64,000 nucleotides of DNA from Gemmataceae bacterium (lineage in GTDB: Bacteria > Planctomycetota > Planctomycetia > Gemmatales > Gemmataceae), in the NCBI GenBank assembly GCA_003136315.1, contig PLDW01000088.1:1-64000 (forward strand). Reading direction: 5' to 3'. This document shows positions 1 to 64,000 of this stretch, in pieces; the first letter of the stretch is position 1; the number at the start of each line of letters is the position of its first letter. The position numbers were made by a program, and so were the translations under genes. Below the pieces are notes generated by a model that made no database searches, had not been told where the DNA came from, and saw only the letters and a program-made list of their open reading frames with translations.

Positions 1-252
1 CATGTTGAAAGGGCTGGTCTTCGAACCCCCCGGCAAGCCGATTGCGACTCTCATACAGGAACCTGTTGGTGATCTCCCTTCCCCCGACGTGTCCGCCCTG
101 GTATTCCAGGGCATTTCGACAGCGAACGCGACAGGTTCAGCGGGTTCATGTATCAGGGTGCTCACGCCCCATGCCTGGGCGAAAGCGTGCCCGGCCGGGG
201 ATTTCGGGACCGATCCATTGTAGGCAGAGGTGGAGGGAGAGGCTGGTGTCGC

Positions 253-1485
253 TCAATGCCCCCGGCGGATGTCAGAGGACTGGTACAGGATCTCGATCCG
301 GAACACCTTTTTCGTACGGCAGGTGATTTCCCAGGTCTCCGGGTTGATCCGGACCGGGACATCCATCCTGTGGATGTCGACCGATGTGTGGAAGCCGCGT
401 TCGGAGAGGATATCGATTAACATCCGCAGAGTGTCCGGATCGTCAAGGAGATCGTCTTCGGTATTGATCCTTGCGTGTCCGGTGAACGCATGCGCGCGGA
501 TGATCGGGATCATCTTGCTTTCGATGAACTTCACCACCTGCCCGAACCGCATCGGTTTCTGCTCCTCGTACTCTTCCAGTCGCTCGACGAGTTCCTGTCG
601 GGCGTGCTGGGCGAGTTCGCTGGCGATCGGAATGCCGCGAATGAGGTCGTAGACTTCGGGGCTCAGTTCCAGCGAGCTTTGGTAGGTGAACTCCCGGGTG
701 ATGTTGGCCTGGACCTCCTTCAGGTCGCCCTCGGCATCGATGTAGTGGAAGTGGAAGATTTCCTTGAGCGACTGGAGGGCCTCGAAGGTGCTCTCCTTGA
801 ACGTCTGGTAGCGCTTGCGGCAAAGGTTGGGATCGAGGTCAGTGGGCCGCGGATCTTCGAGGAGTTTGCCGACCCCGGTTTCGCGGACGGTTTTATTGTG
901 GGCGAGGATCTCCATCCCGCGTTTGAGTTGCCGGGCGACGCTGACTTCCTCGCTGACGTAGAGCAGGGCGATCCGGAACATCGGCTTACGGAACTCGCGG
1001 GCGTTGGGACCGTTGCGGTGCTCACCGTGGAGTTTGAGAATCGCGTGGTAAAAGAGCTTGAGACACTCGACCTGGACCTCGGTCCGGGGGAAGCCATCAA
1101 CGATCACCCCGTCGTGGTATTCCTTCTTGAGCAACTCCTCGAAGAGCAGGGTGATGACTTCGCGGTCGCCGACCATCATTCCGGCGTTCTTGATCTCGAC
1201 GGCCTTGGGGCTATTGAGCAGGCTGCTGATGACGATGGCCGGGGCGGTGATGTCGCGGGTCTGTCGGATGAAGGGGGTATTGGTGCCCTTCCCGGCCCCG
1301 GGTGCCCCGCCGAGCCAGATGAATTCGCGTGGGAACCGGAGCTTCGCGCGGCCGATCCGCTCTTCCAGATCCTCCCAGACGCCGGAGAAAATGAGCGGGG
1401 CGTCCTTGATCTCCAGGTCGCCACCCGTGGGAATCGGCTTCGGCCCCGTGTCATCGGGGGTAGGCGCAGCCATCATAGCCTCCAC
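253..1485 (-). CDS. Adenylate kinase-like nucleoside monophosphate kinase with C-terminal extension
   Basis: P-loop GAPGAGKGT and DGFPRT motif typical of adenylate kinases; 410-aa ORF, longer than canonical Adk. Confidence 0.8.
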   Translation of the reverse strand: MEAMMAAPTPDDTGPKPIPTGGDLEIKDAPLIFSGVWEDLEERIGRAKLRFPREFIWLGGAPGAGKGTNTPFIRQTRDITAPAIVISSLLNSPKAVEIKNAGMMVGDREVITLLFEELLKKEYHDGVIVDGFPRTEVQVECLKLFYHAILKLHGEHRNGPNAREFRKPMFRIALLYVSEEVSVARQLKRGMEILAHNKTVRETGVGKLLEDPRPTDLDPNLCRKRYQTFKESTFEALQSLKEIFHFHYIDAEGDLKEVQANITREFTYQSSLELSPEVYDLIRGIPIASELAQHARQELVERLEEYEEQKPMRFGQVVKFIESKMIPIIRAHAFTGHARINTEDDLLDDPDTLRMLIDILSERGFHTSVDIHRMDVPVRINPETWEITCRTKKVFRIEILYQSSDIRRGH

Positions 1486-1963
1486 GGGTGCCGGATCGGA
1501 CGCACCTCAGACGAATCGGTCGGGCATCCAGCGAGATCGTGTATCCGGATGTCCAGATATATTGGGTATATCGGAAAGACGGAAGGACGGGTTCCGGGTT
1601 TCCTGCGGCCGGGGGCGTAGTGGTACAGTTTGACCCCGGCTGTCCTGCAGTTGCAACTACTGGTCGCCAAACCGTGCCACTACCCTCCAGCCTGCAACAC
1701 CTCCTATCCTGAACTGAACACCCTCCCACAACGCATCACGCTCCCGTTGGTGGCCGATCTCGCCCCGGAAGGGAATAAGGCTCCGGGTTACGTAGGCCGT
1801 TATCGGTCACTTGGTGCGGTCCGAGTGTGACCTACCTGCGCCACTGAGTCAGCGGACGTTGAATAGGCCTCACGATGCGGTTACTCTCACAAACTGAAGA
1901 ACCCTCTATTCGGCTTCCTTTCCAGATCCGGCCCCGCGTGGCTTCAGTCCTGAGGGACACCAG

Positions 1964-2854
1964 ATGCAACCCGAGAAGTTTGAATTCGGCCGCTCCCGTG
2001 GCGTGGTTTGGGTCTGTGACCTCGTCGGATCATCCCGACACCTGAACAGCCCTGACACGGTGGCCGCGCTGGAAGAGTTTCTGCCGCGGATGCACTGGAT
2101 CGCCAACGTGATTGTGGAGGCGGCCGGAGGGAAATTTATCAAGTGGATAGGCGACGGCTTTCTTGCGTGGTTCGAGACGCCGCTTCATCGAGACCTCGGC
2201 AAGATCGCCGGGGCAGTGTTCGGTGCGGCCTCGGATCTTACCTGCATCGTGAACGTCACGCAGTTGTGCGTGACAACGCCAAAGAGTTTCAAAGTCCGCC
2301 ACGGAATCACGTTTGAACAGGACGCCTTGACCACGACGATCCGCTACCCGACTGGGGTGGATTTCCTCGACCTGATCGGCCGCGCCGTCGTGCTCGCGTT
2401 CCGGCTGTCTGGAGTGCCGGCTGATCACCCCAGCCTCGTCACCGAGAAGATCTTAGTGGACGCCTACAAGCAACTTGACAACCCACACATCAACTTTGGC
2501 AAGTGGAAGCTCAGCGAGGAAGATCTCTTGAAATATTTCAAAGGGGAGAAGCTAGGAACATCATCTCTATACGTGTCGAAGGATAAGAAGCCGGTCGTGC
2601 GGAGCAAGAAGGCGTTCTTGAAGCAGACGAAAGCCCTCATTGCCAAGGTTGAAGACGAGCCTCTACCGGTGACCGACCGAGTAGCGTACGCCCAGCGATT
2701 CGTGGCGGCTATGCACAACGGGCCGCAGTGGTGCCAGGCCGTGATCACCGAGCACTCCCGATTTGTCAAGGAAGAGTTACTGGGCGCTTTGAAAACGGCC
2801 CTGCCACTGCTCGAACAGATACCCGAGAACCCTGACCCAAGCGGCAAGGAGTAG
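1964..2854 (+). CDS. Class III nucleotide cyclase-like protein (candidate Pycsar-type cyclase)
   Basis: VVWVCDLVGSS and GGKFIKWIGDGFLAWF match the two metal-binding Asp motifs of class III cyclases; GRAVVLAFRL resembles the G-x-VN-x-AAR-L motif. Confidence 0.7.
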   Translation: MQPEKFEFGRSRGVVWVCDLVGSSRHLNSPDTVAALEEFLPRMHWIANVIVEAAGGKFIKWIGDGFLAWFETPLHRDLGKIAGAVFGAASDLTCIVNVTQLCVTTPKSFKVRHGITFEQDALTTTIRYPTGVDFLDLIGRAVVLAFRLSGVPADHPSLVTEKILVDAYKQLDNPHINFGKWKLSEEDLLKYFKGEKLGTSSLYVSKDKKPVVRSKKAFLKQTKALIAKVEDEPLPVTDRVAYAQRFVAAMHNGPQWCQAVITEHSRFVKEELLGALKTALPLLEQIPENPDPSGKE

Positions 2855-2973
2855 GCTCACCGTATCCCTCGTTATCCGCCAGATCACCAAACCCAGCAAC
2901 ACTACCCAACCGGTAGCTCACAGGAGGCCCGGTCAGCGACGTTGAGGTCAAGGCGGGGACGGGGCCGGTCGGG

Positions 2974-3840
2974 CTATTCGACGGCCCCATCATTTCCGAG
3001 GATGCTGTCATAGAATGGGGTTTGCAAGATTTCCGAAGCCCGCATTGGAAGCACCGTAGGTGCGTTAGAGGGAAGGGCAATCCCAAGTCGTCGAATACAC
3101 TCACGGCCAAGATATGTCCATGTGTAAGCGAGTCCGGACTCTGAGGCGGCAGAGCCACAACGAATCAATCCCAGATCCAGCATCTGAGAAATAGAAAGAT
3201 CTAGCCGGCTCAATATGACATTTTCCTGATTATTCTCCCAAAATTGTAAGTCGTTGGCGTGCCTGATTATCATTTGACGGGAGTAGGAAGAGAGGCGGGA
3301 AAGGGTGTCCTCGACTCGCCCATACTCTCGTGCTAAATGAGTTTGAATCGCCTCCTCCAAACCACCGACAAGGGCTCCAATCGGCAGCGGCTTGGAGGAG
3401 GCGGGAGGAAGATCGAAAGTGAGGGGGAACCGGCGGTTCCGCAGGTCGAAGGGCAGAGATTCGGGACTGCCATAGGCTTTATTCATGATCAGGATTACGC
3501 GATCCCACCCGATCATCGCGGCGGCATACCCCAATTCAAGCATCACGTTTGGGTTCGGTAGCTTCTTCGCCTTCTGTCCCTCTCGGCCTTCTGTCTTGGA
3601 TACGAATGTAACATCAGCTAGAAACAATGCACTGTCGCGAATTTTTCTAAAGATGGTCTCGGTGATTTGGGGTGATCCGGCTTCCCCCAGAGTGTCCTGA
3701 TCGAATCGCGGGGCATCTTCCAACCGCGCCGTACCTGCAACTCGTCGAACAGCTTCAACCGCAGCATCATGGATGATGTCACGGGTTGTCTGGCGAGGCA
3801 AATCACTCTGCCACGAATAGAAAACAACTGGCTGCGACAT
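2974..3840 (-). CDS. TIR-like / nucleotide-binding effector-like protein with possible C-terminal winged helix
   Basis: VVFYSWQSDLP N-terminus, ...FLADVTF..., PNPNVMLELGYA (TIR-like Glu region); start chosen at MSQPVVFYSW. Confidence 0.65.
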   Translation of the reverse strand: MSQPVVFYSWQSDLPRQTTRDIIHDAAVEAVRRVAGTARLEDAPRFDQDTLGEAGSPQITETIFRKIRDSALFLADVTFVSKTEGREGQKAKKLPNPNVMLELGYAAAMIGWDRVILIMNKAYGSPESLPFDLRNRRFPLTFDLPPASSKPLPIGALVGGLEEAIQTHLAREYGRVEDTLSRLSSYSRQMIIRHANDLQFWENNQENVILSRLDLSISQMLDLGLIRCGSAASESGLAYTWTYLGRECIRRLGIALPSNAPTVLPMRASEILQTPFYDSILGNDGAVE

Positions 3841-4050
3841 GGCACCCCCTTCACTTTTTCCCACTCTTCCGAACCGGTTTCACCGGCTCGGATTCTGGTA
3901 CTCCCGTTACATCATAACAACCACAGAATGCTACAGCCCACCTCAGCGCCCGGACGTGTGCGACTTCGGTCACCCTTACCCACCCTCTCCGGCCTGCGGG
4001 GGAAGCTCCAGACCGCGCCAGATGTACCACGTTGCGACGCTACGATAAGG

Positions 4051-4240
4051 TTGCCACTTCTCGGCGAGTGTCACCAACTTCGCCACTCCGTCGCTACGGG
4101 CTTGATCTCGGACGGTGTGCCCTTGTGTGATGTGGCGAAGTTTTGGGGCACCCAGTCGAGACAGTCGTGAAAACGTACTGCCATGTGTCCGGAGTCAACC
4201 CGGTCAATGCTCTGAATCGGCTGCCAGGTGGGCGAGGGGT
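4051..4240 (+). pseudogene. Tyrosine recombinase/integrase C-terminal remnant
   Basis: HQLRHSVATGLISDGVPLCDVAKF in one frame continues as GHPVETVVKTYCHVSGVNPV in another: HxLRH, GH and Y motifs split by a frameshift near 4146. Confidence 0.65.
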
Positions 4241-4292
4241 GGGCAGGTGGGGTGCTATCGCGTTAAGTGTCTAGCTGGTAAGCAGTTACGCG

Positions 4293-4328
4293 AACGAGCC
4301 CCGGCTCATCCTGAGGCCGGGGCTCGTT
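4293..4328. terminator. Terminator-like perfect 13-bp hairpin without a T-tract
   Basis: aacgagccccggc / gccggggctcgtt with 10-nt loop. Confidence 0.4.
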
Positions 4329-4432
4329 GAGGTTCGGCCGGATCGACCGCGGTTACCCCATCCGCGGTGTCGCCGGCCTGTTGTGTCCTGTCTGGGCGCT
4401 GTGGGCCTTCCCCGCACCCCTCCAGCTTCGGA

Positions 4433-4747
4433 TTAGCGCTGGCCGCGGAGGCGGCGGTTCGGGTCGACCTCGATCACTCCGAACGCCTGCTCGTGCCGGG
4501 CGACCACGACCCGTAGCACCTCAGCCAGTTTCTTCGCGGTGACGAAGTTCATCACAAGGCGGTGGCTCAGTTCGATCGGCTCCGGGCCGGTCGGGCCCAT
4601 CACCTGGGAGTACATCCCGAGGTCCAGCAAGACCTCGTCGGGGTTTCCGGTCACCCGGAAGAAGTTCACGTATACCGACGCCATTTCGGCATCGTCGATC
4701 GCGACCTGGATCTGGCCGGGCTGGGCCGGGGTGGGTTCGTCAGGCAT
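4433..4747 (-). CDS. DUF3467-like small protein
   Basis: 104 aa: VYVNFFRVTGNPDEVLLDLGMYS...HRLVMNFVTAKKLAEVL; family assignment from recall. Confidence 0.65.
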   Translation of the reverse strand: MPDEPTPAQPGQIQVAIDDAEMASVYVNFFRVTGNPDEVLLDLGMYSQVMGPTGPEPIELSHRLVMNFVTAKKLAEVLRVVVARHEQAFGVIEVDPNRRLRGQR

Positions 4748-4862
4748 GGAAGGCTTCCTTTAAACAGGTGTAGATTGGGGTAACAACGGGTTGGCCGTAC
4801 AAGCGGCCCCGGTCATTTTACGACCCCAAACCGACATGCCCACACGTTTGGCCGGGAAAAAC

Positions 4863-5215
4863 TCACTCTCCCACCACATGGACGGCCAACCCATTTCCTC
4901 CCAACGCTTTCTGGAGTTGAATCGGCCACTCCCAAACAGCACGATCGGTCTCCCCAGCCACCCGAATCGTCACTTTCCGAGGCGCGACCAGTGCCACGGC
5001 CTGCGGAAGATCGAGATGATGCAGCACATTCAGTAGCACCGGACCCTGCCGGTGGAGGACGGCATATCCCACAAATCGAGGGCCGACACGCCTGGCTCGA
5101 AGAGGGAGGCATCCAGCACCACGCCCGCCATGTCTCCGGTGCCCTGAAGTGTGAGGGCGAGGCCGATCCTACCCGTCCACTCTCCAGGTGCAAGCCCCTG
5201 GCCGATTGGATAGAG
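4863..5215 (-). pseudogene. Frameshifted C-terminal remnant of an alpha/beta-hydrolase or esterase-like gene
   Basis: Two minus frames join to read ...GQGLAPGEWTGRIGLALTLQGTGDMAGVVLDASLFEPGVSALDLWDMPS / GPVLLNVLHHLDLPQAVALVAPRKVTIRV...EWPIQLQKALGGNGL. Confidence 0.4.
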
Positions 5216-5245
5216 TTGTGGAAGGTGTCTCCACGGAGGTACGCG

Positions 5246-5821
5246 ATGAACCTCGATCTTGAACCCGTCCCCAGTTGCGATACTGTCTCCGAAGAGCCTG
5301 CGAGAGCGATTCAGGAAGAGCGGAAGGGGTGCGAACTGGTCGATGGCATCTGGGTCGAGAAAGCGACTTGCAATCCCGCGGCCATCGTCGAAGGCAGCAT
5401 ACTCAGCAGTATCCAGGGATTCGTTCAATCCCGAAAGCTCGGGCACGTTTTGGGCGCCGATGGCGCATATCGGATGTTGCCGGACCGCCCGAAGTTACTC
5501 CGCAAGCCAGACGTCTCCTTCGTCGCGGCGGGCCGTTTATCTCCGGAGGAGCTGAAGAAAGCGGAGTGGGCGATTGCACCGGATCTGGCGGTGGAAGGGA
5601 TTTCGCCAAACGAGTCCGCCGAAGACCTCGAAACCAAGCTGGATGAGTATCTACGGGCCGGAGTGCGGTTGGTCTGGCTGGTGTACATTCCGACCCGGAA
5701 TGTGTGGGCGTACCGGCCCGACGGGACAGCAAAACGCTACCGGGCCGACGACACTCTCACGGGTGAAGATGTGCTTCCCGGTTTCGCGGTCAAGGTCAGC
5801 GAGTTGTTCGAGGGACTGTGA
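5246..5821 (+). CDS. Uma2/DUF820-family putative endonuclease
   Basis: RKPDVSFVAAGRL...PDLAVEGISPNESAEDLETKLDEYLRAGVRLVWLVYIPTRNVWAYRPDG. Confidence 0.85.
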   Translation: MNLDLEPVPSCDTVSEEPARAIQEERKGCELVDGIWVEKATCNPAAIVEGSILSSIQGFVQSRKLGHVLGADGAYRMLPDRPKLLRKPDVSFVAAGRLSPEELKKAEWAIAPDLAVEGISPNESAEDLETKLDEYLRAGVRLVWLVYIPTRNVWAYRPDGTAKRYRADDTLTGEDVLPGFAVKVSELFEGL

Positions 5822-6188
5822 CCGAGAGGCCCACTCCGGCGGCTCAGGGTGTCAGGCAGGTAATACTCTCCTTGGTATCGCTTGGGGTCCGGGCCGCCCT
5901 CTGTGGCGGCCCGAGCTTGGCGACCGGCAAAGGTGGGTATTCTTTCTTCTGCCGAACGCCTGGGGGGCTCAGCGGGTTCACGTCTCGGGCAGGCCAGGAG
6001 GCCGTTGCGAACGATCGGGACGATCCTCACGGCCCGAACCATTGAGCGGGCGGGAACGGGTTCGGTGTGGGAGATTGAGCATCAACTCGGGGATCGACGA
6101 GGAGAACGGTTGCCCCCGGCCGGTCGGCCGGTTACGGTATACCAATCGACCCGGCCTCCCACGCCGGGGTTCCTCGAAAGGCGCTGCC

Positions 6189-7916
6189 GTGCCTCGACTC
6201 ATCGTTCTGCGAGGGGTCGACGAGGGGAAGCAGTTCGACCTGTCCGGCCAGGCCGTGACGGTCGGCCGGCACTCGTCGAACGCCGTTGCCCTTCACGACA
6301 CCCAGGTGTCCCGCCGCCACCTGGAGTTACGGCCGGTTCCGACCGGTGGGTATCAGATTTTCGATCTGGGGAGCGGAAACGGAACCCTCGTCAACGGCCA
6401 ACCGGTCCGATCGGCACCGCTAAGGACCGGCGACCAGATCTCTCTGGGCCAGTCGATCCTTCTGTACACCTCCCTCCTGCGAGACTCCCCCGGTGGGGAC
6501 GAGTTAACCGAGCGTGTCCGGCTGCTCAACCGGGGGTCCGACCCGGAAATCCTCTCGGCCATCGTTCGGACGGTCGGGGCGGACGCCGGGAGTCAAATCC
6601 TGTCGCAACCGCAAGCGGCCGGATCGGACTGGCTCAAGGCCCGGCTCGCCGGGTTGGCAGCGCTCTACGAGACGGCGGACGCGGTCAGCCACATCCTGGA
6701 TGTCGACCAGTTGCTTGCGAAGGTGATGGAACTGGTGCTCAAATCGGTGGATGCGGATCATGGGTGCTTCATGCTCCGCGAGGAGACTGGCACACTGGCC
6801 CCAAAGGCGGTCCGCTATCGCGATGGGCTCAATCGACAGGAGGAGCTTGCTGTCAGCCGGACGATCGTCGACTACGTGCTGAAGGAGAACCAGGGGGTGC
6901 TGGTCACCGATGCCCAGACAGACGCCCGGTTCCGGGGTGGCGCGAGCATTCACCGGCACAATATCCGGGAGGCCATCTGCGTCCCGATGAAGGGCCGGCG
7001 GGAGGTTCTCGGGGTGTTGTTTCTCGACACGCAATCGACTCTCAAGCAGTTCGTTTCGGGCGGGAAAGAGCAGGGGAAATTTACCGAAGACCACCTGCAA
7101 CTGGCGAGCGTGATCGCCCACCAGGCCGCCATCGCGGTGGATGAGAGCCGCTATCACCAGGCCCTGGTGAATGCCGAGCGACTGGCCGCGATCGGGCACA
7201 CGATCACGGCGCTGTCGCACCACATCAAGAACATCATGCAGGGGGTTCGATTTGGGGCGGACATGGTACGCACGGCGATGGCCGAGAACGACCGAGACCT
7301 GCTGGGTAAAGGCTGGAAGTTGGTGGAGAAGAACCAGGGCCGGATCGACCAGCTCATCCTCGACATGCTCAGCTACTCGAAAGAACGGGAGCCGTCGATC
7401 GAGCCGACGGACCTGAATGCGTTATGTGTGGATGTCCTGGACATGGTTCGGGGTCGAGCGACTGACCGCGGGGTAACGCTGGAGTGGCGGCCAGGGGCCG
7501 GTGTGGGAGCGGTTCCATGCGACCCGGACGGGATTCACCGCGCGGTGCTGAATATCGTGATCAACGCAATTGATGCAGTCGAGGATCGACCGACCCCGAA
7601 GGTCGGTGTGCAGGCGATTCTGGAACCGGATGGCGCGTGGGTGAAAGTGATTGTGCTGGACAACGGCCCGGGGATTGCGGCCGACAAGGCGGACGACATC
7701 TTCCGGCCATTCGTGAGCACCAAGGGAAGCCGCGGGACCGGGCTTGGGCTCCCGGTGAGCCGGAAGATCCTTCGTGAGCACGGGGGGGATATTGTGGTCC
7801 AGAGCGTACCCGATAAGGGGAGCAAGTTTGTACTCCGTCTGCCGATGAAATCGGCGTTCACCGGCGACCTGTCCGGGACTCAGGTCCACCCGCCTGTTCG
7901 CCCCCCGGCGGAGTGA
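6189..7916 (+). CDS. FHA-GAF sensor histidine kinase
   Basis: N-terminal FHA (VGRHSSNAVALHDTQVSRRHLEL...GSGNGTLVNG), GAF region, H-box SHHIKN, HATPase (NIVINAIDAVED, DNGPGI, GTGLGLPVSRKI); GTG start inferred. Confidence 0.85.
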   Translation: MPRLIVLRGVDEGKQFDLSGQAVTVGRHSSNAVALHDTQVSRRHLELRPVPTGGYQIFDLGSGNGTLVNGQPVRSAPLRTGDQISLGQSILLYTSLLRDSPGGDELTERVRLLNRGSDPEILSAIVRTVGADAGSQILSQPQAAGSDWLKARLAGLAALYETADAVSHILDVDQLLAKVMELVLKSVDADHGCFMLREETGTLAPKAVRYRDGLNRQEELAVSRTIVDYVLKENQGVLVTDAQTDARFRGGASIHRHNIREAICVPMKGRREVLGVLFLDTQSTLKQFVSGGKEQGKFTEDHLQLASVIAHQAAIAVDESRYHQALVNAERLAAIGHTITALSHHIKNIMQGVRFGADMVRTAMAENDRDLLGKGWKLVEKNQGRIDQLILDMLSYSKEREPSIEPTDLNALCVDVLDMVRGRATDRGVTLEWRPGAGVGAVPCDPDGIHRAVLNIVINAIDAVEDRPTPKVGVQAILEPDGAWVKVIVLDNGPGIAADKADDIFRPFVSTKGSRGTGLGLPVSRKILREHGGDIVVQSVPDKGSKFVLRLPMKSAFTGDLSGTQVHPPVRPPAE

Positions 7917-7940
7917 AGGGGGTATCGGGGACGTAAGTCA

Positions 7941-8333
7941 TCATGGCGTTGGGAGTATGGGAACCGCGTAGGCCGTTACGAGGGGGTCGACTGTTGCGAG
8001 TGTCAGCCCGTGCTGGAAGGCCTGGGCGATGATTAACCGGTCAAAAGGATCACGATGGAGCGCGGGGAGCCCAGCAAGCGGCGGCATTGCCCCTTCATCG
8101 ATCGGAAGGCTTTCGATCCGGTGGGCCAGTCGCTGTTGGGGGAGGTAGTCTGCCGGAGGTGCTGGAAGTGGGAGTTTGCCGAGTTGGTTCTTGATGATTG
8201 CCTCCCAGACGGAAGCAACGCTCAGGTAGACCTCATTACTGGGATTTTGAATGGCAGCGAGGAACGAAGCCGGAAGCTTGGGATCGGCTGTGATGTACCA
8301 GATAAAGACGTGGGTATCGAGGAGTATCCTCAT
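7941..8333 (-). CDS. PIN-domain toxin (VapC-like)
   Basis: MRILLDTHVFIWYITAD...DPFDRLIIAQAFQHGLTLATVD. Confidence 0.85.
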   Translation of the reverse strand: MRILLDTHVFIWYITADPKLPASFLAAIQNPSNEVYLSVASVWEAIIKNQLGKLPLPAPPADYLPQQRLAHRIESLPIDEGAMPPLAGLPALHRDPFDRLIIAQAFQHGLTLATVDPLVTAYAVPILPTP

Positions 8334-8569
8334 TGGCCCTCGAAATCCCGGAGGGTGCCTTCGGGCAACGGGGCGTCAAAATCTTCAGGCACGATGAACG
8401 TCCCGGCAGCGAGCCCGTACGGGCGGAGATCCATGACACGCAGCGTAACAGGTCGGATTTCGGCGATGGGGCTGTTGTCGCGGACCACAATGACATGTTC
8501 CCCAGCCTCGACTCGATTCAGTAATCCCAGGGGATCTCGCAGGAGATCCTGGACACTCACGCTGTTCAT
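8330..8569 (-). CDS. Phd/YefM-like antitoxin
   Basis: MNSVSVQDLLRDPLGLLNRVEAGEHVIVVRDNSPIAEIRPV; 4-bp overlap with the downstream PIN gene. Confidence 0.75.
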   Translation of the reverse strand: MNSVSVQDLLRDPLGLLNRVEAGEHVIVVRDNSPIAEIRPVTLRVMDLRPYGLAAGTFIVPEDFDAPLPEGTLRDFEGQ

Positions 8570-8935
8570 GCCAGCATTGTAGCTGTCGAACGGCTGCCGA
8601 AGAACACCGATTTCATCTGGGGTATCAGAAGCAAACCTGCGGGGGCGTGTGTACCATCGTATTCGCATCATCGTCACCGTTACCGATGGTATCGCTGCGA
8701 TCTACTCCCCGGCTCATCGCTTCGACCCCTGTCGCAATGGAATCTGGAACAACCCCCACAACCACCCGCCTTTCCCAGTCGGGTAAATTCCCCCCATCTT
8801 TCGCCCTCCCATCGACACACATGACAATCTCCACTCATCCGGTGATTCGGGATGATCCGATGAACTGGGTAGACACGGACGTTACCCGGGGTCAAGGACG
8901 ACCATCAGGGGACGAGCGAAGCACGGAGGCCAGCC

Positions 8936-10228
8936 ATGTCACGATGGGGATGGAAGCGATGGGCGTGGGGGGTGCTGGCCGGTGCGGCTGTCGCAACCTC
9001 GTCCGGATATAGCGCCGGAGACGACAAGCCAACGGCACCGGAGCTGCCGAAACCAAACGACACCATCACCCTTCGATTTGACGGCCAGCCGGAACAGAAG
9101 GTGACGGTGATCAAGTCCACTCGCAAGCCCGATGGGGCAATCGAGACCGAGGTGAAGGATCCGGCGACGGGACAGACGTTTACGCTGTACGACCCCCCAC
9201 CTGGCACGAAGCCAGAAACCCCCACGAAGCCATCGGGGATGGGATCGAAGCAGACTCCCTCGACAGGTGGCAAGACGACGGCCGGGTCGACCGACACCCC
9301 CACTCCACCCCCAGCCGTCAAGCAGCCAATCCTTCCGCGGGCGAAGCCTCGAACCGACGACCCGCTCACACCGCTCCCCCCGGCGACCGCAGCCACCACT
9401 CCCGACACCCCGCAAGACAAACGAGGGTTGGGGGCACGGCTGTTCGGGAAAGAGCAGCCCAACACACCGGTTGCGACTCCAGCAGCCCCAGCCCCGACAA
9501 CCCCGCCGGCTGAGCCGGCCAAGAAGCCCGGACTGTTTGCGCGAATCTTTGGTCCGAAGAAGTCGGCCACTCCGACTCCGGCAGCGACCACCATGCCATC
9601 GCCAGGGAGGTCGACCAGCCCAGGCACAGCACCGTCTACCCCTAACGTGGGGGGTAGCGTTTCGACCCCTTCGGGCGGGTCAACGACCGACTTGCCCAGG
9701 GCCATGCCGCCAAGGCCGTTCCTCCCACCCACTGCAGCTACCCCTGTGCCAAGCCCGCTGCCGTCGGCCATCCCACAGCCGCCGGCCCCGCCCGCCGGGG
9801 TGCCCATCCCGGCTATCCCTTTGCCCCCTGGCTCATCCCAGTCGATCCGACTACTGACCCCGGGTCAGCCAATCGCGGTGGTCCTCCCGGTGGGGTATGT
9901 TCCCGCGGAGATCGCACTGGCGGAAGACATTCGACCATACGCAACCGCCCTCCAGAGCGCCCTGGCTCCCTCCGCACGGATGACTGCCGCCAAGGGTCTG
10001 GCGGACGGCCGGCACGGATCGAGTGATCAGGTTAAGGGGCTTCTATTCGAGGCCACCCAGACGGATCCGTGCCCGGCCGTCCGTGCGTGCTGTATCGAGC
10101 ATCTGTGCCAGCTCGGGTACTATCACCCAGCCTTCCTCGCCTACCTCCAGAGGTCGGTGAACGATCCCTCCGAGGACGTGAGGGAGGCCGCGAAGGTTGC
10201 GTTGGTGAAGATGTCGCCGAAGCCGTAA
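8936..10228 (+). CDS. Secreted Pro-rich protein with C-terminal HEAT-like region
   Basis: Signal-like N-terminus, long Pro/Thr-rich low-complexity centre, C-terminal ACCIEHLCQLGY...VNDPSEDVREAAKVALVKM. Confidence 0.6.
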   Translation: MSRWGWKRWAWGVLAGAAVATSSGYSAGDDKPTAPELPKPNDTITLRFDGQPEQKVTVIKSTRKPDGAIETEVKDPATGQTFTLYDPPPGTKPETPTKPSGMGSKQTPSTGGKTTAGSTDTPTPPPAVKQPILPRAKPRTDDPLTPLPPATAATTPDTPQDKRGLGARLFGKEQPNTPVATPAAPAPTTPPAEPAKKPGLFARIFGPKKSATPTPAATTMPSPGRSTSPGTAPSTPNVGGSVSTPSGGSTTDLPRAMPPRPFLPPTAATPVPSPLPSAIPQPPAPPAGVPIPAIPLPPGSSQSIRLLTPGQPIAVVLPVGYVPAEIALAEDIRPYATALQSALAPSARMTAAKGLADGRHGSSDQVKGLLFEATQTDPCPAVRACCIEHLCQLGYYHPAFLAYLQRSVNDPSEDVREAAKVALVKMSPKP

Positions 10229-10429
10229 GTTCGGCCGACCAGAGCTGACACCTTGATACAGGAACCCGTTAAGACTGTCGTATATCTGGAAAGATGAATA
10301 GAAGTATAAACGTAATGGCGATGTGTGGTGGGTGATAAGGCGTTGTTGGAGTGTTTTTGCAGCTGGCTTCAGTGGGGCCGGTCCGGGGTCACGGACCCCA
10401 GCTACAGCCGAACCTCCCGCTCACCTGGT

Positions 10430-10458
10430 TCCCACGCGGGGCGTGGGAACCAGGAAGA
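10430..10458. repeat. Palindromic dispersed repeat (ggttcccacgcggggcgtgggaacc)
   Basis: Self-complementary; related copies at ~21950 and ~22085. Confidence 0.7.
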
Positions 10459-10759
10459 TGGGAACCCAACGGCGGGAAATCCTGTCGCGTCGAGTGAGAA
10501 GTCACCATTTTTCGTTGCCCGGCGGTATCTCCGCCGGGCAGTGCATTTTACTCAGATAATCATATTTTTATTTAATATTATTATATATAGAATAAAATGA
10601 CCCTGGAATGGTCACAGCGATTAGCCGTTGGTTGAGCGCAGCTCTACCAACGGTTGCGGAGATAGTGGCTCCGCGTTTCGTCTTGCCCTGTCCCCCCCAC
10701 CCGGGTATCTCCCCCGAGCGTGGCGGCAACCAGTCGCCCAGAAGAGGGGTGCTTACATC

Positions 10760-12085
10760 ATGGCAGATCCGACTCCAGAGAAAGAAAAGAAGGGTGGGTG
10801 GCTGAAGGCGGCGGTCCTCGGAGTCCTCGGGCTGAGCGGTGGTGCGGCCGGCACCTACGTGACCGCAGTCGTTGAGAAAATTGCCAAGCCCCCACTTCCG
10901 GTCGCCAATTTCGCGGCTTCCACGGACGGGCTCACCCTCACCTGTCAGAACCACGCTTCAGGCGACTCCGGCTGGTGGGACTTCGGGGACGGTAGCCCAC
11001 TGGAGCCGTTCTCCCCCGAGACACCGTCAGTCACCCACGCCTACACCAAGCCCGGCACCTACTCAGTGAAGTTGATCGTCCGGAATTTCACTGCCGACGA
11101 GAACCAGCGGTCGGTGCCGGTCGAGGTGGCGGAGGTGGGTAAGGATGGCCCAAACGCGCCGTCTGTGTCCGACTTCACAATTCGGTCGGTCTCCCCTGTC
11201 GCGGTCGCCCCGGCCACGTTCCGGGTGACCGCCGAAGTCAAGAACGCCGAGCACTGCATCTGGGATTTCGGCGATGGCCGGTTGGAAGTCGCAGACGCGG
11301 GGGGCAAGATCGACCGGCTTGTGACGTTCGAGAAGTCCGGGGCGTTCCTCGTGCAGCTTTTCGTCCACAACGGAAAGCAGGCAGCCAAGCAAGTCAGCAC
11401 AGTGAAAGTGGAGGCACCAGACAACGGGGCACTCACCGCGGTTCTGACAGTGACTGACACCGGGACTCGGACAGAACGGGTCGTACGCAACCCTTCGGTG
11501 GCAATCACGGCCCACAGCGAGAAGGGCACCCCTGAGTTCACGCGAACGGTGATGGCCCGCCCGGGGTTCGTGATCGAGGATGCGGCCCCCGCGATAGCAA
11601 CGGTTGCTGGCATCGCCAACCTGGCCGTCCGGGTGGGGGCCGATGGCACCTCGGCGACCATCTCCGGCCAGTGGACCAACCCGAAACCCGGGGACGCAGC
11701 CAGCGGTTCGGACCACATCATCCCGCTGAAACTGACCGAACGACGGGTGAAGCCGATGCATCCGATTGTCACGATGGTGACCGGACCGCTCCCGACTGTC
11801 ACCGCCACGGGCAAGGCGAGCGTGGCGATTCCGCTGCCGGCTACGCCGCCGGGAATCGACGGGTTCAAGCGAACGATCGCTGTCGAACTCCGCGAAATGG
11901 GTCCAAATGGGAAATCGCTCGTGGTCGCCTCCGGCACCGTGACGGGTCACGACCCGGTTCTGATGAATCTCTCCGCCACCCAGTCCTCTCAGGCCGTCAC
12001 GACCGCTGTCTGGACTGAGGATTTCGTGACGATCACGCATGAACAACGATCGTCCCCGACGATCAAGTTAATCAGCGGTCCATGA
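10760..12085 (+). CDS. PKD-domain membrane-anchored protein
   Basis: Hydrophobic N-terminus; WWDFGDGSP...VTHAYTKPGTYSVKLIVRN and CIWDFGDGR repeats. Confidence 0.75.
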   Translation: MADPTPEKEKKGGWLKAAVLGVLGLSGGAAGTYVTAVVEKIAKPPLPVANFAASTDGLTLTCQNHASGDSGWWDFGDGSPLEPFSPETPSVTHAYTKPGTYSVKLIVRNFTADENQRSVPVEVAEVGKDGPNAPSVSDFTIRSVSPVAVAPATFRVTAEVKNAEHCIWDFGDGRLEVADAGGKIDRLVTFEKSGAFLVQLFVHNGKQAAKQVSTVKVEAPDNGALTAVLTVTDTGTRTERVVRNPSVAITAHSEKGTPEFTRTVMARPGFVIEDAAPAIATVAGIANLAVRVGADGTSATISGQWTNPKPGDAASGSDHIIPLKLTERRVKPMHPIVTMVTGPLPTVTATGKASVAIPLPATPPGIDGFKRTIAVELREMGPNGKSLVVASGTVTGHDPVLMNLSATQSSQAVTTAVWTEDFVTITHEQRSSPTIKLISGP

Positions 12086-12190
12086 GAAGGCCAGTACGAG
12101 CCACTTTCACCGAACCGCGGGAGGCCACCGCAGCGGCAGTGGCTCAACGGCAGTCGTCTCATACGAGAACCGTTGCCGTACCACCATCAC

Positions 12191-12259
12191 GCTCGGCAGG
12201 AGCCTCGCCCTCCCGTTAGACCGATGTTTGCTCCTGGAATGTGACAGCCTCTGCGGGTT
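12191..12259 (+). repeat. 69-bp dispersed repeat, copy 1
   Basis: About 85% identical by eye to the reverse complement of 17152-17220. Confidence 0.7.
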
Positions 12260-12343
12260 CAGTTGGGAAGACGAGATGGGGGGAGCAACCGGGGAAGGGG
12301 ATGCCAAAATGGTGGAGTGGTCGATCTGCGTTCACAAAGCCGA

Positions 12344-13384
12344 TCACACCTCCACATCCCAGACGACGACCTGTCCCTTGTCCCCACCTGCGGCGGCCAA
12401 CGACCCGTCTGGACTGATCGCCACGGAGTGGAGTTTCCCGATCCCCCACTTTAACGCACGAATTGGAGAGAGGTTGGCGGTGTCCCAGTATCGGACCTGG
12501 TTACCAGCAACTGTCAGGAGAAACTGTCCTGACGGGTGGATTGCTAACCCCTGGACGTATGCACGTCCAGGAGCAGTAAGTCGTCCCATCTGCCGACCGG
12601 CCACTAAATCCCACTGTTCCAATACACGATTATCCCACGTGAACAGAGTTCGGCCGTTCGGCGCGAATGCCAGCCGGGTGTCGAAGCTCGTCAAGGAGCG
12701 GCCGAGTTCGGCGACGCTCCGGCCGGTATCCCCGTCCCGGAGCACGACAAGCGGTTCAATCCCGGACGCCCCGGCTTCGCGGGTGTCGGCCGTGGCAACC
12801 CTCTCGCCATTGTGGCTGATGGCCACGCCGTTAAAGAACCAGGTTGACTGGTTGAGCAAGTACGGTTCGTCGGGGGCGACTGGCTCGCCGTCCAGGATCG
12901 ACCACATCGCTGCAAACAACCCAGTCGGGCGGACCTCCCAGCATTCGACCCGGTTAAACCCGGCCCCACCGCGGCTCATCACAAGCCGTCCTCCGTCCGC
13001 TGTGAGGGCGAACGAGATCACGTGACGCTCATGCTGGGAACCTGGTGGAGGTGGGATCTCGTGCTCGTCGAGAGGAAGGAGCCTGAATCCGCCCCGGTAG
13101 TCCGACACATGCACCCATCGACCGAGCGGGTCACATACGCAGCCGTAAAGGTAGTTGACCTCGTGCGAGAGGTTGAACGTGTGTGACGAGGTGGTCAGAT
13201 CCCAGGTGTCGTACCCGCCGCTCCCTCCGGCAACGAGGATCCTGCCACCGAGGCCGAACGACACTCCGCCAACCGGCCGGGATTGGGTATTCTGTAAGAT
13301 TCGCACGGCAGTGCCTCCGCGTTCACAGGCTCCTTTCGACTTGACCGACACATCGAGGCTCTCGACGATGTATCGATGTGTCAT
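12344..13384 (-). CDS. WD40-repeat protein
   Basis: Repeats such as SVAISPDGSLAAAGGDKGQVVVWDV, LAFAPNGRTLFTWDNRVLEQWDL. Confidence 0.8.
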   Translation of the reverse strand: MTHRYIVESLDVSVKSKGACERGGTAVRILQNTQSRPVGGVSFGLGGRILVAGGSGGYDTWDLTTSSHTFNLSHEVNYLYGCVCDPLGRWVHVSDYRGGFRLLPLDEHEIPPPPGSQHERHVISFALTADGGRLVMSRGGAGFNRVECWEVRPTGLFAAMWSILDGEPVAPDEPYLLNQSTWFFNGVAISHNGERVATADTREAGASGIEPLVVLRDGDTGRSVAELGRSLTSFDTRLAFAPNGRTLFTWDNRVLEQWDLVAGRQMGRLTAPGRAYVQGLAIHPSGQFLLTVAGNQVRYWDTANLSPIRALKWGIGKLHSVAISPDGSLAAAGGDKGQVVVWDVEV

Positions 13385-13395
13385 GATGCGAATAC

Positions 13396-14610
13396 CTACA
13401 CCCTAGTCGCCAGCGCCAGGGCGAGGCGGCAACCGCTCTCGAATTCGGTGAGATCGACGAACTCCTTGACCGTGTGGATCTCGTTCTGCCCGGCCCCGAA
13501 GGAGACGGTCGGGATGCCGTGCTTGACCATCCAGTTCGCATCCAGCCCGCCGTTGGTCACGCGCAGGTTCGGCTCACGGCCGATGGCTCGGACGGCGTCT
13601 GCGGCTCGTCGCACCACCGGGGCGTCGTCCTTGATCCGGAATGGGACGTAATCGAGCCGGGAGTGAAACGTCACTTTCCCGGGCCGGCCCTCGTGGTCTT
13701 TCACTTTTCCCGCGGCAGCGGTGAACGCGACCTTGAACGCGGCGGTGATCTCACGGACGAACTTCGCATCGTGGCTCCGGCTCTCCCCCTTGACGTGGAC
13801 GAAATCCGTCACCACGTTGGTCGCGTCGCCAGCGCAGCGGCCATCCGCTCCGCCGACCGGCCCGATGTTGCTGGTGCCGAGCTTCTCGCCCTTGACCACC
13901 TTCCCAAACCACCCGCCCTCGTAGACCTCGGCCATCGCCAGGGCGAGGATCATGGTGGCCGAGATGCCCCGCTCCGGGGCGACCCCAGCGTGGGATGCCT
14001 TGCCGCGGATGTCGACCGTCCACCGGTCTGCGCCGATCGCCCCGACAATGATGTCGGCAGCGCAGCGGCCATCGAAGTTGAACCCGACGAGCGGGCCTCC
14101 GAGGTCCGCCGGGTTCAGGTGCTTCGCCCCGAACAGCCCGCTCTCCTCACGAACGGTGAAGAGCAGTGTCAGCGGTGGGTGGGGAAGCTTCTGGCGAGCG
14201 AGTTCGGCCGCGAGTGTCACCAACACTGCGCAGCCGGTCCGGTTGTCGCCGCCAAGGGCGGTGGTCGCCTCGTTGATCACCCGCTTCCCCTGAAGCTTCG
14301 GCTTCGCACCCGCACAGAGGGGGACGGTGTCCATGTGAGTCATAAACAGGACCGGCTTCTCGGTCTTTTTCCCGGTCCCGGGGAGTTTGACGATCAGGTT
14401 CCCTGTCTGGGTGGGTTCAGGGATGCGGGTGTTTGCATCGTCGAAGGTGATTGCCTCTACCGGAACGCCAGCCTCCTTGAGGGCGGCAACAATCTCGCGG
14501 CTGATCGCGCCCTCCTTGCCGGTGATCCCCTCAATGGAGAGAAATCGCATCAGCCGGGCGATGGCAGCTGGGGTGTCGACGACGAATGCGGGCGCGGTGG
14601 CGGGGGGCAT
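13396..14610 (-). CDS. M20-family peptidase (tripeptide aminopeptidase-like)
   Basis: VLFMTHMDTVPLC, ALGGDNRTGCAVLVTLA, FTVREESGLFGAKHL. Confidence 0.85.
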   Translation of the reverse strand: MPPATAPAFVVDTPAAIARLMRFLSIEGITGKEGAISREIVAALKEAGVPVEAITFDDANTRIPEPTQTGNLIVKLPGTGKKTEKPVLFMTHMDTVPLCAGAKPKLQGKRVINEATTALGGDNRTGCAVLVTLAAELARQKLPHPPLTLLFTVREESGLFGAKHLNPADLGGPLVGFNFDGRCAADIIVGAIGADRWTVDIRGKASHAGVAPERGISATMILALAMAEVYEGGWFGKVVKGEKLGTSNIGPVGGADGRCAGDATNVVTDFVHVKGESRSHDAKFVREITAAFKVAFTAAAGKVKDHEGRPGKVTFHSRLDYVPFRIKDDAPVVRRAADAVRAIGREPNLRVTNGGLDANWMVKHGIPTVSFGAGQNEIHTVKEFVDLTEFESGCRLALALATRV

Positions 14611-14728
14611 GGGGGCATCCGGGCGGATGGCTGGGAGTCCGCTGGCCGTTGGGACGGGGTGGGTAGGGAGATGATTGTACGACCGGAGCCGGGTCGATCG
14701 CCACTGGGTGGGAAATGTCGGTCCGTAG

Positions 14729-15169
14729 TCAGCGAAGCCGCAGAAGTTTCTTCATCCGCGCTTCAAGTCGCTTCCAGGTCATCTCGTCTGGAGTCTCGAT
14801 CTCTGGCAGGCTGACCGGGAAGTGGGCCAATCGACCGTCGTCGTCGACCTGCGCGAAGCCGAGTAGGGCCTCGCTCCACGGACCCTGATCAGCTTCGATC
14901 GGCATTCCGAGGAGGCCGCACACCAGATACGCCGATGTCCGGTGCATCACAACGCCCTGGATCTCGACCACCAACCCAACTGGGACAGGCCGGAGGCACT
15001 CCATGTTCAGGACGCGACGGAGCACCAGATTCGCCTGAGGGCCGACATGCTTCCACGCCGTCGCGTACCCGGCTTCCAGCACGAACCGGAGCATCGCTCC
15101 GGCGTACAGCGTGCCGTGGTGGTTCGCATCCGACGGCAATACCAGTTTGTGACTCGCCGTTGTGGACAT
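14729..15169 (-). CDS. Hotdog-fold acyl-CoA thioesterase-like protein
   Basis: HKLVLPSDANHHGTLYAGAMLRFVLEAGYATAW. Confidence 0.75.
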   Translation of the reverse strand: MSTTASHKLVLPSDANHHGTLYAGAMLRFVLEAGYATAWKHVGPQANLVLRRVLNMECLRPVPVGLVVEIQGVVMHRTSAYLVCGLLGMPIEADQGPWSEALLGFAQVDDDGRLAHFPVSLPEIETPDEMTWKRLEARMKKLLRLR

Positions 15170-15302
15170 GGACCCATCCGACCGTTTAGGACCAGCGGAC
15201 AAAACCCCTCGTCTGGGAGGCACAGGGGAGTAAAACCGCCCTCCGGCTCCCCCTTCCTTCCTAGGGAAGGGGGTTGGGGGGTTAGGTTCTGTCTGTTCGT
15301 CC

Positions 15303-16934
15303 TTAATTATCGCCTACCGCTGCGGCAGGTGGCCCCATCTGGAGCATTGCCTGAAAGAGTTTCCCGACCTCCGCGCGGTGGGTTGCGTCGTCGTGAAACC
15401 CGGGCACCGGCTTGCGGCTCAAGAGCCAATCATAGTGCTTCCAGCCATACCAGTAAGCAGCAGCGTACTTTCGCACTGGCTCAAATCCCCCCGGACCCAC
15501 TGCCCCCTGCCCGGCCAGGGCGTACTGTGGTGGGCCGTCGAGTGGCTGCAATTCTGTACGCTCCAGTGGCGCGCCGGATTCGTCAAACAGGCCGATTCGG
15601 ACATCACCCCGACCGCGGTGGTACAGGTGCCACTGGAAGTGGATGCCCTCCTCGACATTCAGAGCGCCCTTGAGGCTGTCTCCGCTCATCCACGCGACTT
15701 TCGCCCCCAGTGGAGCGTTCGCTTCGACATAGTGGAGCGCGACCCAGAGCATCGTCGCCCGCGCAGCGAACTTCTCCTGCCGGCCAATGTTTGCAGCGGC
15801 CACGACTGCGATCCCCGCACACACACCGCCCCAGGCTGCCTTCTTCCACACCGTCACCGGTGCTGCAACGAAAGCCGTCAGAAGCAGCCCGAACAGGATG
15901 TCGAGTCCCCATACGGCTGGCATGCTGTACCTCCCCGAGATGATCGTTACCGGGAGGTACATCGCAACCCCACCCAGGAGGAGCATGATCGCGCACGCAA
16001 GGGCTGGACGGGCCGAATTCCGGTTCGCCTTGGCCTCGGGGGCTGAGGACGTGTCTGGGAGTTGGGTACGCCGAGACACTCCCACAGTGATGGCTGCCAG
16101 CACGACACCCACTCCCATGAACTCCGGACTCATTGCCCCTTTGAGAGTGTTCAAGAGCCGACCGAATTGGGCAAGGCTCGGGCCAGGAGTTTCGTACTGC
16201 CCCGGGTGCCAGTGCGTCTTGTAGTGGACGAAGTGGATCGCGGGCATCAGAAGGGTGACCCCCAGCGCCAGGGACCGCCAACCGTTGCGACGCCATGCGT
16301 CGCGGATCGTCAGGCCATCGGGCCACATCCGCAGCACCATCTGGGCCGGGACCAGCGCAGCGAACACGTTCTTACATCCAAGGGCCACCAGAACCGCCAC
16401 CGCTGCCGCGATCTCCCATATCAGCGGTCGGTCGGTCGTAGAAGCCTTACGGGCTGCGACCAACCCGAACAGGGCGTAGGGCATCGCCACCCCTTCCGCG
16501 AGGGTCAAGCTGGTCCAAATTTCGTTGCGGTATGGGTTCCACATGGCCAGTGCTCCGGCCAGGATCGCTGCGATCGGGTGAATCTTGAGTTCCCGCAGGA
16601 GCCAGAGAAACATGCTCGCAGCCAGCCCGGTCCAGAGCAGGCGGCAAATCCGCCAGGAGAGTGGGTCGCCGTCGAACAGATTCGACTGGAGTTGCCAGTG
16701 GATCCACAAAGTCGGGCGGAACGGGCCGAGATGCGCGTAGTTGGCCTGCACCCGCTCCCACCATAGCCCTACGTGCCCGGTCAGAGAACGCCCCTCGACC
16801 GGGTACACGAGGTTCCCATCATCGATAAAATCAAACGGAGTGGCCAGGGTCGGCAGGTAGAGCGCAGCCAGCAGCAACCCGCCAGCAGGAATCCACCACG
16901 GAAAGCGGGAAGCAGGGGGTGACGCGACATCCAT
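15303..16934 (-). CDS. Multi-TM membrane protein, possible glycosyltransferase/mannosyltransferase-like
   Basis: Multiple hydrophobic segments; ATPFDFIDDGNLVYPVEGRSLTGHVGLWWERV; start inferred at MDVASPP. Confidence 0.6.
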   Translation of the reverse strand: MDVASPPASRFPWWIPAGGLLLAALYLPTLATPFDFIDDGNLVYPVEGRSLTGHVGLWWERVQANYAHLGPFRPTLWIHWQLQSNLFDGDPLSWRICRLLWTGLAASMFLWLLRELKIHPIAAILAGALAMWNPYRNEIWTSLTLAEGVAMPYALFGLVAARKASTTDRPLIWEIAAAVAVLVALGCKNVFAALVPAQMVLRMWPDGLTIRDAWRRNGWRSLALGVTLLMPAIHFVHYKTHWHPGQYETPGPSLAQFGRLLNTLKGAMSPEFMGVGVVLAAITVGVSRRTQLPDTSSAPEAKANRNSARPALACAIMLLLGGVAMYLPVTIISGRYSMPAVWGLDILFGLLLTAFVAAPVTVWKKAAWGGVCAGIAVVAAANIGRQEKFAARATMLWVALHYVEANAPLGAKVAWMSGDSLKGALNVEEGIHFQWHLYHRGRGDVRIGLFDESGAPLERTELQPLDGPPQYALAGQGAVGPGGFEPVRKYAAAYWYGWKHYDWLLSRKPVPGFHDDATHRAEVGKLFQAMLQMGPPAAAVGDN

Positions 16935-17151
16935 GCGCGGCAGTCCACAGGGCGCAGTAGGAGTGGTGTGCCGGTCGCAGGATGCCCAGATGAGCCGGCC
17001 CGCCCGGTCGACAGCGAGATGTTCTACCGCGCTGGGGTTGACCAAGGGAAGCCCAGCTCTGTCGGACGTGTGGGCCAGTGGGCCAGCGTTCCACACCATG
17101 ACAACGCTCGATTTCGACGCAAATCGAATCCCCATTTTCGCCTGATACGGT

Positions 17152-17260
17152 AACCCGCAGAGGCTGTCGTAGTCCAGGAGCAAGTATCAGTCTAACGGGA
17201 GAGCGAAGCTCCTCCCGAGCCTGAGGGAGATGCAGCTCGGCAGGAGCTTCGCTCTCCCGT
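17152..17260 (-). repeat. 69-bp dispersed repeat copy 2 (17152-17220) joined to a 26-bp inverted repeat
   Basis: 17195-17220 and 17235-17260 are reverse complements with one mismatch (acgggagagcgaagctcctcccgagc / gctcggcaggagcttcgctctcccgt). Confidence 0.8.
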
Positions 17261-17301
17261 GTGTGCATCTAATCGTGCTTCAATCAATGTGACAATCTCA
17301 G

Positions 17302-18099
17302 CTATGTCAACGGCGAACGATGGGGTGATTTTTCCCGCCGGATCACGTCATAAATTCCGTCCCATAAGCCCCGCCGGGCGACAAGACAGCTCACCGCCGT
17401 CTGCTCTGCGACCTGCCAGCGAGACTCATCGGAACCGCAGAGGGACCGGAGGAGCCGGTGCGCCATCGGGCCATGTTGGACCCCGTCTAAACCGATGTGC
17501 CGGTTCAGATAGTACATGAAATCTTCCAACCTGCCTCCCGCTTTCACGTTCAACTCGTCCACGATGCGTTGAAAGACCGCAGGCAGCAGGTCTTCCCGGC
17601 CGAACGTGAACGCTGAAGCGATGGAGCAAATGTCCTTGCAGTCGATGATGTCGAACGTCAGCCCGACGAACTGGCGGGTACATTCGGGAACTCCTGGCGA
17701 TGCAAGAGCAGTGGAGACGGACTTGCATTGGCGAAGTTCGTCCAGGAATCCGTCGATCAGAGCGGTGTTCGCCCCACAGCGGGCCATTGCGCGGCGGTAC
17801 AACTCGAAGTGGCTGGCAAACCCGCCTCTCCCGTCGTCGTCACTCTCCTCGGCCAGAACGATTTCATTGACGAGCCGACAGCCAAGCGGATCAGCGGCGG
17901 GTAGCCACGGAACTTCGGTGCAGCAAAGTCGCCGTTGTAGGGCCTTGAGCAAGGACATGAAGTCCCATACGGCGAAAACGTGGTGCGCCAGGAAGAGGCG
18001 CAACGAGTCCAGCCGATCGATTTCCTGGTAGATGGGATGATTCAGGAGTGCCGACTTGAACGGCCCGAGACGTTCTTGAATGTGTTGAAGCCGATCCAC
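17302..18099 (-). CDS. DUF3050-like (heme-oxygenase-like fold) protein
   Basis: [38 protein letters not shown]...[18 protein letters not shown]. Confidence 0.8.
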
Positions 18100-18628
18100 C
18101 GTGGTATTCTCTTTCTTCAAGTGATTCTTTGAGCAGTTCGTCGTACGATCGGACACGAGCCAAGAGTTGCAGCGTTTTGTCCGTTGGGATTGCTCCCCAG
18201 AAGCCAAACCTTGCCGTCAGGAATGACGCCTCTGAGAATCCGCCGTTGGTCGTCCGGGTGATGCTGCTTTTTGAACCAACCGAGTTCGTCGATCATGACA
18301 CCCTCATCGGTCGATTTTTTCCTCCAGAACTCGATCCAATAAAAGTAAGATAAAAATCTATTTTTCGTTAGAAACGATGTTTGTCGTCACTGCCGTCTGG
18401 GTGAGCCGCTCCAATGCGGTCCGCAGGAGGACGTCACCGCTCCATCTTATCACACTGGTCGCGGATCGGGATGTCCGCGAAACTGGCCGCAAAGAGATCG
18501 GGCTGAAAATCACTCTTGAGTGGGAGGCAGCGGGTCATGGGTCAAACTTAACGCGTTCATTTGGGGAGGACGAGCAGTTTATCCGGGTCAGGGTGGAACG
18601 GAAACTGCGGATCTGACCTCTGCCACCC

Positions 18629-18735
18629 AGATGTCCATTTCGTAAATCACTGGGCAGTCATACTTCCTGTCCTACCAAGAGCTTACGCATAATGGCTCCG
18701 GTAAGGCTGCCCAAGGACTTATGAAATGGACATCT
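18629..18735. repeat. Nested inverted repeat / long hairpin upstream of the RT gene
   Basis: Outer 13-bp arms agatgtccatttc (18629-18641) / gaaatggacatct (18723-18735); inner tgggcag/ctgccca, cctacc/ggtaagg, gagc/gctc pairs. Confidence 0.65.
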
Positions 18736-18938
18736 AGTTTGTGCAGTTGGAAGCAAGGAAAGGCCCTGGCCTTAGCTACGGGATGCACCCCACCGACCTT
18801 GACACCCAGTCCTCCGTCGTGGAGGATTCCTCCCACCGCGGGGCGGTTCCAAGCACGGCAAACGATCTGGTCGCAAGAGCGGGTCGGATGTCGCTCCGGG
18901 GTTACCCCGGGGGCCTTGCACCACCTGAGTCAGGATGC

Positions 18939-18979
18939 GCGCGACGGTCCGGGCGCTACCACGCCCATTTTCGTCGCGC
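18939..18979. other. Strong stem-loop upstream of the RT ORF
   Basis: gcgcgacg (18939-18946) / cgtcgcgc (18972-18979), inner gggcg-ctacca-cgccc. Confidence 0.5.
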
Positions 18980-19047
18980 TGGACGGGACTCGTTGGACCG
19001 CCCCGTGGTACTCTTCACGCCCTCCGCGTGGACGGAATGGGGTGATC

Positions 19048-20395
19048 ATGTCGAAGTTCGACACATTCCGATTTTGCTCGAACCTGGCGGGTGCCCTGCT
19101 GGCAACTCGTTGGATTGAAGATGATCTACGCATCGTCATCCGGAAAATCGCTGTTGATCCACCTATCCGTGTCCCCGGCCTCATCTCACGCATTCTGAAG
19201 CAGTTCCCCACGCGGCCAGAGTTCATGCGATTCGTGATGTACCTTCTCATTGACGACCCTGGCATGAATCGGGCTTTGAACCGTCTGGCCGGGCGGCCGA
19301 ATCCCCCTTACCGTCGCCGCTCAAGACCAAAGCGCCCCCTTGTCATGGGCCAGCCACCTCCTCGACTAGCTCCGCTTGCGATCCCTCCAATCGCATCGGA
19401 AACGGCACTCGCCAACTGGCTTGGGATCTCCGACGGCAAACTTCGTTGGTACGCCGACCTCACTGGTCGGAACCGGAAGCACCCGGCCGGGCCGCTTCGC
19501 CCCTATGGCTACCGCTGGGTGCCGAGACTCCGTGGCCGACCCCGGCTTGTGGAGATTCCGAACGTCGGACTGAAAAGGATCCAGCGGAAGATCCTCGATG
19601 GGCTTTTGAACCACATCCCAATCCATCCGGCCGCGCATGGGTTCTGCCCCGGTCGGTCAATTGTCACAAATGCTGCACCACACTGCGGCAAACAGGTCGT
19701 GCTTCGATTCGATCTGGCCGACTTCTTCCCCAGCGTGCCCGCGGCCCGCATTTTCCGGACGTTCCGAACGGTCGGATATCCGGAAGCCGTCGCACGGTTG
19801 CTCACCGGACTGTGTACGACCCAACTTCCTCGCGACATCTGGGATAACCGCCCGAACCCACCTGTCGACGGGTCCGATCACGCAACCTGGCAACGATTTG
19901 CAGCTCCCCATCTGCCGCAAGGTGCACCGACTTCACCAGCGTTGGCGAACCTTGCGGCCCACCGGCTCGACCGCCGACTCAACCGGCTGGCAGCTCTCGT
20001 CGGAGCCGACTACACCCGCTATGCCGACGACCTCACCTTCTCCGGTGAGGGTGAGTTTGCGCGTCGGACCAAGCGGTTCGCTTTGCTGGTTGCTCGCATC
20101 GTGGGAGACGAGGAGTTCACCCTGAACTTCCGCAAAACGCGGATGATGCGATGCAGCAGTCGGCAACACGTCACGGGGTGGTAGTGAACGCCCGGACGAA
20201 TGTCCCTCGCGCGACGTTCGACCGATTAAAAGCGGTACTGACCAACTGTGCCCGGCACGGTCCAGGGGATCAGAACCGCGACAACCACCCCGACTTCCGG
20301 GCTCACCTCACTGGGCGGGTGGCTCACGTCGCGTAGGTCAACCCGGCCCGAGGCCGGAAGTTGTGGGCTATCCTTGATCGGATCGCCTGGGCCAA
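19048..20395 (+). pseudogene. Retron-type reverse transcriptase, frameshifted and interrupted
   Basis: VVLRFDLADFFPSV, QGAPTSPALANLAAH, YTRYADDLTFSG; RQHVTG|VVVNARTNVPRATFDRLKAVL continues in another frame after a G-run at ~20175-20179; in-frame TAG at 20334-20336 followed by VNPARGRKLWAILDRIAW. Confidence 0.75.
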
Positions 20396-20470
20396 ACCCC
20401 GCAAGGGTACACCCAGTGATCCAGCGGGTACAATCCCCCCATCCACATCGACCGCCGAAGGACATCGTGA

Positions 20471-21820
20471 ATGGCTGCCACCTCCTCCGATCTGATCGTA
20501 TCGGTTTCCGGCATCCGCGGGATCGTCGGGCAAGGCTTAACCGCCGAGTCCACAACCCGTTTCGCTGCGGCCTTTGGTGCCCACGCTGGCGGGGGGAAGA
20601 TTCTTGTCTCTCGAGACGGGCGACCCAGTGGAGAGATGCTCCGGCATGCCGTCATTGCAGGGTTGCTCAGCGTGGGGTGTACGGTCGAGGACATCGGGAT
20701 CGCTCCGACCCCAACCTGTGGCTTCGCCGTCCGTTTCCTGAGCGCGGCCGGGGCAATCCAGATCACCGCAAGCCACAACCCTGCTCCGTGGAATGGGTTG
20801 AAGATGTTCGGCCCGGATGGAGCGGTACTGAACGCCGAGAACGGTGCGATCGTGAGGGGGTTGTACGAATCGGGTGACTTCCCCCGGGCCGCCTGGGACC
20901 AGACCGGCACTGCACGGGTGCCGCCGGACATGCAGGAGGAGCACACCCGGGTCGCGCTCGATCAGATCAGCGTGGCCCGAATTGCGTCGCAGCAGTTCCG
21001 GGTCTTCCTGGATGCGAACGGAGGGGCCGGGGGACCACTCGGCTCCAAATTACTCGCCGATCTTGGGTGTGCGGTCGTGCAATACGAGTGCGAACCCACC
21101 GGCATATTCACTCACGAGCCAGAACCGACCCCCGCTCACCTCGTGGATGTGGCCCCGTGGGTAAAGCAAAGTGAATCGGCGGTCGGGTTTGTCCTCGATC
21201 CGGACGCCGACCGGCTTGCGCTCATCGACGAGACCGGAACATGCGTGAGCGAGGAAGTGACCCTCGCCCTGGCGGTGAAGTACCGCTTGCGACAGGACCA
21301 GGGGCCGGTGGTGATCAACATGTCCACCTCGCGGATGGTGGACGATGTGGCCCAGGCCGCGGGATGTGCCTGCTTCCGATCAGCGGTTGGGGAAGCGAAC
21401 GTGGTTGGGCTGATGCGAGAGGTGGGGGCGGTGGTCGGCGGGGAAGGGAATGGCGGGGTGATTGATCCTCGAGTCGGGTGGGTCCGTGACCCGTTCATCG
21501 GGATGGCCCTGATTCTCAGCCTGATGGCCGAGGAGGGGAAACCGTTCAGCCAGCTTGTGGCTGAACTCCCCCGGTACGCAATGCTCAAGACGAAGTACAC
21601 ACTCCCCCGCGAGCGACTGCCCGACGCCCTCGACGCGGTGGAACGCCGCTGGCCGGACGCCCGAGTGAACCGGGACGATGGTCTGCGTCTGGACGGGTCC
21701 GACTGGTGGCTCCACGTCCGCGGCAGCAACACCGAACCCGTTGTCCGGGTGATCGCGGAGGCCCCCACCGATGAGCAAGTCCGTGGCCTCTGCGATGAGG
21801 CCGCCGGGGTGATCGGATGA
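20471..21820 (+). CDS. glmM: Phosphoglucosamine mutase / phosphohexomutase
   Basis: SGIRGIVGQGL, ITASHNPAPWNGLKMF, DPDADRLALID, RGSNTEPVVRVIAEA. Confidence 0.8.
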   Translation: MAATSSDLIVSVSGIRGIVGQGLTAESTTRFAAAFGAHAGGGKILVSRDGRPSGEMLRHAVIAGLLSVGCTVEDIGIAPTPTCGFAVRFLSAAGAIQITASHNPAPWNGLKMFGPDGAVLNAENGAIVRGLYESGDFPRAAWDQTGTARVPPDMQEEHTRVALDQISVARIASQQFRVFLDANGGAGGPLGSKLLADLGCAVVQYECEPTGIFTHEPEPTPAHLVDVAPWVKQSESAVGFVLDPDADRLALIDETGTCVSEEVTLALAVKYRLRQDQGPVVINMSTSRMVDDVAQAAGCACFRSAVGEANVVGLMREVGAVVGGEGNGGVIDPRVGWVRDPFIGMALILSLMAEEGKPFSQLVAELPRYAMLKTKYTLPRERLPDALDAVERRWPDARVNRDDGLRLDGSDWWLHVRGSNTEPVVRVIAEAPTDEQVRGLCDEAAGVIG

Positions 21821-21850
21821 TCCTAGGGATAGAAAGAACAACCAAGACTT

Positions 21851-21976
21851 CATCACGAAATCGCGAAAGACGAAAACACGAAATCGGACTCTTGCTTTTT
21901 TCGCAATTTCGTCTTTCGTGATTTCGTGATTTCGTGATTCATTTCCCTCGTTCCCACGCTCTGCGTGGGAATGCCG
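21851..21976. repeat. Palindromic dispersed repeat copy A plus adjacent cgttcccacgctctgcgtgggaa palindrome
   Basis: cacgaaatcgcgaaagacgaaa (21854-21875) / tttcgtctttcgtgatttcgtg (21907-21928), one mismatch. Confidence 0.75.
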
Positions 21977-22083
21977 TTTTCGACGCTCCGCGTCCTGGCC
22001 TGAACCGACCGCAGGGGTGATCGGTGATTCGGTAGACGTTGTCCCTGGCGTGTTGCCCCACACCCGCGGAGCGGGGGAAGAAC

Positions 22084-22200
22084 GGTTCCCACGCGGAGCG
22101 TGGGAACCAGGAGACGATTTGATCACGAAACTACGAAAGACGAAATCACGAAATCAGGCATTTGATTTTTTCGCCATTTCGTCTTTCGTCATTTCGTGAT
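22084..22200. repeat. Palindromic dispersed repeat copy B plus adjacent ggttcccacgcggagcgtgggaacc palindrome
   Basis: cacgaaactacgaaagacgaaa (22124-22145) / tttcgtctttcgtcatttcgtg (22177-22198); same family as copy A. Confidence 0.75.
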
Positions 22201-22285
22201 TCTTTTTTCTTTCGTCGCGGTGGAGCCGAGTTCGTCTTCCCCAGTGACGCGGAATGTGGCACACTTCCGGCTCGACCCGGCAAGG

Positions 22286-23482
22286 ATGCTGACCGTGAAC
22301 ACCACCACCGCACCTCCCAAAACCGCACCTCCCGAAACCGTACCCCGGTTCTTACCGGCCGACACCCCCGTTCTCGGCCGGGTGACCGTCGTTATTGCGC
22401 CCCAACCGGTGGAACTCCCGGTCGGCCTCGTCCGCCGACTGTGGCGATTTGCCGACCGGAACCGCACCGTTGTCCTGTTCGCCCTCTTCCTTGTGATCGC
22501 CGATGTCGCTGTCGGGTGGTTCTCACCGGTCTGGGCACGGCACTCCCCTGACGACTATGCAGCGCGCGTGGCTGGGTGTGCCCGAGAACCCCGAGATCTG
22601 GTGTTCGTCGGCGGGTCGCCCGTGTCCGAAGGTATTGACCCTGACAAGATCGCGGGTGTCTCGTGGGCCGGGAAGACACTCGATTCCACCTACGCCCTGG
22701 GCCTGTCGGGTGGCACAACATCGGACTTCTATCACGCGGTTCTTCACGGCTGTCCGACCCCGCCGAGGATTCTCGTCTACGGGATCACGGCCAGCGATCT
22801 GAACGACAGCCGTCACGAACCGCACGGGCCGTACTCGCTGATGACCTGGGGAGATCTTGGCCGCTGGGTCCGACTCCGTCCGGAATCGGCCGAGTGGGTC
22901 ACCCGACACTTTGCGCTGTCACGAGTGGGACAAGCCTCGAACCTGTTTCGCTATCGCCACGGAATCCGGATGTGGGCCACGACTAGCGCGGAGCAGCAAC
23001 TCCCCGGGAGTTGTCCCGAGGCGATACGCGAGGCCGACGAACTCCGCGAACGCTCAGCCGCCCTGGAGAACGGTAACGGCTACGCTCCGGCCCGCGGCTA
23101 TTCGGTCGGCCGATACGATGTGGCCAAGGCCGCCGGGGTCCAGCCGACCGAACTCCCGTATCTCCGAAAATTCCGAACCGGATCGCACCTGAAGTATCTT
23201 CACAAGTTGATCGACTGGTGCGAGGCAGGCGGGACCAAACTCCTCCTGATCGACATGCCCGTGACCGCCGATCTGGAAGCGATCTACCCGAGCGAGTTCA
23301 CCGAGTTCCGGTTGCGACTCGCGGAGGTTGAGCAATCGCGTCCGATCCGTGTGATCCGGGCAACGCGTGAGAGCGTGGGTCTGACCGATGCGCACTACGC
23401 GGACCTGATCCACATGAACCGGGATGGGGCAGTGATCTTCAGTCGGTGGATGCGGGAGACGTTAGCAAAGATGGGACGATAG
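22286..23482 (+). CDS. Membrane-anchored SGNH/AlgJ-DltD-like protein upstream of MBOAT
   Basis: One TM segment then DLVFVGGSPVSEGIDPDKI and C-terminal DAHYADLIHMNRDGAVIFSRWM (Asp/His-type end); adjacency to MBOAT. Confidence 0.55.
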   Translation: MLTVNTTTAPPKTAPPETVPRFLPADTPVLGRVTVVIAPQPVELPVGLVRRLWRFADRNRTVVLFALFLVIADVAVGWFSPVWARHSPDDYAARVAGCAREPRDLVFVGGSPVSEGIDPDKIAGVSWAGKTLDSTYALGLSGGTTSDFYHAVLHGCPTPPRILVYGITASDLNDSRHEPHGPYSLMTWGDLGRWVRLRPESAEWVTRHFALSRVGQASNLFRYRHGIRMWATTSAEQQLPGSCPEAIREADELRERSAALENGNGYAPARGYSVGRYDVAKAAGVQPTELPYLRKFRTGSHLKYLHKLIDWCEAGGTKLLLIDMPVTADLEAIYPSEFTEFRLRLAEVEQSRPIRVIRATRESVGLTDAHYADLIHMNRDGAVIFSRWMRETLAKMGR

Positions 23483-23508
23483 TTTACATTATTATATTTC
23501 TCGGTTCC

Positions 23509-23660
23509 ACCCAGGGCGTTGCCCTGGGCTGAGAGATCTCACCCCTTCAGGGTGATGAAGGTTAGACCGAGATCTCCACATCAGTGGGTTTTCAGCCTGA
23601 AAGGCTGAGATTTCTCAGCCCAGGGCAACGCCCTGGGTGGCGATGGGCAACGCCCTGGGT
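23509..23660. repeat. 'cccagggcgttgccctggg' composite palindromic repeat, copy A
   Basis: Inverted cccagggcgttgccctgggctgagagatctcacccc / cagcctgaaaggctgag...cagcccagggcaacgccctggg. Confidence 0.8.
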
Positions 23661-23674
23661 GTCGGAGGGCCGCG

Positions 23675-25105
23675 GTGATCTTCGCGAGTAAGGCGTTCTA
23701 CCTCTTCCTCCCGACGGTGCTGGTGCTCTACCATCTGCTCCGCAGGCGGCAGCACAAATACGGAGTGCTCCTCGCAGCGAGCTGGCTCTTCTATGCATGG
23801 CTGAGCCCGCAATACTTGTGGGTGATCGTCCTCTGTACCGTGATCGACTACGCGGCCGGGTTGCGGATCGAGAGAGCGGGCAGCGAGCGTACACGGAAGG
23901 GATGGCTCGGGGTCAGCGTGGCTGCGAACCTCGGGCTCCTGTTCGCATTTAAATACACCACCTTCGTCTACGACAACGCGGTGTCACTGGCACAATTGTT
24001 CGGCGCACCCCTCCACGATCGGACCTGGGAGATTCTGCTCCCCATCGGGATCAGTTTCCACACCTTCCAGGGGATCAGCTACACCGTGGATGTGTACCGA
24101 CGCCAGATCCAGGCAGTCCGAAGTTTCCTCGATTACGCTCTGTTCGTGTCGTTTTTCCCGCAACTGGCCGCCGGGCCGATCGTTCGGGCCGTCGAGTTCC
24201 TGCCACAAATGGCCACGCCCCCGCGAGTGACTGCGCGTCAGGTTGCCGATGGGCTTCATTTCTTCATCATAGGGCTTGTCAAGAAGTTGCTTCTCGCCGA
24301 TCAACTCGACCAGTTGTTCGTCGGCCCGGTGTTCGCCGACCCTGCCGCGTTCGATCCGGCTGCGCATCGCTGGGCGTGTGTGGCCTGGGCCGCTCAGATT
24401 TATTGCGATTTCTCCGGCTACTCGGACATGGCGATCGGGTGCGCAAAGTGGTTCGGCTTCGAGTTGCCGCGGAACTTCCTATTCCCCTACCTGGCCACCA
24501 GTATCTCGGACTTTTGGCGCCGGTGGCATTTGTCGCTCTCCACCTGGCTGCGGGACTACGTCTACTTCCCTCTCGGGGGAAGCCGGGGCAGCGCGGCCCG
24601 GACGTACGCGAACCTGATCGTGGTGTTCATCATGTGTGGGCTGTGGCATGGAGCGACGTGGGCCTGGTTCGTGTACGGCCTGTACAACGGTTTGCTCATG
24701 AGTCTTCACCGCATCTGGGATCGGGCTCTCACGGGCATCCCAGTTGCCGACGCCATCCGATCGACGCGAGCCTGGGCTCTGGTCGCCTGGGCGGGAACTT
24801 TCCTGGCGGTCGCTGCGGGATTGATCCTGATCCGGATGCCATCGTGGGAAGCCGGTGGGATCATGGCCCATTCGCTGCTTGGGTTCGACCTCCTGACCGG
24901 CTGGTCGCGTATGATTCCGGTATGGGTGCCGGTCTTGCTTGTCGTGATCGCTGCGGGCCATCTGGTGGGCGGCTGGCGGGAGAGAGTCGGTCGGACCTTC
25001 GATGTCCCCGCCCCGATTCGGGCCGCCGCCTACGTTGTGGCAGTTGTCCTGCTGGTCACGCTGAGTCCAGGGATCGGGAAGACGTTTATCTACCTGGCGT
25101 TTTGA
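23675..25105 (+). CDS. MBOAT-family O-acyltransferase (AlgI-like)
   Basis: LLPIGISFHTFQGISYTVDVYR, FPQLAAGPIVRAVEFLPQ, FCDFSGYSDMAIG-like, ISDFWRRWHLSLSTWLRDYVYFPLGG, GLWHGATWAWFVYG. Confidence 0.9.
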   Translation: MIFASKAFYLFLPTVLVLYHLLRRRQHKYGVLLAASWLFYAWLSPQYLWVIVLCTVIDYAAGLRIERAGSERTRKGWLGVSVAANLGLLFAFKYTTFVYDNAVSLAQLFGAPLHDRTWEILLPIGISFHTFQGISYTVDVYRRQIQAVRSFLDYALFVSFFPQLAAGPIVRAVEFLPQMATPPRVTARQVADGLHFFIIGLVKKLLLADQLDQLFVGPVFADPAAFDPAAHRWACVAWAAQIYCDFSGYSDMAIGCAKWFGFELPRNFLFPYLATSISDFWRRWHLSLSTWLRDYVYFPLGGSRGSAARTYANLIVVFIMCGLWHGATWAWFVYGLYNGLLMSLHRIWDRALTGIPVADAIRSTRAWALVAWAGTFLAVAAGLILIRMPSWEAGGIMAHSLLGFDLLTGWSRMIPVWVPVLLVVIAAGHLVGGWRERVGRTFDVPAPIRAAAYVVAVVLLVTLSPGIGKTFIYLAF

Positions 25106-25157
25106 ATGGTTGTAACCGGTCGGTGCGGGTGTGCCCAGGGCGTGCGAGGGATGTGGG

Positions 25158-26789
25158 ATGGGGCGGTTCCGGTGGCTGTTGCTTGTGGTCCTTGGCAGCG
25201 TGATCGCGGCGACGGTCGGGGTCGGCGTGTGGGCGTTCGGGTTCCGCCAGCCGAGCGGACTTCCAAGACCTCTGACAGTCCCATCCGGTGACCAGGAAAT
25301 CGCCTGGCTGCACAACACCACCGATGGAAGCACCTGGGCGTTGTTCGTGATCGGACTGAAGCGTGCGGAGATGCCCGTCGATGGCGTGCCGAGTGAGTTG
25401 ACGGTCGATGACACGAATGCGTTCCCGGAGCAAACGACACTGGTTCCCGAGGTCGTGCTAAGTCGAGCGGGGTACGCCGGGAAATGCCGGGTCCGGTGGT
25501 ACAAGATCTCAGGCGAAGCATCGACAAGTGACTGGGTGCAGGCTCTGGCTGCCCGCGACCCGGCACCCCTCGCCATTATCGGGGGGGCGACCAGCGACCG
25601 TGCCCACGAACTGGCCCTGGCCCTGGCAAAGCAAACCGAGTGGCATGGAGACCGCCCACTCCTTCTGATTACCACCGCAACAATCGATATCGTTATTACC
25701 GACCAGGATGATCCATCGCACTTCGCGCGTGTTCCGGACCAGCGGTCGCTGGTGGAGGTCTACCCCGGCCGGTCCTTTCGCTTCTGCTTCGGTAACGCCC
25801 AGATGGTACGGGCGGTGACGGAGTTTGTCCTCCAGGATCCGACCCTCCATCCCGGGCCACTCGGGTGGCCTTGGCTCCGCGCAGCGACCGCCGGAGCGGC
25901 CAACGGGTGGGCGGTGCTACCCGCGCTGGCGGACCTCGGTCGCAAGCCGACCGTGTTTCCCCTGGAGTGGCAGGACGACCCGTACTCGGGCGACCTGTAC
26001 AACCAGTTTCGCGAGCACCTGTACGCGGTACTCGGCGGCCACGCTGGGCCATCAAACGCGCCGCGGATCGTACGGGATCCGGCGTTCTCGATCCCGTTCA
26101 GTGTCGGCGGGTTCTCCCGGCCCAACGCCGGAGAAGCCGCAGCCATCCGCGGGATCCTCCGCAACCTCCCTCCTCCCGGGGAACGCTCTCTGATCGTCAT
26201 TCCAACCGTTAGCAACCCGATCCGGCGCATCCTCCTCACCCTTTCCGAGCGAGTGCCCGCGGCCGGCCGACGGCTGGTGGCGATCACTGGCGACGGGGTT
26301 TCGGTCAACACCTTCTACCGGGACGCCGAATGGGCCTGGCCTGCACGGTCGATCCCCATTCCGATCGTCTTCTTCGCCCACGCGAACCCGTTCGCTTGGG
26401 ACACCACCGACGGCCCGCCTCCCCCCCCCGGCTACCGACTGGAGCCGAAGAACTCGACGGAAGATGTGTTACACGCGACCAACATGATGCGGATCGTTGC
26501 GGATGCGATCTTCCCACCGACCGCGTCGGGTCAGTTGTCCCGAATCGCCGACCGGGCGGACGATGTCGCAGCGCGTTTCCACGCCCGCCCGGACAAATTC
26601 TTCGGCGAGCACGGAAACCGCCGCGGCCGCCGAGGTGAGTATGTGGTGGTGCTCCGCCCAACCACCCGCTACGGCGACACGGCGCCGGGCACCCCCCGCC
26701 CGGAATCGACCATCGAGGTCTTCCGCCGGGAAGATGTGGGGAGATGGGTTCGCGTCGGGGTGGTCCCGGTGCTTCAGGAGGTGGAATGA
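25158..26789 (+). CDS. Membrane-anchored protein, possible periplasmic-binding/receptor-like fold
   Basis: N-terminal TM segment; ALAIIGGATSDRAHELALALAKQTEWHGDRPLLLITTATI; lies between MBOAT and histidine kinase genes. Confidence 0.5.
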   Translation: MGRFRWLLLVVLGSVIAATVGVGVWAFGFRQPSGLPRPLTVPSGDQEIAWLHNTTDGSTWALFVIGLKRAEMPVDGVPSELTVDDTNAFPEQTTLVPEVVLSRAGYAGKCRVRWYKISGEASTSDWVQALAARDPAPLAIIGGATSDRAHELALALAKQTEWHGDRPLLLITTATIDIVITDQDDPSHFARVPDQRSLVEVYPGRSFRFCFGNAQMVRAVTEFVLQDPTLHPGPLGWPWLRAATAGAANGWAVLPALADLGRKPTVFPLEWQDDPYSGDLYNQFREHLYAVLGGHAGPSNAPRIVRDPAFSIPFSVGGFSRPNAGEAAAIRGILRNLPPPGERSLIVIPTVSNPIRRILLTLSERVPAAGRRLVAITGDGVSVNTFYRDAEWAWPARSIPIPIVFFAHANPFAWDTTDGPPPPPGYRLEPKNSTEDVLHATNMMRIVADAIFPPTASGQLSRIADRADDVAARFHARPDKFFGEHGNRRGRRGEYVVVLRPTTRYGDTAPGTPRPESTIEVFRREDVGRWVRVGVVPVLQEVE

Positions 26790-26793
26790 GCGT

Positions 26794-26988
26794 TCTCAGG
26801 GCGTTGCCCACAGAACCCAGGGCGTTGCCCTGGGCTCAGAGATCTCACCCCTTCGGGGTGAAGACGGTCAGGCTATGATCATCGCATTGGTGGGTATTCA
26901 GCCTGAAAGGCTGAGATCCCTCAGCCCAGGGCAACGCCCTGGGTCCTGTGGGCAACGCCCTGGGTTCTGTGGGCAACACCCTGGGATG
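26794..26988. repeat. 'cccagggcgttgccctggg' composite palindromic repeat, copy B
   Basis: Same organisation as copy A at 23509-23660 with additional gggcaacgccctgggt units. Confidence 0.8.
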
Positions 26989-27032
26989 GAGGTTTGACGA
27001 CGTGGAATACCACCACCTTGGACATACATGAC

Positions 27033-28730
27033 ATGCCCGCCGACACCCCACCAACCGCCGCTTCTCCGATCGAGCCGAACAATATCGGCCCAGCGCCGCG
27101 GCTTCCGGTGTGGAGGTACGTTGGTCGGCTCGCGCCGCTGATGGTGTGTTGGCTGGGTCTGGTCGTGTGGCTCGGGTGGCTCCTCTATGCACGGGCGAAC
27201 TGGACCCGTCAAACCGACGAGGCCGATATCCGCGAGTGGCTGGCCGAGACCCGGGTGTTCCGGAAATCGCTACCGGAGTTGGTGAAGGAATACGCCGAGA
27301 TCGCCGAAAGTCCGGCTGGCAGGGACGAGGAACGGCTACGGACCAAATACGACGAGATCGAGGCCCACCTGTCGGCCCTGGCCGAACCCACACGCATGTA
27401 TTCTGGGAGGCTCCCGCTCTTCCCGGAGGTGTACTTCCTGGGGATCGAGTACCCAGACCGCGGGCCGCCGACCGGCCGATCAGCGCACCCGGCCTGGTCG
27501 TCGCCCGTCCCTCGCCCCGGGGTCGACGCCAAGGCCAAGGTGCGGGCGGTCCTGTACGCTCCGGGGGACGGCCACGCCGCGATTCGGTGCGAATACGGGG
27601 TCCACACCAACCACCAGTTCGAGGAGGAGCAGAAAACTCGCCGCTCGTGGCAACTCCCGGCTGGTGGGGTTCTGGCACTTGGGTTCGGGCTGACGGGGTT
27701 CGTCGTCTACCGATTCCTCCGGCGGGAGCGACTGCGGGAAGTCCACGGCTGGGAGGTGAAGGTATCCTCCGAACATCGGGAGCGGGAGTTGCTTGCCGCG
27801 CAGGTCCGGCAGCAGGAGGCGGAACGCGAGACGCAGGAACTCAGCTCCAAACTGCTGGCGGGTGAGCTGGAAAAAGCGAAGATCGAGAGCCGGGCGGCAG
27901 AGGCCGAGCGGGCCGCGCTGGAGATGAAATCGCAGTTGTACGCCAGTATCGGGATCATGGCCGGGAGCTACGCCCATAATATCAAAAACCTACTCGTCCG
28001 ACCGAACGACCTGATCGCCCGGTGCATGGATGCGGAGGGTCTTCCCCGCGAGCAACACGGGATGCTGGAAGAGGTGCGGGCCACGCTGGGCACGGTGACG
28101 GAGCGGCTCCAGCAGATCCTTCGGACGGTCCGCCGCGATCCGAACCGGGCCGAACTGACGCGAGTGGACCTGACCGCCCTGCTCCGTGAGACGTACCGAA
28201 CGTGGGGGGAGATGGCCTGGGAGAAGTGGAAGGTCCGGCTGACGGCCGAGATCGCCGACGCCCCGCTGACGGTGAGTGGGGATGTATCGCATCTTCAGCA
28301 GGCGATTGAAAATCTGGTGTTTAACGCCCGTGATGCAACCTTCGAGATGCGAAACCACCTCCGGGAAGGTGCCCGCCGCGCACCGGGCCTGGATGCGGCC
28401 GGTCGGAAGCAGAAACTGATCGAGGCCGCGGCCTGGAAGGGCGAAGTGATCCTCCGCACCCGTCGGGAAGGCGACCGGGCCGTGTTAGAGGTGCAGGACA
28501 ACGGCATCGGGATGTCGGAGGAGGTCCGCCGGGACTGTCTGAAGACGCATTTCACGACGAAGCGTGACAACGCCCTGTATGAGGGTTACAGCGCCGGGAT
28601 GGGGCTGGGGCTCTCGTTCGTGGCGGTCGTCCTGGAGCACCACGGAGCAAGCCTGGAGATCGACTCGGCCCCGCTGCGGGGGGCGATCTTCCGGGTGCGC
28701 ATCCCGCTCGCTGGGAGCGAAGGGGCGTAG
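27033..28730 (+). CDS. Membrane sensor histidine kinase
   Basis: TM segments, coiled coil, H-box YAHNIKNLL, N-box IENLVFNARDAT, VQDNGIGM, GMGLGLSFV. Confidence 0.85.
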   Translation: MPADTPPTAASPIEPNNIGPAPRLPVWRYVGRLAPLMVCWLGLVVWLGWLLYARANWTRQTDEADIREWLAETRVFRKSLPELVKEYAEIAESPAGRDEERLRTKYDEIEAHLSALAEPTRMYSGRLPLFPEVYFLGIEYPDRGPPTGRSAHPAWSSPVPRPGVDAKAKVRAVLYAPGDGHAAIRCEYGVHTNHQFEEEQKTRRSWQLPAGGVLALGFGLTGFVVYRFLRRERLREVHGWEVKVSSEHRERELLAAQVRQQEAERETQELSSKLLAGELEKAKIESRAAEAERAALEMKSQLYASIGIMAGSYAHNIKNLLVRPNDLIARCMDAEGLPREQHGMLEEVRATLGTVTERLQQILRTVRRDPNRAELTRVDLTALLRETYRTWGEMAWEKWKVRLTAEIADAPLTVSGDVSHLQQAIENLVFNARDATFEMRNHLREGARRAPGLDAAGRKQKLIEAAAWKGEVILRTRREGDRAVLEVQDNGIGMSEEVRRDCLKTHFTTKRDNALYEGYSAGMGLGLSFVAVVLEHHGASLEIDSAPLRGAIFRVRIPLAGSEGA

Positions 28731-28921
28731 AGGGGGTGAGCGAGAGCCTGAACCAAGCCGACGCAGTGGGAGCAGCGGTGGGGCTGACTGCCCGACAGAT
28801 TCAAAAGGTATTGGCAGAAAACATGATAAAGTAAGACCAAACTGCCGGAATTATCCTATGGCCAGTCAGGAGTGCAACATTTTTCCTTGCCCGCTCCGAA
28901 TCACCTGATGCTAGAGTTCAT

Positions 28922-29230
28922 ATGTTCAGTTTCCGACACTCAGGGGTAATTCCCGTGACCGACGCATATGTGAGATCTTTTCTCGACTGGCTGACGGCAG
29001 GAGGAGGGCGGGTGGAATTCTCCATTTTCTACCCATCGGGGGCGACGGGCGACAAACCGGATTTCTACCTCAACCGCGAACGGCTGACGTTTGAAAACCT
29101 GAAACAGCAAGAGCTGAGATGGCTGGAGGATACCGGGCAAGAACGTAAGCCGAATACGATCGCGGGGTTGATGCAGCGTTCTCTTCAAACGGTTTTGGAC
29201 AACGGATGCTCCTACCCGCCACGCTCCTGA
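28922..29230 (+). CDS. Hypothetical 102-aa protein
   Basis: Small ORF ending just before a 21-bp hairpin; no recognised family. Confidence 0.4.
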   Translation: MFSFRHSGVIPVTDAYVRSFLDWLTAGGGRVEFSIFYPSGATGDKPDFYLNRERLTFENLKQQELRWLEDTGQERKPNTIAGLMQRSLQTVLDNGCSYPPRS

Positions 29231-29241
29231 TTCTGGCTGGA

Positions 29242-29287
29242 AACGAAGAAGCCCAGTTGAGTCCAGACTCAACTGGGCTTCTTCGTT
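29242..29287. terminator. Perfect 21-bp stem, 4-nt loop hairpin (terminator or structured element)
   Basis: aacgaagaagcccagttgagt-ccag-actcaactgggcttcttcgtt. Confidence 0.65.
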
Positions 29288-29516
29288 GGGTGAACTACTG
29301 GGCGAACAAACCATAAGCCCATCGCAAATGAGGGAGTGTGATCTCGCCTTTGCGCCTGAGTCACGAGACAATCGCCGCAATTCGTCGATGAACACGATGA
29401 GGTCAGTTGTCCTTACCTCGAAGAGGTTTCACAACAAAGCCCAGAGTCGCGCTTCGCGCACTCTGGGGAACCTTCCGTCTTTATTCTTTTACCGCGAAGC
29501 GGTTATACAAGGTAGA

Positions 29517-29972
29517 CTAGTCCCACACGTAACGCTCGTCGTATTCGGCATTGTATTTCGCCAACACGCGACGAAATTTCTCCTGGAATGTCTCGGTCTT
29601 GTGGTGCTCTTCTTGATTGGCGATGTAGGCTTTCAGCGCATCGAGATGGCTTGGGCTGATCGAAAACGCCCCGTATCCCTGTTGCCAGTAGAAAGACGTC
29701 AGATCGGGCGATTGTTCCTTGATCCATTTGGACGATTCGCGTTTGAGTTCTCGGATCAGGCCGGGAATCGTAACCGTTTTCCCCTGCTTGCAGAGAATAT
29801 GCACATGGTCCTCGACGCCGCCGACGATCAACGCCGGGCAGTCGAGATTGCGGCATGTGCCGGCCAGATAAGCATGTGCCTTTTCTCGAAAGGCAAGGTT
29901 CTGGAAAAACCGTGCCCTGTTCTTGGTCGAAAACACGAGATGCAAGTAGACTTGCGCGAGTGACTGCGGCAT
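29517..29972 (-). CDS. IS200/IS605-like (RAYT) HUH transposase, Y1_Tnp
   Basis: LVFSTKNRARFF, VEDHVHILC HUH motif, WQQGYGAFSIS tyrosine region. Confidence 0.9.
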   Translation of the reverse strand: MPQSLAQVYLHLVFSTKNRARFFQNLAFREKAHAYLAGTCRNLDCPALIVGGVEDHVHILCKQGKTVTIPGLIRELKRESSKWIKEQSPDLTSFYWQQGYGAFSISPSHLDALKAYIANQEEHHKTETFQEKFRRVLAKYNAEYDERYVWD

Positions 29973-30035
29973 TGATCAGCCTCCCGTCTTGTATAACCGC
30001 TTCGCGGTAAAAAGCTGGGGCAGGCAACCAGCTAC

Positions 30036-30241
30036 CCAGGGTGCGCGAAGCGCGACCCTGGGCTTTCTTGTGCAACCTCTTCGAGGTAGCCGAGGGCAGG
30101 TGATCGATTAACCAGAGTGCGCGAACGCAACCCTGGGTTTTGTTATGTAGCCACTTCGAGGTAATAAAGAGCAGACAACCCTCTACCCAGGGTGCGCGAA
30201 ACGCGACCCTGGGCTTTCTTGTGCAACCTCTTCGAGGTAAG
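30036..30241. repeat. Three direct REP-like units downstream of the RAYT gene
   Basis: Units near 30036, 30108 and 30184: acccagggtgcgcgaa..cgaccctgggctttcttgtgcaacctcttcgaggta. Confidence 0.75.
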
Positions 30242-30315
30242 ACAACCGACTGACTCGCCTTCACAGGGAATCACGGCGTTTCTATCGCGTCAGTGACGCC
30301 AATCTGCCGCCCCCC

Positions 30316-32175
30316 TCACTCCCCCGGGATCGGCCAGACGTAGCCGAGCCGGCGGATCGCCTTCCGCACCGCGGCGAGATCGGACTCCGGGACGACGAGC
30401 GTCCGGTCCCCGGCCAGGAGACACTTTCCCTTCAACTGTCGGTCGTTGACCAACTCCGCCGCGACGTGTGCATCCGCGCACTCGATCAACCGGGCCGGTC
30501 CGCCGTCCTTGAGTAACTCGACCTTCCGGCGTAGGTCGCTCAGGAACGTCTCGACCGCGGGCGGAATGTCGCCCGCAATTCGGGTCGCCAGGAACTCGGT
30601 CAGCTCCTCGACCCGGCCACCTTGCTCGACCACTCCTCGGATCTTCTCACCTGACAACTTCCATACCATCGGCGATGTTTCGTCGGCGAACCGCTCCAGG
30701 GTCAGCCGGTCCGCAACGGGCGGCGGGTGGGTCGCGACCACGTCCAGGTTCGCCAACACTCGCAGATCGTCTGTGACTTGTGGGGCCGTTGGCCGATATT
30801 CCTCCGCCAGACCCAGACACCACGCCCCCAGCGCATTGATTCGCACGGAGAGCAGTCCGTCGTAGCGGCTGAGGAAGGACAGGTCATCCGCTCCCCAGCG
30901 GCCCCAATAATCACCTCGGGCACCCAGCGGTGAAATGTAGGCCACATCGATGAGCCCGGTTGTCGCTGCGTACTCGAACAAAAACGCCAGGATGTATCGC
31001 CCCTGAATCTGCTGCCAGGTGTCACCGTGGCCGTTGGAGAAGCTCCCGTAACCCTTTTCGCAGAGGTAGAGATCCCAGTAACCCCCATCCCCGGCGGTCA
31101 TCGCAAATTCACGCTCGGTTGCGTGTAGGAACCGCCAGAAGTCGTCGATCTTGAACCACTCACCCGGCGGACAGTCCTTGATCGCTTCAAGGATCACCTT
31201 GCGGCGATTCGCGACCGCGCTCAATCGCGCCTTGCCCTGTCCCTTGATCGCCTCCACCCGCGAGAACTCGTCGAGAAGTGTCGACTTCACCCATGCGGAC
31301 CAGATTTTCTTTAGCGTCGCGGCGGGTGCCTTGCTCAGGGCTTCCCGCCCGGTCGGAGTGAGCTTGAGGATATCGCCGCGCTTCTCGGCGAGTCCCGCGG
31401 CCTGGGCCAACATCGGCCACGCGAACGCCTTGATTGCCAGATCCTCGGGAGGTTCATTTTCGTATACGATCCCGTCCTCGGGGGTGTAGAAATCGCCGCC
31501 GGTCAGCACCCCCGCGACTGCCTTTCGACTGGCATCGGTGGGGGTTTGCTTCTTGTCGGTAACCCGGACCTTGCCAGCATCGATGAGCCGGAGAATCGCG
31601 GCCAGATCGGCCTCGGCCTCGCGGGCCGTCTCTCGAATCCGAACCGGTTCCGGTTCCTCGGGTTCCTTTTGCCCCCAACTCGATCGGGGGAGGGAGTGCG
31701 TGGCCGGCGACTCCGTGGAAGTCTTGATGCGGAATGGGTCTGGGGGTGGGACAAACGTCAGCAGAATCTTCCGGACATCAGTCGGCAAGCAATTGTACTT
31801 GGGAAAGAACAGGACGAGGGGAGTGGGGCGAGATCGCCGCGATTCGGACCAACTGGAGTTCGACTTCCCACTCGATACGGACCAGGATGGTTCCTGGCCG
31901 TACTTGGCCTCGAATGCAATCTCGGAGTAGATGCCGTTCGGGTCGTGGGTCGCCTCGCGGACGGCGAACTGGGCAAGGGGTTCGAGCTGGTCGTAAAGCT
32001 GGCGGACGCGGGCCGGATCGGTCATCGCCCCGACCACAACGGCGACGAGTTCGCCCTTCCTCTTCGGCGGATCGGAGACGAGCATGGCCGCCAGTGGCCG
32101 CAGGCTGTCGACCGTGAGCTCGTCAAACTCCAACTGCGCGGGCAGTGGCCCGCTGTCCTGGCTGCCTCGCGCCAT
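30316..32175 (-). CDS. Conserved hypothetical, possibly related to helicase XPB/Ssl2-like C-terminal-associated proteins
   Basis: 619 aa; LRPLAAMLVSDPPKRKGELVAVVVGAM N-terminus and C-terminal CLLAGDRTLVVPESDLAAVRKAIRRLGYVWPI; family is a weak recognition. Confidence 0.45.
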   Translation of the reverse strand: MARGSQDSGPLPAQLEFDELTVDSLRPLAAMLVSDPPKRKGELVAVVVGAMTDPARVRQLYDQLEPLAQFAVREATHDPNGIYSEIAFEAKYGQEPSWSVSSGKSNSSWSESRRSRPTPLVLFFPKYNCLPTDVRKILLTFVPPPDPFRIKTSTESPATHSLPRSSWGQKEPEEPEPVRIRETAREAEADLAAILRLIDAGKVRVTDKKQTPTDASRKAVAGVLTGGDFYTPEDGIVYENEPPEDLAIKAFAWPMLAQAAGLAEKRGDILKLTPTGREALSKAPAATLKKIWSAWVKSTLLDEFSRVEAIKGQGKARLSAVANRRKVILEAIKDCPPGEWFKIDDFWRFLHATEREFAMTAGDGGYWDLYLCEKGYGSFSNGHGDTWQQIQGRYILAFLFEYAATTGLIDVAYISPLGARGDYWGRWGADDLSFLSRYDGLLSVRINALGAWCLGLAEEYRPTAPQVTDDLRVLANLDVVATHPPPVADRLTLERFADETSPMVWKLSGEKIRGVVEQGGRVEELTEFLATRIAGDIPPAVETFLSDLRRKVELLKDGGPARLIECADAHVAAELVNDRQLKGKCLLAGDRTLVVPESDLAAVRKAIRRLGYVWPIPGE

Positions 32176-32194
32176 GATTTGCTCCTTCCCGTCT

Positions 32195-32555
32195 GCCTAT
32201 CCATTATCCCCAACTGCTGCATGTGAGGCCTGACCAAGCCGGGTGCCATGCCCACGGCTTTGCGTGGGCATGAAGGCACTGTGACGAATCAGGAACTTCC
32301 CAGGCACTGGCAACGGTTCCCGATCGATCCGCAGCGGCCCAACACGGATTGCCGAATCATCCGCCGCTAGTGACCAAATCCCGTCCTCCGCTTTCGCATA
32401 CAACCGGCTACGTACAGGATTATTGTGCAGCTACTCGATCTGCCCGAAGGCTGCTTTCATGCCCACGCAAAGCCGTGGGCATGGCACCCGGCTGTAGGAA
32501 ACCTGGAGAGTTTGGTCGGGCTCCGATGCAGAAGCTGTGGGTAATGGATAGCCGG
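32195..32555. repeat. MITE-like element with long terminal inverted repeats
   Basis: Perfect 37-nt inverted arms 32238-32274 / 32456-32492; imperfect complementarity extends outward (tatccattatccccaactgctgcat / atgcagaagctgtgggtaatggata). Confidence 0.7.
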
Positions 32556-32587
32556 TCAGCGCAAACCCGCCGAGGGTGGAAGCCGCG

Positions 32588-34162
32588 TCAACTATCGAGC
32601 CCGGCCCCGAAGTCGTCGTCGTCGATCGGTTTCGGGGTGGGTATCAGTCGGGCGGCCGGGACACCAATCGGTGTCGTCTGAGCCAGGGGGGGTGGTGCAG
32701 CCTCGGTCTCGGTGGGTTTCCGTCGACCGCCCCCCCCGGTGCGGGAGGACGCGGCCGTGGTGCGGGTCCGCTTGGGTGCTTCCCCGGCTGGCTTCTCAGT
32801 GGCGGCTGGCTTCGCAGCAGCGGCTGGCTTCGCAGCAGCGGCTGGCTTCGCCGAACCCGTGGATTTGGCGGGTGTACTCGCTTTTGCCGGACCGGCGGAG
32901 CGGGGGGCAGCCGGTGTCTTCGGAGTGGGGGTCGGTTTCGGGACCGCCTTCCGTGGGGAATACGACGGCACCTCGTCAACATCGTCGAACAAGTCAATCT
33001 CGTCGGCCAGAGCCCTGCCGAGCGGCCGATCCTCTTGAGCAGGGGCATCGGGTTCGGGTTCGTCCCTTGGTGGGGGAACCGGCAGCACGGGCGGTCGAGC
33101 GCGAGTTGGCTCAACGGCCGGCGGGCGGCCCCGGGCGGATTCGGTGGCCGGGGTCGGAGTTGGCTGCGTTGCGGGAGCCTGAACTGGGGGGACTGCGGCT
33201 CGGCCGCCCTTTGGCCGGTCCGGCGGAGTTGCCCGGCCACCCGCAGGGAGGGCCTCACGAACTGGTGGGGCAGGGTCGCGGCCTGGTTCCCGCGCCCCAT
33301 TCGCGGGGGGTCGGTCCTTCCGTTCTTCTGGCAGGGGCACCCGGGCCGACTTCGGCGATCCCCCATTCACCGGAAGCGACGGCCCGGCCTTCATCTCCAG
33401 CCCAAATCGGCTGACGATGTACATCCCGCTCCCCTTGTGTTTCTCAATCTCAACCAGCCCGTCTTTCTGGGCGTCTTCCAACATCTCGCTGAACGTGCGG
33501 TAGCCGTAGTACTCTTCGTTGAACGATGGCTTCTTCCGCTTCATCGTGTCCTTCACCATCGATGAGTAGATCACGTCCTTGTTCTCCCGCCGCAGGGCCA
33601 GGAGCGAGTCGAGCAAGAGGGCGAAGACTTTCCGCTTTTTCTCGGGAATCTGCTCGTTCACCGCAACCGGGATGATCGGAGCCCGGTCCAGATCCTCGTA
33701 GTAAATGAACTCGTCGCAATTGTCCCGCAACAGATCGGATGTGGCATCGACGAGCCCCAGCCCAATCACGTGCTTGCCGAGTTCCTTGAGCTTCGACACC
33801 AGGGGGGAGAAATCACTGTCTCCGGAGACGATCACGAACGTGTCGATGTGGTCCTTCGAGTACGCCAGGTCGATGGCATCCACCACAAGCCGGATGTCGG
33901 CCGAATTCTTCCCCGAGACTCCCCGTCGGGGGATCTCCACCAGCTCGATGGCCGCCTCGTGGAGGCCCCCCGTGTACATCCCGAACCGGCTCCAGTCGGC
34001 GTACGCCTTCTTGGCGACGATTTTCCCCTTCTCGACAAGGCGTTCGAGCACCTTACTGATCTCGAACTTGTCCCGGCGATTGTTGAACCCCAGACCCATG
34101 TTCTCGAAGTCGATGAACACGGCCAGTGAGCGCTCGCCGTCCCCGGCCCGGTGCGGTTTCAT
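32588..34162 (-). CDS. NYN-domain (LabA-like) putative RNase with OST-HTH/LOTUS-like domain and low-complexity tail
   Basis: LAVFIDFENMG..., NSADIRLVVDAIDLAY, FVIVSGDSDFSPLVSKLKELGKHVIGLG; then SSMVKDTMKRKKPSFNEEYYGYRTFSEMLEDAQKDGLVEI; tail repeats KPAAAAKPAAAAKPAA. Confidence 0.85.
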   Translation of the reverse strand: MKPHRAGDGERSLAVFIDFENMGLGFNNRRDKFEISKVLERLVEKGKIVAKKAYADWSRFGMYTGGLHEAAIELVEIPRRGVSGKNSADIRLVVDAIDLAYSKDHIDTFVIVSGDSDFSPLVSKLKELGKHVIGLGLVDATSDLLRDNCDEFIYYEDLDRAPIIPVAVNEQIPEKKRKVFALLLDSLLALRRENKDVIYSSMVKDTMKRKKPSFNEEYYGYRTFSEMLEDAQKDGLVEIEKHKGSGMYIVSRFGLEMKAGPSLPVNGGSPKSARVPLPEERKDRPPANGAREPGRDPAPPVREALPAGGRATPPDRPKGGRAAVPPVQAPATQPTPTPATESARGRPPAVEPTRARPPVLPVPPPRDEPEPDAPAQEDRPLGRALADEIDLFDDVDEVPSYSPRKAVPKPTPTPKTPAAPRSAGPAKASTPAKSTGSAKPAAAAKPAAAAKPAATEKPAGEAPKRTRTTAASSRTGGGGRRKPTETEAAPPPLAQTTPIGVPAARLIPTPKPIDDDDFGAGLDS

Positions 34163-34493
34163 CCCGTTGCAACCCCTGGAGAGGTTCGTCCTGTGGCGCG
34201 GGAAGGCGGTCAGACACGCCGCCCTCTCCCCTATTGTGCAAAATCCCAGCCAGGGTTGACAATGCGACCCGGTCAGGTTGATTGGGCCGGGGAACCGGTT
34301 CCGGGTGGAATAACCCCTTGGAACCGGTTCCCCGGCTCGCCCGAACGGCTAAAACAAGAGCACAATGCGGGTCAACGGCCGGCCGGTGAGTGTCGGGCCG
34401 GATGCCCAACGGCACGGATATCGGCCGTCGGGTTCACGCCGCGACGCCCGCCAAAAGTCGGCGGGCACAACGACCTCACCAGGGGGCTCAATC

Positions 34494-35249
34494 ATGGCGG
34501 AGTTGTTCCGATTAGACGGCAAGGTGGCAGTGGTGACCGGTGGCGGGCAGGGAATCGGGGAGGCGATCTGCCAACGACTCTCGGCAGCCGGGGCGAAGGT
34601 CGGTGTGTTCGACATGTCGGCCGACAATGCCTCCCGCGTGGCCAAAGCCATCGACGGGGTGCCACTCATCGGCGACCTGACAAAGGAAGCCGACCTCGAT
34701 CGTATCTTCCGAGAGATCACGACCAAGATCGGGCCAGTCGATATCCTGGTCAACAACGCGGGGGTGGCCAGCCGCAAGGGCCGCGACGTACCGATCTGGG
34801 AAAGTGATCGAGAAGACTGGGAATTCGTCTTCAACATCAACGTAACCGGGCTCGTGTTGTGCTGCAAGGCCGTACTCCCGGGGATGATCGAGCGACGATA
34901 TGGGCGGATCGTGAACATCGCGAGTATCGCCGGGAAGGAAGGCAATCCCAAGATGGGGCCGTACTCCGCCAGCAAGGCAGCGGTGATCGCGCTGACCAAA
35001 TCGATGTCGAAGGAACTGGTCGGGAAAGGGGATATTTGCGTGAACAGCGTCTCCCCGGCGGTGATCCAGACTCCGATCCTGGACCAACTCAGTCCAGAGC
35101 AGATCAAGATGATGCTCAGCAAGATCCCGCTTGGTCGGACCGGAAAACCAGAGGAGGTGGCGGCACTCGTTCACTTCCTCAGCAGCGCCGATTGTAGCTT
35201 CACAACCGGGTTCTGCTTCGACATCAGTGGCGGCCGAGCGACCTACTGA
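34494..35249 (+). CDS. SDR-family oxidoreductase
   Basis: VAVVTGGGQGIGEAI, NNAG, YSASKAAVIALTKSMSKEL. Confidence 0.9.
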   Translation: MAELFRLDGKVAVVTGGGQGIGEAICQRLSAAGAKVGVFDMSADNASRVAKAIDGVPLIGDLTKEADLDRIFREITTKIGPVDILVNNAGVASRKGRDVPIWESDREDWEFVFNINVTGLVLCCKAVLPGMIERRYGRIVNIASIAGKEGNPKMGPYSASKAAVIALTKSMSKELVGKGDICVNSVSPAVIQTPILDQLSPEQIKMMLSKIPLGRTGKPEEVAALVHFLSSADCSFTTGFCFDISGGRATY

Positions 35250-35350
35250 GCCGCTGCCGGTGGTATCGCTGCGCTTAACCACCGGCTAATCGCTGTGACC
35301 CTTCCAGGGTCATTTCGACCTTAGGCACACTGTTTAGCCAACGTAACCGC

Positions 35351-35722
35351 TCAACCCAGCGCATCGAGTTGGGCGATGAGCTTCTTGGGTGCAATGGCCC
35401 GGTAGCTCTCTTCCACCCAGGCGAGGAGCTGGTTGATATCGGGCCGGTCGCCCGGGGAAAGCGTGAGCGTCACCCACCCACTCTTCCCGAGCCCATACCC
35501 GGTCGGCGCTGCGTTGGGCAGGGTCAGTGCTTCGACGTGTGAGGTGGGGAGTTTCACGCTAAACGTCAAGTTGCCTTCGCCAGTGTCTCGCCCGAGTGTG
35601 ACGAAAATCTTCTTGTTCACTTTCGCCACCGATTCGCCCCAGGGGAAGTCCTCGACAGCTCCTGGGAGACGCAAAGCGAACTCGCGGATCGCGTCGGCAG
35701 CTTCCTGTGCCAGGCTCTTCAT
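35351..35722 (-). CDS. MmcQ/YjbR-family protein
   Basis: LRLPGAVEDFPWGESVAKVNKKIFVTLG...SGWVTLTL...LLAWVEESYRAIAPKK. Confidence 0.8.
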   Translation of the reverse strand: MKSLAQEAADAIREFALRLPGAVEDFPWGESVAKVNKKIFVTLGRDTGEGNLTFSVKLPTSHVEALTLPNAAPTGYGLGKSGWVTLTLSPGDRPDINQLLAWVEESYRAIAPKKLIAQLDALG

Positions 35723-35744
35723 GGGTGACTCGGGCTTGAGTGAA

Positions 35745-35861
35745 TCACTTCCCGCAGGTCGGGCAAGTGGAATTGCTGGAGGAGCCGCGGGTACTCTTGC
35801 ACCCAGAAACCCCGCCGATGAGTGCAGCGGCCATCAAGAGACCGAGGAGCAGTTTCTGCAT
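35745..35861 (-). CDS. 38-aa putative lipoprotein
   Basis: MQKLLLGLLMAAALIGGVSGCKSTRGSSSNSTCPTCGK: signal peptide and lipobox. Confidence 0.55.
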   Translation of the reverse strand: MQKLLLGLLMAAALIGGVSGCKSTRGSSSNSTCPTCGK

Positions 35862-36176
35862 GAGAGACCCCTTCCCTGGAAAGACCGTCGGTCTTGCCGA
35901 CCGCTCGATCGAATCGCCCACGGACATCGCAAGCGTAGGGGAAGTATCGGAGCACTTTTGGCTGAAGGTGACTGGAAGCCGAGCCGTACCTGACGATGGC
36001 TGGCCGGATCTCCAGATCCGATCGGATCGGCCGAATGTGCTTGAAGAACGGGCTCGGCGGATCGTCACGAACCGGGGAATTCCCGGCCGAACAACACACG
36101 TCCGCACCCAAACGGGGGCACGAAACGCTGCGGTGAGGCGACTTGAAAACCCAGGGCTCACGAAGTGCTCAGGCCG

Positions 36177-37682
36177 TCAGACCCCCTTGGCAGCGTCGCG
36201 AACTTCCCCCTTCGGCAGGTTGGGGGTGGCTTTGAGGTTCCGCATCACATTCGCCTTGTACGCCTCCACCCCCGGTTGGCCGTAGGGGTTGATTCCCATC
36301 AACCGGGCCTCCACCACCGTCGCCAGCATCAACATCTGAAGCAACTGTCCGATCGAGTGCTCGCTGAGGTGCGGAAGGACGATATCCGCGGTCGGCCTCG
36401 CTGCGTCCGAGTACGCCTCGTTCGTCCCTTTCACCGCTGCATCCAGGATGTCCGGGTAGTTCTTGCGGCTGAACTGATTCAGGTCGTCCTCGTTCCGGTC
36501 GGCCATTCCGATCTGGATCGGTGGGTGCTTGATCTGCTTGACCACCAGGTTGTTGATCACCTTGTCTCGGGTTCCGTCCTGGTGCTGCTGGCCACGGCTG
36601 TGCAGATCCCGCGTCTGGACCACTGTCAGCGGGGTCACGCCCCGGTTGATTTTCCCAAGCGACGCCGCCAGGAGTTGGTCGTACCACCAGCCGACCGACT
36701 CCAGCTTCTTCGACCAGACCGCCATCACCCGGGTCGTCTTCTTCAACTCCTCGGTCATCAAGTGGTTCACGGCTGCGTACTGAAGGACCGGGTTGCGGTC
36801 GAACGGTTCCTCCAGAAATCGCCGGGTCATGGCTGCAGCCCCGAGGAGCAACGCCCGGACATCGAGCCCCATGACTGCGGCTGGAAGGAGCCCGACCGGT
36901 GTGAACACACTGAACCGCCCGCCGATATCGTCGGGAATGGTCAGCAGGTCGTTGTCCGCGTACCCCTCAGCGCGACACAGGTCGCGGAGTTTCCCTTTCG
37001 CTCCCGTGATCGGGACGATCACATTTTTGAGCATCTCCGACTTCGGACCGTAGAATTTCGCCGCCTCGGCTTTCAGTGCGCGGTAGGCAGCGGCCGTCTC
37101 CAGCGTCCCACCTGACTTGCTCACCACCACCACGCCCCAGCGTTCCTCCATCATTTCCGGTTCGACACATGTATTCTCCAGGAGTTCAAACAGATCCTGG
37201 AGCGAGTCGTTGTCAACAGCGTTACCTTCAAAATACACTCGCGGCTTGCCCATTCGGAGCTTGGCCGGCATCTCGTTGTGGTAAGTGTGGCAAAGGGAGT
37301 CGAAGAGGGCTTTGGCCCCGAGATAGCTCCCGCCGATCCCGAGGATCACGACCCGGTCGACATTCTCTTTCAGTCGATTGGCGATCCGGAGGATCTTGCC
37401 GAGATCACTAGCATCTTGCTTGCGACGAAACCCATCGAGTAACTTTTGGGGCAGGTCGATGAAGCCGGGCAGGAGTGGCTGGTCCTTGGGCAGAACATTC
37501 ACAAACTCCCGCTCAGCCGCCACCCGTCCGCGGATCGTCATGGCCCACTGCTTCACGGCCTCGACCCGGTCCGGGTTGAGGAAGTGCTGAGCCTGGAGTT
37601 CCGCAAGTGGGGTCCAGGAGTCGTGCGGCCGGGACAGCAACCGCTGGTACTGGTACTCGATATTCTCGTCGGGCAGTTGCAT
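36177..37682 (-). CDS. pgi: Glucose-6-phosphate isomerase
   Basis: VVILGIGGSYLGAKALFDSL, VVVVSKSGGTLETAAAYRAL, GGRFSVFTPVGLLPAAVMGLD. Confidence 0.85.
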   Translation of the reverse strand: MQLPDENIEYQYQRLLSRPHDSWTPLAELQAQHFLNPDRVEAVKQWAMTIRGRVAAEREFVNVLPKDQPLLPGFIDLPQKLLDGFRRKQDASDLGKILRIANRLKENVDRVVILGIGGSYLGAKALFDSLCHTYHNEMPAKLRMGKPRVYFEGNAVDNDSLQDLFELLENTCVEPEMMEERWGVVVVSKSGGTLETAAAYRALKAEAAKFYGPKSEMLKNVIVPITGAKGKLRDLCRAEGYADNDLLTIPDDIGGRFSVFTPVGLLPAAVMGLDVRALLLGAAAMTRRFLEEPFDRNPVLQYAAVNHLMTEELKKTTRVMAVWSKKLESVGWWYDQLLAASLGKINRGVTPLTVVQTRDLHSRGQQHQDGTRDKVINNLVVKQIKHPPIQIGMADRNEDDLNQFSRKNYPDILDAAVKGTNEAYSDAARPTADIVLPHLSEHSIGQLLQMLMLATVVEARLMGINPYGQPGVEAYKANVMRNLKATPNLPKGEVRDAAKGV

Positions 37683-37847
37683 AATGTGATCCCTGGTCGC
37701 TCGTCCCCGCTCCTTCGCCTTGTGCTGCGGCCCGCCCCCCCGGAATTGGTGGGGCGTGGGAAAAGGCCACAGGTCAAGGACTACGGGCTAAAGACGAATC
37801 CTGGAAATACTGTACGTCATACTCGCCGGGCAGTAAACTCTAACCCC

Positions 37848-39053
37848 ATGAACATCCACGAGCTGATTCAGGAACTGCGTGAACCTGCGGACTCGAAAAT
37901 CGTCCTGCTGGTCGCCGATGGCCTCGGCGGGTTGCCGCTGGAATCAGGCGGAAAAACCGAACTGGAAACCGCCTCGACCCCGAATCTGGACGCCGTCGCA
38001 CGGGACGGCGTGACCGGGCTGAGCATCCCCGTTCTTCCCGGAATCACTCCTGGGAGCGGGCCGGGGCACCTGGCCCTGTTTGGCTACGACCCGCTCGAAT
38101 ACCGGATTGGCCGCGGCATCCTGGAGGCCCTCGGAATCAACTTCGCCGTCGGTCCGAAGGACGTGGCGATCCGCGGGAATTTCTGCACCCTCGGGGATGA
38201 CGGAACGATCACCGACCGCCGGGCTGGCCGACCCAGTAACGAGAAGAATGCCGCCGCTGTGGCGAAACTCCGGAAAATCCAGATCCCCGGAGTGGAGCTG
38301 TTTGTCGAACCGGTTCGGGAACACCGGTTCGTGGTCGTGATCCGCGGCGACGACCTCGGTGATCGGGTCAACGACACCGACCCCCAAACGGTCGGGGTCC
38401 ACCCGCTCAAAGCCGAAGGGGCAGACTCTGCGTCCCGCACAACCGCCAGTGCCGTGAACCAGTTCGTCGCACGGGCGGTGGAGGTTCTCAAGGACGAGGG
38501 GCCGACAAATGGGATCACGTTGCGGGGGTTCGCGCGGTTCCCGAAGATCGCGAAATTTGAAGAGGTGTACGGACTGAAAGCCGCCGCGATCGCTGTCTAC
38601 CCGATGTACAAGGGGCTGGCCCGACTGGTCGGGATGGACATTCTGGAGCCGGGGACGACGCTCAAGGGGCAGGTGGAGACGCTCAAGAAGGTCTGGCGCG
38701 ACTATGACTTCTTTTTCTTGCACTACAAGTACACGGATAGCACCGGGGAAGACGGAAACTTCCCGGGGAAGGTGCAGATGATCGAGAAGTTGGATGGGAT
38801 CATCCCGGACATCCAGGCTCTGGGGCCGGACGTGTTGATTGTCACCGGGGACCACTCGACCCCGAGCAAGATGAAATCGCACTCGTGGCACCCTGTCCCG
38901 ACGGTCCTACTCGCGGACACCTGCCGGACAGACGACGTGGAGGAGTTCAACGAGAGCGCCTGTTTGCGAGGCGGCCTGGGTCAGTTCCAGGCCCAGCACC
39001 TGATGCTCCTGGCAATGGCCCACGCCGGGCGGCTCGGCAAATACGGGGCGTGA
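37848..39053 (+). CDS. apgM: 2,3-bisphosphoglycerate-independent phosphoglycerate mutase, archaeal-type
   Basis: KIVLLVADGLGGLPLE, ETASTPNLDAVARDGVTGL, GSGPGHLALFGYDP, VTGDHSTPSKMKSHSWHPVP. Confidence 0.85.
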   Translation: MNIHELIQELREPADSKIVLLVADGLGGLPLESGGKTELETASTPNLDAVARDGVTGLSIPVLPGITPGSGPGHLALFGYDPLEYRIGRGILEALGINFAVGPKDVAIRGNFCTLGDDGTITDRRAGRPSNEKNAAAVAKLRKIQIPGVELFVEPVREHRFVVVIRGDDLGDRVNDTDPQTVGVHPLKAEGADSASRTTASAVNQFVARAVEVLKDEGPTNGITLRGFARFPKIAKFEEVYGLKAAAIAVYPMYKGLARLVGMDILEPGTTLKGQVETLKKVWRDYDFFFLHYKYTDSTGEDGNFPGKVQMIEKLDGIIPDIQALGPDVLIVTGDHSTPSKMKSHSWHPVPTVLLADTCRTDDVEEFNESACLRGGLGQFQAQHLMLLAMAHAGRLGKYGA

Positions 39054-39129
39054 ACCCATCCCAGGCCATCCGTTTCCAGCCAGGATCGTTCCAACCCAAA
39101 CCGTGTCTCTCGGCTTCTTCCAGCGACAT

Positions 39130-39180
39130 TGACGCATGGGCCACTTCGTCTACCGCGACCGCACCCTCTTCTGCGAAGAC
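39130..39180 (+). repeat. Partial duplicate of the lysA 5' end (copy 1)
   Basis: 51 nt identical to 39991-40041 except two positions; decayed lysA-like reading (ELATGYAG) continues to ~39215. Confidence 0.85.
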
Positions 39181-39238
39181 GCGCCTCTGAGTTGGCCACG
39201 GGGTACGCGGGAGGAAAGGGGGTTTATAAGATGAACGC

Positions 39239-39568
39239 ATGTCCCGCAGGAGTCGCGCCATGATCGTGACCAAGCCCGAAACCCTGCTCACTATCACTGA
39301 ACACGAAGCCACTCCGGAAGAACGGGCGAGAAACCTGGCGAGACTCGAGGAATTCCGGAAGAACGTCGAGTGGTTCGGGGCTCATGCCACGGAACTCCGC
39401 AACGCTCACGCGGGCCTCTTCGTCTGCATCTTGGGCCAGGAGGCATTCGTCGGGGACGACCCGGTCGAGGTTGTGGCACGGGCAAAAGCGGCGCACCCCG
39501 CGAGCCCGGGCGGGTCGTTCACCATCCGACTCTCCATCCATGAAGGGCCAAAGATTTATGCGGCTTGA
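39239..39568 (+). CDS. Small protein (DUF5678-like) paired with retropepsin-like protease
   Basis: 109 aa: HAGLFVCILGQEAFVGDDPVEVVARAKAAHP; overlaps next ORF. Confidence 0.6.
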   Translation: MSRRSRAMIVTKPETLLTITEHEATPEERARNLARLEEFRKNVEWFGAHATELRNAHAGLFVCILGQEAFVGDDPVEVVARAKAAHPASPGGSFTIRLSIHEGPKIYAA

Positions 39569-39992
39569 GGGCACCTGGGCAATTGATGCCGCTGGAGTCT
39601 CCTGGCCTGTCATCACGGCCGAAGTGCAGGGGGCTGGCGGGGCGTGGATCGAGTGCGAATTCCTCCTCGACACTGGTGCCGAGATCACGGTCATCGCCGC
39701 GAACATTTTCCACCAACTCAGGCTGCCCAGCCTTCCGTCATCGCACGGGCTCCAAGGAGTTGGAGGGACGGTCGGATCGGTGCGAGTCGACACAGTGATC
39801 CGGTTTACCCAGCCCGACGGCACTCATGCGACCGTCCGGAGCCAATTCCACGCTGCACCAGTGCCGGGTACAGTTGAGATGTCCCTCCTGGGGCGAGACA
39901 TCCTCGGGAATTTCGCAGTGATCGTGGACCGGCCCGGGAAGACCATTTGTCTATTGCACGGCAAGCACCGTTATGTCATTCAGGAAACCTGA
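39558..39992 (+). CDS. Clan AA retroviral-like aspartic protease
   Basis: ECEFLLDTGAEITVIAANIF (DTGA motif), SLLGRDILGNFAVIVD. Confidence 0.85.
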   Translation: MRLEGTWAIDAAGVSWPVITAEVQGAGGAWIECEFLLDTGAEITVIAANIFHQLRLPSLPSSHGLQGVGGTVGSVRVDTVIRFTQPDGTHATVRSQFHAAPVPGTVEMSLLGRDILGNFAVIVDRPGKTICLLHGKHRYVIQET

Positions 39993-39995
39993 CGC

Positions 39996-41285
39996 ATGGA
40001 CCACTTCGTCTACCGCGACCGCACTCTCTTCTGCGAAGACCTTCCCATTCCCGAACTCGCTGCCGAGTACGGGACGCCGCTGTACGTCTACAGCCAGGCC
40101 GCCCTGCTGGGGCAACTCACCGAGATCCAGACAGCGTTCGCTCCGGCGAACCCGATTGTCTGCTACAGCGTAAAGACCAATGGGAACCTGTCACTCTGCA
40201 AGCTCATGGCCGAGCACGGGTCGGGATTCGATGTCACCTCCGGCGGCGAGTTGTACCGTGCCCTCCGGGCCGGATCGAAGGGATCGAAAATCGTCTTCGC
40301 TGGCGTCGGGAAAACCGATGCCGAGATGGCCTATGGCCTGGAAAATGGCGTCTTCCTCTTCAATGTCGAAAGCGAGGGTGAATTACACGCCCTTGGGTCG
40401 GTTGCGAAGTCTCTGGGTGTGAAAGCCCCGGTGGCACTCCGGGTCAACCCGGACCTCCCACCCAAGACCCACGTCAAAACCGACACATCCGTGAAAGGCG
40501 TCAAATTCGGACTCGATATCGAAACTGTCGTCGATGTCGCCAAGTCCGTGGTTGGACACCCGGGACTGGCGGTCGTTGGGCTCCACATGCACCTCGGCTC
40601 GCCCATTCTGAAGGCCGATCCCTACCGCGCAGGCGCTGACAAAGCGGTCACACTGATCCGGGCGTTCCGTACACAGGGTCACGACATCAAATACCTGAAC
40701 ATGGGTGGCGGGTTCGGCATCCATTACCGGAAGCAGGAAGCTCTTCCAGCGGCAGCGTTTGCCGAGGTGATCCTCCCGGCAGTGGAGGAAACGGGCTGTC
40801 AACTGGTTCTCGAACCTGGCCGCTTCATCGTCGGGAACTCGGGTATCCTCGTCAGCCGGGTGGTGTTCACCAAGGGTACAGGCGGCAAGCACTACATCAT
40901 CCAGGATGCCGCCATGAATGACCTCATCCGCCCCACCCTGTACGACTCGTTCCATCGAATCTGGCCGGTCGCCCCCGGACCCGATATTACCGAATGGCCG
41001 GACGACTGTGAGGCGGCGATCCCCGGGACATATCCCCAGGACGTGGTGGGTCCGGTGTGCGAGTCCGGAGACTTTCTGGCCAAGGGCCGGAACCTGCCAC
41101 CCCTGACCCGTGGCGACCTGCTTGCCACCTTCAGTGCTGGGGCATACGGCATGGCGATGGCAAGCAACTACAACAGCCGACTCCGTGCGGCGGAAGTACT
41201 CGTTACAGGCCGCACGCACCGATTGATCCGCCGCCGGGAGACGTTCCGAGACCTTGTCGCGTGTGAAGAGGATTGCTTAACCTGA
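39996..41285 (+). CDS. lysA: Diaminopimelate decarboxylase
   Basis: PLYVYSQAALLGQL, CYSVKTNGNLSLCKLMAEHGSGFDVTSGGEL, GLHMHLGS, EPGRFIVGNSGI, CESGDFLAKGR. Confidence 0.9.
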   Translation: MDHFVYRDRTLFCEDLPIPELAAEYGTPLYVYSQAALLGQLTEIQTAFAPANPIVCYSVKTNGNLSLCKLMAEHGSGFDVTSGGELYRALRAGSKGSKIVFAGVGKTDAEMAYGLENGVFLFNVESEGELHALGSVAKSLGVKAPVALRVNPDLPPKTHVKTDTSVKGVKFGLDIETVVDVAKSVVGHPGLAVVGLHMHLGSPILKADPYRAGADKAVTLIRAFRTQGHDIKYLNMGGGFGIHYRKQEALPAAAFAEVILPAVEETGCQLVLEPGRFIVGNSGILVSRVVFTKGTGGKHYIIQDAAMNDLIRPTLYDSFHRIWPVAPGPDITEWPDDCEAAIPGTYPQDVVGPVCESGDFLAKGRNLPPLTRGDLLATFSAGAYGMAMASNYNSRLRAAEVLVTGRTHRLIRRRETFRDLVACEEDCLT

Positions 41286-41380
41286 ACCGCCGCGCCAAAA
41301 TCGACATAAGAGTGCCCGACCGCCGCCCTGGGCGGGCATCCCACATTGGATCCCATGATCGGCACCAAGAGGACACCCTG

Positions 41381-44308
41381 GTGAGAACCATCCTGTTTCC
41401 CGGAGTGCTCGCCCCCCGGCAGCGTTGGCTCCTCGGGTGCTTGGGGTTCGGGCTGGCACTTGTCATAGTTGTGGCGAACAGCCTACCTGCTGCTGCTCAG
41501 GAGGCGCAGAAGGGGCCACCGCCCAAACCTCAGGAAGTGTTCCAACAAGTCCGGTTACTCATTACGGAGGGGAAGTACGACCTCGCTGCGGTCTTCCTCC
41601 AGGCGTTCGTCGACAGTCCCCGCACCGACGACGATGTGTTCGAGTTGGAGAAGCGTTACGGGACCACCACATTTGTCCAACTTCGGACCATTCCAAAATG
41701 GTCCGACGACATCAAAACCGAGAAGCAAGCTCGGGCAAATACTGAGATCATCGTCAAGTGGGCGACCGAGGCGATCGACAAAGTCCTCAAAAACCCGACT
41801 CGGGTTCAAAAGTACATTCGCAACCTCGGGGCCACCTACGAAGAGAGACAGTACGCGGAGGTGGAACTCCGCCGCACCAGCGATTTCGCCGTCCCCTTCA
41901 TGGCCGAATCGTTCCGCAAGAACCTCGACCCGAAGATCTCGGCAGCGATCCTCGGGACAATTCCCACCCAGGATCATGCATCCGTCGCTGCGTGGCTGGC
42001 CGCACTCGACGGATTGACCCCCGAACAGCAATTCACGGTGATCGCCGCTATCGTCTCCAGGCCGGACGTGTTGTTACTCCTGAACAAGGCACAGACCGAC
42101 TTCGTTCCGTACTTATTGTGGGTTGCTGGCTCTCCTTCAAGCCCGCCGGCCTTTCGGACATTCGCCACTGAGCAACTGCGGATTCTTCTTCCCGGAGCCA
42201 GGAAACTTCCTCCGGAAGCCGTACTCGTTGTCGCCGCGAGGGTTTACGCGGAACAGAGGGCGGTCTACGCCGACGCAGCCGTTAACCCAGACGGGCGGCC
42301 AACGACCGTTCCAGTGTGGATCTGGACGAGTGCCGACGAGAAACTCGTGAAGCAGCCAGTCGTTCCCGCCAGTCAAGCTGACGAATATTTCGGCCTGCGT
42401 TACGCCCGGTGGGCTCTGGAGATCCGGCCCGATTACGAACCAGCCCAGGTACTCGTGATCACGATTGCTACGGAACGGGCAATGGACCGTGGCAAATTTG
42501 GAGATCTGGCCCGGACCGACCCGGCTGTCTACCAGATGCTCGCGACCGCTCCGACCACGGTTCTCACCGACCTGCTTGCCCGGGCGCTCGTCGAGAAGCG
42601 TACGGGTCTGACACTCGCGCTCACCCAGGCAATCGGGGACAGGGCCGAGAAAGCTCCAGCGAGTGCTCCGGATGGGAAACTGTCGCTGCTGGCACGCGGC
42701 CTGGACTACCCAGACCCGCGGGTGCAACTCGCTGCCGCCCACGCCCTCCTCCGAGCCGCTGTCCCGGTGGATCCGAGTCTCAAAATCCGCGTGATCGAAG
42801 TGCTCAGGCGAGCCGCCGCAGCCGACCCCGGAGTTCCCAGCGGAGCCAAGGGGCAGGCCCTCGTCACCGACCCGAATCGACAGCGGGCCGACGCTTCCGG
42901 CGCACTCCTCCGTGGGCTCGGCTACGATGTCGAATTATTCGCCAATGGCCGCGACCTGCTCCGACGAGTCGCTCGGGCCTCCGACTTTGACCTGATTCTG
43001 ATTGACCATCACGTACCCAACCCGGAACTCCCTGACCTCATGGCCCAACTCCAGGCCAACGTCAACACGGCTCGCCGACCGATCATGGTTGTCGCCTCCA
43101 CTGATAACCCTATCCCACCTAGCCTCGACCAGCTCCTCCTCCGCGTGGCAGTTCTCATCGCAGCAACTGAGAGCGATCCAATTGTGATGCCTACCCCGTT
43201 CGTCCCGAACCTCCGACAACCACCCGAAACCCGGGATTCCGAACGTGCGGCGGTGCAGACTCAGCGCGACAACATCTTCCGATCGACCGCTCAGGTCCGG
43301 ATCGACCGACTCCAGCGCGTCGTTGACACTGCCGGACTTGCGTTGACCTCCGATCAGACCTTCCAGCTTCAACTCAGGATCGAACAGGTCACCTACGCAG
43401 CACTTGCAGCCGAGTACCCACTTACTGCCGAGTCGGCACCGCGCACATTCGAGCACGTCGCCCAGCTCCAGAAACAGCTCAGGACCCAACCCTCGGTCCC
43501 AGCTTACACCCGCCGCCTGGGAATCGACCACCTGATGAAAGTGATCGAACGCCTCGAAATCGATGTCGCGAAGGTGAAATACTCTCAGGACAGGTACGAC
43601 GCCCTCCAGAGCCGAGTCGATGCCGAGGCCCTGGGGTTGGTTGTCCAGTCCCCACGCGACCCGTTCATTGAGGCTCGTGTGGCAAGGCTGGTCCGGTCGA
43701 TCCCCGGGGTTCGGGTGATCCCAGAACCCTACTCCAGGGCATGGTTTGAGGCGGACGTGAATGCTGCGTTTGCTGATCCAGCCGACCGGCCTCGCGACCC
43801 GATTGAGAAAAAAGCCGCTGCGAAACTCGCGGTCGGGCTATTGGCCAAGATGGCAACCGGGGAAATACCGGGCTTTGATGTGAAGTCCGCTGCTCCGGAA
43901 CTCATTGCTGCTCTGCGGGTCGATGATCTCACAGACCCTGCACTCCAGGGGGCTGCCCGCCTCCCCTCCGCCGAGGCCCAGCAAGCTCTGATCACTCTGG
44001 CCCTGACCGTTGGTCGCCCCCTTCCCTTCCGTATCAGGGCTGCCGATGCTGCCATCCGTCACGTTCAGGCGAACGGAAAACTGACACCCGATTCCCTGGC
44101 AGGACCGATCGCCACCCAGTCAGGTGCAGAACCCGACCCTGAACTTCGTGGGAAGTTCGGAGTTCTCAAGGGTTTACTGGTGCCGGCTCCGGCAGACTAC
44201 CTCAACAGTCTGAAGACCTATTCCCCACCCTTAATCCCCCCGGCTGCCCCGATGCCCAAGGACGGTGTGGTTCCACCTGCTGGCAAGCCTGAGGAACCCA
44301 AGTCGTAA
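41381..44308 (+). CDS. Large secreted protein with HEAT-like repeats and an embedded receiver-like domain
   Basis: Signal peptide-like N-terminus (LGFGLALVIVVANSLPAAAQ); alpha-helical repeats; RGLGYDVELFANGRDLLRRVARASDFDLILIDHHVPN...MVVAS. Confidence 0.6.
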   Translation: MRTILFPGVLAPRQRWLLGCLGFGLALVIVVANSLPAAAQEAQKGPPPKPQEVFQQVRLLITEGKYDLAAVFLQAFVDSPRTDDDVFELEKRYGTTTFVQLRTIPKWSDDIKTEKQARANTEIIVKWATEAIDKVLKNPTRVQKYIRNLGATYEERQYAEVELRRTSDFAVPFMAESFRKNLDPKISAAILGTIPTQDHASVAAWLAALDGLTPEQQFTVIAAIVSRPDVLLLLNKAQTDFVPYLLWVAGSPSSPPAFRTFATEQLRILLPGARKLPPEAVLVVAARVYAEQRAVYADAAVNPDGRPTTVPVWIWTSADEKLVKQPVVPASQADEYFGLRYARWALEIRPDYEPAQVLVITIATERAMDRGKFGDLARTDPAVYQMLATAPTTVLTDLLARALVEKRTGLTLALTQAIGDRAEKAPASAPDGKLSLLARGLDYPDPRVQLAAAHALLRAAVPVDPSLKIRVIEVLRRAAAADPGVPSGAKGQALVTDPNRQRADASGALLRGLGYDVELFANGRDLLRRVARASDFDLILIDHHVPNPELPDLMAQLQANVNTARRPIMVVASTDNPIPPSLDQLLLRVAVLIAATESDPIVMPTPFVPNLRQPPETRDSERAAVQTQRDNIFRSTAQVRIDRLQRVVDTAGLALTSDQTFQLQLRIEQVTYAALAAEYPLTAESAPRTFEHVAQLQKQLRTQPSVPAYTRRLGIDHLMKVIERLEIDVAKVKYSQDRYDALQSRVDAEALGLVVQSPRDPFIEARVARLVRSIPGVRVIPEPYSRAWFEADVNAAFADPADRPRDPIEKKAAAKLAVGLLAKMATGEIPGFDVKSAAPELIAALRVDDLTDPALQGAARLPSAEAQQALITLALTVGRPLPFRIRAADAAIRHVQANGKLTPDSLAGPIATQSGAEPDPELRGKFGVLKGLLVPAPADYLNSLKTYSPPLIPPAAPMPKDGVVPPAGKPEEPKS

Positions 44309-44347
44309 TAAGTCAACAACTTCCATCGAGTGCAATGACACCATTCA

Positions 44348-44374
44348 AGCCCACGAAGTCCGTGGGCTTTTTTC
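44348..44374 (+). terminator. Rho-independent terminator
   Basis: agcccacg-aagtc-cgtgggct followed by T-run, directly downstream of the 41381-44308 CDS. Confidence 0.85.
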
Positions 44375-44458
44375 GTCAACCTCCTGCGCAAGCCACGCCA
44401 GGTCGATCGTTCAAGGGGTGAACCCGGCGGGATTCACCGGGATATCGAGGGTGATTTC

Positions 44459-45241
44459 ATGACCCAGTACTCCACACACTCGTTTGGCCAGCCCTCACTC
44501 ACCGACCTCATGGTCCGGTTCCTCGCGACTCGCTCAGACGCCGCCTCCGGGGCAGCAGTCGAGCCCGCCGAGTGCGAGGTCGAGCCCTACGAAGTGGCCG
44601 CAGGCTTCCGGGTCGATCCACGAGCAACCTGGACCGACGCGATTGCCCCGCTCGCGACTGGCCCAAGCCCAGTTCCGGCCGAATGGTCCTCACTCGTCAG
44701 CCAACCGATGGTCGCCTTCGCAGTCCCCTTGGCGGCCGGAAATTACCCCCAGAGGGTGAAGGATCTTCACCCGCTTCTGACCCGATTCGTGCCATCCGAC
44801 CTGCGACCCTCCGGTGGGGAACTCCCCGTCCTCGGGCTGAGCGGGCTGCGCACCTGGATCGTGCGTGAGGCGAAAAAGCCACAAGCGACCGCCACATTGT
44901 TGGCGGCTGGGGTCGCTCGACTCCTCGGTGAGGTTGATTGGGCCGCGGGGCTTCTGGCCGATGCTGAGAGCCGATGCACAGGCGACCTCCGGGCCACCTG
45001 GGAGAACGAGCACGCCGCACTCCTCTGGCAGCGGGGCGAGGGAACTGCCGCTCTTGCCGCCTGGGAAGCAATGGCCGAATCCCCTCGTGTCCTGTTCAAT
45101 CGCGGGATGGCACTTCTGTTCCTCGCAAAGCCGGCCGAAGCCCGGTCCGCTTTGATGGGTGCTGTCGAGAGCCTGCCGGAATCCAGCGGCTGGACCGAAC
45201 TCGCCCGACTCTACCTGGCGGTTGCCGAAATCCACGGTTGA
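44459..45241 (+). CDS. Hypothetical protein
   Basis: 260-aa ORF; TPR-like C-terminus (LFNRGMALLFLAKPAEARSALMGAVESLPESSGWTELARLYLAVAEI). Confidence 0.55.
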   Translation: MTQYSTHSFGQPSLTDLMVRFLATRSDAASGAAVEPAECEVEPYEVAAGFRVDPRATWTDAIAPLATGPSPVPAEWSSLVSQPMVAFAVPLAAGNYPQRVKDLHPLLTRFVPSDLRPSGGELPVLGLSGLRTWIVREAKKPQATATLLAAGVARLLGEVDWAAGLLADAESRCTGDLRATWENEHAALLWQRGEGTAALAAWEAMAESPRVLFNRGMALLFLAKPAEARSALMGAVESLPESSGWTELARLYLAVAEIHG

Positions 45242-45380
45242 GCCGTCTGCGGAGCTGCTTCTGAGTGCCCTCTCCCGGCCCAATCCCCGGTTCACTGGAG
45301 GGTGGGTCGTTTCGTTTTCCAGCCTGAACTGAGTCTTGCCTCAGGCAGACGCCAGGAAATGGCCTACCACGATCATGCAG

Positions 45381-45445
45381 GGTGCCACGGGCGGCTAGTC
45401 CGCCCGTGTGACGCCTTCACGCGCGGACAAGCCGCCCGTGGCACC
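45381..45445. repeat. 23-bp inverted repeat (REP-like)
   Basis: ggtgccacgggcggctagtccgc (45381-45403) / gcggacaagccgcccgtggcacc (45423-45445), one mismatch. Confidence 0.75.
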
Positions 45446-45480
45446 CAAGCCCACCAGTAGATTTTCTCTCACCAACTGCC

Positions 45481-47052
45481 TCACAGGGTTGGGCCGATCG
45501 ACCAGGGTGCGAATTCTTCCTCTCCCACGCCATTGATCTCGCTCTTCGTCTGCTCCCCACTCGCCACTGCCAGGATTTTCTCGAAGATTTCGCGACCGAC
45601 CTCAGCTACCGGAGTACCCTCCAGGATTCGTCCGGCGTTGATGTCCATGTCACCAAGCATGTGTTCATAGAGCGGTGTGTTCGTTGCCACCTTGATGGAG
45701 GGGCTGGGCTTGCAGCCGAACACGCTCCCCCGCCCAGTCGTGAACACACACACGTTCGCTCCGCCAGCCACAATCCCAGTCATGCTCACCGGATCGTAGC
45801 CCGGCGTATCCATCACCACAAACCCCTTCGCGGTCACAGGTTCAGCGTACTGGTACACATCCACCATTGCCGTGCTCCCGGCCTTCGCAATTGCGCCGAG
45901 TGACTTCTCGTAAATCGTGGTGAGCCCGCCCTCCTTGTTACCCGGCGACGGGTTGTTATTGATCTCCGCTCCGAAGAGGCTGGTGTACCATTCCCACCAC
46001 TTGATTCGCTCAACCAGCTTCTCGCCGACTGCCTTTGAGACTGCCCGTCGGGTCAGGATATGCTCGGCCCCATAAATCTCCGGCGTCTCTCCCAGAATGC
46101 TCGTCCCGCCCTGCTGGACGATCAGGTCACTGGCCACGCCAAGAGCCGGGTTGGCAGTGACCCCGCTATTTCCATCCGACCCACCACAATTCGTTCCCAG
46201 GATCAGATGCTTCGCCGGAAGCTGAACCCGTCGCATCGCGTTGACACGGGGGAGCATCTCGGCGACGGCCTTGACCCCCGCCTCGACCGTCTTTCCGATC
46301 CCGCCGCAGTCCTGGATGCTCAGACTCAGCGGCTTATTCGGTCGGCCGTTCAACTGGATGAGGTCGAGGTGCTCGGTCTCGATCAGGTGCCCGGCCTGGA
46401 CAATCTCGCATCCGAGCCCGACGAGCAGGTACGCGGCCACATTTGGGTGCCTGGCGAAGCCGGCCAGAGTCCGGTCGAGTTGTTTGTGGTCCGGACCATC
46501 GAACTGCATCCCGCATCCCTGCCGGTGAACGATCGCGACCACCCCATCGACGTTCGGGAAGTCCTTGAGGAGCCCGGCATCCCTCACTCGCTGGGTGATG
46601 TATTTACTGGTGCTGGCCGAGCAGTTCACGGTGCTGATCACAGCGAGGTAGTTCCGCGTCCCGTACCGCAGGTGGGCGGGCCGGTCGGGGCCACGGTCGA
46701 ATCCCATGAACGATCGGTACTCGGCGGGTGGGGGGAGCGGGGCCGGTGTTGCCGAAGCATGCGCGTAATCCCGCTCGAACGACGTGACTTTCACGTTGTG
46801 GACATGGACATGATCACCAGCCGCGATATCGCGGCCTGCGAAGCCGATCACCTGCCCGTATTTGGAGATCGGTTCCCCCTCCCGGATCGGGCGAATGGCG
46901 AACTTGTGCCCCATCTTGATGGCTGCGGGGAGACGGATGGTGGTTCCGTCGACGCGGAGTTCCGCCCCGGTCGGGATCGGCTTGCGGGCAACAGCGATAT
47001 TGTCTTCCGCACGGAGGTGGACGGCGAAATCCGACAGGGGAGCGGCGGACAT
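45481..47052 (-). CDS. uxaA: Altronate dehydratase / UxaA family
   Basis: SAF-like N-terminus (AVARKPIPTGAEL), GCGMQFDGPDHKQLDRTLAGFARHPNVAAYLLVGLGCE, GTNCGGSDGNSGVTANPALG. Confidence 0.8.
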   Translation of the reverse strand: MSAAPLSDFAVHLRAEDNIAVARKPIPTGAELRVDGTTIRLPAAIKMGHKFAIRPIREGEPISKYGQVIGFAGRDIAAGDHVHVHNVKVTSFERDYAHASATPAPLPPPAEYRSFMGFDRGPDRPAHLRYGTRNYLAVISTVNCSASTSKYITQRVRDAGLLKDFPNVDGVVAIVHRQGCGMQFDGPDHKQLDRTLAGFARHPNVAAYLLVGLGCEIVQAGHLIETEHLDLIQLNGRPNKPLSLSIQDCGGIGKTVEAGVKAVAEMLPRVNAMRRVQLPAKHLILGTNCGGSDGNSGVTANPALGVASDLIVQQGGTSILGETPEIYGAEHILTRRAVSKAVGEKLVERIKWWEWYTSLFGAEINNNPSPGNKEGGLTTIYEKSLGAIAKAGSTAMVDVYQYAEPVTAKGFVVMDTPGYDPVSMTGIVAGGANVCVFTTGRGSVFGCKPSPSIKVATNTPLYEHMLGDMDINAGRILEGTPVAEVGREIFEKILAVASGEQTKSEINGVGEEEFAPWSIGPTL

Positions 47053-47581
47053 CGAGACGGTTCCTTCGGGAAGGGCGTGAACAGCGGCTTCGCTTTCACA
47101 CTACCGGAAACCGACCGGACCGGGCAGAGGAACCGGCCTGGAGCAGCCCCATCGCTCAAGAGGACAAGGGAGAACAAGGGGTTGCCGCACTCGCCCAAAC
47201 TGAAGATCGGAACCGGGCAACTAGCAGGGATCAATCCACCCGGCATCTCCGACCGTATAACTGGAGTGTCGTCGTGGGAGTCAGTGCGATTCACGCAGTT
47301 GGATCTTTCCAACTTCAGCCCCGAGAGCCAGTCCCGTTCAAGCGTTCGGCTCATGGGTTCCGGGAACGTCGCGAAGCAAGCCGCCCCGCCACTCTGCCGA
47401 ACGTCTCGATCCCTAAACCTTGCAAGATCTTGGAGCTTTCTCTCTTTATTTGTTCGGCCTGGCCCATTACAGTTACTTTGCAGCTCATGAGCTCGCAACT
47501 GGCCGGTTGTCGCCGCTGAGTCGAGATTGCGTCAAGTGGATCAAGGACAAGTTGTAGGGGATTTCGGAGGCCGAGATCAAC

Positions 47582-50500
47582 GTGAACCCGACACCCAATT
47601 CGGAGCGGACGGTTGCAGCGAGTGCAGACGTCGACCCGGACAAGAGACCCCCCCCACCAACAGATGCCGACCCGGAGACGGAACCAGGGATCTCGCCGAC
47701 CACACCCAAGCCGGTGCGACCGGTTGCCAACCTGAGTGGTCCTGAAGGCAAACCGATCCAGGACACACCGACTGATCCGGCGGGCACGATTGTCCAGCAG
47801 TCTGAAATCGAGGCAATTGATCCGCTCATCAAGGCCATTTGTCCACCCGCAGAGAATGCCCCCGACCCGGCAATCGCTGAATCTCCCGCGTTGCCAGACA
47901 AAGCGGTTTCCCCAGCTGGCCCAGTGGATATCCGACCCGGTCTGAGCACTGGCAACCCGTCAGCAACTCCACTCACGCAGGCGACGATCGAACCCGTCAT
48001 CCCCAATCCCGCGGGGTCGACTGTTCGAGGTGAGGTCCGTCCGGCCAACGGACAGCCCCGCCCTCATGTACCCGGATACCGCCTCATCGAGATCATCGGG
48101 CGCGGCGGGATGGGAGTGGTCTACCGGGCGACCGACCTCGAGCTGAACCGGACAGTGGCCCTGAAAATGGTTATGACAAGCGACCACGCCGGTGATGGCG
48201 TCCGGGTTCGCTTTCAGGAAGAGACCAAGGCTGTCGCCCAACTCCAGCACCCGAACATTGTTCAGATCTTCGAGGTCGGGGAAGTCGATGGGATCCCGTT
48301 CTGCGCGCTGGAGTTTGTACCCGGGGGAAATCTCGCCGCATCCCTGGCTGGCATACCCCAGGATCCGGTCTTGGCCGCTCAGCGTGCCGAAGTTCTGGCT
48401 CGGGCAATGGATGCCGTCCACTCTGCCGGCATCATCCACCGGGATCTGAAGCCGGCGAACGTCCTGCTCGCTGCCGACGGCACGCTGAAGATCACGGATT
48501 TCGGTCTGGCCAAGCGACTGGACGGAGTCTCTGGCTTGACTCTCCACGGGGAGATCCTTGGGACACCAAGTTACATGGCCCCGGAGCAAGCCCTGGGGGA
48601 ACTCGAGCGGATCGGGCCGCTCTCCGATGTCTGGGCTCTCGGGGCGATCTTGTATGAGATGCTCACTGGCCGTCCCCCGTTCCGCGGGACGAGGGTCCAG
48701 GAGACCCTCATCCAGGTCTACACCGAGGATCCGGTATCGATTCGCCTGCTCCAACCCGGGTGCCCGCGAGATCTGGAAACGGTCTGCCTGAAGTGCCTGG
48801 AGAAAGAGCCTGCGAAGCGGTATTCGTCGGCTGCCGCCCTGGCCGAGGATCTGACCCGGTTCCTCGACAATCGCTCGATCCTCGCCCGCCGGGCCGGACC
48901 GGTCGAGCGAACCGTGAAGTGGGCGCGACGGTCACCACTCCGAGCCATGCTGGCCGCGACCTTGGCCATCTGCCTCGGGATGCTGGTGACCATCCTGCTT
49001 CTCAAGTCTCAGGCGGATCACAAGGCTGCCATTGTGGCCCGCCAGGAGGCCGCCCTCAAAGATCACGAACTGGATGAGGCCCGCCGCCATGAGAGTGCCC
49101 GCGCACGGTTTAACAGCCTCTACGCCGAGGCCGAGCAAGCCGCGACGGTTGCCCGTCCCGATGCCGTGACCTGGGAAAGTGTCGTCCGAAGCCTGCAATC
49201 GGCCAACGAGGTGGCCAGGAGCGAGCCCAATGCCTTCACGGAATGGTCTCTCAAGGCATCGGCCGACCGGCTCCTCGCCAGGGCCAATGCGGCTCTGGCA
49301 GATGCCCGTCTGCGAGAAAACGAGCGAGGCAAGCTGACTCGGCTCGGGGAACTGCATGGCGACGCCGTTTTTTTCGCCACCCTGGCCACTGGCCTGGGAC
49401 TCGAGGACAACCTGGAACGTGTCCGCCAGGCTGTCGCCGAGGGCCTGGCCCTCTTTCAAATCGACATCAACGGTGACGGCCCACCTCGGGTCGCACTCGG
49501 GTTTTTCACACCCGACGAACTCCGGACTATGACGTCCCGCTGTTACGAACTTCTGCTCCTCGACGCCCAGGCTCTGACCATGCCTCGGCCCGCCGATAAG
49601 CAGACCGCTGGGGCAATCCGGCAATCCGTTCCGGAAGCCCTTCGACGACTCGACCGGGCCGACCGGTTGCTCTCCGGCACACAGACCCGCAGCGGACTCA
49701 CCCAACGGGCCGAGTATCTGGCAGCGCTGGGCAAGAAAGACGAATCGGAATCGATCGCGTCAAAAGCGGAGGCCACCGCCCCCGTTCTCGCGACGGATTA
49801 TTTCCTGATCGGCTTGGGGCATTACCGCAGGGATGAGTTCAGCAAGGCCACCCCAGCCCTCGTTACCGCACTCCGAGCCGAACGGGGGCATTACGGAGCC
49901 CAATACCTCCTGGCTATCTGTCAGCTCCGAGAAGGTATGCACCTGGAGGCCAAAAACGGCCTGACCCGATGCCTGGAGCAACGACCGGGCTTCATCTGGC
50001 CTCGACTCCTTCGGGCGTCGGCCGAAATGGAGTTAGCCCGCAGGGGGTCAAACACCTATCCGGCCGCACGGGAGGATCTCGATGTCGTCCTTGCCAACCC
50101 GCCTGACGCCGCCGCCCGCTACGTCGCTCTCACCAACCGCGGGGTTCTGGCGATTCACCAGCGTGACTGGGACGCTGCGGTGGCCGACCTGAAGGAAGCG
50201 ATTCGTCAGCTTCCGGACGCCCTCCCAGCGTATATCAACCTGGCGCTCACATACCGGAATCGGGCCGAAGATCCCCGGGTGTTCGCACTGGTCTTCGCTC
50301 CAAGCGGTACATTCGTTTACCAGGCAGCCTTCGCCGAATACCGCCGACAGGCGTTGGATGAATCCATTGCTGTGCTCGACGAGGCCATTCGGCGGCAGCC
50401 GAATGTCTCCCGACTCTATCACGAGCGTGGACGTATCCACCTCCTCCGTGGTGACATCACCCGAGCCCGGGAAGACCTGGCTCATGCAATCGTATCCGCC

Positions 50501-51358
50501 AAAACCCTCGGCTTCATCTCGACCTTGGCGGATGATCTCCTCGATCTCGGCCAATTGATGCATGCCAGCGGCGAATACTCCAATGCTGTCAAGATGTATA
50601 CCGCGATTTTGGATCTCCCCGCCGCCAAGATCGCGGGAGAGAAACGGGCGCTGGCGGCCCGTCAGTTGGCCAACCCACTGATCGCGCTGAAGAAATGGAA
50701 GGAGGCAGCCACAGCCATTGACCTCTACCTGGAATTGACTCCTGTCGCGGAGGGCCAATCGCTGCCGGACGGGCACTCGCGCCGGATGGCCGATGCCCTC
50801 AAGATCCGCGCCCTCATCCACGCCGAGCAGAACGACCTGCGAGCCGCGCTGGATAGCTATACCCGGGCGCTGGGCTTCGTTCGCGACCCGGAGGTGCTGG
50901 TTCTCCGTGGCTGGGCCTACCACGCAATGGGAGCAACGGGGCTGAGTCTGAAAGATTTCGAGGAAGTACTCAGTCTTCGGCCAGGGGATTCAAACGCCCT
51001 TCTGGGCCGGGCAGATGCCCGGGTGAAATCGGGCCAACTGCGTGATGCACTCGCCGATGCCAATGAGGCCCTTCGGAACCTCCCGGCAGATATCCGTTCG
51101 CAAACACGGTTTCGATTGCTGTATAATGCCTCTCGGGTCTTTGCACAACTCGCACAACGCGAGCCGGACCCTGCTGCCGGGGGTCGCCACCTTTCCCGTA
51201 CTGCCGAACTGCTCCGGCAAATCCTGTCCGATAGCCCCCTGGCCGACCGGCCCAGGCTCTGGAAAGATCTCGTTGTGGCCGATCCCGTACTGGGGAAGAT
51301 GAGTCTGACTCCGGCTCTGGCGGGCGTGGCCGCCGAGTTCGGAAACCGTGGTCAATGA
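47582..51358 (+). CDS. Ser/Thr protein kinase with TM segment and C-terminal TPR array
   Basis: IIGRGGMGVVYRATD, IIHRDLKPANVLL, DFGLAK, GTPSYMAPEQ; TM MLAATLAICLGMLVTILLL; TPR-like repeats. Confidence 0.9.
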   Translation: MNPTPNSERTVAASADVDPDKRPPPPTDADPETEPGISPTTPKPVRPVANLSGPEGKPIQDTPTDPAGTIVQQSEIEAIDPLIKAICPPAENAPDPAIAESPALPDKAVSPAGPVDIRPGLSTGNPSATPLTQATIEPVIPNPAGSTVRGEVRPANGQPRPHVPGYRLIEIIGRGGMGVVYRATDLELNRTVALKMVMTSDHAGDGVRVRFQEETKAVAQLQHPNIVQIFEVGEVDGIPFCALEFVPGGNLAASLAGIPQDPVLAAQRAEVLARAMDAVHSAGIIHRDLKPANVLLAADGTLKITDFGLAKRLDGVSGLTLHGEILGTPSYMAPEQALGELERIGPLSDVWALGAILYEMLTGRPPFRGTRVQETLIQVYTEDPVSIRLLQPGCPRDLETVCLKCLEKEPAKRYSSAAALAEDLTRFLDNRSILARRAGPVERTVKWARRSPLRAMLAATLAICLGMLVTILLLKSQADHKAAIVARQEAALKDHELDEARRHESARARFNSLYAEAEQAATVARPDAVTWESVVRSLQSANEVARSEPNAFTEWSLKASADRLLARANAALADARLRENERGKLTRLGELHGDAVFFATLATGLGLEDNLERVRQAVAEGLALFQIDINGDGPPRVALGFFTPDELRTMTSRCYELLLLDAQALTMPRPADKQTAGAIRQSVPEALRRLDRADRLLSGTQTRSGLTQRAEYLAALGKKDESESIASKAEATAPVLATDYFLIGLGHYRRDEFSKATPALVTALRAERGHYGAQYLLAICQLREGMHLEAKNGLTRCLEQRPGFIWPRLLRASAEMELARRGSNTYPAAREDLDVVLANPPDAAARYVALTNRGVLAIHQRDWDAAVADLKEAIRQLPDALPAYINLALTYRNRAEDPRVFALVFAPSGTFVYQAAFAEYRRQALDESIAVLDEAIRRQPNVSRLYHERGRIHLLRGDITRAREDLAHAIVSAKTLGFISTLADDLLDLGQLMHASGEYSNAVKMYTAILDLPAAKIAGEKRALAARQLANPLIALKKWKEAATAIDLYLELTPVAEGQSLPDGHSRRMADALKIRALIHAEQNDLRAALDSYTRALGFVRDPEVLVLRGWAYHAMGATGLSLKDFEEVLSLRPGDSNALLGRADARVKSGQLRDALADANEALRNLPADIRSQTRFRLLYNASRVFAQLAQREPDPAAGGRHLSRTAELLRQILSDSPLADRPRLWKDLVVADPVLGKMSLTPALAGVAAEFGNRGQ

Positions 51359-51404
51359 ACGGACGTGATCGTCGTTTCTCTCCGCTCAAGAGTTGGAGGC
51401 GATC

Positions 51405-54400
51405 GTGGCCAAACACACGTACTGGTTCTCACAAGACCCGTTCTCCGAGGTTCAGAACCGGACCGAATTACTGCTGGAGGATCTGGAGAACCGGCTGCCG
51501 CCGGCCGCTCATACACTCGTCGCGGCCAGCACGGCAGCAAACACTCTGACCTTGGGAGCCTTGAACACCGCGGAAGCATCTGGCGAGATTGCCACGGCCG
51601 ACGAGCAAGATCTGTACCGGATCCAACTGGGCATCGGTGATCGGTTAACTGTGGCCGTCACCGCTCAGTTGGCCGGAAGCGGACTCGAACCCGTTCTCAG
51701 AGTGTTCTCGGAATACGGCCAGGAGTTGGCCATTGATAATCAGGAGGGAGGCGACCCTCAGCTTACCTTCCAGGCGAATGCTCCCGGTGACTACTTCGTC
51801 GGCGTCTCATCTGCTGGAAACAGTCAGTACAATCCCACAGTTTCTGATAGCGGTAGCACGGGGACGACCACCGGTACCTACACACTCGACCTGGCCGTCA
51901 AGAAGAATCAGCCATTACAGTCCGACCTGGCCGGTTCCTCGTTCCGACTGGCCCAGACCACGGCTGCATGGGGAGACACGGTTCTGGCCTCGTTCAACAT
52001 CGAGAACCGGGGAGGAGCGAACGCCGGTGCTTTCAGCGTGCAGTTGTACGTCTCACCGGACCCGAACATCAATCCGTCGAACTCGACACCCCTGTTGGCG
52101 ACCCCCCTCGCGATGGATGGTCTGACCGCCGGGTCGAAATGGTCGGTGGAAGGACTGGCACTCACATTGCCCACGGGCCTGGGCACACTCAAATCCGGCC
52201 CTGTTTACATCGGACTGCGCATTACGCTCACCAACCCAGGCCAGGACAGCGGAACCTCGGACAAGGGCGGCGTTCATCGTGGCGAGGACTTCGAGTCCTT
52301 GACGATCGTGACACCCGTCTCCACGAATGTGACCGATCTGGCTCAGGCCGACCCGGACTTGAACATCCGCCTCAACGGGACATTGGGCGTCAATCAGTCT
52401 GAGCGATACCAGTTCACAATCAGCCAGACTCTGGGAGCCGGGCAGTTCACCGCGACGGCTCAGCCTACCTCGAACAACTCGTTTTTGCCTCAACTGGCAC
52501 TCTACGGGGGCGCGGAAGGGCAGACGTTGTTGGTCCAAACTCAGGGCGAGATCGATAACCCCAGTGCGACTCTCTCCCAGTACATTCAACCCGGGACGTA
52601 CTTCCTGAGCGTGAGCAGCGACCAGACGGGGAGCTATCAGCTCACGACCACGATGACGGCAGCGAGTTCGGTGTTGCAGACCGTCCCAACTGGTCCCGGC
52701 CCGTCTGCCATCGCGGTGGGAGACATCAACAACGATGGCGACCTCGACCTCGTGGTCGCCGACAGCACCTTTGGCAAGGGCAACACACTCAGCATCCTGA
52801 TGGGCAACGGCAATGGCACCTTCCTGCCGACACAGACCGTGACCGTCGGCCGAGACCCTGTCGCAGTGGCCATCGCTGATCTCAACGGCGACGGCAAGCC
52901 CGACCTCGTCGTGGCAAACGAAGAGGATAACACTGTCGGGGTGTTGCTGGGCAACGGCAATGGCACGTTCCAGCCCATGCAAACGTATGCCGTGGGCCAC
53001 CAACCGAGCAGTGTGGCGGTGGCCGACCTCACTGGCAATGGCATTCTCGACATTGTGGTCGTCAACACCGCTGATGACACTGTTGGAGTGCTGCTGGGTA
53101 ATGGCAACGGCACGTTCCAACCCATGCGAACGTATGCCGTGGGCCACCAACCGAGCAGTGTGGCGGTGGCCGACCTCAACGGCGATGGTATCCCTGACAT
53201 CGTGGTCGCCAACACCGGCTCCAATACTGTTGGGGTTCTGCTGGGCGAGGGTGATGGCACTTTCGGCTCCATGCATTCCTTCCCTGTGGGCGAGAAACCG
53301 AGCAGTGTGGCGGTGGCCGACGTCACTGGCAATGGCATCCTCGACATCGTTGTCGCCAACTCCGGCGATAATACCGTTGGGGTGCTTTTGGGAAAAGGAG
53401 ACGGCACCTTCGCGATGCAATCGCAGTATTCCGTGGGAACGCAACCGCTCTCCCTGGTGGTGGCGGACATCAACGACGATGGTAAGCCCGATATTGTGGT
53501 CAGCAATAACAATAATACAGTCAGCTATTTGTTTGGCAATGGCGATGGTACCTTCGCAACACAACAGACCTCTCAATTACCGCAAAATTCTTCCGCGGTG
53601 GTGGTGGCGGACATCAATGGAGATGGCAACCCGGACCTCATCGCCACCGACTCCGGTTCTGCGGGTCAGCCTGGCTCCGGCATCAGTGTCCTGCTGGGGA
53701 ACGGGGACGGCTCATTCCAGAGTCAACCTGTTCTGCCGGTTGGAGTTGGGCCAGTCTCGCTGGCAGTCGGAGACTTCAACGGCGATGGCCGTCCCGATGT
53801 CGCCGTGGCCAGTGTGGGCAGTCAAGAGGTGACGGTGGAACTGGGCAATGGTGATGGCACTTTCTCGCCACAGACACCGATACACGTCGGGAATCGACCG
53901 ATGGCTGTTGCGACAGCCGACCTGAACAACGACGGCCGTGCCGACCTCGTCGTTGCCAATTTTGATGACAATACCGTCGGTGTCATGCTTGGCAATGGGG
54001 ATGGCACCTTCCGGCCCGAGGTGACATACCCGGTCGGGCTGGGGCCTTGCTCACTGGTGCTGGCCGATCTCACTGGCGACGGCATCGACGACATCGTGGT
54101 CGCTAACAATGGCGACGGCACGGTGGGAGTCCTCCTGGGCAATGGTGATGGCACCTTCCAGCCCATGCGAGCCTACACTGTCGGGGCTGGCAATCCGACC
54201 GATCAGGCGGGGCTACTTCCTGGCCCTGGCCCGATTAGTGTGGCGGTGGCGGATGTGAATGGCGACGGGATACCGGACATCCTCGTTGCCAACGATCAGG
54301 ATAGCTCGGTGGATGTCCTACTGGGAGAAGGTCATGGCACATTCCAGCCCCAGCAAATCATCCCACTGCTCGATCAGCCCAGCGCGTTGGCGGTCGCCGA

Positions 54401-57400
54401 CGTTAATGGCGACGGGAAGACGGATATCATCGTCGTCAATTCCGGTGCCAGCACAGTTGGAGTGCTGTTGGGCAACGGGAACGGGACTTTCCAGACCCAG
54501 CGAATCTTCGGCGTGGGTCAAGATCCGCAGGCGGTGGCAATGGCCGATGTGAACGGTGACGGCCTGCCCGATCTGGTGGTCACGAACTCGAAAGACGACA
54601 CCGTCTCCGTGTTGCTGGGATTGGGCAATGGAGACTTCCAGAACCAACGCATTTTCGACGTCGGCCAAGACCCCTTGCCAGTCGTTGTGGCGGATCTCAA
54701 CAAGGACGGCAAGCCGGATATACTGGTCGGGAATTTCGGCGACAATACGCTCACTGCCCTTCTCGGGAACGGTGATGGGACATTCACGATAGCAACGGCA
54801 ACGAATAGTGCTCAGGTATCCAACACACCGTATCTGGTCGATCTCACCGGAGCAGTCGATTCGACCGGCCAACCGATTCTCGACAGCGTCATTCTCGATA
54901 GCGCAGGGAACATCCTTTTCCGCCAGGGTCTGCCTGGTGGCAGCAACCAGTTTGAGCCCCCTGTAACACTCAACCCGACTCGTTCCGCCCAGGACGTGGC
55001 TCCGCTCCAGACTTCATCAGGCTGGGTCGTTGCCGCAGCCGACTCCGCACCGGATCCGAATCTGTCAACACCCGGTCATCTGGTCTACACGATTTCGCTG
55101 TATAATGTCACCCTGAGCGGGAAGGTGAACCCACCCACAATCGCCTTATCCACATCGCTCGTGCCGACACAAATCTTTGCTGCCGATCTGAGTGGTGACG
55201 GTCGCGATGGCGATCTGGTGATCGCCAACTCTCTCAATAATAGCATTCAGGTTGCCATCCAGCAGCCCGATGGAACATTCGGCTCCCTCCTCACACTGTC
55301 GACCGGGGACGATCCTTCCGACGTTACCTTTGCCGATGTCAACGGAGATGGCTTGACGGATATCATCGTCACCAATCAAGCTTCTGGTGATGTCAGTATC
55401 TTTCTCAACGACAATAATCATTCATTTACCACCAGTGAACGCATTCGTGCTGGCAGTAGCCTCTCCGATATTAATACTTCATCAACGATCACGACTGTCG
55501 CTGGTAACAAGTTTCAGAATTATTTTGGGGACGGTGGGCTAGCCACTGACGCGACCCTGAACAATCCAGTGGGGATCGCAGCTGATAGCCAAGGTGACCT
55601 ATACATCACTGATTATTCCAATAACGTGATCCGTGAAGTGCTCGCTGGGACGGATATTATCAAGACTGTCGTCGGAACGGGGTCGGCCGGGTACGCTGGC
55701 GATGGTGGCCCAGCGACGTCGGCTCTGCTATCCGGTCCGGAGAGTGTGGCGCTCGATGCTGCTGGGAACCTGTACATCAGCGACACCAATAACAATGTGG
55801 TTCGTGAAGTCATCGCCAAAACGGGCATTATCGAGACCGTCGCCGGATCAGGAGTAGCCGGGTATTCTGGAGATCACGGACTGGCCACGAATGCCGAGCT
55901 GAACGGGCCTTCGGGAATCGCGGTCGATGATTCGGGCAACCTGTACATTAGCGACACCAACAACAATGTCATCCGTGAGGTGGCAGTCGGCACGGGAGTG
56001 ATCACCACTGTCGCGGGGACGGGAGTTGCAGGGTATTCCGGGGATAGTGGCCTTGCCACCGCGACCGAGTTGGACGGGCCGCTAGGGATCGCGGTTGATG
56101 GCTCAGGTAACCTGTACATTGCCGATACCTTCAACCATCTGGTTCGTGAGGTGGCAGTCGGTACAGGACTGATCACCACTGTCGCCGGGACGGGACTGAT
56201 TGGGACTCCTAATGACGGTCAACTGGCTACCGATGCCGAGCTATTGCATCCAGAGTGCCTGGCAATTGATCAGGCAGGTAACCTCTATATCTCTGACATA
56301 TTCACAAATATGATCTATGAGGTGTCGGCAGCAACACAGGTCATTACAATTGTCGCTGGAGCAGGGCCACAAGGGTACACTGGTGACAACGGACCCGCCA
56401 CCGCAGCCTTGTTGAGCGCTCCGGTCGGTGTCGCGTTAGATGGTTTCGGTAATCTCTACATTGTCGACAATGGCAACAATGTGATTCGTGAGGTGAACGC
56501 CGCGTCGGGGATCATTACGACTGTGGCTGGGACCGAATCCCATGAGTACTCTGGGCTGCCCGTGCTGGCGACTTCGGTCGTGCTCAGCTCTCCGGGATCA
56601 GCCGTGGTCGATAGCCACGGGAACTTGTACATCGCCGATTCCACTAACAATGTGATCCGTGAGGTCGCGGCTGAAACGGGTATTATCACCACGATCGCCG
56701 GAAATGGAATCGCCGGGTACTCGGGAGATGGAGGGCTTGCCACCGCAGCCGAACTGAATGATCCTGATGGTGTCGCAGTCGACAGCGACGGGAATGTTTA
56801 CATCGCCGATAGTTTCAATAACGTGATCCGCATGGTGGCGGCCGGGACAGGAATCATCACAACGATTGCCGGGACCGGGCCAAATAACGCCGGATATTCC
56901 GGTGATGGTGGGCCAGCGAATTTGGCCGAGTTGAATGGTCCGGAAAGTGTCACCATTGATAGTGCCGGGAACCTGTACATCGCTGATAGCTACAACAATG
57001 CGGTCCGTGAGATCGCGGCCAACACAGGGATTATCACCACTGTCGCCGGGATCGATGTTGATGGGATAGGAGTTGCAGGGTATTCCGGTGACGGTGGACC
57101 CGGGATCTCGGCCGAGCTAGACAATCCGGAAGGAGTCGCCGTCGATGCTGCCGGGAATCTGTACATCGCTGATAGCTTCAACAATGCGGTCCGTAAGGTC
57201 TCAGCCGAGACAGGAATCATCACCACTGTCGCCGGGACGGGAGTTGCAGGGTATTCCGGCGACGATGGACCCGCGACCTCGGCCGAGTTGAATAACCCCG
57301 AGGGAGTTGCAGTCGACGCTTCCGGAAACCTGTATATCTCGGACTTCTCCAATAACCGCATCCGTCGAGTGGCGGCGCAAACTGGCATTATCACCACATT

Positions 57401-59972
57401 CGCTGGGACTGGAACACTCGGTTATTCAGGAGATAATGGACCCGCAACCTCGGCCATGTTCAGTTTTCCGGAAGAGATTGCGGTCGATGCTGAGGGAAAC
57501 CTGTACATTGCCGACTCCTTCAACAACGTCATCCGGAAGGTCGCGACGGCTCAGACCTCGATTTCTTCGCTGGCCGTGTCTGCCAGCCTGACAACCGGCA
57601 ACTTCACAGGCCGCGGCAACGACGATCTGCTTGTGGTCAACCGCGGTGCCCACTCCTTCTCGATTCTGGCCGGTAACGACAGCGGCGAGTTCGCGAGTCC
57701 CCAGGCCGCGTTGACCACTTCCACCAGCGATGGCCTTTCGATCAACGACGATCCTGGCCCGGTGGTGGCGGGGGAGTTCAACAGCCTTGATGGGGGCTAT
57801 GCCCACAGTGCTGGCCAGGAGGATGTCGCCATCCTGATGGAAGATACCGGCGAGGTCTGGATCTTCACCAACACCGGCAACGGCACCTTCGAACATACTG
57901 ATACCATCCCGGTCGGCCTGGGAGCCACCGGGCTGTCCCTCGTCAGTGGCTCGGAGCCCGGCCTGTACGATCTTCTCGTCGGCAATCAGTCCGGCGATAT
58001 CCTTCAATTGATCGGCACCGGCGACGGCACCTTTCAGCCGCCTCCGTCGCTCACCGGCAACAGTGCTCCGATCGCTGTCCAGAAGGTGGGCAGTGCGAAC
58101 ACCCCTGTCGCCCTGGTCGCGAATCAACAGGCCAACCTCGTCACCCTGCAATCGACGACCAACGGTTCGACATACTCCTCAGTCCAGACGCTCACAACCA
58201 CTAATCCCAGCGCTCAACTGGCACCCGGAGACGTGAAGTTTGCACTTCTTGACAAGGGCAGCACCCTGCCCGATGCCATCGTTATCGCCAGCGGCAGCAA
58301 CAGCCTGCTTGTCTATCGAGCAACCGGCCTCAACACTGCGGGCGATCCCATCTATGCCCAACCTGTCAGCTACTCCGTCGGCACCGACCCGGTGGATGTG
58401 ACGATTGCAGACATCAACGGCGACGGCATTCCCGATCTGCTCATCGCCAATAAGGGCTCCAACGACATCTCCGTCCTGTTCGGTAGTGACAATAGCAGCG
58501 GCGATTGGGTTGGCGTCCCGGGGCCGCGTCTCAAATCAGCCGGTGCTGGCCCCCTCTCCGCCAACCTCGTCGCGAACCCGAGCAGTCCAGGGGGCTACGA
58601 TCTGGCAATCACCAACCAGGATGGCACTGTGGACCTTCTGCCCGGACGAGGGCAGGGTTTCTTCGACGACCGCAGCCCGCAGATACTCAGCCTCGGCACG
58701 ACTTTGTCCCAGCCTCCGACCTTGATCCCCGGCACCTCCATCGCTTACGCAGTGTCGAGTACTGGCTTGCTGATGCGGTTCGATATGAGCGATCTGAACG
58801 CCCCTGCGACCATCCTCCCCGGTCAGGAAGGTGTGCTGGCCGCCCAGCTCATCAATGCCAGCGAGATCGTCGAGGTCCGATCTGGGGGGATCGTCAATGA
58901 GGTTGATACGACCACAGGCAGCGTCGTGTCGGCACTCTTCCCCCAGAATGGCCTTCCTCTCTTGCCCAGCTCCCTGGCCCTCCTTGAGACGGATTCGGGC
59001 CTGGAAGCCCTGGTCACCGCCGAGAATTCCAACACAATCTATGAGTTCCGAGCCACATCCACCGGCATCGGCGAGCCCGTCACGGTGGAGATCGGGCAAG
59101 ACTTCACCCCGGTGGGCTCTTCGCTGGCACTGGCATCCACCCTGTTCACCACAACGTCGGTGCCAGGGGGATCGGGACCAGCACCTGCTGGACCAGCGTT
59201 CAACACTCTGCTCACCGCCTCGGCCACAGGAGTTGACCCCGGGTTACTGGCTCGCATTGGAGGACTGTCTGACGAGACCGTGGTTCTGCCCAAGGGCGAG
59301 CAGCTACTGGCCAGCCTGAAGCTTGACTTTGAAGGGCTCGCCTTCAGCAACGGTCCCGATCCGCTCGTAGCCGACAGTCCAACCGTCCCCACGACGCGAG
59401 ACGGGGTGCTCACGGGTACGACTGAGGCTCTGGAAAGACTGGTCGAGGCGGTCCAGGGCGGCACCTGGCCCGAGACCGTTCCAGGCATGTCGTCACCTGC
59501 CAAGAAGACTGACTTGTTGGAGCAACTCCTCGACTCCCTGCGGACCTTGCCGCAAGAAGGCAAGCGACCCACCCCTCCAGGCGAACAATCCCCGGATGAG
59601 CCTGAGGGCAACGACTCGCAAGTCGACTCAATCGCAGCCGTTGTCGGCTCCGTGATCAACACAGACCAAGCTCCCCGATCCACGACGGACGAGACCGAGG
59701 TGAGCCCACCCGTGCAATCGCCTGATTCTCGACCGATCAGCGACAAGGATGCTTTCGAAGCCCTGACTCACGGAGTCGAGGTCGGACCGCATCAACCCGA
59801 AGCCGTGGACTTTGGGAGTTCTCGGGTAACGCACTGCTTCAATGATCAGAGCGGAGATGAGGAAGTTGTGTTCGCATCATTGCTACTGTTCTCCCCCGCG
59901 CTTGTTCCTCACGAGCGGTCTCGAAGGGGGTCGATGCTCTTGAGCAGTTGGATCCGCGATAACAATTACTAA
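51405..59972 (+). CDS. Giant secreted repeat protein: PPC/CARDB-like N-terminus, FG-GAP/VCBS and NHL propeller arrays
   Basis: GTG at 51405 preceded by GGAGG; LLLEDLENRLPPA motif; FG-GAP units (VAVADLNGDGIPDIVVANTGSNTVGVLLGNGNGTF); NHL units (GPATSAELNNPEGVAVDASGNLYISDFSNNRIRRV). Confidence 0.9.
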   Translation: MAKHTYWFSQDPFSEVQNRTELLLEDLENRLPPAAHTLVAASTAANTLTLGALNTAEASGEIATADEQDLYRIQLGIGDRLTVAVTAQLAGSGLEPVLRVFSEYGQELAIDNQEGGDPQLTFQANAPGDYFVGVSSAGNSQYNPTVSDSGSTGTTTGTYTLDLAVKKNQPLQSDLAGSSFRLAQTTAAWGDTVLASFNIENRGGANAGAFSVQLYVSPDPNINPSNSTPLLATPLAMDGLTAGSKWSVEGLALTLPTGLGTLKSGPVYIGLRITLTNPGQDSGTSDKGGVHRGEDFESLTIVTPVSTNVTDLAQADPDLNIRLNGTLGVNQSERYQFTISQTLGAGQFTATAQPTSNNSFLPQLALYGGAEGQTLLVQTQGEIDNPSATLSQYIQPGTYFLSVSSDQTGSYQLTTTMTAASSVLQTVPTGPGPSAIAVGDINNDGDLDLVVADSTFGKGNTLSILMGNGNGTFLPTQTVTVGRDPVAVAIADLNGDGKPDLVVANEEDNTVGVLLGNGNGTFQPMQTYAVGHQPSSVAVADLTGNGILDIVVVNTADDTVGVLLGNGNGTFQPMRTYAVGHQPSSVAVADLNGDGIPDIVVANTGSNTVGVLLGEGDGTFGSMHSFPVGEKPSSVAVADVTGNGILDIVVANSGDNTVGVLLGKGDGTFAMQSQYSVGTQPLSLVVADINDDGKPDIVVSNNNNTVSYLFGNGDGTFATQQTSQLPQNSSAVVVADINGDGNPDLIATDSGSAGQPGSGISVLLGNGDGSFQSQPVLPVGVGPVSLAVGDFNGDGRPDVAVASVGSQEVTVELGNGDGTFSPQTPIHVGNRPMAVATADLNNDGRADLVVANFDDNTVGVMLGNGDGTFRPEVTYPVGLGPCSLVLADLTGDGIDDIVVANNGDGTVGVLLGNGDGTFQPMRAYTVGAGNPTDQAGLLPGPGPISVAVADVNGDGIPDILVANDQDSSVDVLLGEGHGTFQPQQIIPLLDQPSALAVADVNGDGKTDIIVVNSGASTVGVLLGNGNGTFQTQRIFGVGQDPQAVAMADVNGDGLPDLVVTNSKDDTVSVLLGLGNGDFQNQRIFDVGQDPLPVVVADLNKDGKPDILVGNFGDNTLTALLGNGDGTFTIATATNSAQVSNTPYLVDLTGAVDSTGQPILDSVILDSAGNILFRQGLPGGSNQFEPPVTLNPTRSAQDVAPLQTSSGWVVAAADSAPDPNLSTPGHLVYTISLYNVTLSGKVNPPTIALSTSLVPTQIFAADLSGDGRDGDLVIANSLNNSIQVAIQQPDGTFGSLLTLSTGDDPSDVTFADVNGDGLTDIIVTNQASGDVSIFLNDNNHSFTTSERIRAGSSLSDINTSSTITTVAGNKFQNYFGDGGLATDATLNNPVGIAADSQGDLYITDYSNNVIREVLAGTDIIKTVVGTGSAGYAGDGGPATSALLSGPESVALDAAGNLYISDTNNNVVREVIAKTGIIETVAGSGVAGYSGDHGLATNAELNGPSGIAVDDSGNLYISDTNNNVIREVAVGTGVITTVAGTGVAGYSGDSGLATATELDGPLGIAVDGSGNLYIADTFNHLVREVAVGTGLITTVAGTGLIGTPNDGQLATDAELLHPECLAIDQAGNLYISDIFTNMIYEVSAATQVITIVAGAGPQGYTGDNGPATAALLSAPVGVALDGFGNLYIVDNGNNVIREVNAASGIITTVAGTESHEYSGLPVLATSVVLSSPGSAVVDSHGNLYIADSTNNVIREVAAETGIITTIAGNGIAGYSGDGGLATAAELNDPDGVAVDSDGNVYIADSFNNVIRMVAAGTGIITTIAGTGPNNAGYSGDGGPANLAELNGPESVTIDSAGNLYIADSYNNAVREIAANTGIITTVAGIDVDGIGVAGYSGDGGPGISAELDNPEGVAVDAAGNLYIADSFNNAVRKVSAETGIITTVAGTGVAGYSGDDGPATSAELNNPEGVAVDASGNLYISDFSNNRIRRVAAQTGIITTFAGTGTLGYSGDNGPATSAMFSFPEEIAVDAEGNLYIADSFNNVIRKVATAQTSISSLAVSASLTTGNFTGRGNDDLLVVNRGAHSFSILAGNDSGEFASPQAALTTSTSDGLSINDDPGPVVAGEFNSLDGGYAHSAGQEDVAILMEDTGEVWIFTNTGNGTFEHTDTIPVGLGATGLSLVSGSEPGLYDLLVGNQSGDILQLIGTGDGTFQPPPSLTGNSAPIAVQKVGSANTPVALVANQQANLVTLQSTTNGSTYSSVQTLTTTNPSAQLAPGDVKFALLDKGSTLPDAIVIASGSNSLLVYRATGLNTAGDPIYAQPVSYSVGTDPVDVTIADINGDGIPDLLIANKGSNDISVLFGSDNSSGDWVGVPGPRLKSAGAGPLSANLVANPSSPGGYDLAITNQDGTVDLLPGRGQGFFDDRSPQILSLGTTLSQPPTLIPGTSIAYAVSSTGLLMRFDMSDLNAPATILPGQEGVLAAQLINASEIVEVRSGGIVNEVDTTTGSVVSALFPQNGLPLLPSSLALLETDSGLEALVTAENSNTIYEFRATSTGIGEPVTVEIGQDFTPVGSSLALASTLFTTTSVPGGSGPAPAGPAFNTLLTASATGVDPGLLARIGGLSDETVVLPKGEQLLASLKLDFEGLAFSNGPDPLVADSPTVPTTRDGVLTGTTEALERLVEAVQGGTWPETVPGMSSPAKKTDLLEQLLDSLRTLPQEGKRPTPPGEQSPDEPEGNDSQVDSIAAVVGSVINTDQAPRSTTDETEVSPPVQSPDSRPISDKDAFEALTHGVEVGPHQPEAVDFGSSRVTHCFNDQSGDEEVVFASLLLFSPALVPHERSRRGSMLLSSWIRDNNY
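52700..54790 (+). repeat. Tandem FG-GAP coding repeats, 147-bp period in the best-conserved part
   Basis: accgagcagtgtggcggtggccgac recurs at 53003, 53150 and 53297. Confidence 0.9.
55490..57545 (+). repeat. Tandem NHL coding repeats, about 168 bp per unit
   Basis: 12 successive T[VI]AGxG...YSGDGGPAT..EL..PxGVAVD..GNLYIADSxNNVIR units in the translation. Confidence 0.9.
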
Positions 59973-60211
59973 TCTATGATTTATGAAATTCAGTGGGTTT
60001 GCCAGTTGCAGCCTGACGAGATCGATGGTGGGCTATCAGAAGCAAGTTAAACAAGTTGAATATCGGAAATTATTTTACCAGTTGCAGTTTGAATTAAACC
60101 TCCAACAAAGTAAAGGGAGCGCAGTTGTTGCGTACGCCCGTGTCGGTCGCTACATTGGGGCGATTCCCATCGATTCCCCGCTTCTGTCGAGTTGATCGGC
60201 AGGGATCAGAC

Positions 60212-62533
60212 ATGGTGACGAAGATCGAGGATCGCCAGATGACACCCAGTCCAGACGGCTTGCCGCTCGTCTCGTGCATCATGCCGACTTGCGACCGTCG
60301 GAAGTTCGTGCCGCGGGCGATCCGCTATTTCCTGCACCAGGACTACCCCAAAAAGGAACTGATCGTTGTCGATGACGGTGCCAGCTCGGTTGGCGACCTG
60401 CTGCCTGATGACCCCAGACTTCGCTACTTCCGCCTGCCGCAGCGGGCGACGGTTGGGGCCAAACGTAACTTCGCCTGCGAGCAAGCTGCCGGCACGCTGA
60501 TCGCGCACTGGGACGACGATGACTGGCACGCACCGCGCCGGCTTCGTATGCAGGTCGAAGCGATGCAGCGTGCCGGTGCCGATCTCTGCGGGCTCAGGAC
60601 GCTTCTCTTCTATGACACCCGCACCTGCCGGGCCTGGCGATACACCCACCCGGAAAGCCAGCGGCCCTGGCTGGCTGGCAGTTCTTTGCTCTACACCCGT
60701 GCCTTCTGGGCCAACCACCGTTTCCCTCCGATCAATATCGGTGAGGACAGCCAATTCGTCGCTCATGCCGAACCCGGGCGGCTGGTCAGCATGCCGGATT
60801 TCACCGTCCATGTCGGCATCATTCACGATCAGAACGTGAGCCCCAAGCACACGGGTGGAGCCTGGTGGCACCCGCACCCTGTCGAGGACATCGGCCAGGT
60901 GGTGGGTGAAGATCTGGCCGATTACCAACGAGCTTCGACCGAGCCTTCGGCACCGACAGCGGTCGACCCGCCGCTTCGCAATGTCTTCGCCTGCCTATTC
61001 CACGAAAGCCCTGAGTGTGTCGTCGATCTGGTACGCAACCTGCGTCACCTGGACCCCACCTCGTCGGTGGTGCTTTACAACGGCAGCAAGAACCCTCGTT
61101 TGCTTGAGGGCGTGTTCACGTCCGATCGCAACGGGGCGGAGATCCACCCGACGCCGCAGCCAGTGGAGTGGGGCCACCTCCACAACTTTGCCATCGACTG
61201 CATGCGATTTGCGCTGGAACGTGGTCCGTTTGACACCCTCACGATTGTCGATTCCGACCAACTGGCACTGCGTCCAGGCTATTCGGCCAGGCTGGCGGAA
61301 TTCTTCGCCAGCAATCGTGACGTCGGGATGCTCGGCAACTCAGCGGGAAAGCTCCCCCCGAACACGAACATCCCTGCCGCTCGATTCGCCTACGCCGAGA
61401 CAGACCATTGGCGACCGTTTGTCCGCCGTTTCCCCGATGGTGAGGCGAAATTCGTCCACTGGAGCTTCTGGCCCACGACCGTTTTTACCGCCGACGCGGC
61501 CCGTGGTCTGGTCAAGTTGTTCGACGAGGACGAGCAGTTGCAGCAGATCGTGCGAACTTCGCGCATCTGGGCGACCGAAGAGGTGATCCTGCCGACGCTG
61601 GTGGCACTGTTGGGGTTCCGGATCGCTGCCAGCCCGTTCAGCTACGACTTTGTGAAGTTCCGCACACCGTACTCGGTTCAGCAACTCAACCACGCGATGA
61701 ACCGGGCCGATGTGTTCTGGGCCCACCCTGTGCCCCGCCGCTATGATGACCCGTTGCGCATGCACGTCCGCGAGCAATTTCACGACTACACCGCGGTGGC
61801 GACGACCACCCCAGAGCCGCCCGGCCCGCATCCAGTTTCGCACCAGCCAACGACTGCGGGGCCACACCTCCCCAAAGTCGCTGCATCCAATGGGCCGGGG
61901 CCGCCACCGTTTCTGCTGTCGCGGCCCATTCTGGCGCGGATGCGTGCTGTCGAGGGTTGGCTCGATGACGACGAGGCCGACCTACTCCTGGGCACGACCG
62001 TGCGGGCTCTGGTTGATGTGCCGGAGGCGTCTGCGGTCGTCGAGGTCGGCAGCTACTGCGGCCGGGCCACGGTCATCTTGGGTGCGGTTGTTCGCGCCGT
62101 CCGGCCGTCGGCACGTGTCTGGGCGGTGGACCCTCATGACGGCAAGATCGGCGCGGTCGGCCGGTACGTCAAGACCAGCGGTACGCTGGAAAAGTTGAAG
62201 GCAACCATCGCTGCCGCTGGCCTCTCCAATGTGGTCGAGATCGTCTGCTCTGCTGCGCCTCAACTGCCCTGGCAACAGCCGATTGCCTTGCTTGTGATTG
62301 ATGGCCTGCACGATTACACCAGTGTCTCGCAGGATTTCTACCACTTCGAGCCGTGGCTGGCCGACAATGGATTTGTAGCCTTCCACGACTACGCCAGCTA
62401 TTACCCGGGTGTTGTGGCTTTCGTCAACGAGCGGCTGGCAGGCGGCGGGTATTGTAAAGAGCAGAGTGTCAATAGCATGATCGTGTTGCAAAAGCAGCCG
62501 CAGCAGGCGAAGGATTCCGGAAGAGCCTCGTAA
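60212..62533 (+). CDS. GT2 glycosyltransferase fused to class I SAM methyltransferase
   Basis: LVSCIMPTCDRRKFVPRAIRYFLHQDYPKKELIVVDDGA, HWDDDDW; C-terminal VVEVGSYCGRATVILGAVVRA...VWAVDPHDG...LLVIDGLHDYTSV. Confidence 0.85.
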   Translation: MVTKIEDRQMTPSPDGLPLVSCIMPTCDRRKFVPRAIRYFLHQDYPKKELIVVDDGASSVGDLLPDDPRLRYFRLPQRATVGAKRNFACEQAAGTLIAHWDDDDWHAPRRLRMQVEAMQRAGADLCGLRTLLFYDTRTCRAWRYTHPESQRPWLAGSSLLYTRAFWANHRFPPINIGEDSQFVAHAEPGRLVSMPDFTVHVGIIHDQNVSPKHTGGAWWHPHPVEDIGQVVGEDLADYQRASTEPSAPTAVDPPLRNVFACLFHESPECVVDLVRNLRHLDPTSSVVLYNGSKNPRLLEGVFTSDRNGAEIHPTPQPVEWGHLHNFAIDCMRFALERGPFDTLTIVDSDQLALRPGYSARLAEFFASNRDVGMLGNSAGKLPPNTNIPAARFAYAETDHWRPFVRRFPDGEAKFVHWSFWPTTVFTADAARGLVKLFDEDEQLQQIVRTSRIWATEEVILPTLVALLGFRIAASPFSYDFVKFRTPYSVQQLNHAMNRADVFWAHPVPRRYDDPLRMHVREQFHDYTAVATTTPEPPGPHPVSHQPTTAGPHLPKVAASNGPGPPPFLLSRPILARMRAVEGWLDDDEADLLLGTTVRALVDVPEASAVVEVGSYCGRATVILGAVVRAVRPSARVWAVDPHDGKIGAVGRYVKTSGTLEKLKATIAAAGLSNVVEIVCSAAPQLPWQQPIALLVIDGLHDYTSVSQDFYHFEPWLADNGFVAFHDYASYYPGVVAFVNERLAGGGYCKEQSVNSMIVLQKQPQQAKDSGRAS

Positions 62534-62690
62534 CAGCTCTCGTGCCTCGAAATAGCCGTTCGGTGTGAGGTTCCACTTTATTGATATCTGGCTACAATAA
62601 CTGTCAATGGTTCGGTGGCTGGTTGTTACATGAGAAATATATATTAATAGATTGTGAGATACCAGCACTAATAATTAAGAACAAATATAC

Positions 62691-63353
62691 TTATAATGAT
62701 GCGAGAAAATCAATAAATCGATCCTGTGGGTTGCCATTCATTGTATAATATTTATCTGTATGTGGTTCGCCGCCATTGGAAACGAGTGATTTAATTTTCG
62801 CCCCCCCCCGTTTAAACAACCATTGTTCATAGAGGAATCGATTTGTGTCGATTGTCGGCTTCGGCAGCCCCCGAATCCATGCTGCAGTTGACCACCAGAA
62901 ATTACCACCGAAGATTGGCCCAAAGACTGGGTGAACGATGTGGCAAAATCCAGCGATGTCGAATTGCTGCAGATCTTCGACCCTCTGTTGCCAGTCGACG
63001 AGAATCGCGTGATTCATTGCCCATCGCCATTTGGTAGCATAAATACCTTTCAGCGTAACATTCTTGCCGTGAAAATAAACTATACTATGATTTTCAGTGC
63101 TAGTATCGCAGAATTGCTTGAGCGATGATAATGCTGAATATTCATAATAGTTTTCTTTGGACCAGTGAACGGTCAAATGTACACCTGCGGAGCCAGCTAG
63201 ATATCGCAATTCATTCGCTGCTTCCTCAGATGATTCCACGAGATGCGCCTCAATGCGGCCAGGAAATTGAGCTTTTCTGATAGTAATCAATTGTTCAGCC
63301 GCGATGTCAAACCAGTTATTTTTTTGCCAAAGAGTCCAGAATGCCATAATCAT
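62691..63353 (-). CDS. Hypothetical protein in glycosyltransferase context
   Basis: 220 aa; IVYFHGKNVTLKGIYATKWRWAMNHAI; adjacent to and overlapping the GT32-like gene. Confidence 0.55.
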   Translation of the reverse strand: MIMAFWTLWQKNNWFDIAAEQLITIRKAQFPGRIEAHLVESSEEAANELRYLAGSAGVHLTVHWSKENYYEYSALSSLKQFCDTSTENHSIVYFHGKNVTLKGIYATKWRWAMNHAILVDWQQRVEDLQQFDIAGFCHIVHPVFGPIFGGNFWWSTAAWIRGLPKPTIDTNRFLYEQWLFKRGGAKIKSLVSNGGEPHTDKYYTMNGNPQDRFIDFLASL

Positions 63354-64000
63354 GCAAGTGCCCTCCGGAATATTGCAAGCAGACGTGAATTACCGTTAAG
63401 AAACTCATTCTCAGACTGACTGTTTAACCATCCTCGGAGCGTGTGAAAAGAAGTCATGAAGCCGAATGAGCGAAAAGGGCCGATATCATCTTGAGTATCA
63501 GGCTGCTTCGTGAACCAATGAGGATCATTTACCGTGTGAGGCGATATGAGATGCGTCGGGATCTCCATCCAATTACACCACTCATTACGCCGGAATGCAT
63601 AGCCAATTGCATCCGAGGCCATGGCGAGCCAGGGCAAATTCTTGCCGTGGAGGCGAGCTTGGGCAAGAGCATAATCCGCAGCTGTATGCAAGAGCTTGGA
63701 CCCTTTCGATGCAACAAAAAAATTATCCATCCAGTTTCCGCCCCATTCTTTGAAACCGACAAAGTCGAAATTACTTGTAGCTAGTTGTGCCAACCCCTCC
63801 AAGGAGCGGAAGCAGATAAAATCCATGTCTAACCACATGCCGCCAACGGCAGCTATGAACGCCTTCCTGATCCAGTCGACTCGGTGCGTTACATAGATTC
63901 CATCCAACTCGCGCGGAATTGGACCAAGAATATCTTCAACATCTGCACGGGATAGAACGATAGTACGTGGATTATGTTGGATTATCGATTTGAGACATAA
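63350..64000 (-). CDS. GT32-like glycosyltransferase, 5' end beyond window
   Basis: RKAFIAAVGGMWLDMDFICFRSLE (DxD motif); frame stays open upstream of 63907 to the window edge (LCLKSIIQHNPRTIVLSRADVEDILGPIPRELDGIYVTHRVDW). Confidence 0.7.
   Translation of the reverse strand, partial: LCLKSIIQHNPRTIVLSRADVEDILGPIPRELDGIYVTHRVDWIRKAFIAAVGGMWLDMDFICFRSLEGLAQLATSNFDFVGFKEWGGNWMDNFFVASKGSKLLHTAADYALAQARLHGKNLPWLAMASDAIGYAFRRNEWCNWMEIPTHLISPHTVNDPHWFTKQPDTQDDIGPFRSFGFMTSFHTLRGWLNSQSENEFLNGNSRLLAIFRRALA

Follow-up and report, generated by a model that had tools for sequence, protein, structure and literature searches.

The window analysed here is a stretch of 64,000 nt from contig PLDW01000088.1 of a Gemmataceae bacterium, and the features considered lie around lysA, which is intact and 84-89% identical to its same-genus orthologues (Table 1). 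Two small genes, here termed A and B, are situated between apgM and lysA; they overlap by 11 nt, the 3' end of B abuts the lysA start, and to the left of the pair there is a second copy of the lysA 5' end.

Table 1. Features of the apgM-lysA region, in window coordinates.
Feature	Positions	Strand	Basis
apgM (2,3-bisphosphoglycerate-independent phosphoglycerate mutase-like); downstream side is a rearrangement point	37848..39053	+	same-genus comparison
Copy 1, lysA 5' fragment with leader TGACGC and ATG at 39136	39130..39180	+	49/51 identity; tblastn
Decayed lysA sequence after copy 1 (nt 46 to about 76 of the gene), with 4-nt deletion	39181..39207	+	anchored lysA profile
Probable argH 3'-end remnant, last 9 codons including TGA (REERGFIR-stop)	39208..39234	+	argH-end profile
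Gene A, 102 aa, DUF5678-like (helix plus beta-beta-alpha)	39260..39568	+	Pfam matches of relatives; AF2
Gene B, 144 aa, retropepsin-like aspartic protease of clan AA with a DTGA motif	39558..39992	+	PF00077; AF2; PDB fold matches
Copy 2, comprising the B stop codon, a CGC spacer and lysA codons 1-15	39990..40040	+	repeat comparison
lysA, intact diaminopimelate decarboxylase, 429 aa	39996..41285	+	PF02784 and PF00278
Conserved lysA-downstream protein	41378..44308	+	3' of lysA in all same-genus genomes

The product of gene B matches PF00077 (E=8.9e-9), and its AF2 model (pLDDT 92.9) finds Rickettsia 5c9f and retroviral proteases in the PDB, so that B combines the DTGA catalytic motif with the retropepsin fold expected of a retropepsin-like aspartic protease. 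The gene A protein of the window has no Pfam match, and a fold search with its model (pLDDT 84) gave no significant match. Of 21 gene A relatives, seven match PF18929 (E 9e-4) and 14 match PF25537, under the curated cut-off where one is shown; the best of them scores 19.4 bits for DUF5678 against a Pfam cut-off of 23.2. A full-text literature search for DUF5678 returned one passing mention. Among the 28 closest relatives from a scan of species genomes, 27 have A ahead of B and the 28th begins at a contig end; these relatives come from Planctomycetota, Acidobacteriota, Myxococcota/Deltaproteobacteria and Latescibacteria. B may be a cytosolic homodimeric retropepsin-type protease, with A as its obligate partner or regulator.

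Searches of PHROGs yielded no matches to the pair, a promoter scan found no promoter, and the only PADLOC result was a weak match, at motif level, between the B protein at L148 and the candidate defence protein PDC-M08B (E 5.9e-5). At one locus, L089 (G068:C221, 4461-6741), three A-B pairs stand in tandem about 0.8 kb apart. The pairs at L126, L128 and L144, in records titled Klebsiella pneumoniae MAG, closely resemble those of Deltaproteobacteria MAGs, and this title probably reflects mislabelling or contamination.

The lysA 5' end is present as a direct repeat of 51 nt, with 49 identical positions and a start-to-start distance of 860. The preliminary description had recorded this repeat with its two mismatches, but had placed the second copy one base off, at 39991-40041. 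The next longest direct repeat in a 6-kb scan is 25 nt at 72% identity, and the 51-nt repeat is therefore far above chance. Residues 1-18 of LysA align by tblastn with 39136-39189 (83% over 18 residues, E=1.8e-5), and, apart from lysA itself, copy 1 is the only lysA N-terminal sequence in the 11.6-Mb genome to which the window belongs. It is a non-functional lysA 5' fragment.

A decayed lysA-like reading had also been proposed to continue after copy 1, and this was supported. When anchored to the 51-mer, the following 27 nt fit a lysA profile better than random DNA from the window does (p about 0.002, a result that holds when the lysA of this genome is excluded), and the 4-nt deletion within them shifts the reading frame. 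Between species, lysA is conserved over its first 15 codons but not over the following ten; this is the natural pattern of lysA divergence, and on its sequence copy 1 looks like another lysA allele and not like a recent copy.

The decayed lysA segment is followed by a probable remnant of the argH 3' end, whose TGA is 25 nt before gene A. Scored against an argH-end profile built from genomes with argH3'-A junctions, it gives p values of 0.0007-0.006 for nine codons and 0.006-0.02 for seven or 12 codons, and its best matches are the duplicated argH end of G065 (see below) and the argH of G057. Plain local alignments gave no significant match of the copy 1 tail to lysA, to argH or to the 3' end of B; significance was reached with the anchored profiles alone, such that on the window alone the tails are suggestive. 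No significant B remnant was found between apgM and copy 1. The TGACGC preceding copy 1 is the same as the junction between B and lysA, suggesting that a B gene was formerly present in the left allele as well. Together, copy 1 and its tail (39136-39234) form an open lysA-argH fusion frame of 32 codons (MGHFVYRDRTLFCEDAPLSWPRGTREERGFIR), which has a possible role as a leader peptide.

We compared the locus among 98 related genomes, one genome per species. Within the family, argH, lysA and the conserved downstream protein form a fixed block in which the argH-lysA interval holds variable cargo. Gene B is present in 24 of the 98 genomes, and in 12 of these the A-B pair is at lysA: argH-A-B-lysA in G003 (of the same genus) and G083; argH-DUF3817-A-B-lysA in G054 and G061; argH-A-B-DUF3817-lysA in G051 (with B truncated), G053, G057, G059 and G064; B 0.8 kb upstream of lysA in G081; and the remaining two in G065 and the window. 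The B-TGACGC-ATG-lysA junction of G003 is identical to that of the window, and the pairs at lysA cluster in the A and B trees, with 3 and 2 changes, respectively, versus about 10 in shuffles. Where B abuts lysA, its conserved ending VIQE is encoded with AT(C/T)CAGGAA (window 39980-39996, L148 in G003, L080 in G061 and L079 in G054); this could, from its sequence, serve as the lysA ribosome-binding site, and lysA translation may constrain the B C-terminus.

These arrangements alter the interpretation offered in the preliminary description, that the pair had entered at the lysA start. The broken lysA 5' end upstream of the pair and the intact lysA downstream are as described, but the pair is not a discrete newcomer, as it lies between argH and lysA in 12 of the 24 B-bearing genomes, including G003. 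An ancestral pair at this site had been named as grounds for rejecting insertion, and because A-B occupies the argH-lysA interval in about half of the B-bearing genomes this holds in part, for the locus; the particular pair in the window is probably foreign. The converse arrangement, a duplicate without the pair, occurs in none of the 98 genomes, and none of the other five same-genus genomes has a second lysA 5' fragment. A search with the LysA N-terminal protein, which replaced a too-narrow scan with a strict lysA-start pattern, revealed lysA 5' fragments in only two of the 98 genomes, the window's and G065, each directly to the left of A-B.

The upstream flank of the window has been rearranged. 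In all five other same-genus genomes the upstream neighbour of lysA is argH, and apgM is on another contig or at a large distance, which calls for one additional rearrangement at least. The argH gene of the window's own genome (L116, G000:C109, 2064-3437) is apart from lysA, unlike in all five of these. It retains its usual upstream neighbour there, and apgM, with its usual neighbour pgi, is now 5' of lysA, showing that the further rearrangement touched the same spot. The downstream protein follows lysA in all same-genus genomes, and the lysA side of the backbone is thus unrearranged.

The second fragment is in G065, of another genus (g18), where the layout of the window recurs unmistakably. 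The order is argH, a small gene, DUF3817 and a lysA 5' end of 68 nt with its start ATG mutated to ACG, joined to 84 nt of an argH 3' end followed by A, B, DUF3817 and lysA. The duplicated DUF3817-lysA5' blocks are about 93% identical over 453 nt, and thus represent two alleles and not a recent duplicate. The second argH end is unlike G065's own argH, and its 3' half resembles that of G057, which has argH-A-B. We conclude from the block and the foreign argH end that two alleles of the interval were joined, with homology on one side and a non-homologous lysA|argH joint on the other.

A chimeric join at the conserved 45-nt lysA stretch could in principle mimic such a structure, since the window's genome is a draft of 524 contigs, and an apparent third lysA-5' duplication, in G059, was rejected as an assembly break, being an exact 101-nt overlap of two contigs. 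We consider such an artefact very improbable, as copy 1 is within a 94.7-kb contig and is decayed past the 51 nt, and G065 has the same layout within a 9.8-Mb contig.

We give equally little credence to A-B as an autonomous mobile element that generated a target-site duplication at the lysA start. Pairs are found at many other loci in several phyla, as this would predict, but only A and B lie between the copies, with no transposase or integrase, no terminal repeats or inverted ends flanking the pair, no constant target duplication, and no plasmid match at 1e-5; moreover, argH 3' DNA comes along in G065. The preliminary description had suggested that the same pair might be found elsewhere with host-gene 5' duplications, but insertion-tied flanking repeats are absent at the non-lysA pairs checked. 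Two candidate repeats were also discarded. Flanking repeats in G091 (39/50) are a repeated leader before gene A and a downstream small gene (L085, G091:C289, a 50-nt leader-like repeat at 3966 and 4777), the product of the small gene being DUF5678-like by eye, and a 14-mer in G053 is a chance match within gene A.

The affinities of the window's pair lie mostly with the other genus. Its gene A is 50-57% identical to A of five g18 genomes and, in a pairwise alignment, 39% identical to that of same-genus G003. A and the B body both fall with the g18 pairs (97/95 support for the B body) and not with the G003 pair at lysA. The last 36 residues of B are closer to lysA-abutting B genes (75, 69 and 67% versus 58-61%), with 18-19 of 36 third codon positions shared compared with 10-13, and DNA similarity between the window and G003 is confined to the last 107 nt of B plus lysA. 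The grouping of A and the B body with g18 and the lysA-type tail of B together suggest that the pair is probably a foreign body joined to a resident-like tail.

These affinities bear on whether the structure could have arisen by tandem duplication within the genome, in which argH-A-B-lysA becomes argH-A-B-lysA5'|argH3'-A-B-lysA and the left argH-A-B is later deleted as apgM is joined on. This would account for the B stop and spacer (TGACGC) before copy 1, for the argH tail and for the loss of argH from the locus. It predicts even divergence, however, whereas the first 51 nt contain two differences and the next 27 nt are heavily diverged. Neither the approximately 93% identity of the G065 DUF3817 copies nor a duplicated argH end that is not G065's own fits this expectation, nor does the grouping of the window's A and B body with another genus, and we regard such a duplication as unlikely.

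A further possibility, which we think improbable, is that lysA5'|argH3'-A-B is one old joint common to both genera, and behaves as a recombinase-free cassette that excises and re-enters lysA via its flanking lysA-5' repeats. The piece of housekeeping gene would then be a homology arm, a working lysA would be restored each time, and A-B would be selected or selfish cargo, an extension we find similarly doubtful. The pairs are related, and the points at which lysA breaks off in the window and in G065 differ by no more than about 7 nt, but the arrangement is present in only two of the 98 genomes, the two pair bodies are only about 41% identical, the window has 27 nt of argH against 84 nt in G065, and neither a circle nor an empty site was seen with one genome per species compared.

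We therefore favour, as the somewhat more probable explanation, the integration of foreign argH3'-A-B-lysA5' DNA at lysA, the 51-nt repeat being a recombination scar. The donor would be another lineage of the family with an argH-pair-lysA gene order, contributing a segment from the argH 3' end through A and B to the lysA 5' end. Homology would be provided by the lysA 5' end, and possibly the conserved 3' tail of B, and the other side would be a non-homologous joint of lysA at about nt 70 to the argH 3' end. The exchange could proceed by a single crossover with a circularised fragment or by homology-facilitated illegitimate recombination (HFIR) with a linear one; a linear fragment with one homologous end would give the same product if its illegitimate end joined inside the duplicated region. 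The product would be a broken lysA 5' end, the argH 3' remnant, A, B and an intact lysA, with copy 1 decaying afterwards, and exchange of the interval variants would have been followed or accompanied by the rearrangement that put apgM in the former place of argH.

Integration by this route is consistent with a homologous side that continues as an intact gene (the B-lysA junction, with a pair that groups with the other genus) and with a partial target duplication and non-homologous joint, clear in G065 and probable in the window. Homologues of comEC and dprA are present in the window's genome; their presence would fit uptake of free DNA but is no demonstration of it. Against integration are the short argH remnant in the window, only 27 nt, and the modest significance of each tail (about 0.001-0.02); moreover, a simple gain does not predict the TGACGC before copy 1, and the presence of apgM rather than argH upstream demands the extra rearrangement.

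The process is already known. In an E. coli assay of HFIR, 56 of 60 products were partial target-gene duplications, and the 14 that were sequenced measured 109-950 bp, with single crossovers given as their origin (PMC3240628); the same paper cites work on such recombination in Acinetobacter, Pseudomonas stutzeri and Streptococcus pneumoniae. Our loci share with these products one homologous side, a non-homologous joint and a partial target duplication beside foreign DNA, but are decayed natural products for which the event is deduced from sequence. They also resemble the small variable segments between conserved genes described at the species level, about 10% of which have flanking direct repeats (PMC2884548), in that short cargo is exchanged between fixed flanking genes; the exchange here is across genera of one family and leaves a traceable argH/lysA scar. 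HFIR has also been proposed for the effector-immunity arrays of the Vibrio cholerae T6SS, in which two-gene modules are swapped into a fixed locus by sequential displacement, leaving remnants of previous alleles (PMC5361080). No toxin-immunity function is known for A-B, and the remnants beside it derive from its flanking genes, lysA and argH. B shares the DTGA retropepsin fold with Rickettsia APRc (PMC4140852) and RimB (PMC11957791), but differs in always being paired with a DUF5678-like protein.

The scar is thus one of exchange between variants of the argH-lysA interval and not of the insertion of a self-contained element, and A-B is a habitual occupant of that interval. The points of interest are a well-preserved double example of this process and an A-B module that is uncharacterised. 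The scars, resolved to the base in two genera, show that short modules can be exchanged between housekeeping genes of fixed position with no dedicated mobility genes, mark argH-lysA as a site of exchange in this planctomycete family, and draw attention to an unstudied two-gene protease module that is present in several phyla.
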